Below, one piece after another: positions 1 through 34,119 of a DNA stretch of 34,119 nt. Origin of the DNA: Candidatus Giovannonibacteria bacterium (GTDB lineage: Bacteria > Patescibacteriota > Minisyncoccia > JACPKW01 > UBA11713); contig JACPKW010000003.1 of assembly GCA_016186825.1 (NCBI GenBank), positions 1 through 34,119 of the forward strand. Reading direction: 5' to 3'. Position 1 is the first letter of the stretch; every line of letters starts with the position of its first letter. The translations under genes were made by a program, and so were the position numbers. The notes below the pieces were generated by a model. The model was given only the letters and a program-made list of their open reading frames with translations. It searched no databases and was not told the DNA's origin.

Positions 1-90
1 TTTGGTGAAGACATTTAAAACTTTATCGGCTTCTCCCGTATCAAAGTAGCTCAAAATTATTCCTTCAGTTTGGTATAGCCCGTTTGCCAT
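1..90 (-). CDS. recO: DNA repair protein RecO, N-terminal part only (runs off the window)
   Basis: Thirty codons read leftward from an ATG at position 90 to the window edge. The peptide begins MANGLYQTEGIILSYFDTGE and continues ADKVLNVFTK. This matches the start of RecO, whose OB-fold opens with a T-E-G-I-V-L stretch followed by a G-E-x-D motif and an L-x-x-F-T-K/R strand. RecO loads RecA onto SSB-coated single strands in the RecFOR pathway. No Shine-Dalgarno is visible; a TAAAAT hexamer (101-106, minus) lies 10 nt before the ATG, so the message may have almost no leader. The rest of the gene is outside the window, so completeness cannot be judged. The upstream zinc-ribbon gene ends 55 bp away. 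Confidence 0.8.
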   Translation of the reverse strand, partial: MANGLYQTEGIILSYFDTGEADKVLNVFTK

Positions 91-145
91 TTTTGCCTAA
101 ATTTTAAATTGAACGGATTATTAAATAATCAATTGCCTTTTTACT

Positions 146-1855
146 TTAAATGACTTCATTTTGATAACATTTTTTGCAGTAAACAATCGGGGCTTCTTCT
201 TTGGTGTATTTCGTCTGGAAAGTGGCGCCGCATTTATCGCAGATCCGCTCAATCAAGCGCAGATTTCTCACCCAGATATTAAATTTCTCCTGAATTCGGC
301 AGAAGGGGCATTGTCGCGGTAGTGGCAGATTCCTTTCGCGCAGGAATTTCAATTCCATCGGAATTACTCGAAAGCCTCGCTCGCATTTATTGCACCCGAT
401 TACTTCATCCAGAATCGAATCCGGTGCATCCTTGATATGATCCGGCAAATTCTCTGCCGGAATTGTCACACTATAAGTTTTTATCTCCGGCTCCTTCCAT
501 TTGTATCCATTTGCTTCAACTTCTTCTTTCGACATCGGGAAAAAGTTTGAGGCAATTGTTTCGTTATACGCAAAAGGAGAAAGCTCAATCGGGAAAAACT
601 CGCCGTATTTATATATTCTTCCTTTTTTATCCACGTACGGCATCTCACTCATATGTTGGATTATTTTTAGGCGTAATTTCTCGTATTCTTCTTTTTCATA
701 TCGTTTATTTAAAATAATATAATCGCCTTTTTTTACGGAAACACAGCCAAAATGATTAGAACCTCCTGTAGAAAGCTTGCAATATTCAGCGTTTACAAGC
801 CCTAAGCCTGATTCGTTGCAAAATTTTAATCCACTTGCCTGTTCGCCAACATTAGAACACTCATATGATAACGATAAATTATCTCCCCAACTTGATATGT
901 CATAACAATCTTTAATTGGGGGATTTGGCATTAGAAACAAAAATTTACTATCTTCAGCTCCGACAACTTCAAAACATTGTTGACAATTTTTTGATTGAAA
1001 AAAATGGCTGCCTGAAGAATTGACCGACATCTCCTCCTCCACTGGCTTAGGCGGAAATAATTTCCAATGATCCTCTGCTAATTTCTGAATTTCCTTATAT
1101 GTTTTAAACGATCCAAGATTCCATTTCTTTATTTCTTCAAAATATTTTTCTCCGGAATAGGGCTTATTAAAAATGTGGAATTTTTTATTTCTTAAGTTTG
1201 CAGATGCAAAACAATTTTGACAATTGAATGAATCCTTTAAAAAGAAGCAGTCAATGCAATTTACGACTTGGCTTCTGCTCCCGACGCAGCGGCTGTCTTT
1301 ATATGAATGCATAGAATCATAGCAAAGCTCACAAGATATTATTGCAGAAGAATCCAAAATTTCATTGCAATGATCAACGTAAAAACCGTAAGCCGAATTT
1401 TCCGTATACCCCGCATGAAAAAGGAGATATGAACTTTTAATATCGCCAGCATGATTATTCCAGGGAGACGTCTTCATGGTTTGGATGTCTATGGATAACC
1501 CTAAAAGGGGAACTTTATGCCAAAGTTCTTGGAATTGCTCAAAAAATGGGCGTGAGAAATCATAATCTCTCCCGTAATCAAACCCGCTCCACTCATCAGA
1601 CCACCAACATGGGGGGCAGTACACTGCATACGGAGAATCCGGCGCATACATAGAGATCGTTTCTTGCTTACAAAGATCACATTTTCTTTGATACAAATTA
1701 AAAATATTAAAAAAAGCGAGCCTTCGCTGCAAACGGCACTCCGGACAAAAAGTCGGCGGGGGGACTTGTATCTTTTCGTAAAATTTAAAATCCGAAGCGT
1801 CTATTTCAAATTCGCATTTGCAATTCTGACAGGCTCGTTTTTCAGAATTAGCCAT
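146..1855 (-). CDS. Cys-rich protein with zinc-ribbon pairs at both ends (family copy 1)
   Basis: A 569-aa protein with no assigned function. The N-terminus has two zinc-ribbon-like units: C9-x2-C12 with C37-x2-C40, and C59-x2-C62 with C80-x2-C83. The last 80 residues repeat the same layout in the same order (C-x2-C, then CPFCR, then CDKCG, then VYCKKCY), so the protein is capped by two copies of one module. Between them lies a Cys/Asn/Ser/Tyr-rich region of about 330 residues with short irregular repeats, suggesting a solenoid. Twice this reaches a conserved F/I-N-K-x-Y segment followed by a charged helix (residues near 230 and 385). There is no signal peptide or membrane segment. A paralogue lies at 17828-19615, and a 5' fragment of a third member sits directly upstream. 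I recall similar CPR proteins carrying the unconvincing label CaiB/BaiF. No SD precedes the ATG. Zinc binding is inferred from Cys spacing; any role in nucleic-acid or protein binding is a guess. Confidence 0.75.
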   Translation of the reverse strand: MANSEKRACQNCKCEFEIDASDFKFYEKIQVPPPTFCPECRLQRRLAFFNIFNLYQRKCDLCKQETISMYAPDSPYAVYCPPCWWSDEWSGFDYGRDYDFSRPFFEQFQELWHKVPLLGLSIDIQTMKTSPWNNHAGDIKSSYLLFHAGYTENSAYGFYVDHCNEILDSSAIISCELCYDSMHSYKDSRCVGSRSQVVNCIDCFFLKDSFNCQNCFASANLRNKKFHIFNKPYSGEKYFEEIKKWNLGSFKTYKEIQKLAEDHWKLFPPKPVEEEMSVNSSGSHFFQSKNCQQCFEVVGAEDSKFLFLMPNPPIKDCYDISSWGDNLSLSYECSNVGEQASGLKFCNESGLGLVNAEYCKLSTGGSNHFGCVSVKKGDYIILNKRYEKEEYEKLRLKIIQHMSEMPYVDKKGRIYKYGEFFPIELSPFAYNETIASNFFPMSKEEVEANGYKWKEPEIKTYSVTIPAENLPDHIKDAPDSILDEVIGCNKCERGFRVIPMELKFLRERNLPLPRQCPFCRIQEKFNIWVRNLRLIERICDKCGATFQTKYTKEEAPIVYCKKCYQNEVI

Positions 1856-1859
1856 ATAT

Positions 1860-1970
1860 TTAATTTAGAGCAAGCGAAGTCCAGCACCAAGCTTTGCTTT
1901 GGTGCTGTGGCTCCGGCTCAATCGTGAACTCTTTTTTACAGTTTTGGCAAATTTTTTGCTCCTCTGGCAT
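1860..1970 (-). pseudogene. 5' fragment of a third zinc-ribbon family member
   Basis: A 36-codon reading frame starts with ATG at 1968-1970, one base after the ileS stop, and ends with TAA at 1860-1862. Its first 20 residues, MPEEQKICQNCKKEFTIEPE, match the start of the protein at 17828-19615 (MSPQTKICQNCKNQFTIEPE). The DNA is also close, for example TGCCAAAACTGTAAAAA in both. Homology stops abruptly after codon 20; the remaining 16 codons run through a hairpin (1882-1907) and resemble nothing in the family. It is less like the gene immediately downstream than like the distant copy. I read it as the remnant of a member cut down by recombination or insertion. It could still be translated as a one-knuckle peptide. 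Confidence 0.6.
1882..1907. repeat. Perfect 9-bp inverted repeat (hairpin)
   Basis: CAGCACCAA (1882-1890) and TTGGTGCTG (1899-1907) are exact reverse complements separated by 8 nt. The hairpin lies where homology of the zinc-ribbon fragment ends, between ileS and the next gene. There is no T-tract on either side, so it is more likely a small palindromic insert than an intrinsic terminator. Confidence 0.6.
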
Positions 1971-1971
1971 T

Positions 1972-4900
1972 TTATTTTTCTATCCCGATTTGCATTTGAG
2001 AATCATCAAGTTTTATTTCTTTCTGACTCCCAGCCTTGCCGGAAAATTTAAGTTCGGAAATGTTGATTTCTTTTTTTATAAGCGCGGAATTTTTTTTGAG
2101 AATTTTTTCAATTTCTTTCGGGGCATTTACCGAGAGCATAACTTTATCCTGCGGCTTCAATTTGAGTTCCTTACGGAAATCCTGAACTTGCCTGATAAAT
2201 TCGCGCACAATCCCTTCTTCTTTGAGATCTGCGGTAATTTCCGTATTCAATTCAAAATCTTTTTCCAGTGTTTTATCGAATACAATCTTTTTGACGTTAA
2301 TTTCTCCCAAAATAAGTTCAACAAGTTCTTTACTTATTTCCTCCCCCTTAACTTTCAACATCGAAAGAGGCTGGCGGATTTTTATTCCCGCTTTCTGCCG
2401 CTCTTCCAAGCCACGCGACACAATCTCTCGGACTTTTCTCATATCCTCCAGAAGTTTATGGTTTATTTTTTTTAGTTCATAGTTCGGAAAATCTTCCAAG
2501 TGCACACTTTCCACCTTCCCTTCAAGCCCGTGATAAATTATCTCCGCGCTAAAAGGAATATACGGCGCCAATACCTTTGAGAGTTCCAACAATAAACGAC
2601 CAAAAACTTCCGAGCACTCTTTCGCCTCGCTTGAATTTTCCTTCATGTAAGAACGGATGCGCCTGATATGCCAGTGCGAAATATCATCAATTATAAAATT
2701 TTCGACCGTCCTCGCCGCTGAAACAACGTCATACTTATCGAGATTCTCTGTAATCTCGCTTAAAACTTTATTCCATTTCGCCAAAACCCATTTATTGATT
2801 ACTAATTTGGGGTTCATTAATTTTTCATTTTGATTTTTAAATTTTGAATTTACATTATATGTCTTCCAATACAAAAACGAGTTCCAGAGAATCATAAAAA
2901 ATCTTCTTTGAGCATCGCGGACATCTTCTTCTTTAAAAAGCTTCGGATCCCAGGGCTGATTGATTGTAAAAAAATACCAGCGCACCGGATCCGCTCCGTA
3001 TTTTTCCATCAAAGCCATTGGATCGACAATATTGCCGAGTGATTTGGACATCTTCTTTCCGTTTTTATCCAAAAGATGCCCTAAAGAAATAACATTCTTA
3101 TAAGGAGCTTTAAAACCCAAAAGTGTCCCCACGGCGAGGAGATTATAAAACCACCCGCGTGTTTGATCTACCGCTTCAACAATGTAATCTGCGGGGTATG
3201 GAAGTTTTTTCTTAGGCTTGCCTGGAGCGAAGTCGAAAGGCCAGTTCTCTGATGCAAACGGCATCGCACCAGAATCAAACCAGACGTCCACAACTTCCAA
3301 AACGCGCCGCATCTCGCCCCCGCACCCGCCAGCAGACGGATCACATTTCAATTGGATTTCATCAATATACGGCTTATGCAAATCGAGCTCGCCTTCATTA
3401 TTGTATGGCCAGTTGTGAAAACGAATCTTGTTAAATTGATTTGGATAAAAAGCGCGAGCTCCTTTTTCGTAATCTTTTTCAGAAAGGGCATCATGCGCGC
3501 CAAAAAAGACAAAAGCTGGTACGCCATGGGTTAAAATTAAAATCTTTTTCCCGCGATGCTTCCTCACAATTTCCAAAACGGCTTTCATGACCCGCGCGCG
3601 CACTTCTCTGTAATTTTCCGCACCTTCAGGTTTTTTATAAAAGTGTTCTTCAAAACTTGAAAATCTGCTATTGAATCCGCCTTGTCCATCAAACGCTGGA
3701 CCAACTAATTGATCATAGAGTTCCGGAATAATTTCAATATTAGAAACCCCGATTTCTTTTCCCACAATTTCTGCGGTTTGTTTTGCCCGAAGTGATGGAG
3801 ATGAAATAATCACTTCAATTTTTTCTTTTTTTAGTTTTTTCGCCGATTCTTGGGCGTCTTTTCTCCCTTTAGCAGTCAAGAAAGCGGCGGAGTCGGTTTC
3901 CGGAGATACCGCCCAGGTATCAGAAATATTATGCACAGCTTCGGCATGCCGCATGACAATAAGATCCGTGGGATTCGGATCTAACGCATCCATCTCCGAA
4001 AGAGACCCTGGAACTTTTATAGATTTGCACTTCTCGCATCTCCAAACCGGCAACGGAGTCCCCCAATAGCGTTCGCGCGAAAACGCCCAGTTTTTCTTTT
4101 CTTTCAGCCATTCGCCGAAGCGCCCGTCCTTAATGTGCTCGGGATGCCAATTGATCTCCTGATTATTTTTTATCAACTCTTCGCGCCTCGCATTAACATC
4201 CACCCACCAGGCCTTTCTCACAAAGTACATCAACGGATTTTTACAACGCCAGCAAAACGGATAATCATGTTCGTATTTTTCTTTTTTATAAAGCAGCGCG
4301 CGCGCGCTTAAATCTTCCATAATCATAGAATCGGCTTTTTTGAACCATGTTTTATCCCACGCATTTTTCGGAGTTTGCATAAGCCCGTCTGCATCTGTTG
4401 TGATAAGGACGGGCAAATCATCTTTTTTTGAAATTTGAAAATCGTCTTCACCAAAAGCCGGCGCAATATGGACAATCCCCGAACCGTCTTGTGTCGAAAC
4501 GAAACCGCCAAGTACTGCGTGATACGGCGCGGAGTTCGGATATAAACTTTCATATTCAACGCCCTCAAAACTCGCTCCCTTAGCGCGATTGATAATTTTA
4601 TACGGCCCGTCGAGAACGCTAAGCCGCGCTTCAGCCAAAATCAGCCATTCCTCGGGATATTTTTCGAGTTCAACCGTGACGTATTCAGTTTCTGGATTCA
4701 GCGCAAGCGCGACATTTCCAGGGAGCGTCCAAGGAGTAGTTGTCCAAACCAAAAAATAGGCACGTTTCCTGCCTTTTTCTTCCCCTTTCAACTGAAATTT
4801 AATATAAACGGAATCTTCTTTTATCTTTTCATATCCCTGCGCAAGCTCATGGGAGGAAAGCGCCGTCCCGCAGCGCGCGCACCACGGAACTACCTTGTAA

Positions 4901-5475
4901 TCTTCGTAAAGCAGTTTGCTGACTGAAAAATTTTTTATAATCGCCCATAGCGATTCAATATAAGAATTTTCATAGGTGATATAGGGGTGTTCCATATCAA
5001 TCCAAAAACCCATGCGATCTGTCAGCTTTTCCCAAAGTTCTTTGTATTCCCAAACGGACTGGCGGCATTTTTTGTTAAATTCGGCGATGCCGTATTTTTC
5101 AATATCTTTTTTGCTTTTGAGTCCGAGTTTTTTTTCGACTTCAACTTCTACGGGAAGCCCGTGCGTGTCCCAACCGGCTCGGCGCGGCACGTGAAAACCG
5201 CGCATAGTTTTATAGCGAAGAATAATATCTTTGAATGACCGCGCCTCAACGTGGTGCGTGCCAGGCATGCCGTTTGCAGTTGGGGGTCCTTCAAAAAACG
5301 CAAAGCGTTTTTTGCCCTGAGCTTGCCGAAGGGCAACCGACTTTTCAAAAATATTATTTTCTTTCCAAAACAAAAGAATCTCCTCTTCAGCCCGAGGAGA
5401 CAACTCACTGTATTTAAATTTATCCGTTTTTGCGGACACGCCTGCCTTTTCGACAGGGCCTTTCTCATCGGCCAT
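1972..5475 (-). CDS. ileS: Isoleucyl-tRNA synthetase (IleRS2 type) with inserted histidine-phosphatase domain
   Basis: A 1167-aa class I synthetase charging tRNA-Ile. The catalytic core has PPTANG and the signature GTHH (residues 72-75) in place of HIGH, an editing (CP1) domain at about 200-390, KMSKS at 808-812, and the WFDSGAMPF and DQTRGWFY blocks. The end is the usual helical anticodon-binding region. The DLHKPYID segment marks the eukaryote-like IleRS2 branch. Between the two halves of the zinc-binding insert (CEKCK near 480 and CGG near 718) sits an extra domain of about 190 residues, roughly 503-690. It has a phosphoglycerate-mutase-like start (LIVMRHAE, catalytic His at 510), ISSPSLRAKQTA, and a second His in LTHG (648-651). 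That is a histidine phosphatase fold; activity is unproven. The N-terminal linker and the core also carry short palindromic inserts. There is no SD before the ATG. The zinc-ribbon fragment starts one base past the stop. Confidence 0.97.
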   Translation of the reverse strand: MADEKGPVEKAGVSAKTDKFKYSELSPRAEEEILLFWKENNIFEKSVALRQAQGKKRFAFFEGPPTANGMPGTHHVEARSFKDIILRYKTMRGFHVPRRAGWDTHGLPVEVEVEKKLGLKSKKDIEKYGIAEFNKKCRQSVWEYKELWEKLTDRMGFWIDMEHPYITYENSYIESLWAIIKNFSVSKLLYEDYKVVPWCARCGTALSSHELAQGYEKIKEDSVYIKFQLKGEEKGRKRAYFLVWTTTPWTLPGNVALALNPETEYVTVELEKYPEEWLILAEARLSVLDGPYKIINRAKGASFEGVEYESLYPNSAPYHAVLGGFVSTQDGSGIVHIAPAFGEDDFQISKKDDLPVLITTDADGLMQTPKNAWDKTWFKKADSMIMEDLSARALLYKKEKYEHDYPFCWRCKNPLMYFVRKAWWVDVNARREELIKNNQEINWHPEHIKDGRFGEWLKEKKNWAFSRERYWGTPLPVWRCEKCKSIKVPGSLSEMDALDPNPTDLIVMRHAEAVHNISDTWAVSPETDSAAFLTAKGRKDAQESAKKLKKEKIEVIISSPSLRAKQTAEIVGKEIGVSNIEIIPELYDQLVGPAFDGQGGFNSRFSSFEEHFYKKPEGAENYREVRARVMKAVLEIVRKHRGKKILILTHGVPAFVFFGAHDALSEKDYEKGARAFYPNQFNKIRFHNWPYNNEGELDLHKPYIDEIQLKCDPSAGGCGGEMRRVLEVVDVWFDSGAMPFASENWPFDFAPGKPKKKLPYPADYIVEAVDQTRGWFYNLLAVGTLLGFKAPYKNVISLGHLLDKNGKKMSKSLGNIVDPMALMEKYGADPVRWYFFTINQPWDPKLFKEEDVRDAQRRFFMILWNSFLYWKTYNVNSKFKNQNEKLMNPKLVINKWVLAKWNKVLSEITENLDKYDVVSAARTVENFIIDDISHWHIRRIRSYMKENSSEAKECSEVFGRLLLELSKVLAPYIPFSAEIIYHGLEGKVESVHLEDFPNYELKKINHKLLEDMRKVREIVSRGLEERQKAGIKIRQPLSMLKVKGEEISKELVELILGEINVKKIVFDKTLEKDFELNTEITADLKEEGIVREFIRQVQDFRKELKLKPQDKVMLSVNAPKEIEKILKKNSALIKKEINISELKFSGKAGSQKEIKLDDSQMQIGIEK
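3220..3241. repeat. Short palindromic insert within ileS
   Basis: GCCT at 3220-3223 and AGGC at 3238-3241 bracket GGAGCGAAGTCGAA. This resembles the widespread repeat of the form CCCTGAGC-x-GTCGAAGGG. It encodes FDFAPGK in a place where other IleRS proteins have variable sequence, so it looks like an in-frame insertion. Confidence 0.45.
5312..5336. repeat. Palindromic repeat inserted in frame near the ileS 5' end
   Basis: TTGCCCT (5312-5318) and AGGGCAA (5330-5336) are exact reverse complements around an 11-nt loop, GAGCTTGCCGA. It encodes the LRQAQGK stretch just before the conserved FFEGPPTANG block. A weaker relative (GCCTTTTCGACAGGGC) lies at 5444-5459 in the first codons of the same gene. 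Confidence 0.6.
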
Positions 5476-5510
5476 AAAAAAATATTAACAAAAAAATCTA
5501 TAAAAGCAAA

Positions 5511-5544
5511 GATTCCCTGTATCGGTAGACCGATACAGGGAATC
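5511..5544 (-). terminator. Strong intrinsic terminator of the 278-aa orphan gene
   Basis: Two 16-bp arms, 5511-5526 and 5529-5544, are perfect reverse complements. The hairpin starts 2 nt after the stop codon of the upstream gene. On the minus strand it is followed by a T-rich run (TTTGCTTTTATAGATTTTTTT). This separates the orphan gene from ileS, although ileS begins only 35 bp further on. Confidence 0.85.
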
Positions 5545-5546
5545 AA

Positions 5547-6383
5547 TTAACGCTCGACACTTCTGATAAGCTCTTTTTTAAGAGCTGGAAATAGACACTC
5601 ATCATCTACTACCAGCCCTTCAACCAATTCGGCAAAGCCCTCCCAACCACCTGCTCCCATATAAAGATAAGGCAAGAGAGGACCTCTCGTACTTTTCAGC
5701 ATGGTGCCAAAGTATATTCGGCCTTCTGTGAATTTTTTTGGGAAAAAGTTTTTGTTTCCTAAAACAATAGTATGCATTTCTTCCCAAATACGGCAATCAA
5801 AAAGAAACTTGCCGCTTTTTTCAACTTCTGCCACAAAAGACAAAAAAGCGGGAACCGTGAGCGTAGTCACGCGATTTGAAATCATGAGCAATTCAGTCTC
5901 TTCCAAATCGATTTCAACCAGATCACTTCTCGTTATTGGATGGCACGGCTGTAACGAAAAGTAACTTAAAGGCTTGGCATAATCGATTCGTATGAGACAT
6001 TGCCCTCCTTTCTCCTTAATATCCGGAAGCAGGACAGGGGATAACGGCCTGAGCAAATCGGATAATTTTGTAAAATCGTCACCCGGGAGAAAATATAGCA
6101 GCGAAAAATTATACCTTAGCCACGTTCTCGTTTCTTCATCTAGGCCCGAGGGGGAAAGTAGCTCCTGAACCCTCGAATCAAAGGCCGCAAGAACCGCTGG
6201 AGAAGGCTTTGGGGCCGGGTCGGCCGCGCAAAGATTGCCTGGGGATACTCTTTGCCATAATTCCGAAATGTCTAAGACACGCAGCAAACGAAGAAAGCCC
6301 AAAATTTCAATGGCTCTCCTCATTTCTTCATCATCTAACGAGCCCCTTAATTCCAGAAAACTTCTTTCAAGGCTATCTGCCAT
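5547..6383 (-). CDS. Orphan 278-aa protein of unknown function
   Basis: I do not recognise this protein. It appears soluble: no signal peptide, no membrane segment, Leu/Glu-rich helices in the first 130 residues, then a mixed region rich in hydrophobic strands. The middle has two Cys residues (QCLIR and QPCHP), and there is a Gly-rich stretch near the C-terminus (YMGAGGWEGF). Reality of the gene is supported by its full-length frame, a duplicated AGGAGG ribosome site directly upstream and a perfect terminator directly downstream. It stands alone between divergently oriented murI and co-oriented ileS. The strong SD contrasts with the neighbouring core genes, which have none. Confidence 0.8.
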   Translation of the reverse strand: MADSLERSFLELRGSLDDEEMRRAIEILGFLRLLRVLDISELWQRVSPGNLCAADPAPKPSPAVLAAFDSRVQELLSPSGLDEETRTWLRYNFSLLYFLPGDDFTKLSDLLRPLSPVLLPDIKEKGGQCLIRIDYAKPLSYFSLQPCHPITRSDLVEIDLEETELLMISNRVTTLTVPAFLSFVAEVEKSGKFLFDCRIWEEMHTIVLGNKNFFPKKFTEGRIYFGTMLKSTRGPLLPYLYMGAGGWEGFAELVEGLVVDDECLFPALKKELIRSVER

Positions 6384-6407
6384 AACTCCTCCTATAATTC
6401 CTCCTAT
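6384..6407 (-). promoter_or_regulatory. Tandem duplicated Shine-Dalgarno
   Basis: Two 12-bp units differing at one base (6384-6395 and 6396-6407) each give ATAGGAGGAxTT on the minus strand. They place one AGGAGG about 5 nt and another about 17 nt before the ATG. The nearer one has normal spacing; the outer one may act as a standby site. Confidence 0.8.
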
Positions 6408-6473
6408 AAACTAGGTTACAAAGAACATAGAATATAGTATGTCGAAGTTAAAAATAATACAACTTGAATAAAG

Positions 6474-6501
6474 TTGAATTCGTAGTTGAATTTTTTATGA
6501 T
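6474..6501 (+). promoter_or_regulatory. Candidate sigma-70-type promoter of murI
   Basis: TTGAAT (6474-6479) and TATGAT (6496-6501) are separated by 16 nt. Transcription would start near 6508, only a few bases before the murI ATG at 6512. The message would then be leaderless or nearly so, which fits the absence of an SD. Confidence 0.5.
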
Positions 6502-6511
6502 ATATTGGCTT

Positions 6512-7312
6512 ATGATTGGAGTTTTTGATTCGGGATATGGCGGGCTTACGGTATTTCGCGAGCTCGATAAGAAATTTCCAAAATACGATTTAATTTACTT
6601 CGGCGACAACTCCCGCGCGCCTTACGGTTCTCGCTCTCCGGAAACAATCTACGAATACACGTGCGAAGCGGTTGATTGGCTTTTTCGAAACGGATGCCAA
6701 CTTGTTATTTTGGCATGTAATACAGCATCCGCTGTTGCGCTTCGAAAAATCCAACAGGAATATTTGTCTGAAAACTTCTCCGAAAAACGTGTGCTTGGAG
6801 TTTTAATTCCGATTGCTGAAGAAATTGCACAAACAAACGGGAAGGAAACAATCGGCATTTTGGCTACTCCGGCCACAGTGGAATCCGGCGCTTATATTCG
6901 TGAAATAAAAAAAATCGATCCAGACGCAAACATTGTTCAAGCCGCCGCACCCTTGCTCGTTCCCATTATCGAGAGTGGTATGATATATCATAACAGTACA
7001 AAAGACATTATCAGAACCTATCTCGAGCCGTTAAAAAAAGAAAACATAAAAAATCTTGTTCTTGGATGCACACATTATCCCTTTATTAAACATTTAATCC
7101 AGGCAGAAATGCCGGATGCGAAAATTTTTGATTCGCCCTCAATAATTCCCGCATCGCTCGAAAATTATTTATCACGCCATCCGGAAATTGAAAATAAATT
7201 AACAACAAAACGCCAGAGGTGCTACATCACGACTGGCGATCCAAAAAGATTTTCAGAATTTGCAAAAAAATTTATTGGTCTAGAAATTTACGCAGAAAAG
7301 TTGTCCAAATAG
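6512..7312 (+). CDS. murI: Glutamate racemase
   Basis: Converts L-glutamate to D-glutamate for peptidoglycan. The frame opens further upstream at TTG 6464, but the family start IGVFDSGYGGLT follows the ATG at 6512, giving 266 aa, the normal size. Catalytic features are D-S-G at the N-terminus, YFGDNSRAPYG, the first catalytic Cys in LACNTASAVALR and the second in LGCTHYP. Stand-alone plus-strand gene between two minus-strand genes; its stop codon begins a hairpin. It indicates that this organism makes a D-Glu-containing wall. Confidence 0.95.
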   Translation: MIGVFDSGYGGLTVFRELDKKFPKYDLIYFGDNSRAPYGSRSPETIYEYTCEAVDWLFRNGCQLVILACNTASAVALRKIQQEYLSENFSEKRVLGVLIPIAEEIAQTNGKETIGILATPATVESGAYIREIKKIDPDANIVQAAAPLLVPIIESGMIYHNSTKDIIRTYLEPLKKENIKNLVLGCTHYPFIKHLIQAEMPDAKIFDSPSIIPASLENYLSRHPEIENKLTTKRQRCYITTGDPKRFSEFAKKFIGLEIYAEKLSK

Positions 7313-7345
7313 CAGAGAGCCCCGATACGAAAAAGGGACTCTGCT
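7311..7345. terminator. Hairpin after murI and downstream of the 62-aa gene
   Basis: AGCAGAG (7311-7317) pairs exactly with CTCTGCT (7339-7345), with a further CCC/GGG pairing inside. It lies between the converging ends of murI and the small minus-strand gene. T-tracts are weak on both sides, so shared terminator function is only probable. Confidence 0.5.
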
Positions 7346-7597
7346 TAGGAAGGCCTTTGATCAGTTGGTAAAATCATTTCTTGTCTTTGAGCCTGACCTC
7401 GTTCTCTCTGACAAAGACAAGCTCACAACCCTCCTCGAATTTTACACCCCAATCCAAAGTGCTGTCTTTTCGCACGATTTTTCCTCCTTCATCCTTCCGA
7501 ACGAAAAGATTGTTCAAGCCCCGCAAATTTTTGTTAGCAAGAACTTCATCGCCAATTTTCATAAAAATCCTCCTTTCTTTTGAACCTAGCCTTCCTA
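7345..7597. repeat. 10-bp inverted repeats bracketing the 62-aa gene
   Basis: TTAGGAAGGC at 7345-7354 and its exact reverse complement GCCTTCCTAA at 7588-7597 flank the small orphan gene and its ribosome site. This could be the ends of a tiny insertion cassette, but a 10-bp match over 250 bp can also arise by chance. Confidence 0.35.
7374..7562 (-). CDS. Small orphan protein, 62 aa, possible SH3-like fold
   Basis: A 62-residue basic protein that I cannot assign. It starts MKIGDEVLANKNLRGLNN and ends EVRLKDKK. The alternating hydrophobic strands and the opening K-x-G-D-E-V are reminiscent of small KOW or SH3-like barrels, but this is weak. The gene is supported by a consensus AAAGGAGG placed 6-7 nt before the ATG, with no overlap with neighbours. 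A 10-bp inverted repeat (7345-7354 and 7588-7597) brackets it. Confidence 0.65.
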   Translation of the reverse strand: MKIGDEVLANKNLRGLNNLFVRKDEGGKIVRKDSTLDWGVKFEEGCELVFVRENEVRLKDKK

Positions 7598-7642
7598 ATT
7601 TTTAGCCTAACACCGTGTTTGCAGAAGATGCAAGAGGAAATC

Positions 7643-9148
7643 CTACATCTTCTCCGGTCTCGAGATTTCGAGAAGAGATAACAAATCCGCAAGAGTTTCT
7701 TTTGTTTTTGAAACTAAATACAGAAGCTCTGCCTCGCGCTCGGAGCCGACGACCTTAACGTCGCGATAAAATGCGGAAAAAGTTTGCGCAAGTTCATAAG
7801 CATACGTTGTTAACCGATGCACCTGATAATCTTTTGAAACCTCTTCAATCAAATCTTGATAGCGCAAAACTTTCATGATTAAATTTCGCTCCGCCGCATG
7901 TCCAAAAGCAGTTGGAAGTTTGGCCTCCAAGTTAGATTTTGCAAGAATGCTTGCCATGCGCGTGTGCGCATATTGCACGTAGTACACCGGATTTTTTTCG
8001 GATTTTTCTTTTGCTAAATCCAAATCAAAATCCATATGTGTGGAAAGCGCTTTTTCTAGGAAAAACCAGCGCGCCACATCGATAGGAATTTGTTCTAAAA
8101 GTTCATCCAAAGTTACAAATGCGCCCGCGCGTTTCGACATCCTCACTTCTTCTCCTTTCGACATCAAACGCACAAGCTGCAAAATAAGAATTTTTAATCT
8201 TCCGGGTTCGATTCCAAGCGCCGCAATTCCTTTTTTAACCTGAAGCGCTTCAGCATGATGATCTGCGCCTAAAATAATTATGGCTTTATCAAATTTCCTT
8301 TCGATTAATTTATTTCGCAAATACGCAATATCAATGAGAAGATAGGTTGGATCTCCATTAGATTTCACAAAAACCCGATCGCCAAACCAAACAGCGCCAT
8401 CTCTCTTTTCCAAAAGCCCTCTTTTTTCAAAATCATAAAGCGTTTTATCAAATTCTTTAGTTTCTCTTAAATTTTTTTCCTCCGAAAACCAAACATCAAA
8501 TTTTATTCCAGCTTTTTCGAGAGACGATTGAATCTCGCCCAGCAACTTTTGAATTGCCTCCTCGGTACTTTTGCCCATAAGCTCTTTTATATATCCACCC
8601 TGATAGTACTCCTCCTTCACCTCGCGCTTTCCTTCGGCGGCTTCAATGGATTCGCCTAAAAGCCTCACTTGATTGCCCGCGTCATTAATATAGTATTCGC
8701 GCGTAACATCATATCCGACTTTCGCTAAAATGTTCGAAAGCACATCGCCATAAAAACCGCCGCGTCCGTTTGCCATCGTAAGCGGGCCTGTGGGATTTGC
8801 CGAAACAAATTCAACGTTGATTTTTTCTTCCCTTTTTGGAAAGGAAATTTTTTCTTCAAGAGTCGAAATTAAAACACTGTCTTTCAAAAAAATATTTACA
8901 AATCCGTTTTTTGCCTCGCTTCGCTCGATAAGAGTGTAGCGGCCTCGGCGCAGTCGAAGGGCTAAACTTTCGGCAACTTCTTGCGGCGGTTTTTTTAATT
9001 TTCTTGAAAGTGAAAAAGCAGCGTTTGTGAAAAAATCTCCGTTTTCGCTCCTTTCAGGCTCGCTTACTTTAAATTCAAAACCTTCCTCTCCTTTTGAGAC
9101 TTCGGCCACAGCTCGTTTTATTTCTTTTGAAATCTTATCCTTTAACAT
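7643..9148 (-). CDS. argS: Arginyl-tRNA synthetase
   Basis: Charges tRNA-Arg. 501 aa, shorter than the usual 550-580. Domains in order: N-terminal additional domain (about 1-95), class I catalytic core beginning FVSANPTGPL, a KMSKS-like VRMSKRAG, and a DALR-type anticodon-binding end starting near YVQYAHTRMASIL. The HIGH position reads TMAN (124-127), so both histidines are absent. The N-terminal domain contains a basic LRLRRGR stretch encoded by a palindromic repeat (8941-8962). No SD: a TAGACT hexamer lies 8 nt before the ATG, suggesting a near-leaderless message. Confidence 0.95.
   Translation of the reverse strand: MLKDKISKEIKRAVAEVSKGEEGFEFKVSEPERSENGDFFTNAAFSLSRKLKKPPQEVAESLALRLRRGRYTLIERSEAKNGFVNIFLKDSVLISTLEEKISFPKREEKINVEFVSANPTGPLTMANGRGGFYGDVLSNILAKVGYDVTREYYINDAGNQVRLLGESIEAAEGKREVKEEYYQGGYIKELMGKSTEEAIQKLLGEIQSSLEKAGIKFDVWFSEEKNLRETKEFDKTLYDFEKRGLLEKRDGAVWFGDRVFVKSNGDPTYLLIDIAYLRNKLIERKFDKAIIILGADHHAEALQVKKGIAALGIEPGRLKILILQLVRLMSKGEEVRMSKRAGAFVTLDELLEQIPIDVARWFFLEKALSTHMDFDLDLAKEKSEKNPVYYVQYAHTRMASILAKSNLEAKLPTAFGHAAERNLIMKVLRYQDLIEEVSKDYQVHRLTTYAYELAQTFSAFYRDVKVVGSEREAELLYLVSKTKETLADLLSLLEISRPEKM
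8941..8962. repeat. Palindromic repeat inserted in frame in argS
   Basis: The minus strand reads GCCCTTCGACTGCGCCGAGG, close to the common repeat of the form CCCTTCGACTxCGCTCAGGG. It encodes LRLRRGR in the N-terminal domain of ArgRS. Same repeat family as the inserts in ileS. Confidence 0.5.
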
Positions 9149-9187
9149 TATCTTTCAGTCTAGCGGAGTTTTGCCCAAAAACACAAA

Positions 9188-9221
9188 GGCACTCTTCGAC
9201 ACAACAGCATCGAAAAGTGCC
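9188..9221. terminator. Intrinsic terminator after the secreted orphan pair
   Basis: GGCACTCTTCGA (9188-9199) and TCGAAAAGTGCC (9210-9221) pair with one G-U or mismatch. On the minus strand the stem is followed by TTTGTGTTTTT, on the plus strand by TTTTTT, so it may work both ways. It ends the 10055-9244 gene pair before argS. Confidence 0.75.
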
Positions 9222-9243
9222 CTTTTTTGACTGGACGCCCATT

Positions 9244-9666
9244 CTAATTGCATCCTTTGAGCTCATGTCCGGCGCGAAGCAAATCAATCCTGAAAGCCAA
9301 CAAAAGAATCCGAAACCTGAGAGTTTCCTCTTTGGCTACTTTCTCTACGTCTTTAAGAGACGAGGGAATTCGGAATGTAGTTCCGATAGCTTTTCCGCCT
9401 CGCAGTTTTGCGCGATACGAAAATACCGGGGAGCCCTCCACTGAACCCTCGCTGAATCTCAAATCGCATAGAGCTTCAAACTCGCTTTTTTCAACCGCCT
9501 TCAGAATCCTCCTTGAATGGGAAAAAAGCTCTTCGTATACCCTGTGCGCCGAGCTTTTTATCATCGCAAACTCGGAGTTTTTCACAGGCCGATACGTAGC
9601 TTGAGAAATGCCCGCAACCGAATAAAGGAAAAGCATCGCCACAGCCGAAAAGAACATTTTTTTCAT
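9244..9666 (-). CDS. Secreted orphan protein, 140 aa
   Basis: Unrecognised. A Sec-type signal peptide is clear: MKKMFF, a hydrophobic core AVAMLFLYSVAG, and likely cleavage after SQA near residue 23. The mature part is basic, with two long helices (about 40-65 and 105-135) and one or two Cys. Its ATG overlaps the stop of the preceding gene in an ATGA, so the two are translationally coupled. Size and arrangement resemble the next gene, suggesting they act together outside the cytoplasm. Confidence 0.7.
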   Translation of the reverse strand: MKKMFFSAVAMLFLYSVAGISQATYRPVKNSEFAMIKSSAHRVYEELFSHSRRILKAVEKSEFEALCDLRFSEGSVEGSPVFSYRAKLRGGKAIGTTFRIPSSLKDVEKVAKEETLRFRILLLAFRIDLLRAGHELKGCN

Positions 9667-10055
9667 ATCATTTCTCCCGCGGCTTCTTGGCCGACATTTT
9701 CTTCTGTTCCCCCCAACGCCGAAACGACTTTCTTGAAAGCCTCTTCAACGGCCCTTTTAGTGTGGTACGGACGATAAGAGTCGGTGGTTCTGATTGTGAT
9801 AACTGAGTAATGGCTCTCAATCAAGAGCGCGATATGAAATCCGCCATGCTCTTCAAATATATAGATTTCCGAAAGAAGAAGAGAAAACTCATGCCCTTCG
9901 CGTGCCCACCGAAATAATTTTTCACGAAGTCCAGCCGCAAATTCGTTAAAGTTCGGCGATCCATTTTTCTGAATTCTGACATGAATCGTCTTCTTTTCGC
10001 AGCTGAACAGCGCGACGAGCAGACTCGCAAATACAATGAGCAGCTTATACCTCAT
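9663..10055 (-). CDS. Secreted or lipoprotein-like orphan protein, 130 aa
   Basis: Unrecognised. It starts MRYKLLIVFASLLVALFSC, a signal peptide with a Cys where a lipobox could sit (L-F-S-C, off consensus at -2), followed by a charged stretch. The mature domain alternates strands and helices (FSLLLSEIYIF, ALLIESHYSVITI, then an amphipathic helix EEAFKKVVSAL). A strong AAGGAGGGG lies a few bases before the ATG, and a TATAAT (10091-10096) lies about 35 nt upstream. Overlaps the downstream gene by 4 bp. Confidence 0.7.
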   Translation of the reverse strand: MRYKLLIVFASLLVALFSCEKKTIHVRIQKNGSPNFNEFAAGLREKLFRWAREGHEFSLLLSEIYIFEEHGGFHIALLIESHYSVITIRTTDSYRPYHTKRAVEEAFKKVVSALGGTEENVGQEAAGEMI

Positions 10056-10086
10056 ATGCCCCTCCTTGAGTTAAAGATTTTTTCAT

Positions 10087-10518
10087 TCAGATTATAGCTC
10101 TATTTAAAAAAAATTTAAAAATTGCGCACAAATCAAAAGGGCCGTTCTTGCGAGCGGTCCTTTTTTTAGACGCGTAGTAATCGTTTACAAACGTGGCCGC
10201 GAGAGCTGCGGCAATAATACCCGCGGGCACCTCTTCTTCTGGATAGACGACGGATGAAAAAACAGTTTCCCGTTGATCGCCTATTTCCACAATTACAATA
10301 ATATGCCGCTTTATTGTGAAAAATCTGATTAGAGCGGTTTCCTCGAATTTTTCCTCTTTCGCAAGAATGAAAAAAATTGAGGCAAATTGCCGTCGAAAAG
10401 CTTCGGGCGCCCTGCCGGAAAAGATTGGATTAATCTTTTCTGCGGCTCCTGCGACACCTGCGGCTCCGGTTTCGAAAAACAAAAAAAAGAACGAGGCCAG
10501 CATTATTACTCTAAACAT
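10087..10518 (-). CDS. Secreted orphan protein, 143 aa
   Basis: Unrecognised. N-terminal signal peptide MFRVIMLASFFFLFFETGAA with likely cleavage after GAAGVAGAA. The mature part has a helical segment, then strands IIVIVEIGDQ and VFSSVVY, then an Ala-rich helix IIAAALAATFVN. Its plan resembles that of the protein at 9663-10055, so they may be distant relatives. SD GGAGGGGGTGA and TATAAT (10550-10555) precede it. The last 25 codons run through a hairpin with flanking A/T tracts (10138-10161), and the tail FKFFLNRAII looks unlike a domain end, so the natural stop may have been lost. Confidence 0.65.
   Translation of the reverse strand: MFRVIMLASFFFLFFETGAAGVAGAAEKINPIFSGRAPEAFRRQFASIFFILAKEEKFEETALIRFFTIKRHIIVIVEIGDQRETVFSSVVYPEEEVPAGIIAAALAATFVNDYYASKKRTARKNGPFDLCAIFKFFLNRAII
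10091..10096 (-). promoter_or_regulatory. TATAAT -10 box for the secreted orphan pair
   Basis: Perfect TATAAT on the minus strand, inside the last codons of the upstream gene, with AAGGAGGGG following about 25 nt later. No good -35 is visible at standard spacing, so confidence is moderate. Confidence 0.45.
10138..10161. terminator. Terminator-like hairpin inside the 3' end of the 143-aa gene
   Basis: AGGGCCGTT (10138-10146) and AGCGGTCCT (10153-10161) pair along all 9 positions in plus-strand RNA with two G-U pairs, followed by seven T. On the minus strand the stem has two mismatches but leads into TTTTGATTT. It is embedded in coding sequence, which is unusual. Confidence 0.45.
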
Positions 10519-10549
10519 AAAGTCACCCCCTCCTGTGTATTTCGCTTAG

Positions 10550-10555
10550 ATTATA
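10550..10555 (-). promoter_or_regulatory. TATAAT -10 box of the 143-aa secreted gene
   Basis: Perfect TATAAT on the minus strand, 31 nt before the ATG, with the SD between. It lies just downstream of the terminator at 10576-10616, so the gene appears to have its own promoter. Confidence 0.5.
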
Positions 10556-10575
10556 CCGGATTCAAGAATAAAAAA

Positions 10576-10616
10576 AGGCCGCGGCGGTTCGCACAGGGCG
10601 AACACTACCGCGGCCT
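10576..10616 (-). terminator. Intrinsic terminator of the receiver-domain gene
   Basis: AGGCCGCGG (10576-10584) and CCGCGGCCT (10608-10616) form a perfect GC-rich outer stem, with GTTCGC/GCGAAC as an inner stem. On the minus strand TTTTTTT follows. It lies 16 bp after the stop codon. Confidence 0.88.
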
Positions 10617-10631
10617 AGAATTCCCGGAGAC

Positions 10632-10973
10632 CTATAAAAGCACACTTCGGAGGTCCTCAACTCCGAAAGGCTTCAGAAGCACATTCCCGTATTTTGAAAG
10701 ATGCCTAACGGTTTCCGTGCGGGAATCTGCCGTCACTAACACGCAGCGAAGATTTTCGTTTCTCCACTTCGCCGCAACGGTCAGCTCCACTCCAGAAATT
10801 TCCGGATACCTTTCCTCCACAATCAGGACTTCGAATTCCAAAGCCCCGAATTCCACAGCCTTTAAGGCATCCGTCACGCTTCCAGGTGCAACTATCTCAT
10901 GTCCCATTCTACCCAACATCACCCCCAAAATTTCTCTAACATCTTCGTTTGACTCAAGCAACAAAATTTTCAT
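10632..10973 (-). CDS. Stand-alone receiver-like domain with Glu at the phosphorylation site
   Basis: A 113-aa CheY-like protein made of the receiver domain only. The order is KILLLESNEDVREIL, the phosphoacceptor strand FEVLIVEERYPEISG, then LVTADS and LLKPFG. The conserved Thr (T81) and Lys (K101) are kept. The acidic pair at the N-terminus is weakened to E7-S8-N9, and the phosphoacceptor Asp is replaced by Glu (E53). This suggests a domain that is not switched by phosphorylation and may mimic the active state. A perfect AAGGAGGTG precedes the ATG. It has its own TTGACG/TAAAGT promoter and terminator; no kinase or output partner is nearby. Confidence 0.8.
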   Translation of the reverse strand: MKILLLESNEDVREILGVMLGRMGHEIVAPGSVTDALKAVEFGALEFEVLIVEERYPEISGVELTVAAKWRNENLRCVLVTADSRTETVRHLSKYGNVLLKPFGVEDLRSVLL

Positions 10974-10999
10974 AGAACACCTCCTTGAAATTTTCCAAC

Positions 11000-11028
11000 A
11001 CTTTACTATACATTCATATTTTCGTCAA
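11000..11028 (-). promoter_or_regulatory. Promoter of the receiver-domain gene
   Basis: On the minus strand TTGACG (11023-11028) and TAAAGT (11000-11005) are 17 nt apart. The start would fall about 20 nt before the SD AAGGAGGTG. It overlaps the opposite-facing smpB promoter, so the two may interfere. Confidence 0.55.
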
Positions 11029-11041
11029 GACGTGGTAAAAT
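11013..11041 (+). promoter_or_regulatory. Candidate promoter of smpB, near-leaderless
   Basis: TTCATA (11013-11018) and TAAAAT (11036-11041) are 17 nt apart. The ATG of smpB follows 6 nt after the -10 box, so transcription would start at or within a base or two of it. No SD exists. Confidence 0.5.
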
Positions 11042-11047
11042 AAATAA

Positions 11048-11494
11048 ATGGGTGTTCTGCTCGAAAACAAAAAAGCATATTTCAATTATGAAATACTCGA
11101 AAAATATGAGGCTGGTTTGGAATTGTTAGGACTTGAAGTAAAATCGCTCAAGCAAAAACACGGAAACATTGCGGGCGCGCGCGCAATCATAAGAAGTGGC
11201 GAGGCATATCTTGTCGGAATGGACATACCGCCTTATCAGCCGAATAACACGCCGAAAGATTACGAACGGGAGCGCACGCGAAAACTTTTATTGCATAAAG
11301 ATGAAATTTCTCGTTTGGCAGGGCGCGCGGAAGAACGCGGGTTGACTGTGATCGCAACTAAGGTGTATACTCTCGGCGGCAGAATAAAAGTTGAAATCGC
11401 GGTCGTTCGCGGAAAAAAGAAATTTGAAAAAAGAGATAAAATAAAAAAGCGCGACATCGAAAGAGAAATCGGAAAAACTTTAAAACGGGGATGA
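11048..11494 (+). CDS. smpB: SsrA-binding protein SmpB
   Basis: 148 aa, normal length. It binds tmRNA and guides it into stalled ribosomes for trans-translation. The OB-fold blocks N-K-K-A-Y-F-N-Y-E-I, GLELLGLEVKSL, the HGNIAGARA region and the PYQPNN motif are clear, followed by the basic tail rich in KKK and KKR that enters the mRNA channel. The stop TGA (11492-11494) lies inside the first 8 nt of the tmRNA gene, so the partner RNA is cut from the same transcript or made from an internal promoter. The likely promoter gives an almost leaderless message. Confidence 0.97.
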   Translation: MGVLLENKKAYFNYEILEKYEAGLELLGLEVKSLKQKHGNIAGARAIIRSGEAYLVGMDIPPYQPNNTPKDYERERTRKLLLHKDEISRLAGRAEERGLTVIATKVYTLGGRIKVEIAVVRGKKKFEKRDKIKKRDIEREIGKTLKRG

Positions 11495-11812
11495 TCGGCC
11501 TCGAGAGGAAATGGAAAAGCTCGTGTTCAGGCGGAGGATGCAGAACCACTCCTTAAACTCCTGCAAAACACATAAGTGCAAACTTATTCGGAAAGACGTT
11601 GGAACCTGCTTACGCAGTAGCCTAATGTCTCTTCCCGCGTAATGCGGGACATCCTTCCTTCTGATTCTCGCTGGGAAGAGCGGGGTGTCATACAAGCGAG
11701 ACCAAAATTGGAAACGCCTTGGCCAATTTTGCGATAAAGAGGCAACAAATTTAAGCCTGTCAACCACTGCTTGGAAATTTTCTCCACGCGGGTTCAATTC
11801 CCGCCATCTCCA
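11487..11812 (+). ncRNA. ssrA: Transfer-messenger RNA (tmRNA), with encoded tag
   Basis: The 5' end GGGGATG (11487-11493) pairs with CATCTCC (11805-11811), using one G-U as in Escherichia coli. The T arm is GCGGG-TTCAATT-CCCGC and A11812 is the discriminator. CCA is not encoded. The resume codon is GCA at 11578-11580, and the frame reads ANLFGKTLEPAYAVA then TAA (11623-11625). The tag ends AVA, not the usual AA. The remaining 180 nt should form the pseudoknots. Together with SmpB it rescues stalled ribosomes and tags the product for proteolysis. The gene begins within the smpB stop region. Its last 19 nt are repeated at 11987-12005. Confidence 0.93.
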
Positions 11813-12005
11813 CAAATACAAAAAATCAGCCTGCGCAAGCGGGCGATTTTTGTTTGTGGAGATGAGCGAGCAAACTGCTTTGCTCGCGCGCGGAATTGAA
11901 AGCCGGAGCGTTGTCGCGCGAGCGCGCGCGACCGCGAGGCAGGGTCGAGAAAATTTGCGAGCGGCGGCGAGCAAATTATTCGTGACCAATTCCCGCCATC
12001 TCCAC
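11795..12005. repeat. Direct repeat of the tmRNA 3' end (attachment-site-like)
   Basis: CAATTCCCGCCATCTCCAC occurs at 11795-11813 (in ssrA) and again at 11987-12005, 192 bp apart. Duplication of a tmRNA 3' end is the usual footprint of an integrative element. The stretch between (11856-12005) is much richer in G and C than its surroundings, with runs of CGCG. It is closed by GTGGAGATG/CATCTCCAC and contains a perfect 9-bp hairpin (11866-11874 with 11879-11887). No open reading frame or integrase is present, so it is a remnant, a miniature element or a structured RNA. Positions 12006-12046 show nothing further. Confidence 0.55.
11821..11851 (+). terminator. Intrinsic terminator after tmRNA
   Basis: AAAAATC (11821-11827) pairs with GATTTTT (11845-11851), with GCC/GGC inside and a T-rich end. 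Because the following TTTGTGGAGATG (11853-11864) is the reverse complement of the tmRNA end CATCTCCACAAA, the whole of 11805-11864 can also fold into one larger hairpin. Confidence 0.65.
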
Positions 12006-12046
12006 GCCAAAATCTGACTTTCTGTAATCGCGATTGCCGAACTGTT

Positions 12047-12076
12047 TTGATCACTTATTTTCGGCTATAATATAAT
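12047..12076 (+). promoter_or_regulatory. Promoter of infC-rpmI-rplT
   Basis: TTGATC (12047-12052) and TATAAT (12071-12076) are 18 nt apart; a second overlapping TATAAT lies at 12066-12071. Transcription would begin close to 12078-12083, leaving little or no leader before infC. Confidence 0.55.
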
Positions 12077-12079
12077 CAT

Positions 12080-12592
12080 CTGGCTACACAAAGAGTAAGA
12101 ATAAATAATCAAATAACAGCTACGCCTGTACGGGCGATTGGAGACGATGGCGCCAATTATGGCGTCATTGATATTTCCGAAGCCTTGAGAATTGCAAAAG
12201 AAAAGGGGCTTGATCTGATCGAAATTTCCCCTACTGCAAACCCGCCAGTAGTCAAAATCATGGATTACGGCAAATGGCAGTACCAGGAAGAAAGAAAGCG
12301 GCGCGAATCCCAGAAAAAATCGCATGAAGTTGAAGTCCGCGAGGTCCGTGTCGGGATGGGAACGTCTGAACATGATCTTGAAATGAAAGCTAAAAAAATA
12401 GGCGAGTTTCTCGATGCCGGTGATAAAGTGAAAATTGATTTGATGCTCCGGGGACGCTCCAAATACATGGACAGGAATTTCATTAAAGAAAGGCTTGAAC
12501 GGATCTTGCATTTTATCCCAAGAGACTATAAAATAGCTGACGGACCTAAGCAAGGCCCCCGCGGGATCTATGTGATGCTCGAAAGGAAGTAA
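12080..12592 (+). CDS. infC: Translation initiation factor IF-3, non-ATG start
   Basis: IF-3 checks the start codon and keeps 30S subunits free. The N-domain RINNQITATPVRAIGDDG and the C-domain (KIMDYGKW, then RGRSKYM near the middle) are complete. The reading frame is open only from 12071 because TAA lies at 12068-12070. Between there and the N-domain no ATG, GTG or TTG occurs; the first TTG (12185) is deep inside the domain. Likely starts are CTG at 12080 (170 aa, chosen because it keeps the conserved Arg before I-N) or ATA at 12101. Rare infC start codons are known from E. coli, where AUU allows IF-3 to repress itself; the same logic probably applies here. First gene of the classic infC-rpmI-rplT operon. 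Confidence 0.9.
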   Translation: MATQRVRINNQITATPVRAIGDDGANYGVIDISEALRIAKEKGLDLIEISPTANPPVVKIMDYGKWQYQEERKRRESQKKSHEVEVREVRVGMGTSEHDLEMKAKKIGEFLDAGDKVKIDLMLRGRSKYMDRNFIKERLERILHFIPRDYKIADGPKQGPRGIYVMLERK

Positions 12593-12621
12593 TCCCGCTT
12601 TTATTTATTAATTTCGAAGCT

Positions 12622-12816
12622 ATGGCAAAAACAAACAAGTCATTTTCAAAGCGCTTGAAAATAACGAAACGCGGAAAAATTTTATCCCGAATCCCCGGGC
12701 AAAACCACTTTAACGCTAAGGTTCAGCGCGTTAAACAATTGCATCAAAAAGGGCTTAAAAGCCTCGATATTTCGGTGAAGACTTTAAAAAGATTCATGCC
12801 AACAGCTAAAATATGA
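12622..12816 (+). CDS. rpmI: Ribosomal protein bL35
   Basis: 64 aa, strongly basic, with the family pattern K-T-N-K-S-F-S-K-R at the N-terminus and the K-x-L-K-R-F-M-P end. A component of the 50S subunit. It lies 29 bp after infC and its TGA overlaps the rplT start as ATGA, so it is coupled to L20. Confidence 0.96.
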   Translation: MAKTNKSFSKRLKITKRGKILSRIPGQNHFNAKVQRVKQLHQKGLKSLDISVKTLKRFMPTAKI

Positions 12817-13157
12817 CCCGAGTAAAACGAGGAAAAATTTCATTAAAGCGCCGCAGAAATGTTCTTGCGAGAACCAAAGGATTCCGTTGGGGCGGCAAGT
12901 CAAAGGAACGCCAGGCGCGCGAACGCCTTTTGCATGCCGCGATTCATTCTTTTCAGGACCGCCGGAAGAAAAAAAGAAATTTCCGAAAGCTTTGGCAAAT
13001 TAAGATAAACGCCGCTTCTCGCGAGAATGGAATGTCTTACAGTGTTTTAATAAACAAGCTCAAAGGAGCGAATATTGAGCTTGATAGGAAGGTTCTCGCT
13101 GAAATTGCCCAAAAATATCCAAACGCTTTCAAATCACTGGTTGAAAACGTCAGGTAG
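12813..13157 (+). CDS. rplT: Ribosomal protein bL20
   Basis: 114 aa, normal size. The opening TRVKRGKISLKRRRNVLART, the G-F-R-W-G segment and the globular end (SYSVLINKLKGANIELDRK) are diagnostic. It binds 23S rRNA early in 50S assembly, and in other bacteria represses its own operon. No L20 operator could be recognised in the short upstream region. A terminator follows. Confidence 0.97.
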   Translation: MTRVKRGKISLKRRRNVLARTKGFRWGGKSKERQARERLLHAAIHSFQDRRKKKRNFRKLWQIKINAASRENGMSYSVLINKLKGANIELDRKVLAEIAQKYPNAFKSLVENVR

Positions 13158-13184
13158 ACCCCCCATTAAAAAATTTTCTCCAAT

Positions 13185-13209
13185 AAAACGCGGATAAAAT
13201 CTGTGTTTT
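13185..13209 (+). terminator. Intrinsic terminator of infC-rpmI-rplT
   Basis: AAAACGCGGAT (13185-13195) pairs with ATCTGTGTTTT (13199-13209) over 11 positions with two G-U pairs in plus-strand RNA, followed by AATTTT. It stands just before the convergent ABC permease gene. Confidence 0.7.
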
Positions 13210-13218
13210 AATTTTGGC

Positions 13219-13995
13219 CTACGAGCTTGATCGTTTGAAAATTATCGAGATCAAAAAAAAGCCGCCCATAATTATCACAAAGACAGGCCCTGGGGGAAAT
13301 TTATAAAGATCAGAAAGATAAATTCCGAGCAGAGACCCGAAAATCGCGATCGCTCCGCTCGACAAAAAATACGACTTCATTGACGGCGCAAGATTTCTTG
13401 ATGTCGCCGCAGGAATAATTATTAAAGAACCCATCAAAAGCGCGCCAACGAATTTTATTCCAACCGCAACCGCAAGCGCGAAAATCAGAAGGAAAAAAAG
13501 TTCCAGCCGATGGGGCGAGAAACCGACGGAACGGGAAAGATCAGTTGATATTAAGGTAAGCGTCAAACGCTTCGAGAAAAATAAAAGGAAAAATATTATT
13601 ACTGCCGAAAGTGTAACTGCCCACCAAAAATCAAATATCGTTAGCGACAAAATATCTCCAAAAAGCGCGTCCAAAATTTCTTCCTCCGGCGTTAAGAGCG
13701 CTCCCACTGCGAGCGAGAGCGAGAAAAAAACTCCAACCACCGTATCCACGGGAAGTTTTGTCTTATGCTCCGTAAGCCAAATCAGAAAAGTGCCCGCAAT
13801 GAGAAATACGAGAGAGCCAAGCAAAATATTGAAATTAAAAAGCAAGCCCAGGGCGATCCCCGGAAGCGCTACATGAGATAAAGCATCGCCCACAAGCGCC
13901 ATTCTTCGAAGCAATGCAAATGATCCAAGCAGTCCTCCCGCTGCCGCGATAAAAGCTCCCGCTACCAGAGTCTGCCCAAGTGTTAATTCCGACAT
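13219..13995 (-). CDS. Metal ABC transporter permease (ABC-3 family, ZnuB/MntB-like)
   Basis: 258 aa with about eight hydrophobic membrane segments. The N-terminal GGLLGSFALLRRMALVGDALSHVALPGIA is the ABC-3 family signature, in which the D-A-x-S-H element lies near the translocation path. It imports Zn2+ or Mn2+ with the ATPase encoded 11 bp upstream. No substrate-binding lipoprotein is in the window, so the metal cannot be decided. Zinc would suit the neighbouring zinc-ribbon proteins, but that is inference. Confidence 0.9.
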   Translation of the reverse strand: MSELTLGQTLVAGAFIAAAGGLLGSFALLRRMALVGDALSHVALPGIALGLLFNFNILLGSLVFLIAGTFLIWLTEHKTKLPVDTVVGVFFSLSLAVGALLTPEEEILDALFGDILSLTIFDFWWAVTLSAVIIFFLLFFSKRLTLTLISTDLSRSVGFSPHRLELFFLLIFALAVAVGIKFVGALLMGSLIIIPAATSRNLAPSMKSYFLSSGAIAIFGSLLGIYLSDLYKFPPGPVFVIIMGGFFLISIIFKRSSS

Positions 13996-14006
13996 TCGTT
14001 TTTTAT

Positions 14007-14702
14007 TTAATGAAGATGATGATAATAGGTCCGCTCACCTCCATATAATTTGTTAAGTTCGCTCGGCGTCAGTACGTCTTGAGGCGCGCCGTAGCAAATT
14101 TGTTTTTTATTTATGCAGAGCACTTTGTTGGTATATCGATAAACCACGCTCAAATCATGCGAGATCAAAATTAGCGTGAGTTCATGTTTATCCTGAAGCT
14201 CGTGCAACAGCTCGTAAATGGTTTCCTGCCCTGCGATATCTATCGAAGCCGTCGGTTCATCGAACAGTAACAAATTCGGATGCCCTAAGATCGCCCAAGC
14301 GATCAGAGTTCGCTGAAATTCGCCAGAAGAAAGCGCGCTGATTCCTTTTTTGGCATAATCCTTTGTGAGATGAACTTCAAAAAGAGCTTTATTAATTTCA
14401 TCATCAGAAATTTTTTCTCCGCGGGCGGATTTCAATCTAAAAAATTCTTCGATCGTAATCGGAAGATCGCGTTCCAAATCTATTTTTTGCGGGACATAGC
14501 CGATTCGAATGCCTTTAAGGAAGTTAATTTCACCTTTGTATGGAAGCGCCCCGATTAAAGCGCGAAAAAGGGTGGTTTTGCCCGCGCCATTTGGACCAAC
14601 CACCGCGACAGCATCGCCTTTTTCCACCGAAAAAGAAATTTCATCCAAAAGTTTGCTTCCGGCTATTTCGACGCTTAGGTTTTTAACTTCGAGAATTGGC
14701 AT
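14007..14702 (-). CDS. Metal ABC transporter ATP-binding protein (ZnuC/MntB-type)
   Basis: 231 aa. Walker A is GPNGAGKTT (36-44), the signature is LSSGEFQR, Walker B is LLLFDEPTAS, and the switch His is in LISHDLS. The C-terminus reads YYHHLH, a His-rich tail common in zinc transporters. First gene of the transporter pair. The MGMT-domain gene upstream stops 2 bp before this ATG, so it probably shares that transcript. Confidence 0.92.
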   Translation of the reverse strand: MPILEVKNLSVEIAGSKLLDEISFSVEKGDAVAVVGPNGAGKTTLFRALIGALPYKGEINFLKGIRIGYVPQKIDLERDLPITIEEFFRLKSARGEKISDDEINKALFEVHLTKDYAKKGISALSSGEFQRTLIAWAILGHPNLLLFDEPTASIDIAGQETIYELLHELQDKHELTLILISHDLSVVYRYTNKVLCINKKQICYGAPQDVLTPSELNKLYGGERTYYHHLH

Positions 14703-14704
14703 TT

Positions 14705-14956
14705 TTAGAATTTAAAACCCTCGTTTCTTAATAATAGCATCTTGCGCCGTGCTCCTCTATTATATCCGCCGGTTTTTCCATCAGAGCGGATAACGCGATG
14801 GCAGGGGATTTTAGGATCGTAATTTTTATTTAAAACATTTCCAACCGCGCGAAAAGCTCGGGGCGAGCCGGCTCGTGTTGCAACTTGCTTATAAGTTAAA
14901 GTTTTCCCGCGCGGAATTTTCTTGACCACATTAAGAACTTTTTTTGAGAAATTCAT
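14705..14956 (-). CDS. Methylated-DNA-protein cysteine methyltransferase domain (Ogt/Ada-C-like)
   Basis: 83 aa, consisting of the catalytic DNA-binding domain only. Helix-turn-helix RGKTLTYKQVATRAGSPRAFRAVG, active-site PCHRV with Cys at 52, and the GGYNRG end are all present. Because Cys is retained, it should be an alkyl-accepting repair protein and not an alkyltransferase-like protein, which has Trp there. The N-terminal ribonuclease-H-like domain of longer Ogt is absent. It overlaps the Nudix gene by 26 bp. Confidence 0.9.
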   Translation of the reverse strand: MNFSKKVLNVVKKIPRGKTLTYKQVATRAGSPRAFRAVGNVLNKNYDPKIPCHRVIRSDGKTGGYNRGARRKMLLLRNEGFKF

Positions 14957-15359
14957 CAGCTGATATTAGAGCTTTTTTCATGGTTGATAATTTTTTTAGA
15001 GCTTCATCCAAACTCGCCCATTCGTAAATATCGTGCTCAAAAGATAATTTAATTTTTTCATTTTTCGCCTCTGCCAAAAAAACCGCGACAAACTTCGGGA
15101 TTGTTTTTTCCTCGCGTTTTATAAAATAGCGTGCTGTAAATTTGAAATCTTCAATAAATTTAAAATTTTCGATTCCGGTTTCTTCTTTGACCTCTCGCTT
15201 GGCAGCCTCAATTCCGCTCTCCCCTTTTTCAAGCTCGCCTTTCGGAATATCCCAAAATTCCGGCCGGTCATCTTTCCTTGCCGCGCGCAAAATCAAATAT
15301 TTCCGCCCTTCCGGCGTATTTCTAAAAATAATTATTCCAGCTGAACGAGAAACCGGCAT
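14931..15359 (-). CDS. Nudix hydrolase
   Basis: 142 aa. The Nudix box is perfect, residues 41-63: G, E47, then REVKEETGI (55-63). The opening SAGIIIFRN and the phrase FWDIPKGELEKGE fit the diadenosine-tetraphosphate hydrolase or MutT-like branch; the exact substrate is unknown. It probably cleans the nucleotide pool, in keeping with the adjoining MGMT domain and DNPH1-like genes. No SD is evident. Confidence 0.92.
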   Translation of the reverse strand: MPVSRSAGIIIFRNTPEGRKYLILRAARKDDRPEFWDIPKGELEKGESGIEAAKREVKEETGIENFKFIEDFKFTARYFIKREEKTIPKFVAVFLAEAKNEKIKLSFEHDIYEWASLDEALKKLSTMKKALISADEFLKKSS

Positions 15360-15372
15360 TACTTCATTTTAA

Positions 15373-15726
15373 TCAAGCCCCAGGCCGATGCAGAGCCAGC
15401 ATTGGCGTAAGTGGCAGCCCCAATCTAGGCTTCAAGCGGCAATGCTCAAACTCGCCACCGAGACCCACACTTCGAAACGATACTTCGGCTACAAATAGGT
15501 CAGCCTCTTCTACCCACTGATAATCAATGTCTCGGAAAGAATTATGATTGTTTTTTGTTGGATCTCCAACCTGATCCAAAAAAACCTTCACCGGATCTGT
15601 TGACCCGTTATGCCTCGAAGGTACATCTATTCCACGCCGTTCGAGATTCTTGATGATAACTGAAACAATAGCACAGTACTCCTCACCCTGACCGCTAGCA
15701 GCGGCGACAAAAGCGCTTTTTTTCAC
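15373..15726 (-). CDS. DNPH1/Rcl-like 2'-deoxynucleoside 5'-phosphate N-hydrolase
   Basis: 117 aa starting at GTG. The core D-x-D-x2-W-V-x2-A-D-L-F-V-A-E-V-S followed by S-V-G-L-G-G-E-F-E matches DNPH1/Rcl proteins, whose catalytic Glu lies in the G-V-G-Y-E segment. The N-terminal strand AFVAAASG and the end MLALHRPGA also fit, though the protein is shorter than the usual 140-160 aa. The family removes bases from deoxynucleoside monophosphates and is related to nucleoside deoxyribosyltransferases. AGGAGG lies 9 nt before the start, a strong SD unlike its repair-gene neighbours. Assignment rests on motif recall. Confidence 0.65.
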   Translation of the reverse strand: MKKSAFVAAASGQGEEYCAIVSVIIKNLERRGIDVPSRHNGSTDPVKVFLDQVGDPTKNNHNSFRDIDYQWVEEADLFVAEVSFRSVGLGGEFEHCRLKPRLGLPLTPMLALHRPGA

Positions 15727-15756
15727 AACTATCTCCTCCTTTTTGAACTTTGAAAA

Positions 15757-15785
15757 AGTTTAACATTTTTGAAAAAAGATTTCAA
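15757..15785 (-). promoter_or_regulatory. Promoter of the DNPH1-like gene
   Basis: On the minus strand TTGAAA (15780-15785) and TAAACT (15757-15762) are exactly 17 nt apart, with the SD about 10-15 nt past the predicted start. The -35 is close to the 3' end of polX. Confidence 0.55.
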
Positions 15786-15787
15786 TA

Positions 15788-17530
15788 TTATTTCAACGAT
15801 TTCAAAAATTCCTTCAATGATTTCGTATTTAAAATATTCTCTTTTGTGCACCAGGCGCGGCGGGCCTGAGCAATCCCATATTCCAAATAATGCATTTCGT
15901 AAGTAGAGTGCGCATCAGTATCAATCACCATTTTTACTCCGGCTTCGCGAGCCATACGGATATGCTCATCCTTCAAATCCAGCCGCCACGGATGCGCGTC
16001 TATTTCCAAAATCGTCCCGGTGCGTTTAGCCGCGTTAATAATTTTTTCCATATCAACGTCATAAGGCTTTCTTTTATTTATCACGCGGCCGGTTGGATGA
16101 AAAATAGTATCGACGTTCGGATTTTCCATAGCTTTAATTATCCGCGCGGTTTGATCTTCGCGCGAAAGATTGAAAAGAGAGTGCACCGCCGCACCGACAA
16201 TATCTAATTTTGCGAGCGTCTCATCGTCAATATCCAATAATCCGTCTTTCATGATGTTTACTTCAGCACCCTTAAGAATTTTCACTTTATAATTTTCAAT
16301 TTTCAATTTCTGATCAATTTTATCGATTTCGGACATCTGTCGAAGTAACTTCTTCTCGTCTGATCCGCCAGTCATGGCAAGCGATCTTGTGTGATCGGTA
16401 ATCGCAATATATTCGTGCCCAAGCTTCTCCGCTTCGCGCGCCATTTCTTCAATAGAATTTTTTCCGTCCGTCCATGAGGTTTGAATCTGGAGATCGCCCT
16501 TAAGGTCGCCATAACCGATAAGCTCGGGAATTTTTTTATTTAGCGCAAGCTCAATCTCTCCCTGATTCAATCTCATCTCCGGCGGCGGCATTTCCATCCC
16601 AAGTTTTTTATAAACCTCCTCCTCGGTTTCAGCCGCTATATTTTTCTTTCCGCAAAAAAGGCCATATTCATTTAATTTATATCCGCGCTTAATTGCAATT
16701 TTACGGACTTCAATATTATGATCTTTGTTACCTGTAAAATATTGAAGTGCTGCGCCGAAAGATTCCCGCGGCAAAACCCGCAGATCAGCATCAATTCCTT
16801 CGCGAGCCGGCGAATTTAAACGGACCAAAACTTTCGTCTCACCTTTCGCGTAAACATGATTTACTTCTGGCATTTTTGAAAAATATTCGCAGATTTTTTT
16901 CGGCTCTTTCGAAATTGCCAGAAAATCTAAATCTCCAATCGTCTCCTGCATCCGGCAAATTGATCCTGCAATTTCAACTTTTTCAACACCATTCACTTTT
17001 AATAACCGTTCGCGAATTTTCCGCGCTAACGGCAACATTTCGCCAAGCGCAAATCTTTTCCCGCCACCGTCTCCATTTTGAAATGCGATGCCTTTTAAAA
17101 TTTTTGCTTCAAGCTTCTCGCCCATTCTGGGAAGTTTCCGGAGTTTTCCCGCGCGCGCGGCTTCTTCAAGTTCTTTTACGTTTTTTATTTTGAGTTTTTC
17201 GTACAAAACTTTGATCGCTTTCGGCCCCACGCCTTCAATCGCACTCAAACCCGAAATATCTACAGGAAATTTTTTCTTCAGTTTGTCATACTCCTTAATG
17301 TGGCCGGTTTTCAAATATTCTTCGATCCGCTCGGCGATTCCTTTTCCGACATTCGGAATTTTTTCGAGTCCCTTTAAGCCTTCCTTTTTATAAATTTCTT
17401 CAATATCGTCCGATAAGACTCCGAGCGCTTCATACGCGCGTTCAAAAGCCCTTGGCTTAAAAGGTATTTCCTGCATTTCGTAAAATTCCGCGAGTTCAAA
17501 TAATATTTTCGAAATCTCCTGGTTTCCCAT
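15788..17530 (-). CDS. polX: DNA polymerase X with PHP domain
   Basis: 580 aa, the normal bacterial PolX size. Order: helix-hairpin-helix units (IPNVGKGIAERI near 58-69, IEGVGPKAI near 98-106), a nucleotidyltransferase palm with GS (189-190) and catalytic Asp at 200, 202 and about 247-249, then a C-terminal PHP domain. It fills gaps in base-excision repair; the PHP part usually gives a 3'-5' exonuclease or AP nuclease. In this protein the first PHP motif reads QIQ (348-350) in place of HxH, while TDH (378-380), AVHS, HPTGR and DTDAH are kept. The nuclease could therefore be weakened. No SD; a TATAAT lies about 55 nt upstream on the minus strand. Confidence 0.95.
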   Translation of the reverse strand: MGNQEISKILFELAEFYEMQEIPFKPRAFERAYEALGVLSDDIEEIYKKEGLKGLEKIPNVGKGIAERIEEYLKTGHIKEYDKLKKKFPVDISGLSAIEGVGPKAIKVLYEKLKIKNVKELEEAARAGKLRKLPRMGEKLEAKILKGIAFQNGDGGGKRFALGEMLPLARKIRERLLKVNGVEKVEIAGSICRMQETIGDLDFLAISKEPKKICEYFSKMPEVNHVYAKGETKVLVRLNSPAREGIDADLRVLPRESFGAALQYFTGNKDHNIEVRKIAIKRGYKLNEYGLFCGKKNIAAETEEEVYKKLGMEMPPPEMRLNQGEIELALNKKIPELIGYGDLKGDLQIQTSWTDGKNSIEEMAREAEKLGHEYIAITDHTRSLAMTGGSDEKKLLRQMSEIDKIDQKLKIENYKVKILKGAEVNIMKDGLLDIDDETLAKLDIVGAAVHSLFNLSREDQTARIIKAMENPNVDTIFHPTGRVINKRKPYDVDMEKIINAAKRTGTILEIDAHPWRLDLKDEHIRMAREAGVKMVIDTDAHSTYEMHYLEYGIAQARRAWCTKENILNTKSLKEFLKSLK

Positions 17531-17594
17531 ATTTCTGCATTAAAATGTTATCCACATAGACGCTTGCGATGCTACATGATATTATAAATCCAGA

Positions 17595-17664
17595 TTAAGG
17601 GTTTTGCGATAAAGGCTTTCTCAAGCCTAAGTCTGCGCAAAGAGGTCCTTAATTTTTTTATTTT
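17595..17664 (+). ncRNA. Nested hairpin with U-tract: small RNA or terminator, plus strand
   Basis: Three nested perfect stems: TTAAGG/CCTTAA (17595-17600, 17647-17652), TTGCG/CGCAA (17604-17608, 17636-17640) and AGGCTT/AAGCCT (17613-17618, 17623-17628). TTTTTTTATTTT follows on the plus strand. A TATAAA at 17583-17588 would start transcription at the base of the stem. There is no plus-strand gene upstream (polX is on the minus strand), so this is either a small RNA or the first part of a longer one ending at 17829. I could not match it to a known RNA class. Confidence 0.35.
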
Positions 17665-17765
17665 AGGGACAAAACACACTCACGTCGCGAGGATTCGGCT
17701 CGAAATCCCCTTTCCCTCCAAACTCTGCATAGTTCTTAGAAAATTCAGTTCTTTATTCAAGTGAT

Positions 17766-17829
17766 GTCCCTACATCAATTTTCTTTCGCCATTTTTTGGT
17801 GGGCGAAAACTGATGTAGGGACTTTTTTT
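17766..17829 (+). terminator. Strong intrinsic terminator on the plus strand without an obvious gene
   Basis: GTCCCTACATCA (17766-17777) and TGATGTAGGGAC (17811-17822) pair perfectly, with TTTCGCC/GGCGAAA inside (17784-17790, 17802-17808), followed by seven T at 17823-17829. On the minus strand, where the zinc-ribbon gene ends at 17828, no U-tract follows. It is therefore directed at plus-strand transcripts. The stretch 17665-17765 shows no reading frame. Confidence 0.75.
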
Positions 17830-19615
17830 AAACTACTTCAGTGAGATAACACTCCTCGCAATAAACTATTTCAGGGCGATCCGGGGCGTATGTTGTTTCG
17901 AATTCATTAGTACAAGGATTTGCGCCATGCTCATGGGTAATTGTGTTTTGATAAACTCCATTTGAAGAGATATCCCCCGCGCATTGGCAAGTTCTTTCCC
18001 AGAGTTTCAAAGGACTACGGTGTTGAAGTCTTTGATAATGACGGCAATTTGGGCAAAGCCGAGGCAGTGCGATATTTTGATTCCTCAAAAAATCCAATTC
18101 TTGAGAAATAATGCGGAAGGCTTCGGTGCAGTTCTCGTTACAGTCGCCCTTATGTTCGCATTCAATAATTTCGTCCAAAATCGAATCTTTGACATCTTTT
18201 ATATGATCGGGAATATGTTCACTTTTTAGGGTGGTCCGGTAATCCCTTGCTTTTGGCTCTCTCCATGAAAGTCCTCTGATCAAAGCTTCATCTTTTAATA
18301 AAGGAAAGGTATCGTGCGCTGTCGTTTCATTATAGCCAAAAGGGCTTAATTCAGAGGGAAAAAACTCGCCATATTTGTAGATTCTGCCAAGTTTATCTAC
18401 ATAGGGATTTCGATTCATTTCACTAATAATTTTCGCCTTAATATTTTCATATTCCTCTTTTGTGTATTGTTTATTTAAAATACAAAATTCTTTATTTCTC
18501 AAGCCGACAGAGCCAAAAATATTTTTACTCCAGACTACAAATTGACAATATTCTATATCCTGACAGCTGCGGGCCACGAACCAGGAAAAACGGATACGAG
18601 ATATCATATCTCCCGCCTGCATCGCTTCGTATACCAATTCGCAGTTTTCTCCGTAGTGCGTAAAATCATAACAATCAGTCACTTTAGGGACAGTTATCAG
18701 GGAACAATATCGGGAATTTTCTGTATCCGTAACAATAAAAGAATCTTTAACATTTTTCGAATTGTAAATATAGTCACCCGAGACATTAAAGTTTCTGCGC
18801 TCATGAAAATACTTATTTGGAAATTTATTCCAGAAAGAAAAACCCTCATTGCCAAGCTTCGTTAAACTTTCATAAGAGCTTTTTAAATATTTTTGTGCTA
18901 ATTGCTGGTATTCTTCCTTAGAATATTGTTTGTTAAAAATACAATATTTTTTATTTCTTAGATTTACGCAGCCGATTAAATCGGAGCACCCAATGCAGTT
19001 TTTAGAAAAAGTGACATTAAGGCAAGATTCGCAATCAAGCGAATAAAATACCCTATTACAATCACGACAGTTGACCGCTTCATAACATAGTTCACTATTT
19101 ACCAGCATCATGTTGTCTATGCTATCTTTGCATCTGTCAATACCACTTCCATAGGAGCAGTTTTCACTATGATCACTGTTTGTTATGAGATAACAATTTT
19201 TCAAATAGCCGACCATGTTGGTATAGTCCGAATTTTCAAGAGTGCTATAATAGCCAAAAAGATTCATAACTGGAACTCTCTGGAAAAGATCATGTAGTTG
19301 AACCAAAAACGGTTTGCTCGGATCATACTCAAAGCCGTAACTCATTGCATCCCAGTCGTCAGACCACCAACAAGGACTACAGTAAACTGTTGCTCCACAG
19401 TCATTATGAAAAACGGATATGATATTTTTTCCGCATTTATCACAACTCCTCTGGTATAGATATTTTTCATTCCTCCACGCAAGACGTCTGATCAATCTAC
19501 ATTCGGGACAAAACGTCGGCGGAGGGACTGACATTTTTTCATAAAATTTAAAATCCTCCGGTTCGATCGTGAACTGGTTTTTACAGTTTTGGCAGATTTT
19601 TGTTTGAGGACTCAT
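17828..19615 (-). CDS. Cys-rich protein with zinc-ribbon pairs at both ends (family copy 2)
   Basis: 595 aa, paralogue of the protein at 146-1855. The N-terminal ribbons (ICQNC, FCPECR, CDKCG, VYCSPCWW) and C-terminal ones (LCPNCR, CQCAG, VYCEECY) frame a Cys-rich middle. Two blocks end in LRNKKYCIFNKQYSKEEY-like segments, each followed by a charged helix, and PYVDKLGRIYKYGEFFP is shared by both copies. The C-terminal module has an insert of about 20 residues (TITHEHGANPC). The start chosen is the ATG at 19615, preceded by GGAG at 7-8 nt; a TTG at 19630 is also open but lies before the SD. A perfect 20-bp palindrome precedes the gene. Zinc binding is inferred; the function is unknown. Confidence 0.78.
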   Translation of the reverse strand: MSPQTKICQNCKNQFTIEPEDFKFYEKMSVPPPTFCPECRLIRRLAWRNEKYLYQRSCDKCGKNIISVFHNDCGATVYCSPCWWSDDWDAMSYGFEYDPSKPFLVQLHDLFQRVPVMNLFGYYSTLENSDYTNMVGYLKNCYLITNSDHSENCSYGSGIDRCKDSIDNMMLVNSELCYEAVNCRDCNRVFYSLDCESCLNVTFSKNCIGCSDLIGCVNLRNKKYCIFNKQYSKEEYQQLAQKYLKSSYESLTKLGNEGFSFWNKFPNKYFHERRNFNVSGDYIYNSKNVKDSFIVTDTENSRYCSLITVPKVTDCYDFTHYGENCELVYEAMQAGDMISRIRFSWFVARSCQDIEYCQFVVWSKNIFGSVGLRNKEFCILNKQYTKEEYENIKAKIISEMNRNPYVDKLGRIYKYGEFFPSELSPFGYNETTAHDTFPLLKDEALIRGLSWREPKARDYRTTLKSEHIPDHIKDVKDSILDEIIECEHKGDCNENCTEAFRIISQELDFLRNQNIALPRLCPNCRHYQRLQHRSPLKLWERTCQCAGDISSNGVYQNTITHEHGANPCTNEFETTYAPDRPEIVYCEECYLTEVV

Positions 19616-19644
19616 ATTTTTACTCCACAAGTTTCATGTTTTAC

Positions 19645-19664
19645 AGGTATGATATATCATACCT
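19645..19664. promoter_or_regulatory. Perfect 20-bp palindrome upstream of zinc-ribbon copy 2 (operator candidate)
   Basis: AGGTATGATATATCATACCT is its own reverse complement. It lies 29 bp before the ATG at 19615 and 9 bp after the stop of the UDG gene, contains TATGAT, and has no T-tract. It looks like a site for a dimeric repressor overlapping a promoter. Confidence 0.5.
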
Positions 19665-19673
19665 ATATCAACA

Positions 19674-20297
19674 TTAAAATAACTTCTCTTGTAATTCAAC
19701 ATCGGCTGATTTTTTGACAAGTCGAGATTCAGGGCGGGGCGGAGGATTTTTTAAGAGTCCGGGGATTTTTTTGAAATCATTTTCGAGTTGTTTTAAAACA
19801 TTTGTCGAGCGGAGCGCGGCTGCGGGATGATACAAAGGCAAAATAAAAAAACCATTGGCATAAGCGGGCTCGCCGTGGCTCAAGGAAATTTTCGCATCCG
19901 GCAAGAAATAATTCATGGAAAATCTTCCGAGGGTCGCGATCATTTTCGGATTTAAAATCGCGATCTGCCGCTCAAGGTAGGGCTTATAGGCTTCGATTTC
20001 TTCAGGCAAAGGATCCCGATTTTCTGGCGGACGCCTTTTTACAATGTTTGTGATATAAACAGATTCGCGCGGACATCTGATTTGAACCAAAAGTTTGTCT
20101 AATAGTTTTCCAGCCAAACCAACGAAGGGGCGCATCTGCCGGTCCTCATGAAAACCGGGCGCTTCGCCAATAAATACCACTTCGGCATCCGGATTCCCTT
20201 CTCCAAAAACCAGATTCGCCGCAGCGCAAAGCGGAAGATCGCGATTCGCCACCATTTCCGCCTTCAACTTTTCGAGCGTATCTTTTTTCGATTCCAT
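19674..20297 (-). CDS. Uracil-DNA glycosylase, family 4-like, without Fe-S cysteines
   Basis: 207 aa. Motif A is GEAPGFHEDRQMRPFVGLAG (44-63) and the second motif is HPAAALR (from 157), both typical of family 4 UDGs, which remove uracil from DNA. Family 4 normally holds a 4Fe-4S cluster through four Cys. Here only C24 remains at the first site. The usual VKCRPP reads VKRRPP (R88), and the next Cys is Tyr104. The fold may have become cluster-free. The C-terminal 35 residues are basic and Pro-rich. It lies 7 bp after the permease gene. Confidence 0.88.
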   Translation of the reverse strand: MESKKDTLEKLKAEMVANRDLPLCAAANLVFGEGNPDAEVVFIGEAPGFHEDRQMRPFVGLAGKLLDKLLVQIRCPRESVYITNIVKRRPPENRDPLPEEIEAYKPYLERQIAILNPKMIATLGRFSMNYFLPDAKISLSHGEPAYANGFFILPLYHPAAALRSTNVLKQLENDFKKIPGLLKNPPPRPESRLVKKSADVELQEKLF

Positions 20298-20304
20298 TGA
20301 TCAA

Positions 20305-21438
20305 TTAAAACAAAGTTATCACTTCGCGGAAAGCCCCTATTAAAATCAGCGCGGCAAGCGGAAAAATCCACCAAAGCCGGAGCTTAAACCCGAGAAATTC
20401 GGAAACTTTTTTGCGCTCGCTCCAAGCCATCAAAATAATAAATACTCCGAAAATGCCGAGTCCTACCGCCCCCACAAAATGCAAGATTTCAATTAAATTC
20501 GAAAATCCTAAAATAAAAAGCAGAAAGGAAGGCAAAAATGTGAAGAGCCAGGCGGGAATTGGGGGAACTCGGTAATCATATTTGAAAGCGAGTTTTAAAT
20601 CAGCCCCGAGCGCTATATATGTTCTCAAAATTACAAGAAGCCCGATCAGTGAACCCATAGCAATCGTCCCTTTTCCCAAAATATTTTCGAGCCCCTTGAA
20701 TGCATTTTTGCTTACAGAGGCGCCGAGCGCTCCTAAAATTGAAAGTGAAAAAATTAAATAGAATAAAGCGCCGAAACAGAGCCCGAGCGAAATAATTTTT
20801 TTATAACTTTTGGAAGATTCTCCGCCTAAAACATCATGAACGTCGGGAAGCGCAGAGTAAGCGCCGAAAGCAAATAGAAAAATCCCGTATGGAAGAAAAT
20901 AATCCGGCTGAACGTAGGCAAACAAGTTGCTCGAATCAAAAAATGGAAGCAGTTTGAAAGTCAGGAAAATAACGAAAAGAAAAAGAAAGAGCGAAAGATA
21001 AAAATCTATTTTTGCGACTGAATCGAGCGATAAAAAAAATAAAAAACCGCCCAAAAGCATAAAAACGGAACCGCTTAGCAAGGCGGGCATGCCCGTGAGC
21101 GCTTCCAAAAATTCTCCCGCAAGCACGCCATAAGCAAGCATTACGCCTTCAAAGCTGATGAATGTAAAAAGAAATGCTATTTTTTCGGCGCGATCGCCCA
21201 GATAAATTTTTGCGTATCCTCCAAAGCGGTGTTTCCCGGGTGTGATATAAATTACAGCCGCATAAAGGCGATGCAGAAGCAAGCTCAAGCCCAAGACGAG
21301 AATAAATAAACTCGAAGACCAGATAAAACCGCCTTTCAAAAAAGTGTAAGGGAGCGCGAACATTCCTGCGCCGATCAGCATCCCCAAAAAAAGCCCGGTC
21401 GCTTCGATTGTACGGGCACTTTGGCTTAAGCGGGACAT
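20305..21438 (-). CDS. Amino-acid permease (aromatic/hydroxy amino-acid or APC-like)
   Basis: 377 aa with about ten or eleven membrane segments. The N-terminal IEATGLFLGMLIGAGMFALPYTFLKGG matches the TM1 unwound segment (G-x-G-I/M-F-x-L-P) of the aromatic amino-acid permease group. Substrate cannot be determined. Its ATG directly abuts the TAA of the LOG-like gene upstream, and UDG follows after 7 bp, so the three are one transcript. Confidence 0.85.
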   Translation of the reverse strand: MSRLSQSARTIEATGLFLGMLIGAGMFALPYTFLKGGFIWSSSLFILVLGLSLLLHRLYAAVIYITPGKHRFGGYAKIYLGDRAEKIAFLFTFISFEGVMLAYGVLAGEFLEALTGMPALLSGSVFMLLGGFLFFLSLDSVAKIDFYLSLFLFLFVIFLTFKLLPFFDSSNLFAYVQPDYFLPYGIFLFAFGAYSALPDVHDVLGGESSKSYKKIISLGLCFGALFYLIFSLSILGALGASVSKNAFKGLENILGKGTIAMGSLIGLLVILRTYIALGADLKLAFKYDYRVPPIPAWLFTFLPSFLLFILGFSNLIEILHFVGAVGLGIFGVFIILMAWSERKKVSEFLGFKLRLWWIFPLAALILIGAFREVITLF

Positions 21439-22017
21439 TTAGATTTCAACCATCTTTTGCTGGTTGATGAGCGCGATTACTTTTTCAACAAGAATCTTCG
21501 GATTTTCATCGTAGGCAATTATTCCCGGGCCGCGATGCCCCTTTTCGATTATCTCTTTAAAAAGTTCGTCGGTATCCCAAGCTCCTCTAAGGATACCCAT
21601 CGGTTTTTTATCTTCGAATGCAATTGTAAATTCGTTCATAGTGCCGATGCGTCCGCACCCGAAGATAACGGCGTCAGCTGAACGCGTCAAAAGCAAATTT
21701 CGTCCGGCATATCCAAAGCCCGTATAAATAATGATATCTTGGTAATCCAGAGGAAGTTTATATTCCTCGATGTGCTCTCGCTCGGATTTTGCGGGAGAAA
21801 GCCCGACAGAAAAACCGCCGATTTCCTTTGCGCCGATGCAGGCCCAGTATGGAACTCCGGTCGTCGCACCGGTAACCAAAACTGCGCCTTGGCGGGCGAC
21901 TTCGCGTCCTAGTTCTTTCGAAACTTCGAGAGCCTCTGGTCCGCAATAATCAGTTTCGGCCGCACCCGAAACGCAGATTTTAATTTTTAAATGTGAATGC
22001 GCTGGAGGATTAGTCAT
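21439..22017 (-). CDS. LOG/TIGR00725-like Rossmann nucleotide-binding protein
   Basis: 192 aa. The opening KICVSGAAETDYC, the turn LVTGATTGVPYWA and the loop GCGRIGTMNEF (in place of the strict PGGxGTxxE) place it in the SLOG superfamily near TIGR00725. LOG enzymes cleave nucleoside monophosphates, but the altered loop argues against assuming cytokinin-type phosphoribohydrolase activity. It may bind nucleotides. Confidence 0.82.
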   Translation of the reverse strand: MTNPPAHSHLKIKICVSGAAETDYCGPEALEVSKELGREVARQGAVLVTGATTGVPYWACIGAKEIGGFSVGLSPAKSEREHIEEYKLPLDYQDIIIYTGFGYAGRNLLLTRSADAVIFGCGRIGTMNEFTIAFEDKKPMGILRGAWDTDELFKEIIEKGHRGPGIIAYDENPKILVEKVIALINQQKMVEI

Positions 22018-22029
22018 AAAAATATTTTA

Positions 22030-23379
22030 TCACAACTCATAGCTTTCGCCGTAATGCGGCGCGATTGCTTCAAGGCCCAAGTAGTCCCGGAGCCGCTGGA
22101 CAAAAAATAACTCCCCTTCCGGCTCGCCCTGCAGCACAAAAACTTTTTCAAGACCGTCGGAAACCTTTTTTACAAAGTTGAAAAGCCCCTCCATATCTGG
22201 GTGCGCCGAATATCCCGTAAGAACGGCAACCTTTGCCCGTACGCGAACTGGTTCTCCGAGAATCGTTACTTCCGTTGCGCCATCCTGAATAATTCTTCCA
22301 AGCGATCCTGCCGCCTGATATCCGATTAAAAGCAAGGTGCTTTTCGGATCCTGCAAGTAACGCCGCTCATGGTGAATGATGCGCCCGCCGTTCGACATTC
22401 CAGAGCCCGCAATAACTATTTTGGGAGCGGGGACTTCATTAATGGTCTTTGATTCCTCGGTTGTAAGCGTAAATTTAAGGCCGGGAAAACGAAAAAGATC
22501 GTCGCCTGATTTTATGCGGTCATTCGCGTCTTTATTAAAATATTTTTCATATTTTTTATAAATCGCGGTCGCTTTAATCGCCAAAGGAGAATCCAAAAAA
22601 ATCGGAACTTCCGGAATGCGCCCCGATTCAACCAAATCGTTTATTTCAAACAGAAGTTCTTGCGTGCGCTCGAGTGAAAAAGCCGGGATCATCAGAACGC
22701 CGCCTGCTTTTATCGTGTCTTCAATTACGCGCTCCAGTTTGGTTTTCCGCTCCGCCCGGTTCTCATGAGTTCTTCCGCCGTATGTCGACTCTATTAAAAG
22801 ATGCGTTACTCCCTTGATGCTTTCAGGATCTGAAAGTAGCGGGGTCGGCGGATTGCCAAGATCGCCAGTAACAACAATTTTTTTGCCTTCCGTTGAAATT
22901 TGAACCATTGAAGAGCCCAAGACATGCCCGGAGTTAAAAAGGCTCACTGCAAAATTACCGACTTTTTTCTCTTTGTGATATTCGAGCGGATCCCAAAGCC
23001 CGAAAGCATCCGCAATATCTTCTTCGCCGTAAAACGCTTGTCCAGTTTCTTTTTCAAGCACGCCAAGACTATCGATAAGCATCAGCTCTGAAAGTTCGCG
23101 CGTAGGAGCTGTTGAATAAATTTTTCCGCGAAAGCCGTCTTTAACTAATTTCGGTATCCTCCCGGTATGATCAATATGCGCGTGTGTTACGAAAAGGGCA
23201 TTAATTTCTGCGGGATTGAATGGAAAAGGATCTTTGGAGCGCGGATCGGAAAATTTGGGCGTTTGAAACAGGCCGCAGTCAACCAGAATTTTTGTCTTAC
23301 CATCTTGCGATTCGTTTTCAAAAAGAAAACAGGAGCCAGTAACTTCTTGAGCTCCGCCGAAAAAAGAAATTTTTAGCAT
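22030..23379 (-). CDS. MBL-fold beta-CASP ribonuclease
   Basis: 449 aa, a metallo-beta-lactamase RNase of the CPSF73/YsH1-like bacterial group. HAHIDH (66-71), the lone His in SGHVLG, TGDLG, ESTYGGRTH, IPAFSLERTQELL, the beta-CASP SGMSNGGRI and the final GYSAHPDMEGL are all present. No KH domain is visible. It is likely an mRNA-processing endo- or exonuclease. Start at ATG 23379; a short gap of 12 bp separates it from the LOG-like gene. Confidence 0.93.
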   Translation of the reverse strand: MLKISFFGGAQEVTGSCFLFENESQDGKTKILVDCGLFQTPKFSDPRSKDPFPFNPAEINALFVTHAHIDHTGRIPKLVKDGFRGKIYSTAPTRELSELMLIDSLGVLEKETGQAFYGEEDIADAFGLWDPLEYHKEKKVGNFAVSLFNSGHVLGSSMVQISTEGKKIVVTGDLGNPPTPLLSDPESIKGVTHLLIESTYGGRTHENRAERKTKLERVIEDTIKAGGVLMIPAFSLERTQELLFEINDLVESGRIPEVPIFLDSPLAIKATAIYKKYEKYFNKDANDRIKSGDDLFRFPGLKFTLTTEESKTINEVPAPKIVIAGSGMSNGGRIIHHERRYLQDPKSTLLLIGYQAAGSLGRIIQDGATEVTILGEPVRVRAKVAVLTGYSAHPDMEGLFNFVKKVSDGLEKVFVLQGEPEGELFFVQRLRDYLGLEAIAPHYGESYEL

Positions 23380-23397
23380 GAGTTAATTATCGCAGAT

Positions 23398-23823
23398 TTA
23401 TGAGTTCTTAGTCGAGCGGGAATGCTTTATGAAAAGAAAATGGGCAAACGCGCCTCCTAAAAGATCCATCAGCAAATCGGACAAAGTGTCCTCGAGCCCG
23501 AGCTGGGAACGCGGAATAATTCCACGATTTGCAAAAAAGAAATCAATTAAAAATTCAAAATACTCCCAAAGCAAACCCAGCAGAGAAACCAGCCCCAAAA
23601 TTATAAAAAAATAAAGCACGAGAGGGCGCGGATTTTTTATCTCCAGCCTCGGGAGCAAAAAAGAAATCGAAGCCGTGCCCAAAATGAACCCGCCCAAAAA
23701 ATGGAGCAAAAGATCAAGCCACCAAATATAAAAATAACCGGAACTAAAAATAGCCCAGAAGTGAATCGCCAAAACTAGCACAATAAGCCCGGCGAGATAG
23801 CCTCGATTCGGATTTAAGTACAT
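23398..23823 (-). CDS. DUF2238/YjdF-like small membrane protein
   Basis: 141 aa with four or five membrane segments. WLDLLLHFLGGFILG, GLLWEYFEFLIDF and the acidic loop GLEDTLSDLLMDLLGG are the conserved features of DUF2238 proteins, a VanZ-like group of unknown function. TAAAAT (23830-23835, minus) lies 6 nt before the ATG, so the message may be leaderless. Confidence 0.8.
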   Translation of the reverse strand: MYLNPNRGYLAGLIVLVLAIHFWAIFSSGYFYIWWLDLLLHFLGGFILGTASISFLLPRLEIKNPRPLVLYFFIILGLVSLLGLLWEYFEFLIDFFFANRGIIPRSQLGLEDTLSDLLMDLLGGAFAHFLFIKHSRSTKNS

Positions 23824-23834
23824 GAAATTATTTT

Positions 23835-23913
23835 ACCCCGTTACAAAAAAACTGCATAATTCGATAGAAACGAAAATTAATCTGGGTTATTGAAAAAAGT
23901 TTTGTAACGGGGT
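23835..23913. repeat. 14-bp inverted repeat upstream of the DUF2238 gene
   Basis: ACCCCGTTACAAAA (23835-23848) and its exact reverse complement (23900-23913) are 51 bp apart. The intervening DNA is AT-rich without a reading frame. The left arm overlaps the presumed promoter of the DUF2238 gene. It may be a regulatory stem or the ends of a miniature element. Confidence 0.5.
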
Positions 23914-23920
23914 TAACGCC

Positions 23921-23946
23921 AAAAAATAAAAAAACCCTGTAGAGGG
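23921..23946 (-). terminator. Terminator of the rod-like RNA candidate
   Basis: CCCT (23935-23938) and AGGG (23943-23946) make a short stem around GTAG. On the minus strand a long T-run with one interruption (complement of 23921-23934) follows. Confidence 0.55.
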
Positions 23947-24073
23947 CCTTACAAAAAGATATCGCCTGCTTAACTCGCCTAGTCCAAGTGGGATCGCGGC
24001 TTTCAGCTTTGCGCCGAAAGCACTTCTGAACCCTTTGTTACATAAAAATCGAGTAGCATACAACGATATCTTT
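23921..24073 (-). ncRNA. Rod-like structured RNA candidate (6S-like size and shape)
   Basis: Minus-strand RNA of about 150 nt. The ends AAAGATATCG/CGATATCTTT (24064-24073 with 23955-23964) pair perfectly. Inside follow TGCTACTCG with CGAGTTAAGCA, then GTTC/GGAC, AAGTG/CACTT and GCTTTC/GAAAGC, all nested into one rod with an asymmetric internal bubble. A TAATAT -10 (24080-24085) would start transcription at the first base of the closing stem, and a terminator ends at 23921. A 70-codon frame (24099-23887) crosses it but runs past the terminator. Shape recalls 6S RNA, yet no class-specific motif is certain. Positions 24100-24207 hold nothing else that I can see. Confidence 0.45.
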
Positions 24074-24079
24074 GATTTC

Positions 24080-24085
24080 ATATTA
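24080..24085 (-). promoter_or_regulatory. -10 box of the rod-like RNA candidate
   Basis: TAATAT on the minus strand, ending 6 nt before the first base (24073) of the closing stem. The -35 region is poor. Confidence 0.3.
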
Positions 24086-24207
24086 TTACTTCTATGCAAA
24101 ATTGGAAGTTCCGAGAGGAATATTAATGTGTTCTAATCGAGGTTAAAATTAAAATACATGGGAATGCTATGTAAAAAGGTGTTAAAAAACTGTAGATAAT
24201 CCGTGGA

Positions 24208-25278
24208 TTAAAGCCCGAGCGCTAGGGATATCTGCTTAATTAAACTCACCGTTACAGCCTGCGGAAGTAAACTATACGAAAGAACTCCGCGGTCGTCATT
24301 AGCAGTCCATGGTTCTTCAATTACGCGTACTTTGCCCGAGCTTTCAAGTTCGTAGCGGTAGGCTGGTGTAATTTCATAGTCATCTACAAAATCCGCGGCT
24401 TTATCAACTGGGACGCTGTTTCTTAAAAGTATTTTTGGAACGCCTTCAAGCCTACGGAGCGTTTTCATTACTTCCTCATCAACTTCAATGCGGTTTCGAA
24501 TTGCTTCAATCCCAAGCTCGTCGCCCTCTTTCGAAACCATTCGCGCCTGCTTGCAAGAAAAGTTATCGCAGACCAGATAAAAATTTTTAGATTCGGAATC
24601 GTAGCCCACCTCTTTAGTCCGGAGCAACTTCAAATTCCGCGGCGTATGGCAGACCGGGCAGACCACGCGGTAGCGCATGCGCTCGTGAATGACCGATTCG
24701 GGCAGATCGATGAAAACAAAAAGATCGGGATCATCGCGATATCCGATCAAAGATCTGAAATAAAGCGAGTAAGAAATCTGATCAAGATTTCTGGGAAACC
24801 CGTCAATAAAAATCGCTTTGCGTCCGATTTTATCAATTTCTTTTTCGACAAGCGCCAAAATAAATTCACTCGGAAGAAGCGAAGAAGTGTCTCTGCCCGT
24901 CAGAGCGTCAATCGCCTTATCGATAGAAATAAAACCGCGATAGCGCCTTTTCATAAAATCCAACAGTTCTTTCTTTTTCGCCGAATCTTCGAAATCTTTG
25001 TGCGCCTCGCGGACAATATCTCCAACTGAAACGTGGGCAATCCGTTCGGGGCCGACTATTTCTGAAAAAAGCTTCGAATAAGTGCCCTTACCGGAATTCT
25101 TTTTCCCGAGTAAAATCGCAACAAAAGTGTTTGTTTCAAGCCAACCCCTAATTTTCTCAATTTCCGGACCTGCTTTAAATTCAAAATACTTCCGGCGCTC
25201 GACAGGATCTTCCAAGCTGAATTTTTCGTTTTTACCTTCGATTTTCGTTTTGAAAATCGGAAATTCGAGATCTTTCAC
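24208..25278 (-). CDS. Adenylate-kinase-like NMP kinase with N- and C-terminal extensions
   Basis: 356 aa, against about 215 for Adk. P-loop GKKNSGKGT (58-66), the NMP-bind and lid regions, DGFPRNLDQ, and a Cys4 zinc LID (CPVCH and later CDNFSC) mark the family. The first 45 residues and the last 100 have no counterpart in standard Adk. Substrate could be AMP or another nucleotide; the N-x-S-GKG P-loop differs from the common GPPGAGKGT. It follows the ComEC-type genes by 47 bp and could phosphorylate salvaged nucleotides. Start ATG at 25278. Confidence 0.82.
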   Translation of the reverse strand: MKDLEFPIFKTKIEGKNEKFSLEDPVERRKYFEFKAGPEIEKIRGWLETNTFVAILLGKKNSGKGTYSKLFSEIVGPERIAHVSVGDIVREAHKDFEDSAKKKELLDFMKRRYRGFISIDKAIDALTGRDTSSLLPSEFILALVEKEIDKIGRKAIFIDGFPRNLDQISYSLYFRSLIGYRDDPDLFVFIDLPESVIHERMRYRVVCPVCHTPRNLKLLRTKEVGYDSESKNFYLVCDNFSCKQARMVSKEGDELGIEAIRNRIEVDEEVMKTLRRLEGVPKILLRNSVPVDKAADFVDDYEITPAYRYELESSGKVRVIEEPWTANDDRGVLSYSLLPQAVTVSLIKQISLALGL

Positions 25279-25325
25279 GCTAAAACAAAAAAGCCCGAGG
25301 CTTTTAATAAATTTATTTAATAATA

Positions 25326-26174
25326 CTATTTTAATGTTTCCAGAGTCAAGTTTTTTCCGTCGCTTCTGATCTCAATCCTCGAGTTTAGGTCCGTTCTGAA
25401 AATTTTTGCTCCAACAGCGCCCAGATTATTCATTACTTCAACGCTTGGGTGGCCAAACTTATTTTTGCGCCCAACTGAAATTAAAGCATATTCTGGGCGC
25501 ACGCGATCCAAAAATAAAGGATTGGATGAAGTTTTTGATCCGTGATGGCCGACTTTTAAGACCTCGCTTTTCAAATCATCTCCGAAAGAGACCAGGGAGA
25601 GCTCCTCCCCCTTTTCAGCATCGCCAGTCAGCAAAAAATCTGTCTCGCCGAATGAAAGTTTGGAAATTACGCTGTTATAATTCGGGTCGCCCGAAACAAG
25701 TTGCTCCGGCCATAAAACAGAAAACTCCGTCCCTGTATCAAGCTCTAATTTCATTCCGCGCCTTGCCTGAATTCGCTTGATGCCCTTTTTTTCTGCAAGT
25801 TTTTTGAATTCTTCATAATCAGGCAGGGCGTAAAAATCTCCCGTATCTAAAATCATACCTACTTTATAGTTATTCAAAACATCGACCAGCCCCGCGATAT
25901 GGTCGAGGTTCGGATGGGTAAGAACAACCAAATCAAGCGCGCGATCATAAAACGGCATGACCGAACCTAGTTCTTTTAAAACTTTTTTGTCCGGACCGCC
26001 ATCCACAAGTACTTGATTTCCTGAAGGCGTTTCAATAAAAATAGAATCGCCCTCGCCCACATCGAGCATAATAAATTTGAGCCGCGAATCTGCTGCTGAA
26101 ATAGATTCGCGAGAAACCACGAAAGCCGCAAAAAAGAGAATTAGCAAGACTGAATATTTATATTTTCTTTTCAT
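25326..26174 (-). CDS. ComEC-type MBL-fold protein, separate and exported
   Basis: 282 aa. It begins with a signal peptide or anchor (KYSVLLILFFAAFVVS), then the ComEC C-terminal beta-lactamase-like domain: FIMLDVGEGDSIFIETPSG, LVDGGP, HPNLDH (87-92; second ligand Asn, not His), LLTGDAE and VGHHGSKTSS. In most bacteria this domain is fused to the ComEC channel. Here it is its own gene overlapping the channel gene by 17 bp. It probably degrades the non-transported strand or otherwise processes incoming DNA outside the membrane. Confidence 0.9.
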   Translation of the reverse strand: MKRKYKYSVLLILFFAAFVVSRESISAADSRLKFIMLDVGEGDSIFIETPSGNQVLVDGGPDKKVLKELGSVMPFYDRALDLVVLTHPNLDHIAGLVDVLNNYKVGMILDTGDFYALPDYEEFKKLAEKKGIKRIQARRGMKLELDTGTEFSVLWPEQLVSGDPNYNSVISKLSFGETDFLLTGDAEKGEELSLVSFGDDLKSEVLKVGHHGSKTSSNPLFLDRVRPEYALISVGRKNKFGHPSVEVMNNLGAVGAKIFRTDLNSRIEIRSDGKNLTLETLK

Positions 26175-27633
26175 CTATTACTTTTTTATCCTGAATCGAA
26201 AAAATCATCAAGGCGAGGAAAGCATAAAAAATTGCTACAAGCCAGCCCGAAAATTCCGCAAACTCAAAAGTTAGAAACGAAAAACGCGAAAAAAATTCTG
26301 CGACCGCGACTTCATATGATAAAAAGAAATAAGCAAACCACGAAAATAGAGCTGCGAGCGGCGCAAAAATATATGCCGCAAGCCCCGTAATAAATCCGAG
26401 AAACATCGTAAGCGGGATCGGGGGCAGAATCAAAAGATTCGCAGGAATGCTAAAAAGAGAAAAAGTGCCATTCGCCTCAAGCAGGATTGGCAAAACAAAA
26501 AGCTGGGTTGAAATAGTTGCAAGCAGATGCTCGCGGATTTTAAAAAAGTTAGTAACCCACAAAAAATACTTTTCAAGGCGCGGCATGAGCAAAATGAGCG
26601 CGAGCGTTGCCATGAAGGAAAGTTGAAAAGATTTATCGAATCTCAATGTTTTCGGATTCAGAAGTACCATCAGAAAAGCCGCGAAAAAAAGCGCAGTGAG
26701 CGCCTGATAAATTTTTCCGGTTTCACGCGCGTAAATAAGCAAAATGCCCATAATGGCGGCCCTGACGACTGTTGCTGAACCACCAGTCAAAATAGAGAAA
26801 AGAACTATTGAAAAAGTCGCAAGCAAAACATTGAAAATCCGAGAAATCGGAAGGTAGCCCATGAGTTTTAAAACGCTGTCTGAAACAATTGAAATATTAT
26901 ATCCGGAAAGAACCAAGATATGGATAATACCGGCACGCCGAAAGTTTTCTTCCATTTCGTCCGTTAGCCCGGAACGATCCCCTGCCGTGATCCCCTTTAA
27001 AAGCGCGTTTTGCGGTTCCGGAACAAATTTGGAAAGATTGTCCATAAAAGAATGTTTGATTTCGAAAAGAAACTTTTTTAAGGGGCCGATTAAGGCATGC
27101 CCGTTCGAGTTTTCTTGCGAGAGTATTTTTGGTAAAAACATCTGAAAATAAATATCTTCCCTCGCGAGATAATTTTTCCAGTCAAATTCGCTGAAATTTT
27201 CGGGAACTTCCAACTTCCCCTCAATCTCAAGAATATCGCCGTAACTTACGCTCGGATAGTGCGGGAGCGTTAATAGAATCTTGCCCTGCTCTGAGGTAAA
27301 AACCGCGCGCGTAAATTTTTCAAGATTTTCAGGATCTTCGGAAATATAACCCGTGATTTTTATACGTTCTCCCGTTTTTTCCGACAAGTCCGGAAGATTA
27401 GCCTTCGATTCTTTTAAGTCATAGCGGAAAATCCCAACCCCAAAAGCTAGCAAAAAAATTGCCCCTGAAATATAGATAAATTGCCTCCGCAAAAAATAAA
27501 TCCCTAAGAGAATAATGCCAGTCGCAATAAAAAGGTATGCGATTTCAGGATATAAATAAAAAAACGAGCGCACTGATACGCCCGTGAAAAAACCGACGAT
27601 AAACGTAATGGCCCAGAAACGCGGCATACTCAA
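26158..27633 (-). CDS. comEC: ComEC/Rec2 channel part (DUF4131 plus Competence domain)
   Basis: 491 aa. N-terminal membrane segments, then an OB-like soluble domain (ERIKITGYISEDPENLEKF to YGDILEIEGKLEVPENF), then the Competence domain with ALLKGITAGDRSGL, ILVLSGYNISIV and ATVVRAAIMG. It forms the inner-membrane DNA uptake channel. It ends after the last membrane helices without the MBL domain, which is the next gene. Its ATG overlaps the RNase HI stop in ATGA. Confidence 0.93.
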   Translation of the reverse strand: MSMPRFWAITFIVGFFTGVSVRSFFYLYPEIAYLFIATGIILLGIYFLRRQFIYISGAIFLLAFGVGIFRYDLKESKANLPDLSEKTGERIKITGYISEDPENLEKFTRAVFTSEQGKILLTLPHYPSVSYGDILEIEGKLEVPENFSEFDWKNYLAREDIYFQMFLPKILSQENSNGHALIGPLKKFLFEIKHSFMDNLSKFVPEPQNALLKGITAGDRSGLTDEMEENFRRAGIIHILVLSGYNISIVSDSVLKLMGYLPISRIFNVLLATFSIVLFSILTGGSATVVRAAIMGILLIYARETGKIYQALTALFFAAFLMVLLNPKTLRFDKSFQLSFMATLALILLMPRLEKYFLWVTNFFKIREHLLATISTQLFVLPILLEANGTFSLFSIPANLLILPPIPLTMFLGFITGLAAYIFAPLAALFSWFAYFFLSYEVAVAEFFSRFSFLTFEFAEFSGWLVAIFYAFLALMIFSIQDKKVIDEKKI

Positions 27634-28073
27634 AAGAGCGTTTCAGGCTCGGGGCGATTTAAAGCTTCGTTAACCATTCTGTCCGCTTCCCTGTTTTTTT
27701 CGCGCGGAACATGCTTGAAAGAAATTTTTCCAAATTCAATTTTGTAGTTCCAGATTTTAATAAAAAGCGGGAATAATCTTTCTTCCTCTATTTTATATTC
27801 CCCATTTAACTGGCGCGAAACGAGTTCTGAATCCATCCGCATTTCAATTTCCATTTTTTTTATTTTCTCTCCTCCATAAAGCGCCTTAACTTTCTTTAAA
27901 GCCGAAACAACCGCCGCATATTCCGCTTCGTTATTTGTTTTCGTGCCGAGCGCTTCTCCATATTTTTTTATCGTGTTTCCTTTGGCATCCTGAATCACTA
28001 CTCCCAGCGCCGCCGGTCCAGGGTTGCCTCTCGAACCGCCATCGGTATAAACAATCAATTTATTTTTTTCCAT
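27630..28073 (-). CDS. Ribonuclease HI family protein
   Basis: 147 aa. Opens IVYTDGGSRGNPGPA with D11; the other catalytic residues are E49, D81 and D131. It cleaves RNA in RNA-DNA hybrids. This two-repeat-free, RnhA-like form lacks the basic protrusion of the E. coli enzyme. It overlaps the DHH gene by 19 bp and comEC by 4 bp, so it belongs to the uptake and processing operon. Confidence 0.93.
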   Translation of the reverse strand: MEKNKLIVYTDGGSRGNPGPAALGVVIQDAKGNTIKKYGEALGTKTNNEAEYAAVVSALKKVKALYGGEKIKKMEIEMRMDSELVSRQLNGEYKIEEERLFPLFIKIWNYKIEFGKISFKHVPREKNREADRMVNEALNRPEPETLF

Positions 28074-28876
28074 GGAAATTTTTTACTCGCCTGAAAGGAA
28101 AATCCGGCTGATTCCTTGTGCCCTCCCCCGCCGAATCTGCGCGCAATTTTTGAGACATCAAAGCTCGAAGTCGAACGCAGATCAACTTTAATCATATCTC
28201 CTCTTTTTGACCAAGCAAAAGCAAAGGGCGGTTTTTTTACTGCCAGCGCATGACAAAGTCGATCAACAAATAAAGGCGAATTGACAGCAAAAATACGATG
28301 CCCGGCGAAACTAACAACCTCCGCGTTTGAAATCAAAAACTCGATCGCGCGTTTTTCAAATTCCAAAATATTTTTTCCATATTTCGCAAATTCGTTTCTA
28401 TTATTTTTATTCTCAAAGTCTTTCGAGAGCTCGTCCCATAACTCAAAATCGAATTTCTTCGTATGAATATATGCGGAGAGTTCTCCTGTATTCGGAAGTT
28501 TGGATCTCCAGAGATCGTAGTCTTCAAGATAAAAAACAAGCTTTGGCGGAGCTCTCTTGTGAAAATAGCGCCAAGCAAGATATGCTGCAGAATTTTTTAA
28601 ACTGAAAACCGAATTTGGAATTATTTTCGGGATATCCTTATTGGTCAGGTGATGATCAATTAAAATAACTTCGTTTTTTTCTAAAAGCGCTTTCATTTGG
28701 GAATGTCCGTAAGAAATATCTAAAAGAAAAATAATTTTATTTATTGTTTTAAGCGGTGTGTCGGAATGTTTGATCGCAAGATAATCGGCTTTTTTGCCGA
28801 ACTTTTTCCAGGCCGCCCATGCAGCTCCGAAACCGTCATAGCAGTCTTTGTGATATAAAACTAAAATATTCTTCAT
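28055..28876 (-). CDS. DHH/DHHA1 phosphoesterase (NrnA/NrnB-like)
   Basis: 273 aa from the ATG at 28876, chosen because it forms TAATG with the stop of the preceding gene and gives the family start MKNILVLYHKDCYDG. A longer frame opens at 28921. Motifs: H-x-D-C-Y-D-G, FLLDISYGH, LIDHH (DHH) and the DHHA1 end RFGGGGHKESAGF. Such proteins degrade short oligonucleotides or cyclic dinucleotides. Within this operon, degradation of nanoRNA or oligodeoxynucleotides is the simplest reading. Confidence 0.88.
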   Translation of the reverse strand: MKNILVLYHKDCYDGFGAAWAAWKKFGKKADYLAIKHSDTPLKTINKIIFLLDISYGHSQMKALLEKNEVILIDHHLTNKDIPKIIPNSVFSLKNSAAYLAWRYFHKRAPPKLVFYLEDYDLWRSKLPNTGELSAYIHTKKFDFELWDELSKDFENKNNRNEFAKYGKNILEFEKRAIEFLISNAEVVSFAGHRIFAVNSPLFVDRLCHALAVKKPPFAFAWSKRGDMIKVDLRSTSSFDVSKIARRFGGGGHKESAGFSFQASKKFPWKKIN

Positions 28877-29682
28877 TATTTCAAATACCCAATCTGGCGC
28901 AACCAATAATCGTTTTCCCATTCCCAGAGAGTTTTTGCCGCCATAAACGCTTTAACATCGCGGTAATAATAAGGAAATTCTTTGAGTTCCACGTCGCCCA
29001 CGGGGTCGCACCAAACATGCTCTTCTTCGCTGCACGGCTTAACCCCGTTTGTCCGCCGACTGGCAGATCCATTTTTTATTTTTGTGCGCCCTCCTTTCTC
29101 GCGAAGCGTAGCCCCGCACTTTTCGCACACACGATGCTGATTTATGCGTAAAATCCAGCGCGTCTGGATATCTTCGGGTAAACCTATGGACATCTTTACA
29201 GAATATTCTTGGAGAGCTTGAAGATATGCCGCAGTTTGCAGGTTATATTCGGGGTAAAAGTTGGGCGAAGTCTTGATATCTAAAACACCGAATTTCCCAT
29301 CAATCGTGCAAAGAGCATCAACCGTTCCGGCATAGCGGTGAGCCACGGACCATACGGGGCGCTCGATAAATTCGGGATAAAAAATAATACCTTTCTCTGC
29401 TCGAAGTTTCTCAAATGAAGATACGGCAGGCGCAATTTCGCGAGGTATCTCAACTGGTTCGCCCACAGCGACTTTTTGAACCACGGCATGCACGAGTGAT
29501 CCTTCCTCCGCCGATTTATTCTTCACTTCTTCAGCCGCCGAATAGCTTTCCATTTCCTTCAAAAAAAACTCGATTGCGGGCTTCGCTTTAACATCTAAAA
29601 TTTTTGTAACCCGCGGAAACCAAAAACCGTTTACCTCATGCCCGCAAGTGCTCTTAAAATGTTCGCCGTCCCTAAACCACAT
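28876..29682 (-). CDS. PD-(D/E)XK nuclease family protein (RecB/Cas4-like fold)
   Basis: 268 aa. The core shows G-S-L-V-H (His65), G-T-V-D-A (Asp122), L-D-I-K (Asp135, Lys137) and Q-T-A-A-Y (149-153), the RecB-family nuclease pattern. A CEKCG knuckle near 186 has its partner Cys displaced by an insert carrying a palindromic repeat (GSASRRTNG). A role in trimming DNA is likely. The first gene of the nucleic-acid group, 14 bp after pgk. Confidence 0.85.
   Translation of the reverse strand: MWFRDGEHFKSTCGHEVNGFWFPRVTKILDVKAKPAIEFFLKEMESYSAAEEVKNKSAEEGSLVHAVVQKVAVGEPVEIPREIAPAVSSFEKLRAEKGIIFYPEFIERPVWSVAHRYAGTVDALCTIDGKFGVLDIKTSPNFYPEYNLQTAAYLQALQEYSVKMSIGLPEDIQTRWILRINQHRVCEKCGATLREKGGRTKIKNGSASRRTNGVKPCSEEEHVWCDPVGDVELKEFPYYYRDVKAFMAAKTLWEWENDYWLRQIGYLK
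29052..29067. repeat. Palindromic repeat inserted in the nuclease gene
   Basis: TCCGCC-GACT-GGCAGA: arms pair with one G-U. It encodes SASRRTNG between zinc-ligand Cys residues of the PD-(D/E)XK protein. A different repeat family from that in ileS and argS. Confidence 0.45.
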
Positions 29683-29696
29683 TAGAAAATTATACC

Positions 29697-30773
29697 TTAT
29701 TTCCTTTTCAATGCTTCAATTCCGGGAAGAGTTTTGTTTGAAAGGAAATCCAGCATAGCCCCGCCGCCTGTAGAGATGAAAACATTTTTGGGAAATTTTC
29801 CTTCCAAAAAATCCGCCGTATCCCCGCCGCCAATAATTATTTCGGCTTTGGATTTTTTCAAAATTGAAACAAGTTTTTTTGTGCCTTCGATATAACCTTT
29901 TTCCATAAACCCTAAAGGCCCGTTCCAGACAACAAACCGGCTCATTTTTACTATATTCGCCCATTCTTTCAAACTTTCAGGTCCGACATCATAGATGCGC
30001 ATTGAAGAGTTAATCTCATTTGAAGGCATGACCTTTTTGCCATCTGAAGTTTCAATAACAACGTCGTGAGGAAGTATTATTTTTTTCAAAACAAAATTTC
30101 GAGACGGTTTTACTTTGCCAGTTAAAAAATCATTTGCAATAATTCCCCCGAGCAAAACCTGATCGGCCGTTTTTGAAAGTGCATATAAAAGCGGGAGCTT
30201 GGTTTCTGTCTTCCCGCCGCCAAGAATAAATAGAAACGGCTTTTTCGGCCGAAAAGCGCGGGATATATTTTTCACCTCATTTTCGAAAAGCATTCCCATC
30301 GATGATGGAAGCAGCTTCGGCATCAAAACAATTGAAGCGTGGCTCCGGTGAGAAACAGAAAATGCTTCGTTGATATAAAAATCAGCCAGCTTAGATAAGT
30401 TCCGGGCGAATTTTTTATCGCATTTTTTTTCACCAGGATCGATTCTTAAATTTTCGAGAAACACCATTCCGCCTGGCCGAAGGTTCGCTACTAATTTTTC
30501 AGTTTTCCCTCCGAAAAGCTCGGGCGAGAAAATTAAACTGCCGAAGTATTTCGATTTCAATTTTTTTGCGAGTTCGCGAGTTGAAGGAATTTTTTTATCG
30601 TTGGATTCCGCGTGCGTCGCGAGAATAACTTTTGCACCTTGCCTTAGAAGAAATCTTATTGTTGGAAGTGTCCTGATAATTCTCGGCGCGTGCATATCGT
30701 AATTCGGAACATTAAAATCCACTCTCACAAAAACGCGTTTATTTCTGAATTTAATTTTTCTAAGATGATTCAT
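29697..30773 (-). CDS. pgk: Phosphoglycerate kinase (short form)
   Basis: 358 aa, about 35 shorter than usual. VFVRVDFNVP, RIIRTLPTIRFLL, FLENLRIDPGE, INEAFSVSHRSHAS, GGGKTETKL, WNGPLGFMEKG and the nucleotide loop GGGDTADF are in order. The usual S-H-L-G-R-P is ATHAESNDK here. It catalyses the ATP-yielding step from 1,3-bisphosphoglycerate. Its ATG overlaps the tpiA stop by 4 bp. Confidence 0.95.
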   Translation of the reverse strand: MNHLRKIKFRNKRVFVRVDFNVPNYDMHAPRIIRTLPTIRFLLRQGAKVILATHAESNDKKIPSTRELAKKLKSKYFGSLIFSPELFGGKTEKLVANLRPGGMVFLENLRIDPGEKKCDKKFARNLSKLADFYINEAFSVSHRSHASIVLMPKLLPSSMGMLFENEVKNISRAFRPKKPFLFILGGGKTETKLPLLYALSKTADQVLLGGIIANDFLTGKVKPSRNFVLKKIILPHDVVIETSDGKKVMPSNEINSSMRIYDVGPESLKEWANIVKMSRFVVWNGPLGFMEKGYIEGTKKLVSILKKSKAEIIIGGGDTADFLEGKFPKNVFISTGGGAMLDFLSNKTLPGIEALKRK

Positions 30774-31519
30774 ATTCTCTTTGCAATCTCAATGATTTTC
30801 CAGAATTCATCGGGCTTTAAGCTCGCCCCTCCAACAAGCGCTCCGGAAATGCACTCAACTTTCAAAAAAGATTCAGCGTTTTTTGAATTCACAGAACCGC
30901 CGTATAAAATAGGCATTCGCATTGCCGCGTTGCGCCCCCAGATATCAAGCAGGACTCTTTTTATAAAAATTCCCATTTCAAAAAGATTTTGCGGGTTATC
31001 CGGACGCGCGCCTTTTGTGGTCGAAATCGCCCAGACAGGCTCATAGGCGATCAGGACGCGAGAAGAAAATTTCTTCGTAATTCCTTTCAAGCCCTCTTTT
31101 ATTTCCCTACGGACCATTTCGGGCACAGCTTCCGGCTCGCGCACTTTTTCCCCCACGCATAAAACGACTTTTAGCCCCTTTGACAGTGCGGATTTTATTT
31201 TTTTATTGATCAGCTCGTCTGAATCTCCGAGTTCCCTTCTTTCGGAATGCCCGACAATTACATGAGAAATTTTTAAGGCTTTCAACATGCTCGCGGAAAT
31301 CTCCCCAGTCCAAGGACCTGTGTCTTTGAGAAAAACATCCTGCGCCGCGAGCTTTACAACGCCGCTTTTTAAAACGGGCAAAAAAACAAATGGCGCAGCG
31401 ACCATAAGTTCAACTTTTTTTGCCTTCCTTGCTACCCTACGCACAGACTCGAAAAGACGTTTCGCTTCCTTTGCGTTAGTCGGATTCATTTTCCAATTAG
31501 CAATTATTATTTTCTTCAT
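30770..31519 (-). CDS. tpiA: Triosephosphate isomerase
   Basis: 249 aa, normal. IIANWKMNPT with the catalytic Lys, VGHSERRE with the catalytic His, AYEPVWAIST with the catalytic Glu and the phosphate-binding YGGSVN are all present. Couples to pgk by ATGA. The first 26 bp of the gene are duplicated at 31620-31645, with a double hairpin between, so the gene survived an insertion near its start codon. GGGAG lies 11 nt before the ATG. Confidence 0.96.
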   Translation of the reverse strand: MKKIIIANWKMNPTNAKEAKRLFESVRRVARKAKKVELMVAAPFVFLPVLKSGVVKLAAQDVFLKDTGPWTGEISASMLKALKISHVIVGHSERRELGDSDELINKKIKSALSKGLKVVLCVGEKVREPEAVPEMVRREIKEGLKGITKKFSSRVLIAYEPVWAISTTKGARPDNPQNLFEMGIFIKRVLLDIWGRNAAMRMPILYGGSVNSKNAESFLKVECISGALVGGASLKPDEFWKIIEIAKRI

Positions 31520-31645
31520 GGATTCATTTTCTCCCGATTTTGTTCAAATTTCCAATTTGAATACAAAATCGCGGATCCTCGAAAAATTTGCAAAATCAAA
31601 GATTTTGAATTTTTCGGGACAATTAGCTATGATTATTTTCTTCAT
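31520..31645. mobile_element. 100-bp double-hairpin insert with 26-bp flanking duplication of the tpiA start
   Basis: Positions 31494-31519 (true tpiA start) and 31620-31645 match at 24 of 26 bases. Between them lie two hairpins: 31535-31571 (CGATTTTG and TTCAAATT with their exact complements, 3-nt loop) and 31580-31616 (CGAAAAATT/AATTTTTCG plus AAAATC/GATTTT). This is what a miniature element with a long target-site duplication would leave. There is no transposase. Confidence 0.5.
31544..31645 (-). pseudogene. Duplicated tpiA start: 33-codon leader frame
   Basis: Starts MKKIIIAN like TpiA, then runs CPEKFKIFDF through the hairpin insert and stops at 31544. It lies 18 bp after dedA. It is a by-product of the duplication, though if translated it could act as a leader peptide for tpiA. 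Confidence 0.5.
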
Positions 31646-31663
31646 AAGTTTGCAGGCAGGAAA

Positions 31664-32278
31664 TTATTGTTTAAAATCATTTCTGTTTTTAATAATGTGC
31701 CAGACGCCCGGGATAAACGAAATAATTATTACGGCAAGTATTACCGGCAGAAGATAATTATCAATATTGGGTACCACGCTTCCTAAAAAATATCCGAGGA
31801 AGCTCAATCCAAAAGTCCAGATAAACCCGCCAAATAAATTATAAAAAACAAATGTTCTATAATGCATCCTTCCAACGCCAGCCAAGATCGGTGCAAAAGT
31901 CCTCACAATTGGCACAAAACGCGCAAGCACAATCGTCGGCGGGCCGTTTTTCTCATAATAACTTTGTGCATAATGCAAATATTTTTTTTTAAAAATTCTG
32001 GAATCTTCCCGAGAAAAAAGCGCGGGGCCGATTCGTCGGCCAAAAGCATAACCGAAGTTATCGCCAAGCACTGCGCCTCCGAAAGCTATAAAAGCAAGTG
32101 CCCAGATATTTATGAAATTTTGCGAAGCTAGAAATCCTGCCGTGAATAAAAGACTGTCCCCCGGCAGGAAAAAGCCCACAAAAAGGCCCGATTCAGCGAA
32201 AATAATGCCGAAAACGCCTAGATATCCGACCGTTTTTATTAAGGTAACTAAATCGATGCCGCCAAAAATTTCAGTCAT
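31664..32278 (-). CDS. DedA family membrane protein
   Basis: 204 aa with about five membrane segments. FAESGLFVGFFLPGDSLLF, GAVLGDNFGYAFGRRIG and RFVPIVRTFAPILAGVGRM are the DedA signatures, including the acidic and Arg residues needed for activity. Some members flip undecaprenyl phosphate across the membrane for wall and glycan synthesis, which would suit the glycosyltransferase and murI. Overlaps galT by 4 bp. Confidence 0.93.
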   Translation of the reverse strand: MTEIFGGIDLVTLIKTVGYLGVFGIIFAESGLFVGFFLPGDSLLFTAGFLASQNFINIWALAFIAFGGAVLGDNFGYAFGRRIGPALFSREDSRIFKKKYLHYAQSYYEKNGPPTIVLARFVPIVRTFAPILAGVGRMHYRTFVFYNLFGGFIWTFGLSFLGYFLGSVVPNIDNYLLPVILAVIIISFIPGVWHIIKNRNDFKQ

Positions 32279-33288
32279 ACCTTAGCCGCCCTCAAAATTT
32301 TAGCAGCATTTTCCGGGAGAATTCTTACAACTTCAATCCCCGTGCCAAGTTCAACCCCTCCCCAAATGTTCGTCCGCGGCAGAATCTCGAAATGCCAATG
32401 ATAATGTTTGTAATTCTTGCTTTTTGGAGGGGCCGTATGAATGAAAAAGTTATAATCGGGATCATGCAAAGCCTTATTTAATTTGGCAAAAACAACGCGG
32501 ACCGCCTCTACAAAACTATCGTATTGCGCTTCATGCATGTCTTCAAAGCGCGGATTGTGGGTAATAGGGAATAGCCTTATTTCGGCTGATACATGCGACG
32601 CGTAGGGACAGATCACGATAAAATGCTTATTTTTGTAAATCACTCTTTTTTTTGCCCTGCTTTCATCCTTGATCACTGTGCAATGCACGCAGCGCTTATG
32701 CTTTTCATAATAGCGGCTGGAGCCGTCGAGGCTCCTTTTCACATCGGTCGGAATTATCGGCAATGCGACAATCTGCGAATGCGGATGGCCCACCGTTGCT
32801 CCCGCTTTAAGGCCGTTGTTGTGATAAATTAATACATACTCTACGCATTTTTCCGACGAAAGAGCGCGGTAGCGCTCGCGGTAAGTTTCGAGCACCAGTT
32901 TTAGCTCTTCTCTCGTCATAAAGCCTAGCGAACGCGCGTGATTTCGCGTTACCACGATTTCGTGAAAACCCACTCCCCCAAAACTTTGCTCTGAGCCATT
33001 CTTAACAGTCACAGGACAAACTTTGTGTGGATTTAGTATTGGAAATTTATTTTTTACGACCTGGACAAACCAAGATGAGAATTTTTCCCGATTCTCACCG
33101 GACGCAGTAGGCAGCGGACGCCAAAAGAGCGCGTCTCCATTGCCGCTTTTTTGCGGATCTTCGAATGGACACTTTTTTATCGATGTCTTCTTTCTTCGAT
33201 CTTCTTTTAAAAAATGGGGACGCTTCGCGCTCCCGGACGCAACTAAAATCCAATCGCCCGATACAATATCTTTTCTAAACTCGCTCAT
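32275..33288 (-). CDS. galT: Galactose-1-phosphate uridylyltransferase family
   Basis: 337 aa. The active-site H-P-H-S-Q (in GHPHSQIVALP), FHEIVVTRNHARSLG, a Cys pair CVHCT and the end HWHFEILPR are those of GalT-type HIT proteins. It exchanges UMP between sugar phosphates. Only one Cys is at the N-terminal zinc site (KKCPFEDP). No galK or galE is here, so the substrate may be another hexose phosphate. Coupled by ATGA to the glycosyltransferase. Confidence 0.88.
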   Translation of the reverse strand: MSEFRKDIVSGDWILVASGSAKRPHFLKEDRRKKTSIKKCPFEDPQKSGNGDALFWRPLPTASGENREKFSSWFVQVVKNKFPILNPHKVCPVTVKNGSEQSFGGVGFHEIVVTRNHARSLGFMTREELKLVLETYRERYRALSSEKCVEYVLIYHNNGLKAGATVGHPHSQIVALPIIPTDVKRSLDGSSRYYEKHKRCVHCTVIKDESRAKKRVIYKNKHFIVICPYASHVSAEIRLFPITHNPRFEDMHEAQYDSFVEAVRVVFAKLNKALHDPDYNFFIHTAPPKSKNYKHYHWHFEILPRTNIWGGVELGTGIEVVRILPENAAKILRAAKV

Positions 33289-34119
33289 AAATTATATTTC
33301 CGCCTGGATAAATACCACCGAATTTTTACAACTTCCCACAAAAAGTGGATATAGCTCGAAAGCTTAATGCTGCTTTGGGCGCTGTTTATCCAGCGCGCAG
33401 AAACGATTCCGATTTTATAATCGAACTTCTGGGCAAGCGCAAGCACTTCCACATCGAATGCCCAGCGATTAATTTTTGCCATTTTGAATATTCTTTCTGC
33501 CGCCGTATCACGAAATGCCTTAAAGCCGTTTTGCGTGTCCCAAATCCCCCGAACCGTAAGGAGCTGTATGATAAGATTCCCGACATTTCCGAAAAGCCGC
33601 CTCCACCAGGGCTGGCGCACTTCTTCTCCGCCGGGCGCATCCCTTGGATCGCGCGAAGAAATTACAACTTCATAGCCTCGATCGAAAAAGGAGCGCATTT
33701 TATCGAAATGCGCGATGTCTGTACCATTATCAGCATCCATAAAAAGTCTGATTCTCCCCGAGGCCGCGAGCATTCCCTCTCTAACTGTAAAACCTTTGCC
33801 GCGATTTTTATGCCGCTCGAGAACCTTTAGATTTTTGATCTCGGGAATCAGATTTTTTGCTATTTCAATTGTATTGTCGCGCGGCCCATCTGTAGCAACG
33901 ATGATTTCGTATGTAAATGGCTGGGTTGAAAAATATTCTTGCAGCCGATGCAGAGTATTCGTGATATCCTTAGAAACGTTGTAGGCGGGAACAATCACAG
34001 ACAGATAAATATCGCTCGCGTTTTTGCGTTCGCCCAAAACAGAAACATTGGTTAAAATCGCTTTTGACGGATAAACCCCTACACCAATATCTACAACTCT
34101 TGTGCTTTTCGCCGATTTG
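33285..34119 (-). CDS. Family 2 glycosyltransferase (dolichyl-phosphate glucosyltransferase-like), 5' end outside the window
   Basis: The GT2 domain begins YLSVIVPAYNVSKDI and has VATDGPRDNT, DADNGT as the DxD nucleotide-sugar site, and FKAFRDTAAERIF, as in Alg5/DPM-like enzymes that use polyprenyl phosphate. A TTG at 34037 could be a start (250 aa). However, the frame is open without a stop to the window edge and reads RVVDIGVGVYPSKAILTNVS upstream. That suggests either a longer N-terminal domain or a start beyond the window. No SD precedes the TTG. First gene of the co-directional run to 24208. Confidence 0.8.
   Translation of the reverse strand, partial: KSAKSTRVVDIGVGVYPSKAILTNVSVLGERKNASDIYLSVIVPAYNVSKDITNTLHRLQEYFSTQPFTYEIIVATDGPRDNTIEIAKNLIPEIKNLKVLERHKNRGKGFTVREGMLAASGRIRLFMDADNGTDIAHFDKMRSFFDRGYEVVISSRDPRDAPGGEEVRQPWWRRLFGNVGNLIIQLLTVRGIWDTQNGFKAFRDTAAERIFKMAKINRWAFDVEVLALAQKFDYKIGIVSARWINSAQSSIKLSSYIHFLWEVVKIRWYLSRRKYNL

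What the first reader, a model, noticed from the sequence alone, without database searches (positions are those of the whole stretch)
146..1855. Zinc-ribbon protein family with mirrored end modules, present at three loci within 20 kb
Both full members (146-1855 and 17828-19615) carry the same pair of zinc-ribbon units at the N- and C-terminus, in the same order, around a Cys/Asn/Ser-rich solenoid-like middle with two F/I-N-K-x-Y blocks. A third, broken copy sits at 1860-1970. Local duplication and retention in a small genome suggest a valued function that I cannot name.
Basis: partly seen in the sequence, partly recalled or inferred. Interest (0 to 1): 0.72.

Follow-up and report, generated by a model that had tools for sequence, protein, structure and literature searches.

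The report
Zinc-capped solenoid family linked to secretion ATPase
Some tiny Parcubacteria carry about ten copies of an undescribed protein with zinc-finger ends and a variable middle, swapped between fixed chromosomal sites and found almost only with one secretion-type motor protein, so they may be the missing cargo (or cargo adaptors) of that secretion system.

Summary
Both genes lie on the minus strand, the end modules repeat in the same order (not mirrored), and the middle is itself a duplicated beta-solenoid. The third copy is a 20-codon 5' remnant. The genome has at least seven members plus fragments, not three.

Beyond the window: (1) The family occurs in about 13% of sampled class genomes, usually in about ten copies, and in other Patescibacteria; almost none in phage, plasmid or viral collections. 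(2) Members sit in conserved slots (ileS-recO, pgk-nuclease, gat/ligA, next to VirD4) whose occupants differ between genera; the pgk slot is empty in this window. (3) In several genomes paralogues share a near-identical 3' DNA block joined abruptly to unrelated middles, as gene conversion would give. (4) A distinct VirD4-type coupling ATPase is present in 43 of 49 carrier genomes but only 5 of 334 non-carriers, and is often adjacent; in one or more other classes tandem family arrays adjoin a MemA-VirD4 pair.

Best reading: a variable-core repertoire handled by a dedicated VirD4-like ATPase of the patescibacterial type IV secretion apparatus, as substrates or adaptors, with the zinc ends as the constant handle. 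The link is well supported; translocation is inferred.

The parts
146..1855 (-). family member P0001 (569 aa), in the conserved ileS-recO slot
   Evidence: relatives 70-73% identical in G001, G003, G005
1706..1855 (-). P0001 N-terminal zinc unit A (C9xxC12 ... C37PEC40R; treble-clef-like)
1592..1705 (-). P0001 N-terminal zinc unit B (C59xxC62 ... YC80xxC83)
1121..1507 (-). P0001 solenoid half 1, ending in block IFNKPY (1163-1174)
   Evidence: AF2 model (low confidence here), hhalign sol1/sol2 E 1e-35
674..1054 (-). P0001 solenoid half 2, ending in block ILNKRY (704-715)
   Evidence: AF2 model, hhalign
266..418 (-). P0001 C-terminal zinc unit A (C488xxC491 ... C516PFC519R)
149..265 (-). P0001 C-terminal zinc unit B (C539xxC542 ... 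YC560xxC563)
1860..1970 (-). 5' remnant of another member: 20 family codons starting 1 bp after the ileS stop, then unrelated tract and stop
   Evidence: a similar scar after ileS in G005 (L083)
1883..1906 (.). palindromic tract AGCACCAAAGCAAAGCTTGGTGCT between remnant and P0001; no other copy in this genome
17828..19615 (-). family member P0002 (595 aa), between a uracil-DNA-glycosylase-like gene and a PolX-like gene
19337..19615 (-). P0002 N-terminal zinc pair A+B
18410..19267 (-). P0002 two solenoid halves with blocks IFNKQY and ILNKQY
17831..18184 (-). P0002 C-terminal zinc pair A+B
1972..5475 (-). ileS, upstream flank of the slot
   Evidence: ileS-member-recO order also in G003, G004, G005
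1..90 (-). recO (start of gene; rest on contig C1), downstream flank of the slot
29683..29696 (.). empty slot between pgk and the nuclease-like gene; occupied by a family member in G003, G004, G005

Best explanation
P0001 and P0002 belong to a multicopy, apparently Patescibacteria-restricted family of predicted cytosolic proteins: two zinc-finger units, a duplicated variable beta-solenoid, the same two units again. Most likely the family is a repertoire of interchangeable proteins handled by a dedicated VirD4-type coupling ATPase: the conserved zinc ends are the constant handle recognised by the machinery, and the variable solenoid is the part that differs in binding. I favour that they are exported or translocated towards the host or neighbouring cell as substrates, or act as adaptors that bring cargo to the ATPase. 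The repertoire is renewed by swapping members in and out of fixed slots and by gene conversion of the 3' end. Shown: architecture, distribution, co-occurrence and adjacency with the ATPase, slot turnover, homogenised 3' ends. Inferred: zinc binding, docking by the ends, translocation, host or neighbour as target.
For: Co-occurrence: the ATPase subtype (at least 68% identical to C2:1305-2771) is in 43 of 49 carriers and 5 of 334 non-carriers among 383 class genomes (Fisher P 1e-44, not corrected for phylogeny). Adjacency: within 5 kb in 26 of 43 genomes against about 2 expected, though generally only three members per genome were scored; 39 bp apart in the own genome; a VirD4 homologue in 23 of 124 sampled loci; arrays next to MemA-VirD4 or VirD4 in 8 of 20 loci of other classes. 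The ATPase passes three Pfam coupling-protein cut-offs. Constant ends, variable core: middles 33-36% identical between paralogues at the median, end modules more conserved. Tails: nearest neighbour in own genome for 10 of 16 class-1 tails (P 0.0002) against 0 of 16 for middles; 95-100% DNA identity including most third positions, next to 37-61% upstream. Slots. A divergent VirB4 homologue lies in the genome. Patescibacterial VirD4 homologues are abundant and mostly far from virB4, and an exapted role was left open (PMC12102498).
Against: No translocation, interaction or expression data. Six carriers lack the ATPase subtype (some MAGs incomplete) and five genomes have it without the family. P0001, P0002 and many other members are not next to VirD4. 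The ATPase shows no N-terminal membrane segment in its sequence, unlike classical VirD4 proteins, so it may be a non-secretory DNA-translocase-like ATPase. No toxin or enzyme domain and no known secretion signal was found.
Confidence: 0.5

Rival explanations
1. DNA-handling accessory proteins: the zinc fingers bind DNA or RNA and the VirD4/HerA-like ATPase moves nucleic acid (uptake, transfer or segregation); the family members are specificity factors, not exported.
For: VirD4, TrwB and HerA ATPases move DNA (Pfam matches); treble clefs often bind nucleic acids (general knowledge); one VirD4 paralogue next to family genes carries its own zf_Tbcl_2 unit.
Against: The middle resembles beta-solenoids, weakly (Z 5-7), rather than a nucleic-acid-binding fold; relaxases were reported missing from most patescibacterial T4SS clusters (PMC12102498).
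Confidence: 0.22
2. A gene family kept mainly by its own mobility or gene conversion, with little function per copy.
For: Patchy distribution with high copy number, slot turnover and remnants, one relocated orthologue group.
Against: Mostly intact frames in about ten copies; invariant ligand cysteines; orthologue groups 60-84% identical in the middle across genera; specific co-occurrence with one ATPase subtype; no transposase among the recurrent neighbours.
Confidence: 0.1
3. Intracellular scaffold or metal-handling proteins; linkage to the ATPase is a by-product of shared genomic neighbourhoods.
For: No signal peptide evident in the sequence, many cysteines, dispersed next to housekeeping genes.
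Against: Adjacency to VirD4 recurs in one or more other classes where the family is only 35-39% identical.
Confidence: 0.13

Closest known systems
zf_Tbcl (PF13451) and zf_Tbcl_2 (PF23477 / TIGR04272), probable treble-clef zinc fingers
   Same: Unit A resembles zf_Tbcl; unit B resembles zf_Tbcl_2; the latter also ends a VirD4 paralogue in a related locus.
   Different: Window proteins score below the Pfam cut-offs; here two units form a pair present at both ends of a solenoid.
T4SS effectors with a conserved VirD4-recognised domain (Xanthomonadaceae XVIPCD effectors, PMC6759196, PMC11253643)
   Same: Works-like comparison: multicopy, constant region plus variable part, tied to a VirD4-type ATPase.
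   Different: Constant modules at both ends, variable part central and with no enzyme domain found; XVIPCD not searched for; translocation not shown.
Beta-solenoids: phi29 gp12 appendage, YadA-type head of AtaA, GlmU/LpxA left-handed beta-helix
   Same: Best, weak structural matches of the middle (Z 5-7).
   Different: No sequence similarity; two short solenoids split by a helical block; no trimeric or enzyme context.
Patescibacterial type IV secretion system (PMC12102498)
   Same: The ATPase is a VirD4/TrwB homologue and the genome has a divergent VirB4.
   Different: Here VirD4 lies with MemA, MemB and this family, not with virB4; the passages read name no substrates.

Membership tests
zf_Tbcl (PF13451) | score over the gathering cut-off (24 bits) | tested here: not met
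   P0002 14.2 bits; 26 of 67 members match at E up to 0.1
zf_Tbcl (PF13451) | CxxC ... CPxCR treble-clef ligand pattern | tested here: met
   four cysteines per unit A invariant in 67 sequences; hairpin-helix pattern in the models
zf_Tbcl_2 (PF23477) | score over the gathering cut-off (27 bits) | tested here: not met
   P0001 14.5 bits; other members reach E 2.3e-6
T4SS effector / VirD4 substrate | genetic linkage to a VirD4-type coupling ATPase | tested here: met
T4SS effector / VirD4 substrate | translocation into another cell | not testable with these tools
   needs an experiment
T4SS effector / VirD4 substrate | recognition signal bound by VirD4 | tested here: inconclusive
   conserved C-terminal zinc pair is a candidate; no binding data
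VirD4/TrwB coupling protein (neighbour, C2:1305-2771) | TrwB_AAD_bind, T4SS-DNA_transf and TraG-D_C domains over cut-off | tested here: met
   41.6/20.5, 20.6/20.1 and 22.5/22 bits
VirD4/TrwB coupling protein (neighbour, C2:1305-2771) | N-terminal transmembrane segment | tested here: not met
   none visible on reading the sequence; MemA and MemB beside it carry hydrophobic segments
left-handed parallel beta-helix | matching fold over the solenoid | tested here: inconclusive
   Z 5-7 over 83-133 residues; solenoid 1 partly low confidence
phage or plasmid-borne gene | homologues in phage, plasmid or viral collections | tested here: not met
   one marginal zinc-finger match in phages, none in plasmids, one partial viral contig

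The most novel reading that the evidence does not exclude
A previously unrecognised recombining repertoire in ultra-small epibiont bacteria: zinc-capped, variable-core proteins delivered to host cells by a dedicated VirD4 branch of the patescibacterial T4SS, with fixed chromosomal slots serving as cassettes that exchange variants (analogous to effector or antigen repertoires).
Probability: 0.3. Interest if true: 0.9.

Novelty: new variant of a known kind. Interest (0 to 1): 0.7.

Why it matters
Patescibacteria depend on other cells and VirD4 homologues are very common among them, but I found no report of what these handle. A multicopy family tied to one ATPase subtype offers concrete candidates. 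It is also a case of a highly reduced genome spending about 2% of its length on one recombining family, and those repeats break assemblies, so copy number in draft genomes is probably understated.

Tried and rejected
Pfam, NCBIfam, PDB sequence, PHROGs and PADLOC gave no function; the eIF-6 match of P0002 is sub-threshold and probably spurious. Foldseek against BFVD gave only zinc-finger and generic beta-solenoid matches. Phage, plasmid or viral origin rejected for lack of homologues. Contig-end artefact as the source of the shared tails: contigs do share exact 141, 121 or 91 bp ends, as de Bruijn assemblers produce at true repeats, but the same homogenisation is seen inside contigs (G005 C20/C8b, 159 bp), so not an artefact; the frameshifted copy at the end of C3 may be one. 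Simple local tandem duplication of P0001/P0002 rejected. CutA1 beside a few loci treated as coincidence. Contig C5 reads N. Literature searches for the family found nothing. The VirD4 association was found after looking at all recurrent neighbours, then tested on 383 genomes and on other classes.

Full report
1. Observation. Translating the minus strand gives P0001 (window 146-1855, 569 aa) and P0002 (17828-19615, 595 aa). Profile-profile comparison shows the N-terminal and C-terminal zinc pairs are homologous and in the same order (probability 99.4, E 1e-21), and that the middle consists of two homologous halves each ending in an (I/F)(L/F)NK-x-Y block (probability 99.9, E 1e-35). The protein is therefore [A-B]-[solenoid]-[solenoid]-linker-[A-B]. 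Twelve of the ligand cysteines are invariant in 67 relatives. AlphaFold2 models have mean pLDDT 87.6 and 88.2, lower in solenoid 1. The third copy (1860-1970) is 20 family codons beginning one base after the ileS stop, followed by a palindromic tract.

2. The wider family. The window's genome (756 kb, 7 contigs) has at least seven members plus fragments. In 383 class genomes 49 are carriers; first-look candidates in carriers range from 1 to 27, with a median near 9 (a proxy, since generally only three candidates per genome were scored; where all were scored the two numbers agree closely). In a phylum sample 32 of 379 are carriers, many of them outside the class; there the members I read are mostly 31-39% identical and form tandem arrays of up to nine. 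The 80 best loci of a scan over GTDB genomes all came from Patescibacteria or from MAGs with only a generic title (486 relatives found, not all shown). No family model matches the window's proteins above its cut-off.

3. Turnover and homogenisation. Five contig ends of this genome fall inside family genes. Four members share a 3' block that begins at the same codon (TACTGC, Y-C of YCILNRQYTKEEY) and is 98-100% identical in DNA, while the 108 bp just upstream are 37-55% identical. The same happens, with its own sequence, in G001, and less sharply in G002 and G005. Among 16 such tails, 10 have their nearest neighbour in the same genome and none of the 16 middles does. Some contigs share exactly 141, 121 or 91 terminal bases, the pattern assemblers leave at repeats; identical tails inside contigs (159 bp in G005) show that the repeat is real. 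Gene conversion or recombination is the natural reading (inference).

Slots. The order ileS-member-recO is conserved in G000, G003, G004 and G005, yet the G003, G004 and G005 occupants are only 39-40% identical to P0001, whose 70-73% relatives in G001, G003 and G005 lie in another slot, near gat/ligA genes. In the window and in G005 a short 5' remnant of a member precedes the current occupant of the ileS-recO slot. The slot pgk-member-nuclease of G003, G004 and G005 is empty in the window (29683-29696). Next to a VirD4-type ATPase that is 82-85% identical to the own copy in five related genomes, the members' middles are often only 30-38% identical.

4. Link to an ATPase. Clustering the neighbours of 124 loci put a VirD4/TraG-like ATPase first (23 loci), often in the order sigma-like gene, MemA, MemB, VirD4, member(s); in this genome a member follows it closely (contig C2). 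The ATPase passes Pfam cut-offs for TrwB_AAD_bind, T4SS-DNA_transf and TraG-D_C. VirD4 homologues in general are in all 36 relatives tested and MemA homologues in 35, but this subtype tracks the family: 43 of 49 carriers, 5 of 334 non-carriers. Shared ancestry inflates the P value, so I rest more on the independent adjacency: within 5 kb in 26 of 43 genomes against about 2 expected, and arrays adjoining VirD4 in 8 of 20 loci from one or more other classes.

5. Mechanism. Constant zinc ends plus a variable core, many copies, exchange between slots and a dedicated VirD4-type ATPase fit a repertoire recognised by that ATPase through the ends. Translocation as substrates is my preferred but unproven step; adaptor and nucleic-acid roles remain open. 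Published work found 5,713 VirD4 homologues in 2,918 patescibacterial genomes, only 148 near virB4, reported no relaxase in most T4SS clusters, and left open an exapted role (PMC12102498).

6. Comparison. It works somewhat like T4SS effector repertoires with a conserved recognition domain, but membership is not shown. The zinc units resemble zf_Tbcl and zf_Tbcl_2 below cut-off. The middle resembles beta-solenoids weakly. I rate it a new variant of a known kind, interest 0.7.

Noticed in passing
window 3367-3975 (inside ileS 1972-5475, minus): The isoleucyl-tRNA synthetase carries an inserted histidine-phosphatase domain (PF00300, 87.9 bits, residues 505-654, motif LIVMRHAEA) in the middle of its catalytic region.
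   Followed up: partly
window 5311-5331 and 3205-3231 (ileS): Short in-frame stretches (LRQAQGK, FAPGKPKKK) look like small palindromic-element insertions; a similar-looking motif (CTTCGACAAGCTCAGG) lies in a family gene tail in G002.
   Followed up: no
window 19639-19663 and 6977-7001: Perfect 18-bp palindrome GGTATGATATATCATACC upstream of P0002, nearly repeated in the gene at 6464-7312; possible operator.
   Followed up: no
window about 17770-17830: Long inverted repeat (GTCCCTACATCA ... TTGATGTAGGGAC) directly after P0002, terminator- or REP-like.
   Followed up: no
G000:C3:106354-107893 (L017): Family copy with a frame change and deletion of about 70 codons right at the contig end; possibly an assembly artefact.
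   Followed up: partly
L118:6836-8995: A VirD4 paralogue next to family genes ends in a zf_Tbcl_2 / CxxC-x17-CxxC unit (54 bits), the same type as unit B of the family.
   Followed up: partly
window 11487-11813: tmRNA gene with tag ANLFGKTLEPAYAVA.
   Followed up: no
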